From assembly GCA_007135395.1 (NCBI GenBank), contig SLIZ01000160.1:1-41974 (forward strand): a DNA stretch of 41,974 bases. Reading direction: 5' to 3'. Positions 1 through 41,974 of this stretch are shown here, in pieces. The notes under the pieces are model-generated. The model did not search any database. It had not been told where the DNA came from and was given only the letters and a program-made list of their open reading frames with translations. Source of the DNA: Wenzhouxiangellaceae bacterium. GTDB lineage: Bacteria > Pseudomonadota > Gammaproteobacteria > Xanthomonadales > Wenzhouxiangellaceae. The position numbers and the translations under genes were made by a program. Numbering within the stretch: position 1 is the first letter of the stretch; each line of letters starts with the position of its first letter.

Positions 1-65
1 CAGGTTTCAAACCCGCACCGCCGTGAGGCAAGGTTTGTGTGCCGCAAATTCAGCACAGCCGGAGG

Positions 66-94
66 ATTATATCACTGGCGCACAGGCAGGCCAA
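66..94 (-). promoter_or_regulatory. Sigma-70-type promoter pointing off the left edge
   Basis: On the minus strand a TTGGCC -35 box (4 of 6 matches to consensus) lies exactly 17 bases upstream of a perfect TATAAT -10 box, and transcription would start near base 59. It begins just past the iscA stop codon, so it probably drives the next gene leftwards, outside the window. The roughly 60 bases of leader that remain contain a CAAACC/GGTTTG pairing around a GCC-rich core. That suggests a folded 5' leader, which I cannot assign to a family. Confidence 0.6.
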
Positions 95-102
95 GCATGG
101 AA

Positions 103-456
103 TCAACTCGAGGCGGGCGCCGGCTCCTCGTCGACCGTAAAGCTCTCGCCACATCCGCACTCGTCGGTCACCCGGGGATTGGAAAACCGGAAGCTGCGGG
201 TCAGCCCCTCATCGACGAAATCAATCTCGGTCCCCCTGACAATGGGCAAGCTCTTGCCATCGACCACGACCTTGATGCCCCGGTCTTCGAACACGTGATC
301 CCCCTCGCCAATCTCCCTGGCCAGGCCCACCTCGTAGGCCCAGCCGGAGCAGCCGGTTCGATGGACACCGAAACGAAGGCCGAGTCCACCCTGGTCGTCC
401 ATGAACTGGCGAACCCGGGCAGCGGCATTTTCCGAAAGTCGAATGGACTCGCTCAT
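103..456 (-). CDS. iscA: Iron-sulfur cluster assembly protein, IscA/SufA family
   Basis: A-type iron-sulfur carrier that takes an Fe-S cluster or iron from the assembly scaffold and passes it to apo-proteins in the cytoplasm. At 117 residues it has the usual length. The three family cysteines are present: C36 in TGCSGWAY, and C100 and C102 in the C-terminal CGCGESF. The GESF ending and the GCSGWAY motif favour IscA/SufA over ErpA. An AGGA ribosome-binding site precedes the ATG. It diverges from asnS with about 70 bases between starts, and no other isc or suf gene is in view, so it probably works as a stand-alone carrier. The family is certain; the choice among IscA, SufA and ErpA is inference. 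Confidence 0.9.
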
Positions 457-527
457 AAGATTAGTCCTTGGTACTGGCTGTGGTTTATCATCTTGGGGTT
501 TTTACCTCAAACAAAAGATCCCATCCC

Positions 528-1928
528 ATGTCCGTGGCAACAATTCACCAGGCCCTTTCGGGGCAAATCGCTGAAAATTCTAACGTAACCGTCCAGGGCT
601 GGGTAAGAACCCGCCGGGATTCCAAGGCCGGATTCTCCTTCCTGCACGTCAATGACGGTTCCTGCTTCGACAATATACAGGTGGTGGCACCGGCGGACCT
701 GGGCAACTACGAGTCCGAGGTCCGCAAGCTCACCTCCGGCTGCGCGGTTCGCTGCAGCGGCCAACTGGTGGCCTCCCGGGGCCGGGGCCAGGCCTTTGAA
801 ATCCAGGCCGAGTCCGTTGAAGTCGCAGGCTGGGTAGAGGATCCGGACCACTACCCTATCCAGCCCAAGAAGCACAGCTTCGAATTCCTGCGCCAGGTCG
901 CCCACTTGAGACCCCGGACCAATACCTTCGGTGCCATGACCCGGGTGCGCCACGCCACAGCCCGGGCCATCCACGAATACTTCGACCAGGAAGGTTACTA
1001 CTGGGTCAATACGCCGATCATCACCGCCAGCGATGCCGAGGGTGCAGGCCAGTTGTTCCGGGTCTCCACCCTGGACATGATGAACCTGCCCCGGGATGAG
1101 GCCGGCCGCCCGGATTTCTCGAAGGATTTCTTCGGCAAGGAAACCTTCCTGACCGTTTCCGGCCAGCTCAACGTGGAAGCCTTCTGCCTGGCCCTGAGCA
1201 AGGTCTACACCTTCGGGCCCACCTTCCGGGCCGAGAATTCAAATACCGCCCGGCACCTGGCGGAATTCTGGATGGTGGAACCGGAGGTGGCCTTTGCCGA
1301 CCTGGATGATCTGGCCACCCTGGCTGAAAGCTTTCTGAAATTCGTATTCGAACGGGTGCTGGAAACCCGGGCCGATGACATGGCGTTTTTCGCCGGGCAA
1401 ATCGAGCCGTCCGCCATCGACCGGTTACGCCAGGTGGTGGAATCCGATTTTGTCCGTATGGACTACGCCGAGGCGATAAAGATTCTCAAGAATTGTGGGC
1501 AAGACTTTGAATTCAAAGTGGATTGGGGAGTTGATCTCCAGACCGAACACGAGCGATTCCTGACCGAGAAGCATTGCAGGGCACCCGTGGTGGTGATGAA
1601 CTACCCCACCGAGATCAAGGCGTTTTACATGCGCCTCAACGACGGCGGCGAAACCGTGGCGGCACTGGACGTGCTCGCCCCGGGGATCGGCGAGATCATC
1701 GGGGGCAGCCAGCGCGAGGAACGGCTGGATGTACTTACCCGGCGAATGACCGAGCACGATCTGGACCTGGATACCTACGGCTGGTTCCTGGACCTTCGCC
1801 GCTACGGCACCGTCCCCCATGCCGGTTTCGGGCTGGGCTTCGAACGCCTGCTCAACTACATCACCGGAATGGCCAACATCCGGGACGTGATTCCCTATCC
1901 GAGAACACCGGGGAATGCCGCGTTCTAG
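528..1928 (+). CDS. asnS: Asparaginyl-tRNA synthetase
   Basis: Class IIb aminoacyl-tRNA synthetase that charges tRNA-Asn with asparagine using ATP. The N-terminal OB-fold anticodon-binding domain (about residues 15-105, starting [19 protein letters not shown]) is followed by the class II core. Motif 2 is [20 protein letters not shown] and motif 3 is [15 protein letters not shown] near the C terminus. From this ATG the protein is 466 residues, the same length as E. coli AsnS. The frame is open 60 bases further upstream, but those residues do not resemble the family. No strong Shine-Dalgarno sequence precedes the ATG. A free-standing asnS suggests direct Asn-tRNA charging rather than reliance on transamidation. 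Confidence 0.97.
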
Positions 1929-1929
1929 C

Positions 1930-1957
1930 GCCACAGCCGGTTTGCCGGTACTGTGGC
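1930..1957. terminator. Hairpin after asnS
   Basis: GCCACAG-CCGG, a TTTG loop, then CCGG-TA-CTGTGGC forms an 11-bp stem with a 2-base bulge, directly behind the asnS stop. No T-run follows, so it would be a weak intrinsic terminator or an mRNA 3'-end stabiliser. It separates asnS from the downstream catabolic operon. Confidence 0.45.
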
Positions 1958-2009
1958 CGGATACTCTGAAAGAACGAACACCGACGACTGAAAACGGAGA
2001 ACGATTTTA

Positions 2010-2795
2010 ATGAACATCGATCTCACCGGAAAACATGCCCTGGTCTGCGGAGCCAGCAGGGGTATAGGGCGGGCCACGGCCGAGGCCCTTGCAGAGCTGG
2101 GCGCCCGGGTCACGGTGGTGGCCCGAAGCCGGGATCAACTGGAAGTGGTTGCCGGTCAGTTGGCCGGCGGTTCCGCCCGGCAGCACCATGCCCTGGCCAC
2201 GGATTTTTCCAGCCCGGAAAAGGCTGCTGCCGATGTGTCGACCCACCTGCAGACCCAACCGGCCCAGATCCTGGTCAACAATGCCGGCGGCCCGCCCCCC
2301 GGACCCATCGCCGAAGCCGAGGCGGAGGCCTTTCTGGCCGGATTCCGGACCCACCTCGTTTGCAACCAGCTCCTTGTCCGGGCCACCCTGCCCGGAATGC
2401 GCGCCGGCGGCTACGGACGCATCCTGAACATCATTTCCACATCCGTCTACGAGCCCATTGTCGGCCTGGGGGTTTCCAACACCGTGCGGGCGGCAGTTGC
2501 CGCCTGGGCCAAGACCCTGTCCCGGGAACTGGCCCCGGAAGGCATTACCGTCAACAACGTGCTGCCCGGATTTACCGCCACCGACCGGCTCGATGGGCTG
2601 ATCCGGGGCCGGGCGGAAAAGGCCGGGGTGCCGGAAGACGAAATTGCAGCCGGCATGCGCGCAAGCGTGCCCATGGGGCGATTTGCGAAACCCGGGGAAG
2701 TCGCAGACGCCCTGGCCTTTCTGGCCTCTCCGGCAGGCTCGTATATCTCCGGGCAGAGCCTGGCCGTCGACGGTGGCCGGCTGCAGTCGATCTGA
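2010..2795 (+). CDS. Divergent SDR-family oxidoreductase of the kynurenine operon
   Basis: 261-residue Rossmann-fold protein of the short-chain dehydrogenase/reductase family. Cofactor motifs are good: GASRGIG at 14-20 and NNAG at 90-93, and it ends with the usual SGQSLAVDGG. The catalytic part is altered. S143 fits the active-site serine, but the YxxxK position reads SNTVR (156-160), so the tyrosine is Ser and the lysine is Arg. This resembles a known BKR-like SDR subgroup with an imperfect tetrad, so the change is probably a lineage feature rather than decay. It is the first gene of a block with 2-aminomuconic semialdehyde dehydrogenase (4-base gap) and 2-aminomuconate deaminase. A role in tryptophan or 2-aminomuconate catabolism is therefore likely, but the substrate is unknown and it may not be a redox enzyme. 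Confidence 0.85.
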   Translation: MNIDLTGKHALVCGASRGIGRATAEALAELGARVTVVARSRDQLEVVAGQLAGGSARQHHALATDFSSPEKAAADVSTHLQTQPAQILVNNAGGPPPGPIAEAEAEAFLAGFRTHLVCNQLLVRATLPGMRAGGYGRILNIISTSVYEPIVGLGVSNTVRAAVAAWAKTLSRELAPEGITVNNVLPGFTATDRLDGLIRGRAEKAGVPEDEIAAGMRASVPMGRFAKPGEVADALAFLASPAGSYISGQSLAVDGGRLQSI

Positions 2796-2799
2796 GACC

Positions 2800-4248
2800 A
2801 TGAGTCGCGACCTTGCCAATCACATCCGGGGTGAAGACCTTCCGCCGGCATCGGGTAACTGGCTGGAAAACCTGGAGCCGGCCACCGGGGCAGTGATCGG
2901 CCGGGTTCCCGATTCCGGCGAAAAAGACATCGCACGAGCGGTGGCGGCGGCCGGGCAGGCGCAGCCGGATTGGGCCGCCCGGCCGGTGGCCGAGCGCGCC
3001 CGACTGCTGGAGGGGCTGGCCGACTACATTGCCGCCCATGCTGACTGGCTCGCCGGGCTGGAATCCGCCGACACGGGCAAACCCCTTGCCCTGGCTCGTG
3101 ACGTGGACATGGCCCGGGCCGAGGCCAATCTGCGGTTTTTTGCAGGCGCAGTGACTCACTGGTCCGGGCAGTCCCACGACATGGGATCGGCCGGATTGAA
3201 CTACAGCCAGACCACGCCGCTGGGCGTGGTGGCCTGCATCACCCCCTGGAACCTGCCCCTCTACCTGTTGACCTGGAAGATCGCCCCGGCGCTTGCCGCA
3301 GGTAACACGGTAGTGGCCAAGCCTTCGGAGCTGACCCCCTCAACGGCCAGCGCCCTTGCCCGGGCGGCAACCGAAACCGGTTTTCCCCCGGGGGTATTCA
3401 ACCTGGTTCACGGCGCCGGCCCCACGGCCGGGCAGGCCCTGGTGGACCATCCGGACATTCGCGGCATTTCCTTTACCGGCGGGACGGTCACCGGACGCAA
3501 CCTGGCCCGAAATGCCGCCGGCCGACTGGTACGCCTTTCACTGGAACTGGGGGGAAAGAATCCGGCCGTAGTCTTCGATGATGCCGACCCGGACAAGGTG
3601 GCTGAAGGCCTGGTACGGGCCGGATTCACCAACCAGGGCCAGGTCTGCCTTTGCAGTTCCCGGATCCTGATCCACGAGTCGATTTACTCTGCCGTCCGCG
3701 ACCGGCTCGCCCAGCGGGTCGGTGACCTGAAAGTCGGTGATCCCCGGTCACCGGATACCGACCAGGGTGCCCTGGTTTCCGCCGCCCACCGGGAAAAGGT
3801 CCTGGGCTATATCGACCAGGCGCGCCGGGACGGCGGTCGAATACTATGTGGTGGCGAGCCGGTGCAACCGCCCGGACGGTGTGAGAACGGCTGGTTTGTC
3901 TCCCCGGCGGTCATCGAGGATCTGCCGGCAGACAGCCGGGTCATCGCCGAGGAAATCTTCGGCCCCGTGGTGACCCTGCAACCGTTTGCCGACGAAGACC
4001 AGGCCATCGAACTGGCCAATCAGACCGAGTACGGCCTGGCCGCCACGGTCTGGACTAAAGACCTGAACCGGGCCCACCGGGTGGCCGGCAGGCTGGAGGC
4101 GGGTATCGTCTGGGTCAATGGCTGGCTGGTTCGGGACCTTCGCACCCCCTTTGGCGGCATGAAAGCCTCCGGGGTCGGCCGGGAGGGAGGTTTTCGCTCA
4201 CTGGAATTCTTTACCGAAACCCGCAACGTGTGCATTGTCTATGACTGA
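2800..4248 (+). CDS. 2-aminomuconic 6-semialdehyde dehydrogenase (ALDH8-like)
   Basis: NAD-dependent aldehyde dehydrogenase, 482 residues, predicted to oxidise 2-aminomuconate 6-semialdehyde to 2-aminomuconate in kynurenine catabolism. It has PWNLPLYLLTWK with the oxyanion Asn at 151, the cofactor segment AAGNTVVAKPSELTPS, FTGGTVTG, the general-base Glu249 in LELGG and the catalytic Cys283 in NQGQVCLCSSR. The CLCSSR context matches the ALDH8A1/AMSDH subgroup (NbaE-like) rather than generic betaine-aldehyde enzymes. The ATG lies 4 bases after the SDR stop; an upstream in-frame extension would run inside the SDR gene and is rejected. The last bases overlap the deaminase gene, giving translational coupling. 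Family certain; substrate inferred from motif plus neighbours. Confidence 0.88.
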   Translation: MSRDLANHIRGEDLPPASGNWLENLEPATGAVIGRVPDSGEKDIARAVAAAGQAQPDWAARPVAERARLLEGLADYIAAHADWLAGLESADTGKPLALARDVDMARAEANLRFFAGAVTHWSGQSHDMGSAGLNYSQTTPLGVVACITPWNLPLYLLTWKIAPALAAGNTVVAKPSELTPSTASALARAATETGFPPGVFNLVHGAGPTAGQALVDHPDIRGISFTGGTVTGRNLARNAAGRLVRLSLELGGKNPAVVFDDADPDKVAEGLVRAGFTNQGQVCLCSSRILIHESIYSAVRDRLAQRVGDLKVGDPRSPDTDQGALVSAAHREKVLGYIDQARRDGGRILCGGEPVQPPGRCENGWFVSPAVIEDLPADSRVIAEEIFGPVVTLQPFADEDQAIELANQTEYGLAATVWTKDLNRAHRVAGRLEAGIVWVNGWLVRDLRTPFGGMKASGVGREGGFRSLEFFTETRNVCIVYD

Positions 4249-4663
4249 CCCGATTGACGCCGGAAAGGCACCGAAACCCGTTGGGGCCTACCCCCATGCC
4301 CGCCGGGTAGGCAACCTGCTGTTTCTGTCCGGGCTTGGACCGAGAATTCCCGGCTCCGATGCCATTCCCGGCAACGAATACGACGATGAAGGCCGCCTGG
4401 TGGCCTGGGATATCGAGGCCCAGACCCGGCAGCTTGTTTCCAACCTCGACCGGGTGCTGGAAGCCGCCGGTGCCGACCGCAGCCACCTGGTGGATATCAC
4501 CGTTTACCTGACGGACATGAAACGGGACTTTTCCCGGTTCAATTCAGTTTACGCGGAATACTTTGCCGAGGCCCGGCCCTGCCGCACCACGCTGGAAATC
4601 GGCGCCCTGCCAACGCCCATTGCCGTGGAATTCAAGTGCATCGCCGCATTCGACGAGGCTTGA
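4241..4663 (+). CDS. RidA-family protein, probable 2-aminomuconate deaminase
   Basis: 140-residue member of the RidA/YjgF/Rid superfamily, which hydrolyse enamines and imines as trimers. The N-terminal GAYPHARRVGNLLFLSGLGP and the extended DIEAQTRQLVSNLDRVLEAAGA helix match the 2-aminomuconate deaminase subgroup (NbaF/AmnD). These remove ammonia from 2-aminomuconate to give 4-oxalocrotonate. The arginine in ARPCRTTLEIGALP fits the substrate-carboxylate ligand of the family. The ATG overlaps the end of the dehydrogenase gene by 8 bases; a TTG two codons upstream is a less likely start. The gene ends 15 bases from the convergent dioxygenase gene. Confidence 0.85.
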   Translation: MTDPIDAGKAPKPVGAYPHARRVGNLLFLSGLGPRIPGSDAIPGNEYDDEGRLVAWDIEAQTRQLVSNLDRVLEAAGADRSHLVDITVYLTDMKRDFSRFNSVYAEYFAEARPCRTTLEIGALPTPIAVEFKCIAAFDEA

Positions 4664-4678
4664 CAGGCAACAGCCGGG

Positions 4679-5182
4679 TCAACCGGCCGGATGAACGGCC
4701 CCGCACCGGTCACAGGTGCGGTTTTCCTCGCTGGACATGAAACGCTCGATCACCGGGGGAAACTGGGTCTCGATGTTCTCCAGGGGAAAATACTCCTCGT
4801 AGAGCTTGTTGTTGCATTCCGGACAGAACCACATCAACCCGTCCATTTCATGGTCCAGCCGTTTGCGCTCGATAACCAGCCCCACGGTATTTTCCATACG
4901 CTGGGGGGAGTGAGGCACCCGGGGTGGCAGAAGGAAGATTTCCCCCTCCCGAATCCGGATGTCCCTGGGGCCGTCGTCTTCCATGACCTTGAGAATCATG
5001 TCGCCTTCGAGCTGGTAGAAAAATTCCGGACCCTCGTCGTGGTGATAATCGGTTCGCTGGTTGGGCCCGCCGACCACCATTACGATGAAATCCCCGTCGT
5101 AGACACACTTGTTGCCAACGGGAGGCTTTAGCAGGCTCCGGTTCTCTTCGATCCAGCCCTTGAAGTCAATCGGTGGAAGCAT
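4679..5182 (-). CDS. nbaC: 3-hydroxyanthranilate 3,4-dioxygenase
   Basis: Opens the ring of 3-hydroxyanthranilate with O2 to give 2-amino-3-carboxymuconate semialdehyde; a cupin-fold Fe(II) enzyme. The protein is 167 residues. Iron ligands H47, E53 and H91 and substrate arginines R43 and R95 fall at a constant offset of four from the characterised Ralstonia enzyme (R47, H51, E57, H95, R99). The C-terminal rubredoxin-like iron site typical of bacterial enzymes is intact: C120/C123 and C157/C160. The ATG has a good AAGGAA ribosome-binding site; in-frame sequence upstream of it is unlike the family. It faces the dehydrogenase/deaminase operon on the opposite strand. The decarboxylase expected to act next (ACMSD) is not in the window. 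Confidence 0.95.
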
Positions 5183-5266
5183 CGGGAAATTCCTTGTCGT
5201 GGTCACTTGTAACAAGAGATTAAGCCATCCAGGGGAACGGATCAAAGACAGGCTTGAGGAAAGAAG

Positions 5267-5306
5267 TCTGGTTCGGGAATGCCCGATAAAGCAGTCCCGA
5301 ACCAGA
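5267..5306. repeat. Perfect 12-bp inverted repeat
   Basis: TCTGGTTCGGGA and TCCCGAACCAGA are separated by 16 bases, a perfect stem of 12 pairs. It lies 85-125 bases upstream of the nbaC ATG on the nbaC coding strand. It could be an RNA hairpin in the nbaC leader, a terminator without a T-run, or a bipartite operator for a regulator of tryptophan catabolism. The sequence alone cannot separate these. Confidence 0.8.
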
Positions 5307-5612
5307 TAGGGAGGTGAAGGATAAATGGGAGTAACCCTTCAGTTTGGAGCACATCGCCCGACACGGGCAGCTTCCGGGTTTTCTCCAACTGCCGCCAGCC
5401 ATCCAAGGCCACCGGCAGGGTGCTGGCACCGGAGGGCCAGCTGCCCTGTGCAACCAGTCTCTGGTGCAAAGAATCAGACAGGGACGGGGGTAAGAATGTT
5501 CCCGGGTCAAAGGCGGTTTCCGGCTGCGCGTTGGCAGGTCAATGGAGCCCGTTCCATCACCCGCCAGGCGCCCCGTAAATGATTCGGCTGCCGCGGGAAG
5601 GCGGCCACCGGA

Positions 5613-5649
5613 GTACTTGCTGAGGGGTTAAGATGGTGGCCGGGCCACC
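5613..5649. repeat. Competing GGTGGCC/GGCCACC repeats before the antiporter gene
   Basis: GGTGGCC at 5635-5641 can pair with GGCCACC at 5643-5649, with one base between (a near-perfect palindrome), or with a second GGCCACC copy at 5613-5619. The set ends about 18 bases before the antiporter start codon. It could be an operator, or two alternative RNA hairpins that affect translation of the antiporter. Confidence 0.5.
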
Positions 5650-5667
5650 TGCCAGACCTGGAACCGG

Positions 5668-7143
5668 ATGTTTGAAACCGAGCCGATGACCACGGCACTG
5701 CTGTTCAGTGCAGTAGGTCTGTTGCTGATCATCAGTGTTCTTTTTTCCCGCCCGTCCGAGCGGATCGGCATTCCCGTGGTCCTGGTCTTTCTGGTCATCG
5801 GCCTAGTTGCCGGCGCCTACCTGCCCGAAAGCTTTGACGATTTCGAGCTGGCTTTTCGAATCGGCACTGCCGGCCTGGTCCTGATCCTGTTCGACGGGGG
5901 TCTCAACACGCCCCTGGCGACTGCCCGCAAGCACCTGGTCCCGGCATCCCTTCTGGCCACACTTGCGGTAGCCGGAACCGCGGTAATCGTGGCCGGGTTT
6001 GCCTGGTTGCTCGGGCTTGGATGGATCGAGGCGTTACTGCTGGGAGCCATCGTTTCATCCACCGACGCCGCCGCCGTCTTCTCCGCCCTGCGCGGCTCCG
6101 GTGTACAGCTCAAGCAGCGTGTCAGCAGCACGCTCGAGCTCGAGTCGGGCATGAACGACCCCATGGCGGTGATCCTCACCCTGACCCTGACCCATGTCCT
6201 GATCGCCGGCGAGGGTTTCAACCTGCCGGCATTCGGTGGAGAAGTGCTGCTTCAACTGGCCGTGGGCGTACTCGCCGGCATATCCATTGGATTGCTGGGG
6301 CGCACTCTCATGATCCGGGTCCGGGTGCCGGCGGCCGGCCTCTACCCGGTACTGACCGTGGCCCTGGCCCTCCTGGCCTTCGGGCTGCCGACCCTGTTCC
6401 TGGGCTCGGGGTTCCTGGCCGTCTACCTGGCAGCCCTGGTACTCGATGACCAGAAACTGCCCTACCGATCCGGGATCCTCAGGGTCCACGATGCCCTTGC
6501 CTGGCTGGCCCAGATCTCCATGTTCCTGGTTCTCGGCCTGCTTGCCGTTCCCGAGATGCTGCTCCAGTGGGGCTGGCAGGGGCTGCTGATCGCGCTGAGC
6601 CTTGCCCTTGTCGCCCGGCCATTGATGGTCACCCTGTGCCTGCTGCCATTTCGTTTCAGTCCCCGGGAGACCGCCTTTGTCTCCTGGGTCGGATTGCGCG
6701 GTGCAGTCCCCATCCTGCTTGCCACCTATCCGGTGCTGGCCGGATTCGGAGCCGCCCACGAGCTGTTTCACCTGGTCTTTTTCGTCGTCGTGGTCAATGC
6801 CCTCATTCCCGGTGCCACCATTCGCTGGGCAGCCCGGCTTCTGGGTATGGAAGGCGGCACCCTGCCCCGCCCCAGGCCGGTGCTTGAAATCAATGCCATG
6901 GATGCCATGCCGGTTCAGATCCTGTCGTTTCGCCTGGAGCCGGCCGCCCTGGTGACCGGTCAGCCGGCCGGTACTCTGCCCATGCCGGAAGGTGCGGATA
7001 TCCTGCTGATCATCCGGGAAAAGGCGATCATCCCGGTCAGGGATGACACCATCTTGCAACCCGAAGATCACGTACATGTGCTGGTCAATCCGAAGGACAA
7101 GCGCTCGGTGGAATTGCTGTTCGGGCTGCGCGAAGAGGACTGA
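5668..7143 (+). CDS. nhaP2: Potassium/proton antiporter, CPA family (NhaP2/CvrA-like)
   Basis: Inner-membrane K+/H+ (possibly Na+/H+) antiporter that exports cations and takes up protons, adjusting ion content and cell volume. The first ~385 residues form a 12-13 helix transporter domain with the CPA1 signatures GAIVSSTDAAAVFSAL and LELESGMNDPMAV. The final ~80 residues form a cytoplasmic TrkA-C-like regulatory domain (LVTGQPAGTLPMPEGADILL onwards). At 491 residues it is shorter than E. coli NhaP2 (578), mostly at the C-terminal end. A second ATG 18 bases downstream (MTTALLF) aligns equally well with the family start and could be the true one. It ends 2 bases from the convergent mltF-like gene. 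Confidence 0.88.
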   Translation: MFETEPMTTALLFSAVGLLLIISVLFSRPSERIGIPVVLVFLVIGLVAGAYLPESFDDFELAFRIGTAGLVLILFDGGLNTPLATARKHLVPASLLATLAVAGTAVIVAGFAWLLGLGWIEALLLGAIVSSTDAAAVFSALRGSGVQLKQRVSSTLELESGMNDPMAVILTLTLTHVLIAGEGFNLPAFGGEVLLQLAVGVLAGISIGLLGRTLMIRVRVPAAGLYPVLTVALALLAFGLPTLFLGSGFLAVYLAALVLDDQKLPYRSGILRVHDALAWLAQISMFLVLGLLAVPEMLLQWGWQGLLIALSLALVARPLMVTLCLLPFRFSPRETAFVSWVGLRGAVPILLATYPVLAGFGAAHELFHLVFFVVVVNALIPGATIRWAARLLGMEGGTLPRPRPVLEINAMDAMPVQILSFRLEPAALVTGQPAGTLPMPEGADILLIIREKAIIPVRDDTILQPEDHVHVLVNPKDKRSVELLFGLREED

Positions 7144-7145
7144 AG

Positions 7146-8651
7146 CTACGGAGAATAGTCCGGGACAACCAATTCCTCGGATATCATTCGGTCCCGCTCG
7201 GCAATCAGCCGGTAGGCCACATAGTACTTGTAGATATTGCTGACGTAAGAGACCGTCTCCCGGCCGATCCGGCTGGCTGCAATGACTTCCACATTGTCGA
7301 ACCACAAATCCGGATCCAGACCCAGTTCTTCGGCCTCATTGCGAAGCTGCCGGACCCGGCGTGGACCTGCGTTGTAGGAGGCCAGGGCAAACAGCAGGCG
7401 CTCTGATTCATCCATCGGCTCGTCGGCATAGTAGCGATCGATCATCCAGCGAATGTAGCGTGCCCCGGCATGGACGTTGTTTTCCATCTCGGCGATATCC
7501 CCGACACCCATCTGGGCACCGGTTGCCGGCAGCAACTGCATCAAACCGACCGCACCGGCCGGGGAACGGGCTGAATGATCAAGCCCGGACTCCTGGTAGG
7601 CCAGGGCCATGAGCATGAGCCAGTCCAGGTCGTATTTTTCACCGAAGTGCCGGAAGGTATCCGCGTAGCGCCGGAAGCGACTGCGTTCTTCCCGGTCGGC
7701 CGGGCTGTCCACCCAGCGGGTATCCTGCAGAAAACGCTGAAACGTCACGTTTCCAAACAGAGTGCCGGCCCTGTGGGTCTCCAGGAAGTCATCAAGCAAG
7801 GCCTTGAGCTCCACGCTTTCGGGCCGGACGGCGAACGCGACTTCTGCCCCTTCCCGCAATGGCAGATCCCGGTGGACTTCGATCTCGTCGAAGATCTGTT
7901 CCCAGAAATCGGCCAGGTACTCATCGGCCACGGCGTGGTCGGCCAGCCCGGCATTGACCATTTCCAGCATGTCCTCGACCTCGAAATGGGATGGTGCCGA
8001 TTGAAAGCGCATGTTCGGACGAAGCCTTGAATTGAGTCCAACCAGGCTCTCGTAGTAGCTGGTATGGGGCCGCACCAGCACGCTGCGTCCAGCCATCTGG
8101 TCCAGTGATTCAAGGGGATCCGCGGACGGCCCGGAGACCAGCAGTTCGCGCACATTGGTAACCAGTGGTCGGGTAAACAGGACATCGCTTCGGCGGGATC
8201 CGGTAATGGTCAGGTCTGCCGCAATCACATCCCCGCGGCCTTCAAGCAACCAGGGAATCAGCCGTTCCCGGGTTACCGGAACGAACTCCACCCGGACCCG
8301 CAGCAAGCCCCGGTCGAGCTGCTCATTGACATGGTCCTCGAAGGCTTCCATGAATGAATGACTCAAGCCACGGGGCGTGCCGTGTTCATCAACAAAGAAG
8401 AAAGTCCGGCCATACGGGACCAGGGCCCGGATGCGGCGCTGCTCGATCATTTCATCCAGGTCACCGGAAAACCGGCCGGTCAAGGGATCTGAAACCTGGT
8501 GCATGGCATCGGGTTCATCCCGGCTACAGGCGGTCAGCAGGACCAGGGCCGCGAAAACGACCAGGAGAGCCAGTGGCAATTTCAGGTCAAGTCGCAGGGG
8601 CGGCAAACCTGCCGCTTCGGGCATCCGCCAACCTGCCCTAATCACTGTCAT
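7146..8651 (-). CDS. mltF: Membrane-bound lytic murein transglycosylase F-like lipoprotein
   Basis: Two-domain peptidoglycan hydrolase that cleaves the MurNAc-GlcNAc bond to a 1,6-anhydro product. The order is a lipoprotein signal with lipobox LLTAC (acylated Cys42 from this start), a solute-binding-protein-like domain (about 70-310, SBP_bac_3 type, regulatory in MltF), and a C-terminal SLT goose-lysozyme domain (about 325-480). The catalytic Glu is in YQESGLDHSARSPAGAVGLMQ, and the conserved ALASYNAGPRRV follows. The length (501) is usual. The start overlaps the end of the Nudix gene by 14 bases; a second in-frame ATG nine codons later would still keep the signal peptide. It is the last gene of an FKBP-DUF1289-Nudix-MltF operon. 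Confidence 0.93.
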   Translation of the reverse strand: MTVIRAGWRMPEAAGLPPLRLDLKLPLALLVVFAALVLLTACSRDEPDAMHQVSDPLTGRFSGDLDEMIEQRRIRALVPYGRTFFFVDEHGTPRGLSHSFMEAFEDHVNEQLDRGLLRVRVEFVPVTRERLIPWLLEGRGDVIAADLTITGSRRSDVLFTRPLVTNVRELLVSGPSADPLESLDQMAGRSVLVRPHTSYYESLVGLNSRLRPNMRFQSAPSHFEVEDMLEMVNAGLADHAVADEYLADFWEQIFDEIEVHRDLPLREGAEVAFAVRPESVELKALLDDFLETHRAGTLFGNVTFQRFLQDTRWVDSPADREERSRFRRYADTFRHFGEKYDLDWLMLMALAYQESGLDHSARSPAGAVGLMQLLPATGAQMGVGDIAEMENNVHAGARYIRWMIDRYYADEPMDESERLLFALASYNAGPRRVRQLRNEAEELGLDPDLWFDNVEVIAASRIGRETVSYVSNIYKYYVAYRLIAERDRMISEELVVPDYSP

Positions 8652-9315
8652 GGCGCTGGCCTGCAGCCCCGTTCACCCGCTGGCACAGGAGGTGCAGAAT
8701 GGCCGCCGTTGCTCCCCAGACCAGCGGATGGCACTCCCGGAGGCTGAGAACGGAATGAGACCGGCCCTGGAACTCGACCTGGTGTTCCTGGTAGGAATCC
8801 GCATCCATGATCCGGGCGAAAGGAACAGTGAAAATCTCGCTGACTTCAGAAGGATCCAGCCGGTATTCCTTCGGCGGCTGGACCAGCGCGACAACCGGCA
8901 CCACCCGAAATGCGCTGATGGTATCGAACCGGTCAAGCAGGCCAATGACCTGAATCCGGCCGCCATCCAGGCCCACCTCTTCCCGGGCCTCACGCAGGGC
9001 CGTCTGGACTGGAGACTCCCCTGGAAAAGAACGGCCTCCCCCGGGGAAGGCCACCTGACCGGCATGATGAGGAAGTTCCTGGCTGCGAACCGTCAGCAGA
9101 ATACCGGGTTCGTGACCGGCAATGATCGGGACAAGCACCGCCGCCGGACGGGGTTGCCAGTCGTCGCCACCGGGCTGGTAGCCAAAGACGGGCAGGCTTG
9201 ACGGTGGCGTATCAAGGGAATGCAGTCCATCGGTCAGCCGGGCGAGAAATCCCTTGTCGAACCGGACGGATCCCGGATTGTCTTCCGGGACTCCGAATGC
9301 CGGATCAGACTCCAT
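8638..9315 (-). CDS. Nudix hydrolase, probable coenzyme A pyrophosphatase
   Basis: 225-residue Nudix protein. The Nudix box is GGGRSFPGESPVQTALREAREEVGLDG, with the REAREEVG helix that binds Mg2+. The segment before it, LLTVRSQELPHHAGQVAFPGG, matches the extra motif of CoA-diphosphatases (NudL/YeaB, PCD1). These split CoA into 3',5'-ADP and phosphopantetheine. The chosen ATG overlaps the 3' end of the DUF1289 gene by 11 bases; a longer frame upstream would run through that gene. It sits in the middle of a cell-envelope operon with no obvious functional link. Confidence 0.88.
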   Translation of the reverse strand: MESDPAFGVPEDNPGSVRFDKGFLARLTDGLHSLDTPPSSLPVFGYQPGGDDWQPRPAAVLVPIIAGHEPGILLTVRSQELPHHAGQVAFPGGGRSFPGESPVQTALREAREEVGLDGGRIQVIGLLDRFDTISAFRVVPVVALVQPPKEYRLDPSEVSEIFTVPFARIMDADSYQEHQVEFQGRSHSVLSLRECHPLVWGATAAILHLLCQRVNGAAGQRHDSD

Positions 9316-9505
9316 CAAAATAGCGCTGCCCTCGTTCGGGCAGCATTTCAATGATGGACTTGCGCCTGTCCGGCGTATAACTGATCCAGCCGGCAATCTC
9401 GGTGGCCGTTCGATAACAGCCGATGCACACATCGTCTTCGTTGAGCGAACACAGACCGATGCACGGTGACTCGATTTCGGGCAGGTTCGATGCCGGCTCA
9501 GTCAA
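9305..9505 (-). CDS. DUF1289 small cysteine-motif protein
   Basis: 66-residue protein of the DUF1289 family (YdhL-like), with the signature SPCIGLCSLNEDDVCIGCYRT: four cysteines in a CxxxC...CxGC arrangement that suggests a metal or Fe-S site. The usual RT..EI..W......R..I motif follows. Function is unknown. It lies 1 base after the FKBP stop and overlaps the Nudix gene, so the three are probably co-translated. Confidence 0.9.
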   Translation of the reverse strand: MTEPASNLPEIESPCIGLCSLNEDDVCIGCYRTATEIAGWISYTPDRRKSIIEMLPERGQRYFDGV

Positions 9506-9506
9506 C

Positions 9507-10229
9507 TTAATTGCCCGGTGCGGGAGCGCCTTCCTGGACTTCCTGGTCTTCGGGAACTCCGATCTTGACCAGGCGGATATCGAAGGTCAGGGCTTCGTTC
9601 GGCCCGATATGGGGCGGCTCTCCCCGGCTTCCGAATGCCAGTTCAGGTGGCAGGAAAATCTGCCAGGTGGCGCCTTCGCGCATCAAAGGAAGGACTTCCT
9701 GCCAGCCTTCCAGCACGGAATTTACCTCGAATACAACGGGCACGCCCCGGGCAAAGGAACTGTCGAACTCCCTTCCTTCCATGTTTGATCCCCGGTAGTG
9801 GACGGTGACCGTGTCATCCAGGTTCGGACGGGCCCCCTCCCCTTCATCAATGACCCGGTACTGGACACCGCTGGGAAGATCGACAATTCCGGAACGCTCC
9901 CGGTTCTGACGCAGGAACTCCTCGCTCCTGGCCTCGTTTTCCTCGGCCAGTTGCATGAACTGCTCCATGCGCTGCTGGCGCACCTGCTCCTGAAGTGCCA
10001 TCAGGCGCTCCTGCATTTCCTGGCCCGGAATCCGGGGATCCTGGCCTCCATGGGCATCCCGGATGCCCTGGATCAGCGCTTCCATGTCCACGTCGATCTG
10101 GCGGATGTCCGCCCCGAAATCGAAGCCGACAGAATAACCGAGGCGCTCCTGGTCAGACTCCGGTTCGGATGCCCCCAGGCCTGCCGCCAGGCCAAGGGAA
10201 AGGGTTGCCACTAAAAATCTGTTCAACAT
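9507..10229 (-). CDS. FKBP-type peptidyl-prolyl cis-trans isomerase, FkpA/Mip type
   Basis: Periplasmic folding helper that isomerises X-Pro peptide bonds. The protein is 240 residues. A signal peptide (MLNRFLVATLSLGLAAGLGA) is followed by an FKBP N-terminal dimerisation domain rich in Gln/Glu helices (about 30-130). The C-terminal FKBP domain (about 145-230) carries VTVHYRGSNMEGREFDSS and LPPELAFGSRG. The ATG was chosen because a near-perfect GGAGGA ribosome-binding site precedes it and the signal peptide begins there. It is the first gene of a four-gene operon that continues with DUF1289, Nudix and MltF. Confidence 0.94.
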   Translation of the reverse strand: MLNRFLVATLSLGLAAGLGASEPESDQERLGYSVGFDFGADIRQIDVDMEALIQGIRDAHGGQDPRIPGQEMQERLMALQEQVRQQRMEQFMQLAEENEARSEEFLRQNRERSGIVDLPSGVQYRVIDEGEGARPNLDDTVTVHYRGSNMEGREFDSSFARGVPVVFEVNSVLEGWQEVLPLMREGATWQIFLPPELAFGSRGEPPHIGPNEALTFDIRLVKIGVPEDQEVQEGAPAPGN

Positions 10230-10579
10230 GATTCCTCCGTCAGGAAACGGATTGATTGTCCTGGAACAAGACGATGAAGGCGTCCGTGCCCCCATCCCGT
10301 TTGAATTGATACACACAAAGACTTCTCCGGAACGGTCAGGTTCCGCAGCCCCGGCCCGGGAGCCGGAAACCAGCTCGGCATTCTAGCCTAATGCCGGGCC
10401 GCCATGAAACCGTAGCGTTTGCCGACCCGGCGAAATTGACCCCGATTCCTGGCAAATTCAGCCAACTCATCGATTCCTTTCAAGATAAACCTGCGCACAA
10501 TCAGTTACTTGAAGGACCCTGGCACGAGATCTGCATTTATTGGGGCAACAACGAAACCCGATCAGCAAGGAGCAAAATC
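10230..10579. other. 350-base divergent intergenic region, FKBP gene/pspA
   Basis: This gap separates the divergent FKBP and psp operons. On the plus side it holds a sigma-54 promoter (listed separately), with about 120 bases upstream that could hold enhancer sites for a PspF-like activator. On the minus side no clear sigma-70 boxes for the FKBP operon were found, and no coding or RNA gene is visible. Confidence 0.6.
10520..10535 (+). promoter_or_regulatory. Sigma-54 promoter of the psp operon
   Basis: TGGCACGAGATCTGCA matches the -24/-12 consensus TGGCACG-N4-TTGCA with one mismatch (CTGC for TTGC). The invariant GG and GC are 12 bases apart, as required. The predicted start is near 10546, giving a 5' leader of about 35 bases before the pspA ribosome-binding site AAGGAG. 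Psp operons in enterobacteria are driven by sigma-54 with the enhancer-binding protein PspF. Confidence 0.85.
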
Positions 10580-11272
10580 ATGGGAATCTTTTCAAGACTG
10601 GGCGACATTATCAACGCCAATCTCAATTCACTTCTGGAAAAGGCCGAGGATCCGGAAAAGATCATCCGGCTCATGATCCAGGAAATGGAGGACACCCTGG
10701 TCGAGGTTCGCTCGGCAGCGGCCAAGACCATCGCCGAGAAGAAGGAGCGCCAGCGCCTCATCGGCCGACTTGAACGCCAGCAGCAGGAGTGGGCCAGCAA
10801 GGCCGAGCTTGCCATGGACCGGGATCGGGAAGACCTGGCCCGGGCAGCCCTGGCCGAGAAGACCGCCCTGGGCGACCGTGTAACCGCTGTGAAAGAGGAG
10901 CTCAAGGCGCTCGAAGATCAGCTCGACAAGTACAACACGGATATCGGCAAGCTCCAGGCCAAGCTGGAAGACGCCCGGACCCGGCAGCGAGCCATTGTCA
11001 TGCGCCACAAGTCCGCATCGACCCAGCTCAAGGCCAAGCGCCAGATTCACAACGAGAAGATCGACGAGATGCTGCACCGCTTTGATTCAGCCGAGCGCCG
11101 GATCGACTCCATCGAGTCCGAGTCCGAATCACTGGACATGGGCCGGGACAAGCAGCAGCGTTTGTCCGACGAAATCCACAAGCTTGAGCAGGACGAACGT
11201 GTAGACGCCGAGCTTGATGAACTCAAAAAGAAGATGGGTCGAGGAGGCCAGGACAATGCCGTACGGGGCTGA
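10580..11272 (+). CDS. pspA: Phage shock protein A
   Basis: 230-residue coiled-coil protein of the PspA/IM30 (ESCRT-III-like) family. It polymerises on damaged inner membrane to limit proton leakage and, in enterobacteria, inhibits PspF in unstressed cells. The N-terminal amphipathic helix MGIFSRLGDIINANLNSLLE and the long charged coiled coil ending in HKLEQDERVDAELDELKKKM are typical. The ATG follows AAGGAG with proper spacing; upstream in-frame sequence is non-coding leader. Followed by pspB (10-base gap) and pspC. Confidence 0.97.
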   Translation: MGIFSRLGDIINANLNSLLEKAEDPEKIIRLMIQEMEDTLVEVRSAAAKTIAEKKERQRLIGRLERQQQEWASKAELAMDRDREDLARAALAEKTALGDRVTAVKEELKALEDQLDKYNTDIGKLQAKLEDARTRQRAIVMRHKSASTQLKAKRQIHNEKIDEMLHRFDSAERRIDSIESESESLDMGRDKQQRLSDEIHKLEQDERVDAELDELKKKMGRGGQDNAVRG

Positions 11273-11282
11273 ATCATTTGTC

Positions 11283-11531
11283 ATGACCGGGCTGACCAAC
11301 ATCTTCGGGATGCTCTTTGTCCTGACCGTGCTGTTCCTGGTGATCGTTGCACCGTTGTGGATCATTTTCCACTACGTGTCCCGATCCTCGGCCAGCAAGC
11401 GCCTGTCAAGCGAGGATGAAGCCATGCTCGAGGAAATCTGGGAAAGCGCCCAGCGAATGGAAGAACGGATCCAGACCCTCGAACGCATTCTCGATGAGGA
11501 AACCCCCGGCTGGAGAAGGAGTCGAACATGA
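11283..11531 (+). CDS. pspB: Phage shock protein B
   Basis: 82-residue inner-membrane protein with one N-terminal helix (about 4-28) and a cytoplasmic leucine-zipper-like helix ending in RMEERIQTLERILDEETPGWR, very like E. coli PspB. With PspC it senses envelope stress and releases PspF from PspA. The ATG was chosen by alignment to the family N terminus, and upstream in-frame starts overlap pspA. The stop overlaps the pspC start in an ATGA. Confidence 0.95.
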   Translation: MTGLTNIFGMLFVLTVLFLVIVAPLWIIFHYVSRSSASKRLSSEDEAMLEEIWESAQRMEERIQTLERILDEETPGWRRSRT

Positions 11532-11932
11532 ACAAGTCCGTCCCCACCAGACGGCCCCCACGCCGTTCGGAAAGGTCCCGGCTATACCGGGACCGGGAAA
11601 ACAGAATCCTCGGAGGCGTCTGCGCCGGACTTGCAGACTACTTCGGTTTCAACCGGGTGGCCTTGCGGATCATCCTTATCGTAACCGCCATCCCGTTTAC
11701 CCTGTCGGTCATCCTGGGATACCTGGCGCTGATGATCCTGATCCCGGCCCGGCCCAGAGACCTCTACCGGAGTCCGGAAGAAGAGGAGTTCTGGAAAGAA
11801 GTCAAGCAGGCACCGGCAGACCGGCTGGGTCGGGTACGCCACCAGATGCGAGGCCTGGAGAACCGCCTTCAGCGAATGGAGGCCTGGGTAACCTCCCGCC
11901 AGTACGAGATCGAGCGGGAACTTAACCGATAG
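11528..11932 (+). CDS. pspC: Phage shock protein C
   Basis: 134-residue PspC-domain inner-membrane protein, partner of PspB in stress sensing. The PspC domain (about 18-75) contains RLYRDRENRILGGVCAGLA and two hydrophobic stretches ending LGYLALMILIP. A charged C-terminal tail (RMEAWVTSRQYEIERELNR) follows, as in enterobacterial PspC. The start overlaps the pspB stop. No pspF gene is next to this operon, unlike the usual divergent arrangement. Confidence 0.95.
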   Translation: MNKSVPTRRPPRRSERSRLYRDRENRILGGVCAGLADYFGFNRVALRIILIVTAIPFTLSVILGYLALMILIPARPRDLYRSPEEEEFWKEVKQAPADRLGRVRHQMRGLENRLQRMEAWVTSRQYEIERELNR

Positions 11933-11970
11933 GACGGCACGGTTAGCGGAATGTGTCCTGGAGCAATACG

Positions 11971-12111
11971 ATGGAAAACAAGAACATCAAGCCCGAACTG
12001 AATGCTCCGGAACAACCGATTCCGCTGCCGCCTACGTATTCCTCCCCCTGGCTGGCACTCTGGCTGCACCTGATCCATCACGGAAGCCGCAAGCCGCCGC
12101 GGCCGCACTAG
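11971..12111 (+). CDS. 46-residue small protein after pspC
   Basis: Short ATG-to-TAG frame 38 bases after pspC on the same strand, with a GGAG ribosome-binding site 7 bases before the ATG. The product starts MENKNIKPELNAPEQPIPLP, has a Trp-rich hydrophobic patch SPWLALWLHLIHH (about 25-37) and a basic proline-rich end (SRKPPRPH). That composition would suit a peripheral membrane peptide. I know no family for it. Its position suggests it is co-induced with psp. It could be a chance frame, but the start site, high-GC codon use and location argue for a real small gene. Confidence 0.55.
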   Translation: MENKNIKPELNAPEQPIPLPPTYSSPWLALWLHLIHHGSRKPPRPH

Positions 12112-12128
12112 CAAGTCCCACTGATGAC

Positions 12129-12147
12129 CCCCTGGGCCCACCAGGGG
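12129..12147. terminator. Hairpin at the end of the psp operon
   Basis: CCCCTGG, loop GCCCA, CCAGGGG: a perfect 7-bp GC-rich stem 17 bases after the small ORF. It has no T-run. It is the only terminator-like structure between the psp operon and the enoyl-CoA hydratase gene. Confidence 0.45.
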
Positions 12148-12196
12148 TGACCAACGGGGTAGAATCCCGGCCTGAATCCTTCAGCCGGAAACTTGC

Positions 12197-12979
12197 ATGG
12201 AATACGAAAGCCTTCTTGTGGATACCTCCAACCAGGTCACGACCATTACGGTCAATCGGCCGGCCAAGCTCAACGCCCTTAATCACCAGACCATCGGCGA
12301 ACTTCGCCAGGCCTTCGAACAGGCCGGCCATGACGAAGCTGTTCGGGCGATCATTGTCACCGGTGCCGGGGACAAGGCCTTCGTCGCAGGTGCCGACATC
12401 ACCGAGATCCGGGATCAAAGCCCGGTCCAGGCCCGGGCCTTTTCCCGCCGGGGCCAGCAGTTGATGCTCGAAATCCAGCAAACGGAAAAACCGGTAATCG
12501 CCGCCATCAACGGGTTCTGCCTGGGTGGCGGCATGGAACTGGCGCTGGCCTGCCACCTGCGTCTGGCTGCCGAGTCCGCCCGGCTGGGGCTGCCGGAAAT
12601 CAACCTGGGCATCATGCCGGGATTCGGCGGCACCCAGCGACTGGCACGCCTGGCCGGCACAACCCGGGCCCTGGAGATGACTCTGACCGGGGATCCGATC
12701 CCGGCCCAGCGGGCCGCCGACCTCGGCATTGTCAACCAGGTCTTCCCGGTCAGTGAGCTTGCCGGAGCCGCCCGGGCCCTGGCAGGCCGGCTGGCCGCTT
12801 GCGCACCGGAGGCTTTGCGGGGGATCCTGCAGGCTGTCCTGCGGGGCTCGGAGACCGACCTTCAGACTGGCCTGGAACTCGAAACCGCCCGGTTTGCGCT
12901 GTGCTGTGCTACCGAAGACATGAAGGAAGGTACCGCTGCCTTTCTGGAAAAGCGCAAGCCCTCGTTTGGCGGCAGTTGA
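12197..12979 (+). CDS. Enoyl-CoA hydratase/isomerase family protein
   Basis: 260-residue crotonase-fold enzyme, predicted to add water to short or medium 2-enoyl-CoAs in beta-oxidation or a related acyl-CoA pathway. The oxyanion-hole segment GAGDKAFVAGADI and both catalytic glutamates, in GGGMELALACHLRLA and LPEINLGIMPGFGGTQRL, are present. That favours true hydratase activity over an isomerase. It is a single gene between psp and the kinase block; a TAGAAT element 32 bases before the ATG may be a -10 box, with no good -35. The substrate cannot be read from the sequence. It ends in a palindrome-bearing gap facing the kinase gene. Confidence 0.9.
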   Translation: MEYESLLVDTSNQVTTITVNRPAKLNALNHQTIGELRQAFEQAGHDEAVRAIIVTGAGDKAFVAGADITEIRDQSPVQARAFSRRGQQLMLEIQQTEKPVIAAINGFCLGGGMELALACHLRLAAESARLGLPEINLGIMPGFGGTQRLARLAGTTRALEMTLTGDPIPAQRAADLGIVNQVFPVSELAGAARALAGRLAACAPEALRGILQAVLRGSETDLQTGLELETARFALCCATEDMKEGTAAFLEKRKPSFGGS

Positions 12980-12980
12980 C

Positions 12981-12994
12981 CTGCCCCGGGGCAG
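12981..12994. terminator. Perfect palindrome between convergent genes
   Basis: CTGCCCCGGGGCAG is a 14-base perfect palindrome in the 21-base gap between the hydratase and kinase stop codons. It could end transcription from both sides, though no T-runs flank it and the loop would have to open the central pairs. Confidence 0.35.
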
Positions 12995-13000
12995 CCAGGC

Positions 13001-15562
13001 TTACTGTTCCGGCGAGTCCATGGCTTCGATGACGGATTCCCGAAGCTCGCGAGCCCGCCGGATTTCCGGATGCTCCGGATCGGAATGCTGCTCCTTGTAG
13101 TTTTCCAGCGCCCGATCGGCCCATTCCACGGCCTTGTCCGGTTCTCCGGCTTCCAGGAACAGCCGCGCCAGCCCCCGGTAGGAATTGGCAACGTGGCTGT
13201 GGACCTCTCCAAGCAGGTCCTTGCGGACCTCCAGTGCTTCCTTGTGAAGCTGTCTTGCGGTGTCGAATTCGCCCTGGTCCATGCGCAGGACCGCCAGATG
13301 ATCGGTAATGGCGGCAGTCTGCACGTGATGGTCTCCGTGGGCCTCCCGGCTTCCGGCCAGTGCCCGCTCGATCATGTCTTCGGCCCCGTCCAGGTCTCCG
13401 GTCTCGCGCAGCACACCAGCCAGCGCATTCTGGGACCGGAAAAGGGACGGATGCCCTTCCGGATAATGCTCCTCCCGTAACTCGACCGCTTCGGCCAGCG
13501 CTGGCCGAGCATCCTCCGGTCGTCCATCGTGCAGCCGTGTGATCCCGATCTGGTGCAGCGTGACCGCCAGATCCGGATGCCGGTCTCCCAGGTACCGCCG
13601 ACGGATTTCCAGCAGCTCCTGATATTGACGCTCGGCTTCCGTCCGGTCACCCAGGCCACCATGGGTATGGGCGATGTTTCCGATCAGGGCCAGGGTCTTG
13701 TCATGGGACTCTCCAAGCTGTTCCCGGCTGATCTCCAGGGCCCGCTCGAAGACCTCCAGGGCCCGGTCATGCTGGTCCAGTACGGTGTATAACCTGCCCT
13801 GGGTATTGAGGGTCCGGACAAGGGCAGAGGTCTGGTCATCGGCCTGCTCCTGGATTTTCATGGCCTGACTCAGTTTCTCTTCGGCCTCGTCATACCGATT
13901 CATTTCAATCAGAGTGTTGGCCCGGTGTGTCAACAAATCGGCAAGGAAGGACTGGTTGTCCGGTGGCCGGGCCTGATCGGCCCGGTCGAAAAAGTCCAGG
14001 GACGCGTCGTACTCCCCCTTCTCCTCCGCAACCGCCCCAAGTGCCGACAGAATTTCCGCCCTGACCTCATGAGGGGGCTCGAAAGTCACTTCAGCTACGC
14101 CATATGCCCTTTGCAGCAGCTTCTCGGCCACCTCGGCATCTCCCAGCAAGCTGCTTACCCGGGACAGTTCCCGCAACATGTCGATCTGGACTTCCGGGGT
14201 CTCTTCCAGCATCGCGATCCGTTCGATGCCCTGATCGAGAAGGTCCCGGGCAGTCACCTCCTCACCGCCGGTTGCAAAGGGGTCGGCGTGCTCGAACAGG
14301 CTGACCAGGAATTCATTCACGACCTCGGCATGACGGGATGCCAACCAGGCCCGGTCGGCTTCCAGCCGGGTCTGTTCGGCCTGCCACAGGGCATGACCAC
14401 CGGCCAGGAATATCCCTGCCGCCAGCACCGCTCCAACCGTTACCGGCCAGCGGTTCCGGCGAAACCACAACCCTGCCCGGCCCGCGGGCCCGGGCGGCCG
14501 GGCGCTGACTGGCCATCCGGTATCCAGACGTTCCAGATCATCCAGCAGCTTCTCGGTGGAAGCATGACGAGCCTCGGGAGCCTTCGCCGCCGCCTTGCGG
14601 GCAATGGCGGCCAGGTCCCGTCCCCGGGGGAGACGAGACCATCTGCCGTGCTCGGGATCGAAGGCATGGTTTTCGGAGTTGCCTTCCATCAACCAGGCCA
14701 GCAGCATTCCCATGGAATAGATATCCGTCGCCACGGACGGGCTTTCGCCTTGCAATAACTCCGGTGCCGAAAATCCCGGGGTCAGCGCCAGGGTCTGGTC
14801 ATTTCGGTCATCCTCGGACTGGAGCCGGGCCAGGCCGAAGTCCAGGAGCTTGACCCGGCCACCGGAAGTGATACGGATATTGGACGGCTTGATGTCGCCA
14901 TGAACAACCAGCCCCCGGTGGGCCGCCGCCAGAGCCCGGACGATTTCCCGGAAAAGATTGATGCGTTCAGCGGTAGATCGATCGCCCTCGTGAATCCAGC
15001 GGGTCAGATCCTGACCACTGATCCATTCCATGACCAGGTAGGGCTGACCGTCCTCGGTCAATCCCCCGTCAAGAAGCCGGGTAATGGCCGGATCATTCAG
15101 TTGCGCCAGAAGCCGGCGCTCCCGCTCCAGGATCTCGGCAAGTCCTTTCCGGGCATGAAGGATCAGCTTGACGGCCACCTGCATTTCGAAGGCTCCGTCG
15201 GCCCGCTCGGCCCGGTAGACCTGGCCCATACCACCCCGGCCCACCGGCTCGATCAGTCTCCACGCGCCCAGTCGTGTCCCCTCGGGCAGGGTTTCTGCCG
15301 GCTGACGGGTCGCCTCCCTGGTCGACCCCATGAGCCGTTGCCCGGCGCCTTCAACAAACAGCGTTGGACGGGCGCTGGCCTGAACAAGACGTTTCAGCCA
15401 GGCCCCGGTTCGCGGTGCCCGGCGTGCACAGCGTTCGACAAAGGCCTCCCGTTCCCCCTCTTCCAGCTCCAGGGCCTGGTCCAGCAACCGGTCCAGGATC
15501 TCGTGGCGCCACGGGGTCAGACGGGCAAGTCCGGATGCCCGGGATGGAGAAGAATTACTCAT
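13001..15562 (-). CDS. Membrane Ser/Thr protein kinase with C-terminal TPR domain
   Basis: 853-residue bacterial Hanks-type kinase. Order: an N-terminal segment (1-95); a cytoplasmic kinase domain (about 97-345) with glycine loop VGRGGMGQVY (107-116), Lys132, catalytic loop HGDIKPSN (221-228) and DFG (241-243); one transmembrane helix (about 372-392); then about 450 residues of tetratricopeptide repeats, probably periplasmic. The catalytic loop has HGD instead of HRD, a non-RD kinase. The ATG overlaps the end of the upstream ECF sigma gene by 8 bases (ATGAGTAA), so the two are co-translated. Such pairs are known in which the kinase controls the sigma factor by threonine phosphorylation (Vibrio PknT/EcfP). 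The TPR region presumably senses an envelope signal; the signal is unknown. Confidence 0.93.
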   Translation of the reverse strand: MSNSSPSRASGLARLTPWRHEILDRLLDQALELEEGEREAFVERCARRAPRTGAWLKRLVQASARPTLFVEGAGQRLMGSTREATRQPAETLPEGTRLGAWRLIEPVGRGGMGQVYRAERADGAFEMQVAVKLILHARKGLAEILERERRLLAQLNDPAITRLLDGGLTEDGQPYLVMEWISGQDLTRWIHEGDRSTAERINLFREIVRALAAAHRGLVVHGDIKPSNIRITSGGRVKLLDFGLARLQSEDDRNDQTLALTPGFSAPELLQGESPSVATDIYSMGMLLAWLMEGNSENHAFDPEHGRWSRLPRGRDLAAIARKAAAKAPEARHASTEKLLDDLERLDTGWPVSARPPGPAGRAGLWFRRNRWPVTVGAVLAAGIFLAGGHALWQAEQTRLEADRAWLASRHAEVVNEFLVSLFEHADPFATGGEEVTARDLLDQGIERIAMLEETPEVQIDMLRELSRVSSLLGDAEVAEKLLQRAYGVAEVTFEPPHEVRAEILSALGAVAEEKGEYDASLDFFDRADQARPPDNQSFLADLLTHRANTLIEMNRYDEAEEKLSQAMKIQEQADDQTSALVRTLNTQGRLYTVLDQHDRALEVFERALEISREQLGESHDKTLALIGNIAHTHGGLGDRTEAERQYQELLEIRRRYLGDRHPDLAVTLHQIGITRLHDGRPEDARPALAEAVELREEHYPEGHPSLFRSQNALAGVLRETGDLDGAEDMIERALAGSREAHGDHHVQTAAITDHLAVLRMDQGEFDTARQLHKEALEVRKDLLGEVHSHVANSYRGLARLFLEAGEPDKAVEWADRALENYKEQHSDPEHPEIRRARELRESVIEAMDSPEQ

Positions 15563-16154
15563 CGGCTCCCATCTCCACCAGCATCCAGGCCCGGGCCCGC
15601 TGCCACTTGCGGGCCACGGTTCGCCTGGAAACCCCGAGGATTTCACCCACTTCGTCCAGGGTATAGCCACCAAAGAAGCGGGCGATGACCAGTTCAGCCA
15701 TGTCCGGATGCCTTTCGGCCAGCCGGTCCAGTGCTTCATGAACCGCGATTACCGCCCGGGCATCCTGCTCGTCGCCGGCAAGCTCCTCATTCAGGGATAC
15801 ATCGTCGTGACCGCTGCCACGCTTGGCCGACAGCCGCTGACGGGCATGATCCACGATGACCTGGCGAATCACCATATTGGCAAGCCGCATCATGTGGCGT
15901 TGATTCCGGGGGACTGCAATATTGCTTTGTCGAAGCTTGAGAAAAGCCTCGTGAACGACCATCGTGGTCTGAAGGGTGGGCCCGACCCGGAATCTGGCCT
16001 TCTGCATGCCGGCCAGACGGCGCATGTCCTCGTAGATCAGGGGCAGAATCCGATCGAACACCCCGGGCTCGGCTTTCAGTTCTTCCAGCAGGCGACTGAC
16101 CTCGGACTCGTCCGGGCTCACCGCAGTGTCGTTTTCCCGTTCCGAAAAACTCAT
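15555..16154 (-). CDS. ECF sigma factor of the kinase-linked (TIGR02999/ECF43-like) type
   Basis: 199-residue extracytoplasmic-function sigma factor. Region 2 lies at about 30-110 and region 4 at about 130-190, with the helix-turn-helix YTLDEVGEILGVSRRTVARKWQRAR. No anti-sigma gene is present. Region 2.2, normally an acidic DAED-like patch that contacts the beta-prime subunit, reads VGPTLQTTMVVHEAFLKL. The acids are replaced by Thr60, Gln62, Thr63 and Thr64. In the studied Vibrio EcfP such a sigma factor is inactive until a threonine in this region is phosphorylated by its partner kinase. The kinase gene overlaps this stop, so the same switch is likely. Regulated promoters are not visible here. 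Confidence 0.92.
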   Translation of the reverse strand: MSFSERENDTAVSPDESEVSRLLEELKAEPGVFDRILPLIYEDMRRLAGMQKARFRVGPTLQTTMVVHEAFLKLRQSNIAVPRNQRHMMRLANMVIRQVIVDHARQRLSAKRGSGHDDVSLNEELAGDEQDARAVIAVHEALDRLAERHPDMAELVIARFFGGYTLDEVGEILGVSRRTVARKWQRARAWMLVEMGADE

Positions 16155-16208
16155 CGCCTCGGAAGTCTAAATCAGGTACCTGACTGACAGGTGAATGGGT
16201 GCCGTGCC

Positions 16209-17159
16209 TCAGGACTCCGGCGGGGCCTCGTGTCCGGACGGGCCTTCCCCTGGGTAGGAGCGCTCACCGGCCTCGATCCTGAGATCCAGACGGTTTTCCG
16301 GTGGCGGCAGGGGACAGGTGGTGTGTTCGTTGAACGCACAGGGCGGGTTGTAGGCCTTGTTGAAATCCAGGGTCATCGTGCCATCGACGGGCAGATCGGC
16401 GTAGAGAAAGCGCCCGAGACCGTAGGTTTCCCGACCGGAGGTGCGATCGGCCAGGATAAACCAGTACTGATCTCCGGCGGCACTTTCCACCGCTTCCAGG
16501 CGAAATTCCGCTCCATCCACCGAAAATACCGCGGCCCCCGGGTTGGCCCGCTCGGCAACCTCGCCGGTTACATCGGCGATTTCCAGCACAGTCCCTTCCG
16601 GGTGCTCTTCGAATTCGGCCTCGATGGCCCATTCGGGATCCACCGGATACCAGTCAAGGCCGGCAAAATTGCGACGGGGAGTCGATTCCCGATCCCGCAC
16701 CCGGACAAACATGCCCGAAGCCCGCTCGATGAGGTGCACCCGGATTGCGTTGGACTCGATGTTCGTCGGTCCATCATCCCCATCGGCAACCAGCTCCGTG
16801 GGTCCGGAAGCATCACCGTTTACCGTGCCGGAAAACTCCGGACCCGGAACAAACTCGATCCGGTCGTCGCTGGAGACAATGGTCCCCCATAACTCCGGTC
16901 CCCGGTCAACAACCAGATCATTGTCCCGCCCGCTGCCGATATCGAATCGGTCGCTGTCAACCGGTGCCATACCCGCAAGGCTGAGCCAGCCGTATGGTTC
17001 CCGCAGCCGTTCTTCCCGGTCCTCGCGCCATTGCTCGATCCGCTCGATGTATGCAGTCGGTTCGGATTCATGTTCCGACGGGCCGTTTTGCTCGGTGACA
17101 GACTCACAGCCTGCCACCAGGAAAACACTCAACAAGACTATTGACAGGCACCTGTTCAC
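16209..17159 (-). CDS. DUF1684 lipoprotein
   Basis: 316-residue predicted lipoprotein: signal peptide with lipobox LVAGC (Cys18), then the DUF1684 domain. The YGWLSLAGM motif lies near residue 56, and the diagnostic C-terminal LDFNKAYNPPCAFNEHTTC and LPPPENRLDLRIEAGE follow. Conserved Asn, Cys and His residues in that stretch suggest a metal- or hydrolase-like site, but no activity is established. It starts at GTG with a strong GGAGGG ribosome-binding site 6 bases before. It lies 54 bases upstream of the ECF gene on the same strand and could share its transcript. Confidence 0.88.
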   Translation of the reverse strand: MNRCLSIVLLSVFLVAGCESVTEQNGPSEHESEPTAYIERIEQWREDREERLREPYGWLSLAGMAPVDSDRFDIGSGRDNDLVVDRGPELWGTIVSSDDRIEFVPGPEFSGTVNGDASGPTELVADGDDGPTNIESNAIRVHLIERASGMFVRVRDRESTPRRNFAGLDWYPVDPEWAIEAEFEEHPEGTVLEIADVTGEVAERANPGAAVFSVDGAEFRLEAVESAAGDQYWFILADRTSGRETYGLGRFLYADLPVDGTMTLDFNKAYNPPCAFNEHTTCPLPPPENRLDLRIEAGERSYPGEGPSGHEAPPES

Positions 17160-17266
17160 GACGGCCCTCCGATTGTTCGCAAGATTTCCGGACGGAAACC
17201 TGATAATTGGTCAGCTTCGAGTGTACCAACAAGGTCGTTAACCCGGCTATTGCACAAATATCCGGG

Positions 17267-18673
17267 TCAATAGATATCTTCCAGGCGTTCGATATCGTCC
17301 TCACCGAAGTAATTGCCGGTCTGAACCTCGATGATGTGCAGGTCCTCATCCGCCGGATTCTCCAGCCGGTGAACCTGTCCCGGGGCAATGCTGGTGGTCT
17401 GTTCCGGTCCGAGTTCGAACTCCCGGTCCTCGATCCGGACTTCTGCCCGGCCCGTGATCACCGTCCAGTGCTCGCTGCGCCGGCCATGGCGCTGCAGCCC
17501 CAGTATTCCACCGGGGCGAACCACAAGGTGTTTGACCCTGCAGGTATCAGTCTCTTCCAGCACGGTCTGGGTTCCCCAGGGCCGATGGACCGTACGATGC
17601 TGGATGGCCGACTCATGATCCCTTTTCCGTAGATGCTCGACCACCGCCTTGACCTCCTGGTCCCGGTCCCGACTGGCGACCAGAATGGCATCGTCGGTGT
17701 CCACGATAAGCAGGTTGTCCACCCCGACAGCCGCCACCACCCGGTGGCCGCTCTGGATGAAGCTGTTGTGCGTATCAATGAGTACGGCCTGGCCACTGAT
17801 CTGGTTGCCGGCCTGGTCGGTCTCGTAGAGCTCGCTGATGGACTTCCAGGATCCGATATCGCTCCAGCCGATATCGCAGGGAACCACTGCCCGGTTTCCC
17901 GCCCGCTCCATGACCGCGTAATCGATGGAATCCGATGGCATGCGCTCGAAGGATTCCAGGGGGAATTCCACGTTGCCGGTCGGATCCGCCACCTCAGACC
18001 AGACCTCCTGGGCCCTGCGATGGATCTCCGGGGAACAGGCCTTCAGCGCCTCAAGCAGGCAATCGGCACGAAAACAGAACATGCCTGCATTCCACAGGTA
18101 GTCACCGGATTCCACGTAGCTGCGAGCCGTTTCCAGGTCCGGCTTTTCAACAAAGGCACTGGCTTCGTACCCCTCGCCGCCCAGTGCCTCCCCCCGGCGG
18201 ATATACCCGTACCCGGTCTCCGGGTGGGTAGGCTGAATACCAAGGCAGACAAGATATTTCCGTTCGGCAAGGGAACGGGCATGTTCCACCGCCTGATTGA
18301 ACGCTGCCTGGTCCCTGACCATGTGGTCGGCGGGCATGACCAGCATGCAGGTCTCAGGTCCGAACTGGTCCCGGACCCTGAGTGCGGCCAGGGCTATGGC
18401 CGGTGCGGTATTGCGGGAAACGGGCTCCAGCAGGAACTCGTGCTCGGCACCCGGGGCCTTTTCCCGGTAGATATCCCGGGTCATGAAGAAATAATCCCGG
18501 GAAGTCACCGTGATGGTGTGATCACATCCGGTCGCCTCGATTGCCCGGGCTATGGTTTTTTCCGCCAGGGATTCCCCATCAACCAGTCGCATGAAAGGCT
18601 TGGGGTGGGCCTGCCGGGAAACCGGCCACAGCCGGGTGCCCGCACCACCGGAAAGGATCACGGGTACGATCAC
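17267..18673 (-). CDS. manC: Mannose-1-phosphate guanylyltransferase/mannose-6-phosphate isomerase
   Basis: Bifunctional type II enzyme (ManC/CpsB/AlgA) that makes GDP-mannose from mannose-1-phosphate and GTP and isomerises fructose-6-phosphate to mannose-6-phosphate. The N-terminal nucleotidyltransferase carries ILSGGAGTRLWPVSRQAHPK and FVEKPD. The C-terminal cupin carries the isomerase QRHGRRSEHWTVITGRAEV and EVQTGNYFGEDDIERLEDIY. At 468 residues the length is usual. The GTG overlaps the rfbD stop by 4 bases (GTGA) and starts exactly at the conserved I-VPVILSGG; a GTG further upstream would lie inside rfbD. It is the last gene of the rfbBACD-manC operon. GDP-mannose feeds polysaccharide, or GDP-rhamnose/fucose if those genes exist elsewhere. 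Confidence 0.95.
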   Translation of the reverse strand: MIVPVILSGGAGTRLWPVSRQAHPKPFMRLVDGESLAEKTIARAIEATGCDHTITVTSRDYFFMTRDIYREKAPGAEHEFLLEPVSRNTAPAIALAALRVRDQFGPETCMLVMPADHMVRDQAAFNQAVEHARSLAERKYLVCLGIQPTHPETGYGYIRRGEALGGEGYEASAFVEKPDLETARSYVESGDYLWNAGMFCFRADCLLEALKACSPEIHRRAQEVWSEVADPTGNVEFPLESFERMPSDSIDYAVMERAGNRAVVPCDIGWSDIGSWKSISELYETDQAGNQISGQAVLIDTHNSFIQSGHRVVAAVGVDNLLIVDTDDAILVASRDRDQEVKAVVEHLRKRDHESAIQHRTVHRPWGTQTVLEETDTCRVKHLVVRPGGILGLQRHGRRSEHWTVITGRAEVRIEDREFELGPEQTTSIAPGQVHRLENPADEDLHIIEVQTGNYFGEDDIERLEDIY

Positions 18674-19602
18674 GGAAACGGCTTCCGGGTAGCCAGGCAC
18701 CGGTCCAGGGCATCGCCTACGTCAGGCATTTTGTATTCAAGCTCCTTTTCAAACAGGTTGCAATCGAGTACCGACCAGGCCGGCCTGCGGGCTTCCTGGG
18801 GCCACTGGGCGCTGCTGATGGCCTCGATTCTCGGCCGCTGCTCCAGCAATCCGAGCCCATGGGCCCGATTCAGGGCGATACAGGCGAACTCGAACCAGCT
18901 CATCGCACCCTTACAACTTACATGATAGACCGGGCCAGGCAAGGGTTTTTCGAGCCACCGATCCAGGCACCAGGCCGCTGCCTCGGCCAGGGCACCGGCC
19001 CAGGTCGGATTGCCGATCTGGTCATCGACAACCTTCAGCGCCTTGCCCTGCTGCGCCCGCCCGACAACGGCAGTAAGAAAATTGCCCGGAAGCGCACTGT
19101 AGACCCAGCTTGTTCTCAGTACGATCGCCTGCGCCCCGGAGTGTGCAATGGCCTGCTCTCCGGCCAGTTTAGACTGACCGTAACAGTTGATCGGTTCGGT
19201 TGGCATGTCTTCCCGCAACGGAATATTGCCTGTGCCGTTGAATACGTAATCGGTGGAAAAATGCATCAGCCGCCTGTCCCTGGCCGCGCACCACCGGCCC
19301 AGCAATCCAGGAAGGTCCCGATTCATCCTCAAGGCCGCTTCAGGGTTTGACTCGGCACCGTCCACATCCGTCCAGGCGGCGGTACTGACGATCACATCCG
19401 GGTCGGTCTGTTCCAGAAGTGCTGTGACAGCATCCCCATCGGCAAGGTCACAGGGGATCTGACGGACATCCCCTCGACCGGCATCCTCGTGATTTCCACA
19501 GCCGCCTGAGCGACTGGTTTCGACCAGGCTGCCCCGATCTGCCAGGAGCGGCGCCATATGCTGCCCGAGCTGGCCCCGGGCGCCGGTAAGAAGAATGTTC
19601 AC
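18670..19602 (-). CDS. rfbD: dTDP-4-dehydrorhamnose reductase
   Basis: Last step of dTDP-L-rhamnose synthesis: NADPH reduction of dTDP-4-keto-L-rhamnose. It is an extended SDR, 310 residues, with TGARGQLGQ at the N terminus, FSTDYVFNGTG, and the active-site YGQSKLAGEQA (YxxxK). It starts at GTG overlapping the rfbC stop and overlaps manC downstream, so translation is coupled throughout. Confidence 0.96.
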   Translation of the reverse strand: MNILLTGARGQLGQHMAPLLADRGSLVETSRSGGCGNHEDAGRGDVRQIPCDLADGDAVTALLEQTDPDVIVSTAAWTDVDGAESNPEAALRMNRDLPGLLGRWCAARDRRLMHFSTDYVFNGTGNIPLREDMPTEPINCYGQSKLAGEQAIAHSGAQAIVLRTSWVYSALPGNFLTAVVGRAQQGKALKVVDDQIGNPTWAGALAEAAAWCLDRWLEKPLPGPVYHVSCKGAMSWFEFACIALNRAHGLGLLEQRPRIEAISSAQWPQEARRPAWSVLDCNLFEKELEYKMPDVGDALDRCLATRKPFP

Positions 19603-20153
19603 GGGGACCCGGGCAGACGATCCCGCGCCACCTCCCGAAGCCGGGGGGCACGGGAATCCTTCGGGGACAATTCCGGCGGATCTATGGGCCAGTCGATTCC
19701 AATGTCAGGATCATCCCAGGCGATCGCCGCATCCGCATCGGGCCGGTAGGGGCGTGTACACAGGTAGTTGAACGTGGCCGTTTCGCTCAGCACCTGGAAG
19801 CCATGGGCAAAACCCTCGGGAATCCAGAGCTGATGGTGATTTTCCATGCTCAACTCGGCGCCTGTCCAGCGGCCGAAGTCGGCTGAATCCGGACGGATAT
19901 CCACGGCCACATCCAGGACGCGCCCTTCGGTGACCCAGACCAGCTTGCCCTGGGGCGACGGCCACTGGTAATGGAGTCCCCGCAGTACGCCCCGCCGGGA
20001 CCGGCTGGCATTGGACTGGACGAAGGCCGGCCCGATCCCGTGTTCGGCATAGTGCTCGGCCCGCCAGGTTTCCAGAAACCAGCCACGCTCATCCCCGAAT
20101 ACCCTGGGTTCGACAAGGAGTACCGGTTTCAACCCGGTTGCACTCACCTTCAT
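19599..20153 (-). CDS. rfbC: dTDP-4-dehydrorhamnose 3,5-epimerase
   Basis: Cupin-fold epimerase, 184 residues, inverting C3 and C5 of dTDP-4-keto-6-deoxyglucose. Signatures are [22 protein letters not shown] with the catalytic His, [24 protein letters not shown] with the catalytic Tyr region, and the final [11 protein letters not shown]. The ATG overlaps the rfbA stop (ATGA). Confidence 0.96.
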
Positions 20154-21049
20154 TCACCCGGCTCCCGGGATGCTACCTGGGCCAGGTATTGCCCATACCC
20201 GCTTTTTGCCAGCGGTTTGGCCAGACCAAGAAGGGCCTCCTGGTCGATCCAGCCCTGGCGATAGGAAATTTCCTCCGGGCAGGCAACCCGCAGACCCTGC
20301 CTGGCTTCCAGGGTCTCGATATAACTGGATGCCTGCTGCAGGGAATCGTGGGTGCCCGTATCCAGCCAGGCATAGCCGCGGCCCATTTTCTCCACCACCA
20401 GACTGCCCTGGTCCAGGTAGCGCCGGTTGAGGTCGGTAATCTCCAGTTCCCCCCGGGCCGAAGGGGCCAGGTCGGCGGCCAGATCACTGGCCTGACCATC
20501 ATAGAAATACAGTCCGGTCACCGCGTAATTGGAGCGGGGATTGTCCGGCTTTTCCTCGATGGAAAGGACCTGGCCCTGCCGGTCCATTTCCACCACCCCG
20601 TAACGTTCCGGGTCGCTGACCCGATAGCCGAAAACCGTTGCACCCTCCTGCCTTTGCATGGCCCGGGCCAGCAATTCCCGCATGCCTCCGCCATGGAAAA
20701 TATTGTCCCCGAGGATCAGACAGGACGGCCTTCGGGCAACGAATTCCCGGCCGATCAGGTAGGCCTGGGCCAGGCCGCCGGGATCGGGCTGAACCGCGTA
20801 GTGCAGGTCAAGACCCCACTGGCTGCCGTCGCCAAGCAACTGGTGGAACAGGGACTGCTCGTGGGGGGTGGTAATGAGCAGGATTTCCCGGATACCGGCT
20901 TCCATCAACGTGGACAGGGGGTAGTAGATCATGGGCTTGTCGTAGACCGGCAACAACTGCTTGCTGATGACCTGGGTCAGCGGATAAAGGCGGGTTCCCG
21001 AGCCTCCGGCGAGAATGATGCCCCGGCGCGTTCCCGAATCAGCCGGCAT
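20150..21049 (-). CDS. rfbA: Glucose-1-phosphate thymidylyltransferase
   Basis: Makes dTDP-glucose from glucose-1-phosphate and dTTP, the entry step of dTDP-rhamnose synthesis, feedback-inhibited by dTDP-rhamnose in the family. The protein is 299 residues. It carries [45 protein letters not shown] and [19 protein letters not shown]. The ATG lies just inside the end of rfbB (11-base overlap); in-frame starts further upstream would lie deep in rfbB and give a non-family N terminus. Confidence 0.96.
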
Positions 21050-22088
21050 GACGCATTCCAAGCCGCTCGCTGCGATAGCGTCCATCCCGGATACGCTGCC
21101 ACCAGTCCCGGTTTTCAAGGTACCAGTCGACCGTCCTGGCCAGTCCCTGGTGGAAGTCCACCGCGGGTTTCCAGCCAAGTTCCCGGCGAATCCGGCGCGC
21201 ATCAATGGCATAACGCCGGTCATGACCGGGTCGGTCGGTTACATGGCGGATCAGTTTGGCGCACGACTCGGTCCCGGGTTGTCGTTCGTCGACCAACTCG
21301 CACAGGGTGTGGATCAATTCGAGATTGGTCATTTCCGCATCCCCGCCGATGTTGTAGACCCGCCCGGGCCGGCCGGCTTCAAGCACCCGGGACAGGGCCC
21401 TGCAGTGATCTTCCACGTACAGCCAGTCCCGGCATTGCTGACCGTCCCCGTAGACCGGCAGGGATTCACCCTCCAGGGCATTGATCAGCATCAGGGGAAT
21501 CAGCTTTTCGGGAAACTGAAATGGCCCGTAGTTATTGGAACAGTTGGTGATCAGAACCGGCAACCCATAGGTCTGATGCCAGGCCCGCACCAGGTGGTCG
21601 GCGCCGGCCTTGGAGGCCGCATAAGGCGAATTGGGGGCGTAGGCCCGGTCTTCGTCAAACCCCGGCTCTTCGGGTTCAAGACTGCCGTAGACCTCGTCGG
21701 TGGAAACATGAAGGAATCGAAAATCGTCCCCGGCCGATTTCCAGTATTCCAGCGCCGAGTCCAGCAACACCTGGGTTCCAAGAACATTGGTGCGGACAAA
21801 ATCCGATGCATCGTCGATGGAGCGATCCACATGGCTCTCGGCGGCGAAATGCACGATGGCTTCAGGCTGGAATTCCCGCAGGCTGCGTTCGACCAGGGCG
21901 CGGTCGGCAATATCACCCTGGATCAGCTCATGGCGCTCCGGATCCTGGTCGGACAAAGACTCCGGATTGCCTGCGTAAGTCAGCAGGTCCAGGTTCAGCA
22001 CCCGGCCCTGCCGGTTGGCGTCGAGGAAATGCCGGATAAAATTGCTGCCGATAAAGCCGGCTCCGCCGGTTACCAGAATTCGAGCCAT
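21039..22088 (-). CDS. rfbB: dTDP-glucose 4,6-dehydratase
   Basis: NAD-dependent extended SDR, 349 residues, converting dTDP-glucose to dTDP-4-keto-6-deoxyglucose. It has [30 protein letters not shown]-type catalytic Asp/Glu (reads [13 protein letters not shown]), [15 protein letters not shown] (YxxxK) and [14 protein letters not shown]. It is the first gene of the rhamnose operon; 94 bases with no clear promoter boxes separate it from the ssb stop. Confidence 0.97.
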
Positions 22089-22182
22089 TCAGAAAGCCTG
22101 ATTTCAAGAACACAAGGCCGGCATTCTATCAACTTGCCGGGAAGTGAATGCCCGCCGTCGGCCTTGTGGGCCGGGCGGTGGG

Positions 22183-22650
22183 CTAGAATGGAATATCGTC
22201 TTCCGGGAAATCTTCCTTGCCTTGCGCTGGACGCTGTTGCCCGCCCTGCCCACCGCCGGAACCCTGCACGGTCTTGGAAGAACCCATCATCGGCGCACTA
22301 CCCCCGCCGCCGCCGGGGCTATCGAGCATCTGCATCTCGTTGGCCACGATCTCGGTCGTGTACCGATCCTGGCCATCCTGGCCTTGCCACTTGCGGGTTT
22401 GCAGCCGTCCCTCGACGTAGACCTTCGAGCCCTTCTTCAGATACTCGCCCACGATCTCCGCCAGCCGGCTGAAGAAAACCACCCGGTGCCACTCGGTCTT
22501 CTCCTGCATTTCTCCGCTGGACTTGTCCCGCCACGCATCCGTGGTTGCCAGACTGATGTTGGCAACCGTAGCTCCACCCTGGGTCTGCCGGATTTCCGGG
22601 TCTGCTCCCAGATTGCCGATTAGTATCACCTTGTTGATTCCGCGTGCCAT
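22183..22650 (-). CDS. ssb: Single-stranded DNA-binding protein
   Basis: 155-residue SSB. The OB-fold domain (1-110) begins [21 protein letters not shown] with [29 protein letters not shown] Gly/Gln-rich linker follows, and the acidic tip EDDIPF recruits DNA repair and replication partners. A GGAG site precedes the ATG. It is transcribed away from ispB; uvrA, its frequent divergent neighbour in enterobacteria, is not here. Confidence 0.97.
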
Positions 22651-22767
22651 CGCTCCACTCCCGAGATTGATTATTCATTCGATCAGACCCGGAAGTGTAG
22701 TGGTTTTACCGACCGAATTCATGCCCCCATGACTTCGCCGGTTTAGCCTCTGCGATGACATCCCGCT

Positions 22768-22773
22768 TATAAT
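22768..22773 (+). promoter_or_regulatory. -10 box of ispB, implying a near-leaderless message
   Basis: Perfect TATAAT seven bases before the ATG at 22781. The -35 region (TTAGCC, at a long 19-base spacing) is weak. A start of transcription 7-8 bases after the box would fall at the ATG itself. A further upstream ATG at 22772 lies inside the -10 box and so cannot be the start if this promoter is used. Confidence 0.55.
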
Positions 22774-22780
22774 GCCGCCA

Positions 22781-23785
22781 ATGAGTTCGCTTCCCGACAC
22801 CAACATCGCAACTCCTTCGGACCTGGACCAGGCCCTGGCCCTGGCTGGCCCGGACATGGAGGAGGTCAACCGGTTCATCCGGCAACGCCTGAAATCCGAG
22901 GTGGTGCTGGTCAACCAGATCAGTGAATACATCATCCAGGCCGGGGGCAAGCGACTGCGCCCGGTCATTCACCTTCTTTCGGCCCGTTCCTGCGGAGTGG
23001 AAGGCAGCGACCCGGTCAAGCTCGCTGCGGTCATCGAGTTCATCCATACAGCCACCCTGCTCCATGATGACGTGGTCGATGAATCCGACCGCCGTCGGGG
23101 CCGGAAGACCGCGCATACCATCTGGGGCAATGCGGCCAGCGTGCTGGTGGGTGATTTCCTCTATTCGCGCAGCTTCCAGATGATGGTTGAACTCGACCGT
23201 ATGGCGGTCATGAAAATCCTGGCCGATACGACCAATACCATTGCCGAGGGCGAGGTGATGCAGTTGATGCACCTGGGGAATGCACAACTGTCGGAAGCCG
23301 AGTACCGGCAGGTGATCCACCACAAGACCGCCTGCCTGTTTTCCGCGGCCTGCCGGCTCGGGGCCGTGCTGGCCGATGCGGACGAGGCCACCGAAAAGGC
23401 CATGGAGAACTTCGGCACGAACCTGGGGCTGGCCTTCCAGGTCGCCGACGACCTGCTTGACTATGCCGACTCCGGGGTCGACCCGGGCAAGAACCTGGGC
23501 GATGACCTGGCCGAAGGCAAGGTAACCCTGCCCCTGATCATCGCCCTGCAACGCTGTGACAGTGCCGACAAGGCTTTTCTGGAATCCTGTGTTGCCGCCA
23601 GGGGGGCCGGCGATCTGGACCGGGTACAGTCCATACTCCAGGCCACCGGCGCCCTGGAGGAAACCGGACGGCAGGCCGATGCGTTGGTGGAAAAGGCCCT
23701 TGAGGCCCTGGCCGAATTACCCACTTGTCCCCCGACCGGGGCCCTGGCAACGCTTGCCCGCTACTCGGTCAATCGGAAGACTTAG
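22781..23785 (+). CDS. ispB: Octaprenyl-diphosphate synthase family protein
   Basis: Trans-type polyprenyl diphosphate synthase, 334 residues, lengthening farnesyl diphosphate with isopentenyl diphosphate to make the ubiquinone side chain. Both aspartate-rich motifs are intact, LLHDDVVDESDRRRG and VADDLLDYADSG, as are GGKRLRP and the lysine of EGKVTLPLI. The small residues before the first motif (FIHTATLLHDD) are compatible with a long product; exact chain length is not readable. No ribosome-binding site precedes the ATG. The 3' end overlaps the convergent murD2 gene by 17 bases. Confidence 0.94.
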   Translation: MSSLPDTNIATPSDLDQALALAGPDMEEVNRFIRQRLKSEVVLVNQISEYIIQAGGKRLRPVIHLLSARSCGVEGSDPVKLAAVIEFIHTATLLHDDVVDESDRRRGRKTAHTIWGNAASVLVGDFLYSRSFQMMVELDRMAVMKILADTTNTIAEGEVMQLMHLGNAQLSEAEYRQVIHHKTACLFSAACRLGAVLADADEATEKAMENFGTNLGLAFQVADDLLDYADSGVDPGKNLGDDLAEGKVTLPLIIALQRCDSADKAFLESCVAARGAGDLDRVQSILQATGALEETGRQADALVEKALEALAELPTCPPTGALATLARYSVNRKT

Positions 23786-25106
23786 GAACCAGATCCGAAA
23801 ACCGCCGCCCGCGCTCTTCGAAGTTGGCAAACCCGGGAAAGCTCGGTGCCCCCGGGGAAAGTAGCACCACACCGCCGTCGGGGGCGATCCTGCGGGCGGT
23901 GGCCACGGCCTCGTCCAGGCTGGAACATTCATGGATACCCGCAGTTGGTGCCAGCCCGGCCCGGGCTTGACTTGCGATTCGACCACCGTTGTCAGGAATC
24001 ACAATCAGCCCGTAAAGCCGGCGTTCGGGCCCGGCAAATACCGGCGCCCAGTCACTACCGCGCTCCAGGCCCCCGGCAATGAGTACCACCTCTCGCTTTT
24101 CCAGACATTCCAGGGCCGCCAGTGTGGCCTGGGGCGAGGTGGAAATACTGTCGTTGATCCACTCCACCTTGCCCCGGATTCCCAGGGACTGCAGGCGATG
24201 CTCAAGTGGCTGGAATTCGGGCAGGGCAGCCAGCATGGTTTCCATGGTTGCGCCGACTCGAAGTCCCGTTTCCAGTGCCAGCGCAATATTGCCGCGGTTG
24301 TGCCTGCCTTTCAGCGGCAGGTCCCCTGCGCCGACCAGCAGGTCCGGACCATCCTGGATGCCGGCCTGGCTGCCATGCAACCCGGTCTCCAGATTACCCG
24401 GGACCACCGCCGGATGACTGCCACAGCGGGCCATCAGGACCGCATCCTGGCCATTGATGAAGGCCGTCCCGGAGCCGACCAGGTCCAGGATTTTCAGCTT
24501 GGCGGCAAAATAGGGCTCGGCACCCCCGTGCCAGTCCTGGTGCTCGGGAAACAGCCGGGTCACGACGGCTATGGAGGGGCGGCCCTGGAGATCGACCAGT
24601 TGATAACTGGAAAGCTCGGCGACCACCCAGTCGACTTCACTGTCGAGATGGTCGAGCAGCGGGCTGCCGATATTGCCGGCCAGGACTACCCGAAATCCGG
24701 CCGCCTTGATGAAATGGGCCAGTAAAGCCGCAGTAGTGCTCTTGCCCTTGCTGCCGGTGACTGCGATCGTCGCCACATCCGGTCGTTCGGAGAACCAGAT
24801 GCTTGAAGGGCTGACCAGGTGCACACCGGATTTGACTGCCGCCACGATAGCCGGATGGTCAACGGGAACCCCGGGCGAGCGCACCAGGATGTCGAAATCC
24901 GAAAGTGCCTCGCCAAATGGCCCGATCTCGACGCGGACCCGCTCCAGGAAATCCCCGGCATCTTTTTCAGCAGCCGGAGCCGCTTCAGCAAAGGCGGTCA
25001 ACGACTGATCCGGCAGCCGCCGGGCATATACCCGGCAAAATGACCGGCCTTCCCGGCCAAGCCCAAGCACCGCTACCCTGCAGTCCTTCATCCGGGCAAG
25101 CTTCAT
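23769..25106 (-). CDS. murD2: UDP-MurNAc-L-Ala:glutamate ligase, MurD2 type
   Basis: Mur ligase that adds glutamate to UDP-MurNAc-L-Ala. The protein is 445 residues: an N-terminal nucleotide-binding domain (VAVLGLGREGRS), a central ATPase with P-loop AVTGSKGKSTTAALL (115-129) and AELSSYQL, and a C-terminal domain with GDLPLKGRHNRGNIALAL and NDSISTSPQATLAAL. Its neighbour is MurL, and the ATG overlaps the murL stop (ATGA). This fits the Xanthomonas route in which MurD2 attaches L-Glu and MurL then epimerises it, rather than classical MurD using D-Glu from a racemase. Assignment as the L-Glu-specific type rests mainly on this context. Confidence 0.88.
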   Translation of the reverse strand: MKLARMKDCRVAVLGLGREGRSFCRVYARRLPDQSLTAFAEAAPAAEKDAGDFLERVRVEIGPFGEALSDFDILVRSPGVPVDHPAIVAAVKSGVHLVSPSSIWFSERPDVATIAVTGSKGKSTTAALLAHFIKAAGFRVVLAGNIGSPLLDHLDSEVDWVVAELSSYQLVDLQGRPSIAVVTRLFPEHQDWHGGAEPYFAAKLKILDLVGSGTAFINGQDAVLMARCGSHPAVVPGNLETGLHGSQAGIQDGPDLLVGAGDLPLKGRHNRGNIALALETGLRVGATMETMLAALPEFQPLEHRLQSLGIRGKVEWINDSISTSPQATLAALECLEKREVVLIAGGLERGSDWAPVFAGPERRLYGLIVIPDNGGRIASQARAGLAPTAGIHECSSLDEAVATARRIAPDGGVVLLSPGAPSFPGFANFEERGRRFSDLVPKSSD

Positions 25107-26407
25107 CGTGCAAAGGCCTCCGGAATCCGGTGGGGCCCGGCGCGCTGGAGCATGGACTTCAGCTCCGGCACCTCCACATCCGCCAGATCCCCGGCCAGCC
25201 CGGCGACCACAGGCAGGTCCCGCCAGGCCTCGTGGGCAACCAGGGCACCCAGGGCGGCACGGGATTCGGCGGCCTCTCCCACACACTCGAAGGGTTTTTC
25301 TCCGTCCAGGGCCAGCAGGGCCCGGAATCCGGCCAGGTGATCCGGATCGGCCAGCAGGTTGGATCCGAAGATGGCGACCAGTTCATCAGGGTCCATGAAC
25401 GGCGCCAGCCCAATGAAGACAAAATGGCATTTCGGGCAATCCCCGCACCATCGCCGGCTGACGGTGCGTCCGTCGAGATGAAAATTCCGGTTGCAGGAAG
25501 AAAAAACCTGGTGGTAGCGCTCCAGCCCGGCAAACTCCCGGCAAATGGCCAGTTCCCGCTCCTGGCGCAGGATGGAAAAAACCTCCAGGTCGCCAGTCAC
25601 ATACCCGGAGATCCATTGCCCGAACATTTCCTCGAAGGCAAGACTCTTGGAAAACTGATGATTGACCGCCTGGCCGTCCGGACCGACCAGGGTGGGCTCG
25701 TCGGCCGAGCGCTCGTTGGCAAACACGACCCACCGGCAACCTTCAAGCAGGGCCAGCACCGTCAGGGCTGCTGCATTGATGGCGGTAATTGGCACATGCC
25801 CGTTCCAGGCCCCCTTCCGGTTGAGCTCGGCCAGGACCGGGTCAAGCTGCCGCCGAACCGGCAGGTGATCCACCCCGGTTGATTCGGCAACCGAGGCAAT
25901 CAACGGGGAAGAAGAGACCGCACAGGTCACCAGTCCCACCCCGGCACCCCGTACCCGTTCGAGGGCCACCAGGGAATCCTTGCCCCCGCCCAGTGGCACC
26001 AGCGCGCGGGCAGGAAGATCCAGTTGCGGGGGCTGGCTCTCTCCCCCCGACTCCCGGGTCTGGAAGGTTGGCCAGATCGAATCATCCAGCCGGTTGCGCC
26101 AGGCGAATTCCGCCAGACCCTCGCGCCAGTAACGGGCCAGCCATCGAGCCTGCCATGGATCGGGAGAGGAGGAATCAAAGCGGATTTCCGGCGGACAAAC
26201 AGCCTTCCAGTAACTGACCCCGGCGACCCAGTGCAAAAGTTCCAGGGCCCGATCCAGGGCCTGTCTGCGGGTTCTGTCGGGTTCCGGGCCTGGCGGGAAC
26301 TGAAAGGTCTCGACCAGTTCCTGCCCTTCCAGGCAATAGCCCAGTCGGACCTGGCGATAATCGGCGGAAACCTCCCGGCCCCGGACCGTGAACGAACGAG
26401 CCTTCAC
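25103..26407 (-). CDS. murL: UDP-MurNAc-L-alanyl-L-glutamate epimerase
   Basis: 434-residue protein matching MurL, which inverts L-Glu to D-Glu on the UDP-MurNAc dipeptide in an ATP- and Mg-dependent reaction. Visible marks are the PP-loop-like VPLGGGKDSLVALE (ATP binding, 137-150), ITAINAAALTVLALLEGC, VVFANERSADEPT and the Cys-rich RWCGDCPKCHFVFIGLAPF. It starts at GTG, 4 bases after the permease stop; upstream in-frame ATGs lie inside the permease gene. With murD2 it lets the cell make peptidoglycan without glutamate racemase. No murI is in the window. Confidence 0.93.
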   Translation of the reverse strand: MKARSFTVRGREVSADYRQVRLGYCLEGQELVETFQFPPGPEPDRTRRQALDRALELLHWVAGVSYWKAVCPPEIRFDSSSPDPWQARWLARYWREGLAEFAWRNRLDDSIWPTFQTRESGGESQPPQLDLPARALVPLGGGKDSLVALERVRGAGVGLVTCAVSSSPLIASVAESTGVDHLPVRRQLDPVLAELNRKGAWNGHVPITAINAAALTVLALLEGCRWVVFANERSADEPTLVGPDGQAVNHQFSKSLAFEEMFGQWISGYVTGDLEVFSILRQERELAICREFAGLERYHQVFSSCNRNFHLDGRTVSRRWCGDCPKCHFVFIGLAPFMDPDELVAIFGSNLLADPDHLAGFRALLALDGEKPFECVGEAAESRAALGALVAHEAWRDLPVVAGLAGDLADVEVPELKSMLQRAGPHRIPEAFAR

Positions 26408-26411
26408 CGGA

Positions 26412-27506
26412 TCAGGTCTGATCCGTGGCAGTGGCTTCCTGCAGTTCCTCATCCTCATCCGCCTCCCGGTTCCGGGGCCAGGCATTGAGCACGGCCTTGA
26501 CCAGCGTCGCCAGCGGAATGGCAAAGAACACCCCCCAGAAACCCCAGATTCCGCCAAAGATCAGTACCGCGATAATGATCGCCACCGGGTGGAGGCTGAC
26601 AACCTCGGAAAACAGGATCGGCACCAGCACGTTTCCGTCCAGGGCCTGGATGATCAGGTAGGCGATGAGCACATACATGAACTGGGCCGTAGGCCCGAAC
26701 TGGAACAGGGCAACCAGGGCCACCGGCAGGGTCACAACCGCCGCACCGATATAGGGAATGATCACCGACAGGCCGACCAGCATGGAAAGCAGCATGGCGA
26801 ACTGGAGGCCGAGAAAGTTGAACACGACGTAGGTGACAATCCAGACGATCAGGATTTCCAGCACCTTGCCGCGCACATAGTTTCCGATCTGCTTGTCCAC
26901 TTCTTCCCAGACGCTGGCCGCCAGCGCCCGGTTCCTGGGCAGGTATGCCCGGAACCACTGGAGAATCTGGTGTTTGTCCTTGAGAAAGAAGAACACCAGG
27001 ATAGGCATCAGAACCAGGAAGATCAGCAGACTCATGACTCCGAGCACACCGGAAAGGGAGACGATCTTGCTTCCGAAGTTGGCCAGATCGTACCCGAGGT
27101 TCTGAAGCATCTGGTTGATCTGATCCTCGGAGATGAACTGGGGATACTGCTCCGGCAATCGGGCTAGCATGTCCTGGCCCTGGGCGATATAGCCCGGCAA
27201 TGCCTGGACGGCCTGGCCTATCTGGCGGGTAATGAGGGGCATCAGGCCGAAGAACATGAAGACCAGCAAGGTCATGAAGGCCAGGAATACCACCAGGACA
27301 CTGAAAATCCGTGGCATACCCAGGCGCTGAAGCCGCTGGACGGGTCCCTCGAGCAGGTAGGCAATGATCAGACTTGCAAGTACCGGGGCCAGCATGCGCC
27401 CGAAGAAAATCACGACCAGGACCCCGAGAACAAGCAAGGCGGCCAGAATGACCACCTGGGGATCGTCAAAAGTTCTGCGATACCAGTTACGGAATTGAAC
27501 GAGCAT
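26412..27506 (-). CDS. AI-2E/PerM family membrane transporter
   Basis: 364-residue inner-membrane protein with about eight transmembrane helices in two blocks (about 18-90 and 150-340). A soluble stretch lies between them (about 100-145) and an acidic tail follows (READEDEELQEATATDQT). The motifs IIPYIGAAVVTLPVALVAL and NVLVPILFSEVVSLHPVAIIIAVLIFGGIWGFWGVFFAIPLATL are the family signature (YdiK/PerM/TqsA). Substrates of the family are mixed (AI-2, Na+/H+, unknown). It is the first gene before murL-murD2 with 4 bases between, so a role connected to cell wall precursors is possible but unproven. Confidence 0.88.
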   Translation of the reverse strand: MLVQFRNWYRRTFDDPQVVILAALLVLGVLVVIFFGRMLAPVLASLIIAYLLEGPVQRLQRLGMPRIFSVLVVFLAFMTLLVFMFFGLMPLITRQIGQAVQALPGYIAQGQDMLARLPEQYPQFISEDQINQMLQNLGYDLANFGSKIVSLSGVLGVMSLLIFLVLMPILVFFFLKDKHQILQWFRAYLPRNRALAASVWEEVDKQIGNYVRGKVLEILIVWIVTYVVFNFLGLQFAMLLSMLVGLSVIIPYIGAAVVTLPVALVALFQFGPTAQFMYVLIAYLIIQALDGNVLVPILFSEVVSLHPVAIIIAVLIFGGIWGFWGVFFAIPLATLVKAVLNAWPRNREADEDEELQEATATDQT

Positions 27507-27560
27507 GGGCCGATTATAGACCCTGAACTTCCTGCCCGCCTACCGAAGGGGAATGGTTTT

Positions 27561-28733
27561 TCAGTACCGCCAGTTCATGAGGGCCTGGACTTCGAAACTC
27601 TGGTCAAGCTGGTCGGTGACCACACCCATCACGTTGCCGCCAAAGGCGTACTCCGGTGGCGCGTAACTTGCCGTGAATTCGAATCGACGGGCCGGATCGA
27701 AGGACTTGGTCAGCCCGACCAGGAAGCTGTTGCTGGCCAGTTCATCCCCAAGTGCCCGGGCCAGGGCGCTCGAACTGGGTGTTGGCTGGGTGCGTGTGCT
27801 GTAGACCGCCTGGAACTCCAGGTCCGAATCCAGTGCCAGTCGCCAGCCCAGGGAGTAAACGGTCAGGTCCTTCCAGGCAAACTCCGGACTGCTGGAATCC
27901 CCGAGCAGTGAAAGAAAGCGGGCCGGCATGGCGCGGCTGGGGAAGGCCGTGACATCGCTGTAGAAAACCTGATCGACGGAAAGATTCACGAAGTTACGCT
28001 GGCTTGCCTGTACCTCCAGCCCGGCACTGGCCCGGGGAGGAATATCCAGGTCTGCCGTACGATTGTAGATCCCCCGGAACTCCGACAACTCTTCCATGTC
28101 GATCCGTGACTGAACCGCCGCATTGAAGGAAACGCCCGTCATCAGTTGACTGGTCAGCCCGAGTTTCAGGCCGGTTCCATGGGTGACATTGCGCGGGCTG
28201 CCGTATCGAAACCCGTTGTCCTGGTACCAGTAGCGCTCATCCTCGCGCTGGAGGTCCATCATGGCCGAACCATATTCCTGGGTAGCCAGAACGGCAGAGA
28301 CGGAAAACGCGCTGCGCTCGGAAAACTGGTGGGAAAAGCCCGAGGTGACGATTTCCCTTCGCAGGCTGAAGTTGCCATTGCCATTGGAAACGCCGGTTGC
28401 CCGGGATGCGGCAAGACTGGACTGGCTTTGATCGAAAGTCAGAGACAGGCCATCGCCAGACTGGTCGATCAGGTTTTCGGCAAAATCCGGCAACACGGAA
28501 ATCCGGGTCTGGCTGATCCAGGATATCCGGGGTTCCGGGAGGGATTCTTCAAGACCCAGATCCGGAGTCAGCTCCTGGACCAGGTAATCCTCCCAGGGCC
28601 CGAGATCGAAACCGATGATGAATCCCGTCATGCTGGAAGACTGCAATGCCATGGGCGCGACCTGGGCCTGCAAGGATCCAGACCCGATCAACGGAATGGC
28701 CAGAACGGCGGCCTTGATGTATTTTCCTAGCAC
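27561..28733 (-). CDS. Predicted outer-membrane beta-barrel protein, unknown family
   Basis: 390 residues with a signal peptide (MLGKYIKAAVLAIPLIGSGSLQA). Many alternating hydrophobic/polar stretches typical of barrel strands follow (for example FSVSAVLATQEYGSAMMDLQ, GTGLKLGLTSQLMTGVSFNA, YSLGWRLALDSDLEFQAVYS), with an aromatic C terminus (FEVQALMNWRY) like a BAM recognition signal. The C-terminal half resembles FadL/OmpP1 barrels (ASAGLEVQASQRNFVNLSVDQVFY), but I cannot assign a family or substrate. It has its own consensus promoter and an AGGAAA ribosome-binding site, so it is an independent gene. Confidence 0.8.
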   Translation of the reverse strand: MLGKYIKAAVLAIPLIGSGSLQAQVAPMALQSSSMTGFIIGFDLGPWEDYLVQELTPDLGLEESLPEPRISWISQTRISVLPDFAENLIDQSGDGLSLTFDQSQSSLAASRATGVSNGNGNFSLRREIVTSGFSHQFSERSAFSVSAVLATQEYGSAMMDLQREDERYWYQDNGFRYGSPRNVTHGTGLKLGLTSQLMTGVSFNAAVQSRIDMEELSEFRGIYNRTADLDIPPRASAGLEVQASQRNFVNLSVDQVFYSDVTAFPSRAMPARFLSLLGDSSSPEFAWKDLTVYSLGWRLALDSDLEFQAVYSTRTQPTPSSSALARALGDELASNSFLVGLTKSFDPARRFEFTASYAPPEYAFGGNVMGVVTDQLDQSFEVQALMNWRY

Positions 28734-28776
28734 GTGAGGTTCAACGCTTGGCTACTGGAGTGTTAAGAACCCCTTA

Positions 28777-28805
28777 AATATGGCAAAGAAGCAACACCCT
28801 GTCAA
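28777..28805 (-). promoter_or_regulatory. Sigma-70 promoter of the outer-membrane barrel gene
   Basis: Perfect TTGACA at 28800-28805 and CATATT at 28777-28782 with a 17-base spacer, on the minus strand. Predicted start is near 28770, leaving a leader of about 37 bases with an AGGAAA site before the ATG. It is the best sigma-70 match in the window. Confidence 0.7.
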
Positions 28806-28867
28806 TCACCGCGTGCCTTTATTTGCAGGACTTTCATCACAATCGGGAATTTCAACGGAATACGCTG

Positions 28868-29686
28868 TTGCATAAATCCAACAAAACCCCTCAACTTGAG
28901 ACGGCCGCCCTGACAATCGCGGGATCGGACTCCAGTGGGGGTGCCGGAATCCAGGCCGATCTGAAAACCTTCGCCCGTTTCGGGGTTTACGGGACCAGCG
29001 TCATCACAGCGGTGACCGCCCAGAACACCCTGGGCGTCGACGATGTTACCCGGATGGACCCGCCGATGGTTTCCAGCCAGCTACGCCTGGTCCTGGAAGA
29101 CATCCCCGTCAGGGCGGCAAAAACCGGCATGCTTGCCAGCGCCGCGATCATCGACGCCATCGTCGAGGCCTGGCCGGAAAACGAGGCTCCGGCGCTTATC
29201 GTCGATCCGGTCATGGTCGCAACCAGCGGAGCCCGGCTGCTCGATGGGGATGCTGTCGACGGGATTCGAAGCCGCTTGCTGCCACGGGCGGACCTGGCCA
29301 CCCCCAACCTGCCAGAAGCGCGGCTCCTGGCCGGGGATGAGAAGGGAAAGGCGGGGCCGGATCATCTGGCCGAAAGGATTCTGGAGACCGGCTGCCGGGC
29401 GGTTTTGATCAAGGACGGTCACGGCACCGGTAAAGAGGTCATCGACCGGCTCTACTCTTCTGACGGTTCCAGGGAGTTTTCCCATCCCCGCCAGGAAGGA
29501 CAGTTCCATGGCACCGGCTGCTGCCTGTCGGCCGCCATCACCGCCCTGCTCGCCCGCGGTGCGGGCCTGGAAGAAGCCATCGGTCAGGCTATCGACTGGC
29601 TGGCCGGACTCATCAGCCGGGCCCGGATGCCATTGAAGGGATCGTCCAGGGTGATGTGGATCGAGGATGAAGATAGTCACCCATAA
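28868..29686 (+). CDS. thiD: Hydroxymethylpyrimidine/phosphomethylpyrimidine kinase
   Basis: Ribokinase-fold kinase of thiamine synthesis, phosphorylating HMP and HMP-phosphate. Motifs are [28 protein letters not shown] near the N terminus, [20 protein letters not shown] and the ATP/anion-hole [18 protein letters not shown]. No ATG is available. A TTG here gives 272 residues, close to E. coli ThiD (266); an earlier TTG at 28823 would add 15 residues unlike the family. No TPP riboswitch is recognisable upstream and no other thiamine gene is near, so it may serve pyrimidine salvage. Confidence 0.9.
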
Positions 29687-29768
29687 TCAAGAGCCTGGAG
29701 ATGATTCTTAAGGCCAGGCATTAGATGCTGATGCGGGCTGAAGGCCGCCCCGGCCAGGCCGGTCCGGT

Positions 29769-30776
29769 TTATTTCACCCGCTCGCACAGCGCCTTTGCGA
29801 ACTCGCTCGTGCTTCCCTTCCCACCCAGGTCCGGGGTGGTTCGATCCCCTGCCCCGATGGTGTCCCGAATGGCCTTGCGCAGCTTGCGGGCCTTGCCTTC
29901 ATCCCCCAGGTGACCGAGCATCTGGGCGGCGGCCAGCAGCATGGCACAGGGATTGGCGATGTTCTGGCCCGCGATATCCGGGGCCGAGCCGTGAACGGCT
30001 TCGAACATGGCCGCCTCGTCGCCGATATTGGCCCCCGGCGCCAGTCCCAGACCACCGACCAGCCCGGCGCAGAGATCGGAAATGATGTCCCCGAACAGGT
30101 TCGTGGTGACGATCACGTCGAACTGCTGGGGGTTCATGACCAGTTGCATGCAGCAGTTGTCGACGATCATGTCGTCACACTTGATTTCCGGGTAATCCCC
30201 GGCCACTTCCCGGGCAACCTTGAGGAAAAGGCCGGAAACATCCTTGAGGATGTTGGCCTTGTGGACCACGGTGACCTTCTCCCGACCCAGCTTGCGCGCC
30301 ATGTCGAAAGCATAGCGGCTGACCCGTTCACAACCCTTGCGGGTCACGACCATCTTCGATTCCGCCCGACTCCCGTCCGGCGTGCTCATGGCACCTTCGG
30401 CCAGGTAGGCGCCCTCGGTGTTCTCCCGCACGGTAATCAGGTCGATATTCTCGTACCGGGAACGGGTGCCGGGAAAGGAAAGGGCCGGGCGCACGTTGGC
30501 ATACAGGTCAAAGCGCTTGCGCAGTTCCACGTTCAGGGAACGGAATCCACCCCCCACCGGCGTAGTAAGAGGCCCTTTAAGGGTCACCCGGGTCGAACGC
30601 ATCGACTCCATCGTGGCATCGGGAAGCAATTCACCGACCTCGTCCATGGCAGCCAGTCCGGCGAGCTGGAAGTCGTACTCCAGGCCGCAATCGAGTGCAT
30701 CAAGGACTTCAAGGGTGGCATCGGTGATTTCCGGTCCGATTCCATCTCCGCGAATCACGGTGATTTTCTCGCTCAC
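29769..30776 (-). CDS. NAD-type isocitrate dehydrogenase
   Basis: 335-residue beta-decarboxylating dehydrogenase. [31 protein letters not shown] is the substrate segment of the NAD-dependent isocitrate dehydrogenase (IDH3-like) branch, distinct from Leu[28 protein letters not shown] holds the Mg-binding aspartates, and [15 protein letters not shown] the nucleotide-binding loop. It makes 2-oxoglutarate and NADH in the TCA cycle. It starts at GTG with an AGGAG site. Related enzymes (isopropylmalate, homoisocitrate) are less likely given the SLNV motif. A separate, larger NADP-type Icd may exist elsewhere. Confidence 0.88.
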
Positions 30777-30821
30777 AAACTGGCTCCTGGCTGGGTGGGT
30801 CGATGGTCAATCAAGCCGGCG

Positions 30822-30827
30822 ATTATA
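30822..30827 (-). promoter_or_regulatory. -10 box before the isocitrate dehydrogenase gene
   Basis: Perfect TATAAT on the minus strand, 45 bases before the GTG start. No good -35 box lies at 16-18 bases; a TTGCAC occurs at only 13. It may need an activator. The site lies in the 91-base gap after grxC. Confidence 0.4.
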
Positions 30828-30867
30828 CCCCATGGAAGGCGTGCAAATGCCCCGGGTTACGGCAGCT

Positions 30868-31152
30868 TCAAGCCTTTTCCGCTTGCAAGTGCCGGTCCAG
30901 TTCCCCGCGCTCATTCAGCGCCTCGAGATCATCAAATCCGCCAACATGAAACTCGCCGATGAAGATCTGGGGCACGGTTGTTCGCCGGGAGCGCCGGATC
31001 ATTTCCACCCGCCGGTCCGGCTCCTCGTCCAGGGACACCTCTTCCCACTCAACACCCTTTTCCTTCATCAGGCTGCGGGCGGCCACACAGAAGGAACATC
31101 CCGAACGTGTGTACATCACGACGGGCACGGTGGATTCGGCTTGACTGTTCAA
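30868..31152 (-). CDS. grxC: Glutaredoxin 3 family protein
   Basis: 94-residue glutaredoxin, a glutathione-dependent disulfide reductase. The fold signatures are complete: VVMYTRSGCSFCVAARSLM, the cis-proline in RRTTVPQIFIGEFHVGGFDDL and the GG motif. The active site reads CSFC (Cys19, Cys22), where GrxC usually has CPYC or CPFC; proline-to-serine at this position raises or alters reactivity in thioredoxin-fold proteins. It lies 91 bases before the isocitrate dehydrogenase gene on the same strand and follows the tus genes. Confidence 0.93.
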   Translation of the reverse strand: MNSQAESTVPVVMYTRSGCSFCVAARSLMKEKGVEWEEVSLDEEPDRRVEMIRRSRRTTVPQIFIGEFHVGGFDDLEALNERGELDRHLQAEKA

Positions 31153-31202
31153 TGGATGCTCCCGGTTATTGTTGGAATAATCAGCGCCTGTCCGGCTGCA
31201 CG

Positions 31203-31226
31203 CTTCCCGATAACGATACCGGGAAG
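31203..31226. terminator. Hairpin after tusE/dsrC
   Basis: CTTCCCG...CGGGAAG, seven outer pairs with inner TA/TA pairing around an ACGA loop and one mismatch. It lies 8 bases past the tusE stop on the minus strand, before grxC. No T-run follows, so it may be an attenuating or mRNA-end structure. Confidence 0.45.
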
Positions 31227-31233
31227 TACGATA

Positions 31234-31593
31234 CTAGATGCACGATTCCGGCCGCGGAAGACCGGCGTACTTGCACGCCAGCCTCACCGGTCCGTCAGGA
31301 AAAAGCCGGTACAGGTGGCGGCTGGTCCCCTTTTCCGGGCCAAACTCCTTCTTGAGCCGGGCAACGATCACTCGCATCAGCGGCGGCGTATCGTAGCGCT
31401 CGAAGTGGGACCGGGCAAACCGGATCAGCCACCAGTGGTCGGCCTCCAGTCCGACTCCATCGGCCCGGGCCAGTGCCTCGGCCACCGACTCATCCCAGTC
31501 GTTGCGGTCGGCCAGATGTCCGTCGGCATCGAGTGCCAGCCTGCGGGATCCAACAACTAGGTAGCCGTCGGCCTGGTCCGGTTTTCCGGTCAC
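31234..31593 (-). CDS. TusE/DsrC family sulfur-carrier protein with both cysteines
   Basis: 119-residue member of the TusE/DsrC family, which carries persulfide sulfur on a C-terminal arm. Signatures: DADGHLADRNDWDESVAEALA, HWWLIRFARSHFERYDTPPLMR and KGTSRHLYRLFPDGPVRLACKYAGLPRPESCI. The penultimate Cys118 is invariant. A second cysteine, Cys107, sits 11 residues earlier (CX10C), as in DsrC of sulfur metabolisers, whereas E. coli TusE has Thr there. It starts at GTG overlapping the tusC stop (GTGA). With tusD and tusC upstream, a role in tRNA 2-thiouridine formation (passing sulfur to MnmA) is likely. The extra Cys allows DsrC-like trisulfide chemistry. Confidence 0.88.
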   Translation of the reverse strand: MTGKPDQADGYLVVGSRRLALDADGHLADRNDWDESVAEALARADGVGLEADHWWLIRFARSHFERYDTPPLMRVIVARLKKEFGPEKGTSRHLYRLFPDGPVRLACKYAGLPRPESCI

Positions 31594-31898
31594 AGCACCA
31601 GTACCGTGCGATCGTGGAACATTTCCCGCCTGCTCTCCTCATCCAGCGCCCTGACAGGCACTTCCGGCTCCGGCCCGGAAAATCCTTCCCCCGTCTCGAA
31701 CCACAGACCGGCCAGCCCGAATTCGGGAAACTGAAGCCAGGGCTGGATCCATACCCCTTCCAGGTGCACCCGACCTGCCCCACGGAACAGGATTTCGAAC
31801 TCCACCTCCATTGCCGCAGCCGACAGGGCCAGCTCCAGGCATTCATCCGGCCCTTCGGCGGGCGGGGTGGATACGACCAGCACGAACCGGCGGCTCAC
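31590..31898 (-). CDS. tusC: TusC/DsrF-like sulfur relay protein
   Basis: 102 residues, DsrE/DsrF superfamily. RRFVLVVSTPPAEGPDECLELALSAAAMEVEFEILFRGAGR matches the TusC/DsrF N-terminal half (family pattern: hydrophobic strand, Pro-Pro, Ala/Leu-rich helix, hydrophobic strand ending in a gap loop). It lacks the catalytic cysteine, as TusC does. It starts at GTG overlapping the tusD stop (GTGA). In E. coli TusC forms a TusBCD hexamer; no tusB (DsrH) gene lies between this gene and tusE. The match is by pattern, not close identity, so confidence is moderate. Confidence 0.7.
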   Translation of the reverse strand: MSRRFVLVVSTPPAEGPDECLELALSAAAMEVEFEILFRGAGRVHLEGVWIQPWLQFPEFGLAGLWFETGEGFSGPEPEVPVRALDEESRREMFHDRTVLVL

Positions 31899-32284
31899 CA
31901 ACTGGCCCCGTAACAGTCGATTTCCGAACCGTCCAGGGCCTCGTCCCAGAACATCACCAGGGAACCGATTGTCCAGCCCGGGGGTGGCTGAAATTCCCCG
32001 GAATCGGCCCCTGCGGGGTCCTGGTCCGGTAGCCGTCGTCGCTGCCAGCTCGTTTCGCACAGGATCAGGCGGGTATCTGCAAACCGTTCGGCCAGCCCAT
32101 TCCAGGCAACAACGGCCTGCCGATGATCACCGTGTCCGGCCCCTTCACCCTGGAAAAATACAATCCGTGGGCCACCGAAATCGCTTTCCAACTCCCGCGC
32201 CGTAACCGCCCCGGCCCGTTCGGGTCGACAGCGGACCAGGACCACCCGGCACGGCTTCGGACTATTTTGCTTAACTGATACCAT
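31895..32284 (-). CDS. tusD: TusD/DsrE-like sulfurtransferase
   Basis: 129 residues, about the length of E. coli TusD (128). The middle region AVVAWNGLAERFADTRLILCETSWQRR aligns with the TusD segment around its persulfide cysteine (LVRAWQQLNAQ...ICVAAALRRG), placing the catalytic Cys at 76. The N-terminal part is less conserved, with extra cysteines (CRVVLVRC). The ATG is 40 bases from the divergent bepA ATG, so the two promoters must overlap. First gene of tusD-tusC-tusE/dsrC, all joined by 4-base overlaps. Confidence 0.72.
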   Translation of the reverse strand: MVSVKQNSPKPCRVVLVRCRPERAGAVTARELESDFGGPRIVFFQGEGAGHGDHRQAVVAWNGLAERFADTRLILCETSWQRRRLPDQDPAGADSGEFQPPPGWTIGSLVMFWDEALDGSEIDCYGASW

Positions 32285-32324
32285 CGAACTGAAACCTGCA
32301 TTCCCTTCTCTGGTCTTAATTGCA

Positions 32325-33881
32325 ATGCTGCACTGGATACGCAAAAGTCTTCTGATCATCTGCCTGGCTGCCGTCGGCTGGACCGCCGGTGCCCAGGACC
32401 GTGGCATAACCTTGCCCGACATGGGTGCATCTGCCAACCGAATGCTTACCTCGGACGAGGAAGCCGAATATGCCAGGGACATTACCCGCTACCTGCGGGC
32501 CCATGACCTGCTCGAGGAAGATCCGCTGGTCCATGCCTACATCGAGGACATGGGCTACCGGCTAGTCTCCCACAGCACCCGCAGTTCCCGCAATTTCCAG
32601 TTCATTGTCATCGACGCAGCCCAGGTCAACGCCTTTGCCGCCCCCGGAAGCCTGGTGGCAGCATTTACCGGGCTGATCCTGGCCGCCAACTCGGAAGACG
32701 AACTGGCCGGGGTCATGGCCCACGAGGTGGCCCACGTCACCCAGAATCACATCGCCCGTTCCATGGAAAGCGCCCAGCAGACCTCCATGCCCGTTCTGCT
32801 GGCGACCCTGGGTCTGGCCCTGGCTGCGGGAATGGCCGGGGCCGGTGCCGATGTGGGCCAGGCGCTGGTTGCCGGTGGTGCCGGCCTGGCCCAGCAGATG
32901 CAGATCAACTACACCCGCCAGAACGAACACGAGGCCGACCGGGTGGGGCTCGACCTCATGGCCAGGGCCGGTTACGACCCGGAGGGCCTGGTGGGCATGT
33001 TCAACACCTTCAATACCCTCAGCCGGGCCTATGGTGCCGGGCCGCCGGAATACCTGCGTACCCACCCCTTGAGCACCACCCGGATTGCCGAGGCCAAGAG
33101 TCGGGCCGAAAGCCTGTCCCGGGGTGGTTACGAGGAGACTCCGGAGTTTTACCTGATCCAGGCCCGGGTCCGGGCCCGTGGCGACCGGCCGGCCGTGGCA
33201 GAAAGATGGTTCCGATCCCGGCTTGATCGTGAGGAAGGCCCGTTCCCGGAAGCCCACAAGTACGGCCTGGCAATGACCCTGATCCGCCAGGGGTACTACG
33301 AAGAAGCCGGCAAGCTGGTCGATCAGTTGCTCGAAGAATACGGCCCAACCCAGATGTTCAGGTTGCTCGAGGTGGATTTGCTGGTGGCACGCGGGGATAT
33401 CGCCGATGCGGTGGACCGGATGGCCGAGCTGCACAACGAATACGGCAGCAGCCGGATCATTTCCACCCGCTACAGCGAAGTCCTGCTGCACGAAGACGAC
33501 CCGAATCGGGCGCAAACCGCAATCGGCATTCTGCGCGAGGACCTTCGCAATCGACGGGATGACCCCCAGCTCCATGCCCTGATGGCCAAGGCTGCCGACC
33601 GGGCCGGCGACCCGGTTCGATCGGGAGAAGCGGTGGCCCAGACCCACTACCTTCGCGGAAACCTGCCGGAAGCCATCATTCAGCTCGAACGCCTCAATCA
33701 ACGGGATGACCTGGACTTCTACCAGCGCTCCCGGGTCAGCGCCCGCCTGTCGGAACTGCAGGCCGAACGGGCCAACCTCAGTCGCCGGGAACGGGCCCGG
33801 CACACCTCCGGTATCCGCCAGGGTACCGAAACGGCCGACGAAGCCCTGATGGGGCTCCAGGCCGGCCATCACCACCATTGA
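32325..33881 (+). CDS. bepA: Beta-barrel assembly-enhancing protease (M48)
   Basis: 518-residue periplasmic zinc metalloprotease and chaperone that helps LptD/BamA assembly and degrades misfolded outer-membrane proteins. Signal peptide (about 1-23) ends TAGAQ. The M48 domain has HEVAH (133-137) and the third zinc ligand in NEHEADRVG (Glu203). A TPR region (about 270-480) forms the C-terminal pocket, with AEYLRTHPLSTTRIAEA-type linker (reads PEYLRTHPLSTTRIAEA). The protein ends with four natural histidines (GLQAGHHHH), near the zinc-binding family's usual C terminus. E. coli BepA is 487 residues. Confidence 0.95.
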   Translation: MLHWIRKSLLIICLAAVGWTAGAQDRGITLPDMGASANRMLTSDEEAEYARDITRYLRAHDLLEEDPLVHAYIEDMGYRLVSHSTRSSRNFQFIVIDAAQVNAFAAPGSLVAAFTGLILAANSEDELAGVMAHEVAHVTQNHIARSMESAQQTSMPVLLATLGLALAAGMAGAGADVGQALVAGGAGLAQQMQINYTRQNEHEADRVGLDLMARAGYDPEGLVGMFNTFNTLSRAYGAGPPEYLRTHPLSTTRIAEAKSRAESLSRGGYEETPEFYLIQARVRARGDRPAVAERWFRSRLDREEGPFPEAHKYGLAMTLIRQGYYEEAGKLVDQLLEEYGPTQMFRLLEVDLLVARGDIADAVDRMAELHNEYGSSRIISTRYSEVLLHEDDPNRAQTAIGILREDLRNRRDDPQLHALMAKAADRAGDPVRSGEAVAQTHYLRGNLPEAIIQLERLNQRDDLDFYQRSRVSARLSELQAERANLSRRERARHTSGIRQGTETADEALMGLQAGHHHH

Positions 33882-33957
33882 TCGCGTTCTCCAGGCCCAT
33901 GAAGGTCGATCGACGCTGGAGCCCGGCCATGCCGTTTGCCGCCAGGTCAAAAGCCGC

Positions 33958-34887
33958 GTGAGCTCCGGGCCCCTGGCCCGGCGCGAAGTCCTGGAACTTC
34001 GCGCCCGTGTCCTGGAACGAATCCGCGACCACTTCCGGGCCCGGGACGTACTGGAAGTCACGACCCCGGTAATCACCGCTTGCGGTGTATCCGATCTGCA
34101 CCTGGAAAGTATCGAAGTGAAGGGCAAACCCGGTGGCTGGCTGAGAACCTCGCCGGAATATTTTCACAAGCGCCTGCTGGCAGCAGGGACGGGGGACATC
34201 TTCGAGATCGGACCGGTTTTCCGGGGAAGTGAGACCGGTCACAGGCATCAACCGGAATTCCAGATGCTCGAATGGTACCGGACCGGCCGGGACCTGGAGG
34301 AAATCTCCAGCGAGACGGTGGACATCGTCCGGGCTGCTGCCGGCGGTTCCCTGGATGCCTGGCCGGTACACAATCTGACCTGGTCGGAGTCCTGCCAGAA
34401 AGTCACCGGCCAAGATCTGCGCTCGATGACCGATGACGAGCTCCGGTCACTGGCCGCCGATGCCCCACCCGGACTGACCCGTTCGGGCTGCTACGACTGG
34501 CTGTTTTCCACCCGTATCCAGCCGGCCCTCAAGGCCGGGACCATCACCGTGATCCGCGACTTCCCTCCCGAACAGGCCGCCCTGGCAAGAATCCGTCAGG
34601 ACAATCCACCCGTGGCCGAACGCTTCGAGGTCTTTCTCGGCGACATGGAACTGGCCAACGGCTACCGGGAACTGACCGATCCGGCTGAACAGCGGCGCCG
34701 GTTCGAGGCCGACAACCGGGGCCGACGCGATTCCGGCTTGCCTGAGATGCCGATCGACGAAGCTTTTCTGAAGGCACTGGAATCCGGCCTTCCCGATTGC
34801 GCCGGAGTTGCTCTTGGAATCGACCGCCTGGTCATGGCCATTGCCGGGGCGGATTCAATCGATCAGGTCATTACCTTCGGACACTGA
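33958..34887 (+). CDS. epmA: EF-P--(R)-beta-lysine ligase
   Basis: 309-residue class II lysyl-tRNA-synthetase paralogue (PoxA/GenX) that attaches beta-lysine to elongation factor P, needed for polyproline translation. It has the catalytic core without an anticodon domain: motif 1 region FRARDVLEVTTPVIT, LRTSPEYFHKRLLAAG, motif 2 FRGSETGHRHQPEFQMLEWYR and motif 3 CAGVALGIDRLVMAIAG. It starts at GTG; the usual N-terminal WxPS element is missing. An ATG at 33899 in another frame encodes RRWSPAMPFAARSKA and then stops at 33961, so the true N terminus may be affected by a frameshift. The 3' end overlaps a convergent gene by 33 bases. epmB and efp are not in the window. Confidence 0.93.
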   Translation: MSSGPLARREVLELRARVLERIRDHFRARDVLEVTTPVITACGVSDLHLESIEVKGKPGGWLRTSPEYFHKRLLAAGTGDIFEIGPVFRGSETGHRHQPEFQMLEWYRTGRDLEEISSETVDIVRAAAGGSLDAWPVHNLTWSESCQKVTGQDLRSMTDDELRSLAADAPPGLTRSGCYDWLFSTRIQPALKAGTITVIRDFPPEQAALARIRQDNPPVAERFEVFLGDMELANGYRELTDPAEQRRRFEADNRGRRDSGLPEMPIDEAFLKALESGLPDCAGVALGIDRLVMAIAGADSIDQVITFGH

Positions 34888-35550
34888 ATCACCCGGTTCC
34901 TGCAGCATATCCGCGGCTCTGGACCTGGCCATGAATTCGTAAGCGAACATCCCGAAGCGCTCAACCCAGTCCATCCGGTTGGGCTGGTACAGATAAGTCC
35001 AGTCACCTCCGGAAATCTCCTGCCGCTCACCGCCTGGCAAATAGACCACCAGCTCCCGTTCCGGATCTTCCGAGCGCACCGGCTGCCTTGAACCCGACAA
35101 ACCGATCGCCTCCAGCTCCGGTTGGCTGGTCTCGGCGAAGTCGGTGGCCCTGACTCCCGCCGGAAAGGCAAAAAGGCGACTGCCATCGGACATTCTGATC
35201 ACCGCCGCCGAATACGGCCGGGTAATCCGGTCGATCCGGGCCTCGGCGATTTCCACTATCGAATTCGACTCGCTGCGACCGATATCCCCGGAATCCTTGT
35301 CATCCGAACCCGAATCCGGGCGCAGACGTACATAGCCCGATTGGCGGGATGTAATCGGCTCGAACAGCCTCACCCGAATCTCGCCGGATTCATCGATAAA
35401 AACCACCTCAACAACGGGTTCAGGCCAGAAAGGCAACAACGCGTGCCGGGCGGGGAGCAACACGGCAATCATGCTCGAAACCACCAAGAGCACGACCAGG
35501 ACGAATCGGGTTATCCCGTGAGACCCGCGGCGAATGGGCCTACCCCCCAA
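34855..35550 (-). CDS. Single-pass membrane protein of unknown function
   Basis: 231 residues from a TTG start. One N-terminal helix (about 14-34, ITRFVLVVLLVVSSMIAVLL) anchors a soluble, probably periplasmic domain rich in Ser, Glu and Arg. The domain contains short beta-like stretches (SGEIRVRLFEPITSRQSGYV, AAVIRMSDGSRLFAFPAGV, RELVVYLPGGERQEISGGDW). I recognise no family. The codon use looks coding, and the frame matches the local strand pattern. A downstream ATG at 35472 would remove most of the anchor, so the TTG is preferred though it has only a weak ribosome-binding site. It is divergent from the GNAT-peptidase fusion gene (112-base gap). Confidence 0.65.
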   Translation of the reverse strand: MGGRPIRRGSHGITRFVLVVLLVVSSMIAVLLPARHALLPFWPEPVVEVVFIDESGEIRVRLFEPITSRQSGYVRLRPDSGSDDKDSGDIGRSESNSIVEIAEARIDRITRPYSAAVIRMSDGSRLFAFPAGVRATDFAETSQPELEAIGLSGSRQPVRSEDPERELVVYLPGGERQEISGGDWTYLYQPNRMDWVERFGMFAYEFMARSRAADMLQEPGDSVSEGNDLID

Positions 35551-35662
35551 ACTCTAGAAAACTGCAAGAAAATTCGAACTTCATCACACACCAACCATTG
35601 GGAAAAGTGTATCTTGTTAGGAAACAAGGGGTGGATTGTTCATGAATTGAAGGCAATATAGC

Positions 35663-36682
35663 ATGACAGGAAACCTCCCCCGGCAAAGAGAAATGTCTGC
35701 ACGCCTGACCGTCCGACCTGCCCATTCCCGGGAACTTCCCTTGATCGGAACGCTGATCAAGAAGCGCCTGCTGTCCCTTGCCCAGACCGGCACCCAGGCG
35801 GGGAAAATCCAGCAGATGAACCCGGAAAAGCAACTGACACGCCTGATCCCGGACCAGACCCTTTTTGTCGCCCGTGTAGGGCAGAACCTGGTCGGACTGG
35901 CCGCACTGGACCTGGACCGGGGCCAGATACTGGCCTGTTACCTGGATCGGGAACTTGGCAAGAAACAGCATGCAGTCGCCCTTGTCCAGGCGGTGGAACA
36001 ACGGGCACTTGCATTCGGCTTGAGACGGCTTCGCATCCGGGTCAACAGCAATACCGAGGCCTTCTTCCGCAAACTCGAATACACCGACGGTCTGGCTCGT
36101 GCAGCGGCCAACGAAACCGTACTTGAACGATCCCTGCTCGGTCATGCCGAACCCTGGCAACGGGACCGTTTCCGGCAACTGGATGAACTGGGTATCCCGG
36201 CCAACTATGGCGTCCGGCACCGGTTGACCCTGGTCCCCGAAACCGACGACCTGGTATCCATCGGCCCGGATATCTACGGCCGGGACCAGCGGCTGATCCC
36301 CCTGGCCGCCAAGGCATGGTCAGCCATGCGGGAAGCAGCACTCGACCAGGGAGTCGAACTGCAGGTTGTCTCGGCCTTCCGGACCGCCACTTACCAGTCC
36401 GGACTGATTCGAAGAAAGATGGAACAGGGCAAGTCCATGGAAGCCATTCTGTCTTCTTCAACCGCCCCCGGGTTCAGCGAACACCACAGTGGACGTGCCC
36501 TGGATTTGACCGCACCGGGCAGCACACCGGTCGAGGAAATCTTTGCCACCACCGAGGCCTACCACTGGCTGCGGGTCAATGCCGGCGTATTCGGTTTTCG
36601 GGAAACCTTCCCGCGCAACAACCGTCACGGCATCCTCTGGGAGCCCTGGCACTGGTATTACGTTCGCAACCAGAGCAGCTGA
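35663..36682 (+). CDS. GNAT-like domain fused to M15 (VanY-type) D,D-peptidase
   Basis: 339-residue fusion. Residues about 14-150 resemble a GNAT N-acetyltransferase (LFVARVGQNLVGLAALDLD, then the helix HAVALVQAVEQRALAFGLRRLRIRV and NTEAFFRKLEY). The acetyl-CoA loop is degenerate (RELGKKQHA instead of RxxGxG/A). Residues about 195-335 are an M15B peptidase with all catalytic elements: SEHHSGRALDL giving zinc ligands His274 and Asp281, and EPWHWYY with catalytic Glu327 and ligand His330. No signal peptide or membrane segment is visible, unlike secreted VanY enzymes, so it appears cytoplasmic. It may process muropeptides or D-Ala-D-Ala-type substrates during recycling; the substrate is unknown. 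A second ATG 30 bases downstream is a possible start. Confidence 0.85.
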   Translation: MTGNLPRQREMSARLTVRPAHSRELPLIGTLIKKRLLSLAQTGTQAGKIQQMNPEKQLTRLIPDQTLFVARVGQNLVGLAALDLDRGQILACYLDRELGKKQHAVALVQAVEQRALAFGLRRLRIRVNSNTEAFFRKLEYTDGLARAAANETVLERSLLGHAEPWQRDRFRQLDELGIPANYGVRHRLTLVPETDDLVSIGPDIYGRDQRLIPLAAKAWSAMREAALDQGVELQVVSAFRTATYQSGLIRRKMEQGKSMEAILSSSTAPGFSEHHSGRALDLTAPGSTPVEEIFATTEAYHWLRVNAGVFGFRETFPRNNRHGILWEPWHWYYVRNQSS

Positions 36683-36722
36683 ATACCGCAAACAGACGCC
36701 ACCAACTCAGACTGGCAGGGGC

Positions 36723-37196
36723 TTAATGAACCTGTCGGGTCGGTGGCTGTTGCTGTGACTTCTTCTTCGGCGGATTGACCAGGTCATAGGGCAGACGGAC
36801 CTGGTCGAGGCCGAACTGCTTGAGAATCGGCTGCAACTGGTGGTGGATGATCGGGTAGAGCTGACGGGTCAGGGAGGTATGGTTCTGGGTGAACTCCTCG
36901 TAGGAGACCGGGGTTCCCGCCACCTGCTTGTAGGCTGCCTGCAGCATCAGCTCCACGGAAAACAGCGGCTCGGCATTTTCTTCCTTGGCCTTGAACCCCC
37001 GACAGACCAGCCTCGCGCTGACCTGGTAGACCGGCATCCCCGCTTCCTCGGTAGCCGACTGGATTTCCCGCGGGGTCAGCTTGAGTTCCACCTTGGCATT
37101 GAACGCCTGATTTTCCGGCACAACCCCTTTCAACTCGGCATGAAGGTGGGTTACCTGGGTATGGGTCAAGGCGAAGCGCTCAAGAAGATTGATCAT
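36723..37196 (-). CDS. SecB-like fold protein, function unknown
   Basis: 157 residues without signal peptide. Alternating strands followed by a terminal helix (AFNAKVELKLTP, VYQVSARLVCRGF, PLFSVELMLQAAYKQV, then RQLYPIIHHQLQPILKQFGLDQVRLPYDL) follow the SecB pattern: four strands, a YP-containing helix and a short L-P end. It lacks the conserved SecB N terminus and client-binding residues, so it is probably a SecB-related holdase of another subgroup. A disordered Lys/Gln/Pro tail (PPKKKSQQQPPTRQVH) ends it. It lies downstream of the acylase gene on the same strand, about 200 bases away and behind a strong hairpin. Confidence 0.65.
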   Translation of the reverse strand: MINLLERFALTHTQVTHLHAELKGVVPENQAFNAKVELKLTPREIQSATEEAGMPVYQVSARLVCRGFKAKEENAEPLFSVELMLQAAYKQVAGTPVSYEEFTQNHTSLTRQLYPIIHHQLQPILKQFGLDQVRLPYDLVNPPKKKSQQQPPTRQVH

Positions 37197-37357
37197 TCGG
37201 ACAGGTCCTGTCTGGGCATGCCTTAGACGTTGGGTTGCCTGACGGGAACATCAATGGTTGCAGGCCGGCCGCAAGACCGCCCCGTCAACAAGATGCCATT
37301 CCGGATAAAACCAGGCCGGGCATTGCCGGCCTGTGTCCTTGATTTTCGCTCTGGATG

Positions 37358-37384
37358 CCGGGCAGGGTCGGTGACCCTGCCCGG
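37358..37384. terminator. Perfect 12-bp hairpin after the acylase gene
   Basis: CCGGGCAGGGTC, loop GGT, GACCCTGCCCGG: twelve perfect GC-rich pairs, 15 bases beyond the acylase stop on the minus strand. No T-run follows on either strand. It is the most stable simple hairpin in the window and is a likely transcription or RNA-processing stop between the acylase and SecB-like genes. I see no gene in the rest of this 202-base gap. Confidence 0.65.
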
Positions 37385-37398
37385 TGTCCACCCGCCTG

Positions 37399-40266
37399 CT
37401 ACTGGGGTGAGAAGGTCGTGACCTGGGCGGCAACGCCCTGGGCATCATCCTCGCCGATGGTCAGGGGCAGGTAGTCGTTGACCAGCCACAGGCGAAGCTG
37501 GTTGGTATACGCCGGGCTTCCGACAAAGCCGCTGCGGCCACCCGGGATGATCTCTTCGGCAACCGGTCCACCCGGGGTCAGGGTAGCCACATTGCGCCGC
37601 GCCGCGCCGCTGCCGAAGGTAAAGCTGTTCTCGTCGCGCGCCCGGGCACTGTGGGTGGAGGCGTCGACGGCCTCGAATCCGCCTGCACGGGCAATCCCGG
37701 CCAGCTCATCGGACACATTGGAAAAGCCACCGGCCGGCGGGGCGTTGAACGGTGCCGTGTCGAGCGGATGATTGAACACCACCCGGTGCAGGCGGCCCCA
37801 GCGATAGTCGTCCTGGTTTTCCGAGCCGTCGAATGCCGCAGCAAAATCATCCGAGGCCAGCCGGTCAAGGGCGGCCTGCAGGGAAGCCAGCAGGACCGTG
37901 TCCCGGGCCGATTCCGGATCCGGGGCTTCCGGCACATTGAAATAGGTCAAACCCGATGCGGCCTGGCCCATGGTCATGGGAAACAGTCGAAGCTGGTTGT
38001 AGAACGCTCTCCAGGCAACCTTGGCCCCGGGAAGCTCGTCTTCCAGGCCAACCGCGGTCAGGGTGGCATCGATGGTATTGGCAATGGCCTCGCCCCGCCA
38101 GACGCTGTAGACGGTCGCCGCGATGCTGTTGGCCACCTGAACGCTGGAAGGCGTGCTGTTACCCGCCGGATCACCACCCGGGTCGAAACCGCCGGCAATA
38201 CCCGTGGGTGTTGAAAAATCCCAGTCGGCCAGCCGGCCCATGGCCTCCTGGACACGCGGGTCGCCGGCCAGGGCAGCAAGCCCGGGCCAGGCATCGTCTT
38301 CCAGGGCATTTTCAAATGCCTGCAGAAGATGGGGAACCAGCAATTCGGCATCGAACAACTGGTTGTTGGCCTGCAGGGCTTTCATGTCCGCAACACTGAC
38401 GTTGCCTGCGGCCACCAGGTCCTGCATTACCCTGTCCACCCGGGCCATCCGGAGATCGGAATAGTTTGTATTGAGATAGTAGATTCCGTTGCCGCCGGGC
38501 CGAAGCTGGCTTAACGGATTGCCGTCCAGGGTCGTGCCCACCGGGTCATTGTTGGCATTGGCCAGGTATCCCCAGGAAGGATTGACCACCTGGGGCATTT
38601 CCTCACGGGGAACAAGGGCATACGGTGTGGCCTGGCCCGGCTGGGGCTCTTCGGCCAGCAGCCACTCGTGGTTCAGCGTCCCGCTGCCGTCCCGGATAAA
38701 CCAGGGCGGTCTGCCGCCGTCGGGTTGCAGGTCGTTTTGCAGGTCAGCCCGAAGGGGCATTTCACCGCCCACGAAATAGGCGATGTTGCCTTCCACATCG
38801 GCGTACAGAAAGTTCTGGGAGCCAAAGGCGAAATCCGACAGCCCCTCGATGAAGTCATCCATGTTCCGGGCCCGGGCCCAGCTTCGGAAGCTGGAAAGCT
38901 CGAAGGTCGGCCCCCAGCCGGTGTACTGCACGGTCAGGGCGGAATCGCCCATCAACTCGAGAATCGGCCCGTGGTTGCGGCGGGGAACGATAAAGGTAAT
39001 GCCCCCCTCGTCGTAGCCCACGTTGGCCCGGTGGATGCTGTCGGGCTGACCATCATCAAGCGCGTTGACGAAGTAGGACTGGAACGCGTACTGGACCGGC
39101 TCGGCCTGGCCGTCATGAACCGTGTGCGTGGGAAGGCCGAAGTTGTTGACCAGGATCGGGTCCTGGAAGACATCGGTGACATCGAGCCGGTTGACCGTCG
39201 AACCCCAGCAGATATGGGTGGTACAGGCCTGGGCGTTGACCGGGGCGCCGGGAAAGACCACCCCGCTTACCACCACGTCCTCGTTGCGTATGACCAGGTT
39301 CTCGTTCATGAAAATGGGGGGGATGGTCAACTCCAGGTGGGGATCGTTGGCAAACAGGGGAAACCCGGAATCCGTGTGCTCGCCGGAAACCGCCCACCAG
39401 TTGCTGCCCAGGTCCAGTCCCTCGTTGAGAATGGGCAGGTCCTCCACCCGCTCCCGGTAGCGGCGTGCCATCTCCACCAGGTCTTCATCCATCCGGGCGG
39501 TCTGGTCGTTGAACCGGTGGTTGCCATCGAGAACGGCGGGCTTGGCCCCGCCCTGCCCGACTGACTGCATGCCAGCGGTTTCATCAGCATCCGGCACGAT
39601 GATGCCGATCTGGTCGAAGAAATCCGGGATGGAAACCCGACCGTCACCGGGAATGGTGATGGACAGATCCTGGTTGAACAGCGCCGTGCCGTCAAACCCG
39701 ACGATATCGCCAACCGCCTGGTAGGTGCCGATACGCACGGTATTGTTGATGGCCGAAAGGCTCTGGTCGAAAGACAACTGGAATGCCAGCAGCTTGCCGA
39801 TCACCAGGGAATCCACCGGGCTCCAGGCATCGGCCATGGTCAGCTCCAGGGCACCGTACTCCGGCGGCAGGTCATTGGTTGCCAGCCAGTGGTTGACCCC
39901 GTCGGAATAGGCCTTCACCCAGGCTTTCTCATCCGGTCGCAGGGAAACATAGGTGGCCCAGGCGGCCCGGCGCAATCCCAGGGTGCGCAGTTGAATGTCG
40001 TTTCCAAGGGCCCCGTCACCGAGCACTTCGGCCAGGGTGCCGCTGGCCGCCCGGCGCAGGAAATCCATCTGGAACATCCGGTCCCGGGCATGCAGGTAGC
40101 CCTGGACAAAGGTCACATCGGCCTCGGAATCCCCGGCAATGGTGGGAATACCCTGGGCATCTTCGTAAACCTGGACATTCGAGGCCAGCCCGGGAACGGA
40201 CACGTTCTGGGCAAAAAGTCCACTGGAAGCCAGGAGCAAACTGGCAGCAATCGTCAATCGTTTCAT
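37399..40266 (-). CDS. Penicillin-acylase-family Ntn hydrolase
   Basis: 955-residue secreted precursor that should cut itself into two chains. Signal peptide MKRLTIAASLLLASSGLFAQ, then an alpha-chain region (GIPTIAGDSEADVTFVQGYLHARDRMFQMD), a spacer, and the beta chain starting at the nucleophile Ser288 in DLGSNWWAVSG. GFPLFANDPHLELTIPP follows. The family cleaves amide bonds of penicillins, cephalosporins or N-acyl-homoserine lactones. Long members with this layout often act on acyl-homoserine lactones or unknown acyl amides, so quorum quenching is possible but not shown. The start is the ATG at the signal peptide; a longer frame upstream is non-coding. It is a single gene 103 bases after kynA on the same strand. 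Confidence 0.88.
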   Translation of the reverse strand: MKRLTIAASLLLASSGLFAQNVSVPGLASNVQVYEDAQGIPTIAGDSEADVTFVQGYLHARDRMFQMDFLRRAASGTLAEVLGDGALGNDIQLRTLGLRRAAWATYVSLRPDEKAWVKAYSDGVNHWLATNDLPPEYGALELTMADAWSPVDSLVIGKLLAFQLSFDQSLSAINNTVRIGTYQAVGDIVGFDGTALFNQDLSITIPGDGRVSIPDFFDQIGIIVPDADETAGMQSVGQGGAKPAVLDGNHRFNDQTARMDEDLVEMARRYRERVEDLPILNEGLDLGSNWWAVSGEHTDSGFPLFANDPHLELTIPPIFMNENLVIRNEDVVVSGVVFPGAPVNAQACTTHICWGSTVNRLDVTDVFQDPILVNNFGLPTHTVHDGQAEPVQYAFQSYFVNALDDGQPDSIHRANVGYDEGGITFIVPRRNHGPILELMGDSALTVQYTGWGPTFELSSFRSWARARNMDDFIEGLSDFAFGSQNFLYADVEGNIAYFVGGEMPLRADLQNDLQPDGGRPPWFIRDGSGTLNHEWLLAEEPQPGQATPYALVPREEMPQVVNPSWGYLANANNDPVGTTLDGNPLSQLRPGGNGIYYLNTNYSDLRMARVDRVMQDLVAAGNVSVADMKALQANNQLFDAELLVPHLLQAFENALEDDAWPGLAALAGDPRVQEAMGRLADWDFSTPTGIAGGFDPGGDPAGNSTPSSVQVANSIAATVYSVWRGEAIANTIDATLTAVGLEDELPGAKVAWRAFYNQLRLFPMTMGQAASGLTYFNVPEAPDPESARDTVLLASLQAALDRLASDDFAAAFDGSENQDDYRWGRLHRVVFNHPLDTAPFNAPPAGGFSNVSDELAGIARAGGFEAVDASTHSARARDENSFTFGSGAARRNVATLTPGGPVAEEIIPGGRSGFVGSPAYTNQLRLWLVNDYLPLTIGEDDAQGVAAQVTTFSPQ

Positions 40267-40334
40267 CCTTCGAGTCCCCAATCTATTGTGTCGGCAGGAA
40301 GGATCGATTGTTGCACAAAACCCGACCAACCCCA

Positions 40335-40349
40335 CACCACCCGGTGGTG
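40335..40349. terminator. Hairpin after kynA
   Basis: CACCAC, loop CCG, GTGGTG: a short six-pair stem about 20 bases past the kynA stop. On the minus strand it is followed by a G/T-rich tract ending in GGGTTTTG. It is a candidate terminator between kynA and the acylase gene. Confidence 0.4.
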
Positions 40350-40369
40350 ATATCAAAAATCTCCGGGAA

Positions 40370-41233
40370 TCAAAGCTCGGTTCGTACATCCAGCAATTCG
40401 GGGAAAAAGCTCAGTTCCAGTGCCCGCTGCAGGAACCCGACGCCGGACGATCCACCCGTCCCGGACTTGTAACCGATGATCCGCTCGACGGTCTTCATGT
40501 GCCGAAAACGCCAAAGCTGGAAGGACTCCTCCACATCCACCAGGCGCTCGCACAATGCGTACTCGGTCCAGTACCGGTCCGGGTTTCGATAGATGCCCAC
40601 CAGGGCCGGGATCAGGTCCGGGTTGCGCCGGTAGGGCTGGGTCCAGTCGCGCTCGATGCTGGCCTCGGGAATCGGATGGCCCTTGCGGGCAAGAAAGCGA
40701 AGGAATTCGTCGTACAGCCCCGGGGACCGGGAAATCCGGGTCATTTCCTCGAGAATCTCCGGCTTGTGGCTGTACAGCTTGAGCATGTCGGTATTCTTGT
40801 TCCCCAGCAGAAACTCCACCATCCGGTACTGCCAGGACTGAAAACCCGAGGCATCGCCGAGCACATCGCGAAACTGGATGTACTCGCTGGGCGTCAGCGT
40901 TTCCAGAACCCCCCATTGCTCGAAAAGCTGGCGCTGGACCTGCTTGATCCGGGCCAGGATCTTCAGGCACGGCTCCGGGTCGTCGGCGGCCACATGGGCG
41001 ATGGCCGACTTGAGCTCGTGAATGATGAGCTTGAACCACAGCTCCGATGTCTGGTGCTGGATGATGAACAGCAGCTCGTCATGGTGGGGTGGATCGCTCA
41101 GCGGGTGCTGGGCGTTGAGGATTCGATCGAGCCCCAGGTACCCGCCGTAGTCCATGCGCCCGTCGAGTTCGGTGTGAATACCCTCTTCCAGCTCCCGGCG
41201 GTTGTCCTTGTCGCTCATCTTGTCACTCGTCAT
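40370..41233 (-). CDS. kynA: Tryptophan 2,3-dioxygenase
   Basis: Heme dioxygenase, 287 residues, converting L-tryptophan to N-formylkynurenine, the first step of the kynurenine route. It carries [27 protein letters not shown] (distal His region), the axial heme His in [14 protein letters not shown] and the substrate loop [14 protein letters not shown]. The ATG is coupled to a 5-codon leader frame (listed separately); a second in-frame ATG lies five codons later. Later pathway genes are 36-39 kb away in this window; kynurenine formamidase, kmo and kynU are not in view. Confidence 0.97.
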
Positions 41234-41247
41234 TGTAAAAGGCCCAT
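41230..41247 (-). CDS. Five-codon leader frame overlapping the kynA start
   Basis: A strong GGAGGGAG ribosome-binding site (41255-41262, minus strand) lies 7 bases before an ATG that encodes only MGLLQ and then stops. The TGA overlaps the kynA ATG (ATGA). The kynA ATG has no ribosome-binding site of its own at the right distance, so ribosomes probably reach kynA by reinitiation after this mini-frame. It has no Trp codon, so classical Trp attenuation is not suggested. Confidence 0.5.
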
Positions 41248-41305
41248 TGTAAGACTCCCTCCGATTCCCGGGTGCTCGACTGTACGGAGACTGCCCGCCC
41301 GTGGT

Positions 41306-41311
41306 TATAAT
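41306..41311 (+). promoter_or_regulatory. -10 box of the E1-alpha (pdhA-type) gene
   Basis: Perfect TATAAT on the plus strand, with no convincing -35 at 16-18 bases. It implies a leader of about 125 bases before the E1-alpha ATG. The leader holds GC-rich inverted stretches (CCGGG...CCCGG) but no known riboswitch motif. Confidence 0.45.
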
Positions 41312-41441
41312 ACGGCCCGCGTTCGTGTCCGGGCAGACGGGACAGAATCATCCCCGAAAAGGAGATTCCGCCCCGGGTCTGGTAAAAGCCCGGAACAGGG
41401 CTCCGACACGGCAGAACAACACGACCCAATCACGAGGATTC

Positions 41442-41974
41442 ATGCCCATGGTGGCCACAATCGCCTCCTTCAAGGTGGATTACTTCCAGTTTCTCGGGCC
41501 CGATGGAAAACTGGTTGAAGACCAGCGAGTACCCGCCCTGGCCCGGGATCTGAAGCAACTGACCGAAATGTACCAACTGATGGTGCTGACCCGGGTTTTC
41601 GACAAGAAGGCCGTTGCCCTGCAGCGCACGGGCAAACTCGGGACCTACGCTTCCAGCCTCGGTCACGAGGCCGCCCACGGGGCCATAGGTGCCGCCATGC
41701 GCGACGAAGACTGCTTTGCCCCCATGTACCGGGAATACGCCGCCCAGTTCTACCGGGGCGTCAAGATGTCGGAAGTCCTGATGTACTGGGGCGGAGACGA
41801 GCGGGGCAGCAATTTCTCCGGCCCCAAACACGATTTTGCCTGGGCGGTGCCCATCGCCACCCAGTGCCTGCACGCCGCCGGTGCCGCAATGGCCTACAAG
41901 CTTCGCGGCCAGGACCGGGTCGCAGTCACCGTGGTCGGCGACGGGGGCTCTTCCAAGGGTGATTTTCTCGAGGC
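41442..41974 (+). CDS. pdhA: 2-oxo acid dehydrogenase E1 component, alpha subunit (partial)
   Basis: The first 177 codons of a thiamine-diphosphate E1-alpha subunit; the gene runs off the right edge. It reads MPMVATIASFKVDYFQFLGP, then LTEMYQLMVLTRVFDKKAVAL, TGKLGTYASSLGHEAAHGAI and MYREYAAQFYRGV. The start of the ThDP-binding motif GDGGSSKGDFLEA is at the edge. This matches the pyruvate dehydrogenase E1-alpha type of alpha2beta2 complexes, though branched-chain oxoacid E1-alpha is close. It has a GAGG ribosome-binding site, and a second ATG two codons on is possible. The E1-beta and E2 genes are expected just outside. Confidence 0.85.
   Translation, partial: MPMVATIASFKVDYFQFLGPDGKLVEDQRVPALARDLKQLTEMYQLMVLTRVFDKKAVALQRTGKLGTYASSLGHEAAHGAIGAAMRDEDCFAPMYREYAAQFYRGVKMSEVLMYWGGDERGSNFSGPKHDFAWAVPIATQCLHAAGAAMAYKLRGQDRVAVTVVGDGGSSKGDFLE

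Follow-up and report, generated by a model that had tools for sequence, protein, structure and literature searches.

A further ECF43-type sigma factor and membrane kinase pair, with a predicted phosphorylation switch, in a Wenzhouxiangellaceae bacterium

An ECF sigma factor gene that overlaps the gene for a Ser/Thr kinase, in a contig of a Wenzhouxiangellaceae bacterium (GCA_007135395.1, contig SLIZ01000160.1; 41,974 nucleotides, hereafter the window), raises the question of how a sigma factor with an uncharged region 2.2 motif would be activated. The sigma factor gene (15555-16154, minus strand) codes for a protein of 199 amino acids, assigned to the ECF43 type from its open reading frame, a profile match, a structural model and fold matches. 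In profile searches the product exceeds the curated cut-offs of both PF07638 (5.5e-37) and TIGR02999 (8.6e-48). Its region 2.2 reads TLQTTMVVHEAF; residues 60 to 71 are T-L-Q-T-T-M-V-V-H-E-A-F, and the positions of the DAED patch are taken by Q62-T63-T64-M65, with no acid among them. By contrast, two ordinary ECF sigma factors of the same genome, aligned by eye, are acidic at the matching positions (DAMDVIQDSF in L183 and AEDWVQDAF in L182). Thus, the threonines that the first-pass annotation had placed where the acids of region 2.2 would be expected are indeed there, and no intact acidic patch emerges once the sequences are aligned. An AlphaFold2 model of the protein (mean pLDDT 78) consists of two helical domains with a disordered linker (residues 116-126) between them, and its best Foldseek matches are the ECF sigma factors SigW and E. 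coli sigmaE, with low TM-scores that probably stem from a different packing of the two domains. A search of the PDB with the sigma factor sequence gave no match at E 0.001.

In ECF43 sigma factors the DAED acids of region 2.2 are replaced, the consensus being QTTA, and an adjacent Hanks kinase phosphorylates the Thr, with no involvement of an anti-sigma factor (PMC13147305, PMC8999054). EcfP of Vibrio parahaemolyticus has a single phosphosite, the second Thr of STTA, a cognate kinase, PknT, and polymyxin as the signal (described in PMC8999054). EcfK, the ECF43 member of Xanthomonas citri, is phosphorylated by PknS; Thr51 corresponds to the phosphothreonine of the EcfP type and Thr106 is a second switch site, published in 2026 (PMC13147305). 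EcfK T51E is constitutively active (PMC8999054, PMC13147305), T51A alone is functional and only the T51A/T106A double substitution is dead (PMC13147305). We recovered EcfK by searching the PknS sequence, taken from the PDB alignment, against the order; this led to a Xanthomonas genome with a 99% identical PknS, next to which lies a sigma factor reading frame that fits all five published EcfK residues (T51, within QATE, T104, T106, S108 and S110). In a profile alignment, Thr64 of the window protein (codon at 15963-15965, minus strand), predicted to be the phosphosite equivalent to EcfK Thr51 and to the second Thr of EcfP STTA, falls on EcfK Thr51. Ser120 (codon at 15795-15797, minus strand), the predicted linker phosphosite, falls on Thr106, in an alignment that is free of gaps from a shared SAKR onward. 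In the model, Thr64 lies near the start of a helix (residues 63-76) and Ser120 within the disordered linker.

The kinase gene (13001-15562, minus strand; 853 aa) was delimited from its open reading frame, profile matches and overlapping start: the mechanical reading frame is open from 15739, but the ATG at 15562 is the natural one to begin from; ATGAGTAA there overlaps the stop codon of the sigma factor gene by 8 nt, an arrangement that bears out the proposed translational coupling of the two genes. The kinase domain (residues about 97-346; 14525-15274, minus strand) was located by profile match and inspection of residues. It is followed by a single predicted transmembrane helix (residues 374-392; 14387-14443, minus strand; Kyte-Doolittle peak 1.83) and, beyond this helix, by a TPR region (13091-13942, minus strand; TPR_12 and TPR_10 matches), the predicted periplasmic sensor part. 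The layout is that of PknS and PknT, with an N-terminal kinase domain, one transmembrane helix and a C-terminal part that would be extracytoplasmic, and it agrees with the large outward TPR sensor of the first-pass annotation, the membrane orientation being one that we infer. The best match of the kinase in the PDB is PknS itself (9EED; E 5.5e-41), which outranks every other kinase there and aligns over both the N-terminal extension and the kinase domain. PADLOC matches, which could have pointed to a defence system, are generic kinase-domain matches and were set aside.

The catalytic loop of the window kinase does not have the H/YRDxKxxN form found in PknS (PMC13147305) and reads HGDIKPSN. The HGD codons lie at 14894-14902 on the minus strand. 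Since the catalytic residues K132, D223, N228 and D241 and the DFG are present, the enzyme looks like a variant rather than a broken kinase. Non-RD kinases are usually activated without reliance on phosphorylation of the activation loop, and the window kinase may be activated in this way. HRD occurs in PknS and in most of the kinases surveyed, whereas all 11 linked orthologues (L053-L060, L066-L068) have HGD, as does every member of the 33-row clade to which the window kinase belongs (support 99). A literature search found no papers on non-RD kinases of this class.

No anti-sigma gene was seen among the neighbours, which, besides the kinase, code for PspA, PspB, PspC, an enoyl-CoA hydratase, a DUF1684 protein and a mannose-1-phosphate guanylyltransferase, in line with the earlier claim that the locus has none. 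The phage-shock genes pspA, pspB and pspC lie nearby on the opposite strand (10583-11932, plus strand).

Because both sites align with those of EcfK and PknS is the best match in the PDB, the pair is best read as a phospho-switch pair of the ECF43 type, with a mechanism already worked out in Xanthomonas, a member of the same order. We put at roughly 0.82 the probability that the sigma factor is of the ECF43 type and activated by phosphorylation, with the membrane kinase as its cognate partner. On sensing an envelope signal by means of its periplasmic TPR part, the kinase would phosphorylate Thr64 in region 2.2 of the sigma factor and probably Ser120 as well, within the flexible linker that joins domains 2 and 4. 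The negative charge of the phosphate would stand in for the missing acids, and the phosphorylated protein would bind core RNA polymerase and switch on its regulon, with no need for an anti-sigma factor. The prediction of a phospho-switch free of an anti-sigma factor, made at the outset, is thus well supported by the QTTx motif, the coupled kinase, the alignment with EcfK and PknS as the nearest solved kinase. The sigma factor combines an ECF fold, an uncharged QTTM, co-occurrence with a Hanks kinase and a Ser at the linker position, all of which are expected of ECF43. Against this reading, T51A alone does not inactivate EcfK (PMC13147305), and the window kinase is non-RD, unlike PknS.

The pair resembles EcfK/PknS in the Thr at the DAED position, the Ser or Thr at the linker position and the adjacent Hanks kinase with an N-terminal extension, one transmembrane helix and periplasmic TPRs, in the same order of bacteria. 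It differs in its motif, QTTM, which holds no residual acid whereas EcfK has QATE, and in its catalytic loop, HGD against HRD; no type VI secretion genes were recognised among the neighbours examined; and the two sigma factors are distant, EcfK forming a long branch in the sigma factor tree. With EcfP, as described in PMC8999054, it shares a wholly uncharged motif (STTA in EcfP), the second Thr of that motif as the phosphosite, predicted in the window protein, a cognate kinase and the lack of an anti-sigma factor. In groups ECF59, ECF61, ECF62, ECF217 and ECF283 the sigma factor gene also adjoins a Ser/Thr kinase gene, but a DAED-like acidic motif is kept there (PMC8999054), which the window protein lacks. 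The mechanism being known from Vibrio and Xanthomonas, the pair is a further example and not a new kind of system. The earlier statement that signal, phosphosite and regulon were unknown in this lineage stands for signal and regulon but not for the mechanism, given EcfK/PknS in the same order. The locus offers a further lineage in which to study the ECF43 phospho-switch, with both known phosphosites present and a region 2.2 without residual acid.

Which residues would carry the phosphate was examined in 117 homologues from relatives of the same family and order. The position of Thr64 is readable in 116 of them and is a Thr in 113, whether or not a kinase gene lies alongside; of the remaining three, two read NTRV and one DTAA. 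The linker position is Ser, Thr, Asp or Glu in 64 of 83 scorable homologues (77%), against 76.9% reported for ECF43 at the position of EcfK Thr106 (PMC13147305). Of the candidates listed by the first-pass annotation, Thr60, Thr63 and Thr64, only the last aligns with a published phosphothreonine; Thr60 lies outside the motif, Thr63 is replaced by Pro, Ala, Val or Arg in many homologues, and both are disfavoured. The linker site was missing from that list, and the sigma factor probably has two switch sites, Thr64 and Ser120. The two NTRV sequences belong to kinase-adjacent sigma factor paralogues (L075:6377-7039 and L107:4526-7576) with an Arg at the phosphosite position, and because of this Arg they cannot, as far as sequence tells, use a switch of the Thr64 type.

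The near-invariance of the Thr makes its co-occurrence with a linked kinase uninformative as a test of the switch. Because homologues that have no kinase nearby retain the Thr as well, the presence of Thr64 alone does not prove a phospho-switch or phosphorylation by the neighbour; this conservation regardless of the kinase is the main weakness of the sequence-based case. Among named genomes, a set partly selected by QTT patterns in the alignment query and hence with biased counts, the Thr is kept in 12 homologues with no kinase within 3 kb; a search of the named genomes with the single sigma factor sequence gave no match, and plasmid relatives are all distant. The near-invariance of Thr64, with a kinase adjacent or not, fits a scheme in which the main switch would be Ser120, with Thr64 chiefly structural, capping the N-terminus of the region 2.2 helix, which it begins in the AlphaFold2 model; the functional EcfK T51A and the dead T51A/T106A are also in keeping with it (PMC13147305). 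However, this very Thr is the single phosphosite of EcfP and EcfK T51E is constitutively active (PMC8999054, PMC13147305), and QTTM is wholly uncharged, like the motif of EcfP and unlike that of EcfK, so that a phosphate on Thr64 should be needed more, not less. We regard a linker-centred switch as conceivable but unlikely.

A second alternative is that several paralogous kinases would serve the sigma factor in trans, the adjacent kinase not being its sole activator. The genome contains about ten paralogous sigma factors (nine strong and three weaker PF07638 matches) and 12 kinase-domain matches above the cut-off; a kinase adjoins eight of the nine strong sigma factors, and the ninth runs into a contig edge. 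Among named genomes the nearest relatives come from Wenzhouxiangella species and Wenzhouxiangellaceae MAGs, and the family is rich in such pairs. In close relatives the operon runs sigma factor, kinase and, third, dnaJ (or cbpA), often divergent from a DnaE2-like polymerase gene, and the window has in common with them only the sigma factor-kinase pair, not dnaJ or the polymerase. The kinase is linked in 11 of the 16 closest relatives; in the other five (L061-L065) it is gone from between sigma factor and dnaJ, the order of polymerase, sigma factor and dnaJ being unchanged, and all five sigma factors keep QTTE and a Thr in the linker, that is, both sites. In quick maximum-likelihood trees, for which SH-aLRT values are the only support, these five fall inside the kinase-linked group, a clade of 16 (support 98) to which the window sigma factor, with QTTM and without the acid of QTTE, is sister (support 93); because of this nesting, the simplest reading is loss of the kinase in place. 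Some genomes in which the sigma factor has lost its neighbour hold unlinked HGD kinases (L296, L297, L298) that are more like the window kinase (E 1e-142 to 1e-148) than is one linked kinase (6.6e-121).

The kinase-less relatives that keep both sites and the unlinked HGD kinases both speak for activation in trans. Against it, the sigma factor clade (41 rows, support 100) and the kinase clade (33 rows) consist largely of the same loci and track each other, so that both genes have travelled together, and the overlap of the kinase start with the sigma factor gene speaks for a matched pair. Activation by several kinases in trans is, in our judgement, rather improbable, as is a wider picture in which sigma factors of the Wenzhouxiangellaceae branch work with HGD kinases free of RD-type activation-loop control and, in species where the adjacent kinase was deleted, a sigma factor with both sites would answer unlinked kinases in a many-to-one network. 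Returning to the pair as a cognate ECF43-type switch, the relatives amount to a natural experiment, the operon with and without kinase between unchanged flanks, and allow a direct test of whether an ECF43 sigma factor can do without a neighbouring kinase.

A DUF1684 lipoprotein gene had been noted just upstream of the pair. Its product has 316 aa, with a GTG start at 17159 and a lipobox-like VAGC, and the gene lies on the same strand, 54 nt upstream of the sigma factor. That the DUF1684 protein acts with the sigma factor and the kinase as a single functional unit for sensing is highly improbable: the same strand, the short gap and a promoter-like element ahead of the DUF1684 gene allow that it may be co-transcribed with the pair here, but DUF1684 is single-copy, elsewhere in the genome, in 52 of 60 relatives (53 of 61 genomes with that of the window), occurs in three family members without a sigma factor match (G019, G030, G035), is never beside an ECF43 gene in any fetched orthologue locus, and gives way to dnaJ/cbpA as third operon gene in relatives. 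This lack of conserved adjacency largely refutes a DUF1684 unit; the position is as noted, but the gene is incidental to the system and not a conserved part of it.

The promoter-like element, TGGYAMACT and mostly TGTGGCAMACT, precedes the sigma factor gene at 9 of 12 linked loci and 4 of 5 kinase-less loci, but 0 of 99 other paralogues (present at L054-L057, L059, L060 and L062-L068), is nearly unique in each genome and provides a handle on operon control. The element resembles an extended -10 element, but one whose hexamer begins with C, which is unusual for the housekeeping sigma factor; either sigma-70 or the ECF sigma factor itself might recognise it. A search for a shared promoter motif, including the region upstream of 17159, had been suggested; it gave a single match in the window on either strand, the variant TGGTACACT upstream of DUF1684 (17220-17228, minus strand), a candidate operon promoter that is weak alone, about 1.3 matches being expected by chance per 42 kb. 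The exact 12-mer TGTGGCAMACTR has 17 matches in 20 genomes, against 7 for the reversed control, with 11 of these matches at this sigma factor, so that no wide regulon can be read from it. Together with the in-place kinase losses and the non-RD kinase clade, the element is what is new here, if modest, and what could repay work. Rare further copies (L276, L288, L289, near position 1500) precede one gene that, judged by eye, is universal-stress-protein-like and two that are diguanylate-cyclase-like; these are possible regulon members or chance matches.
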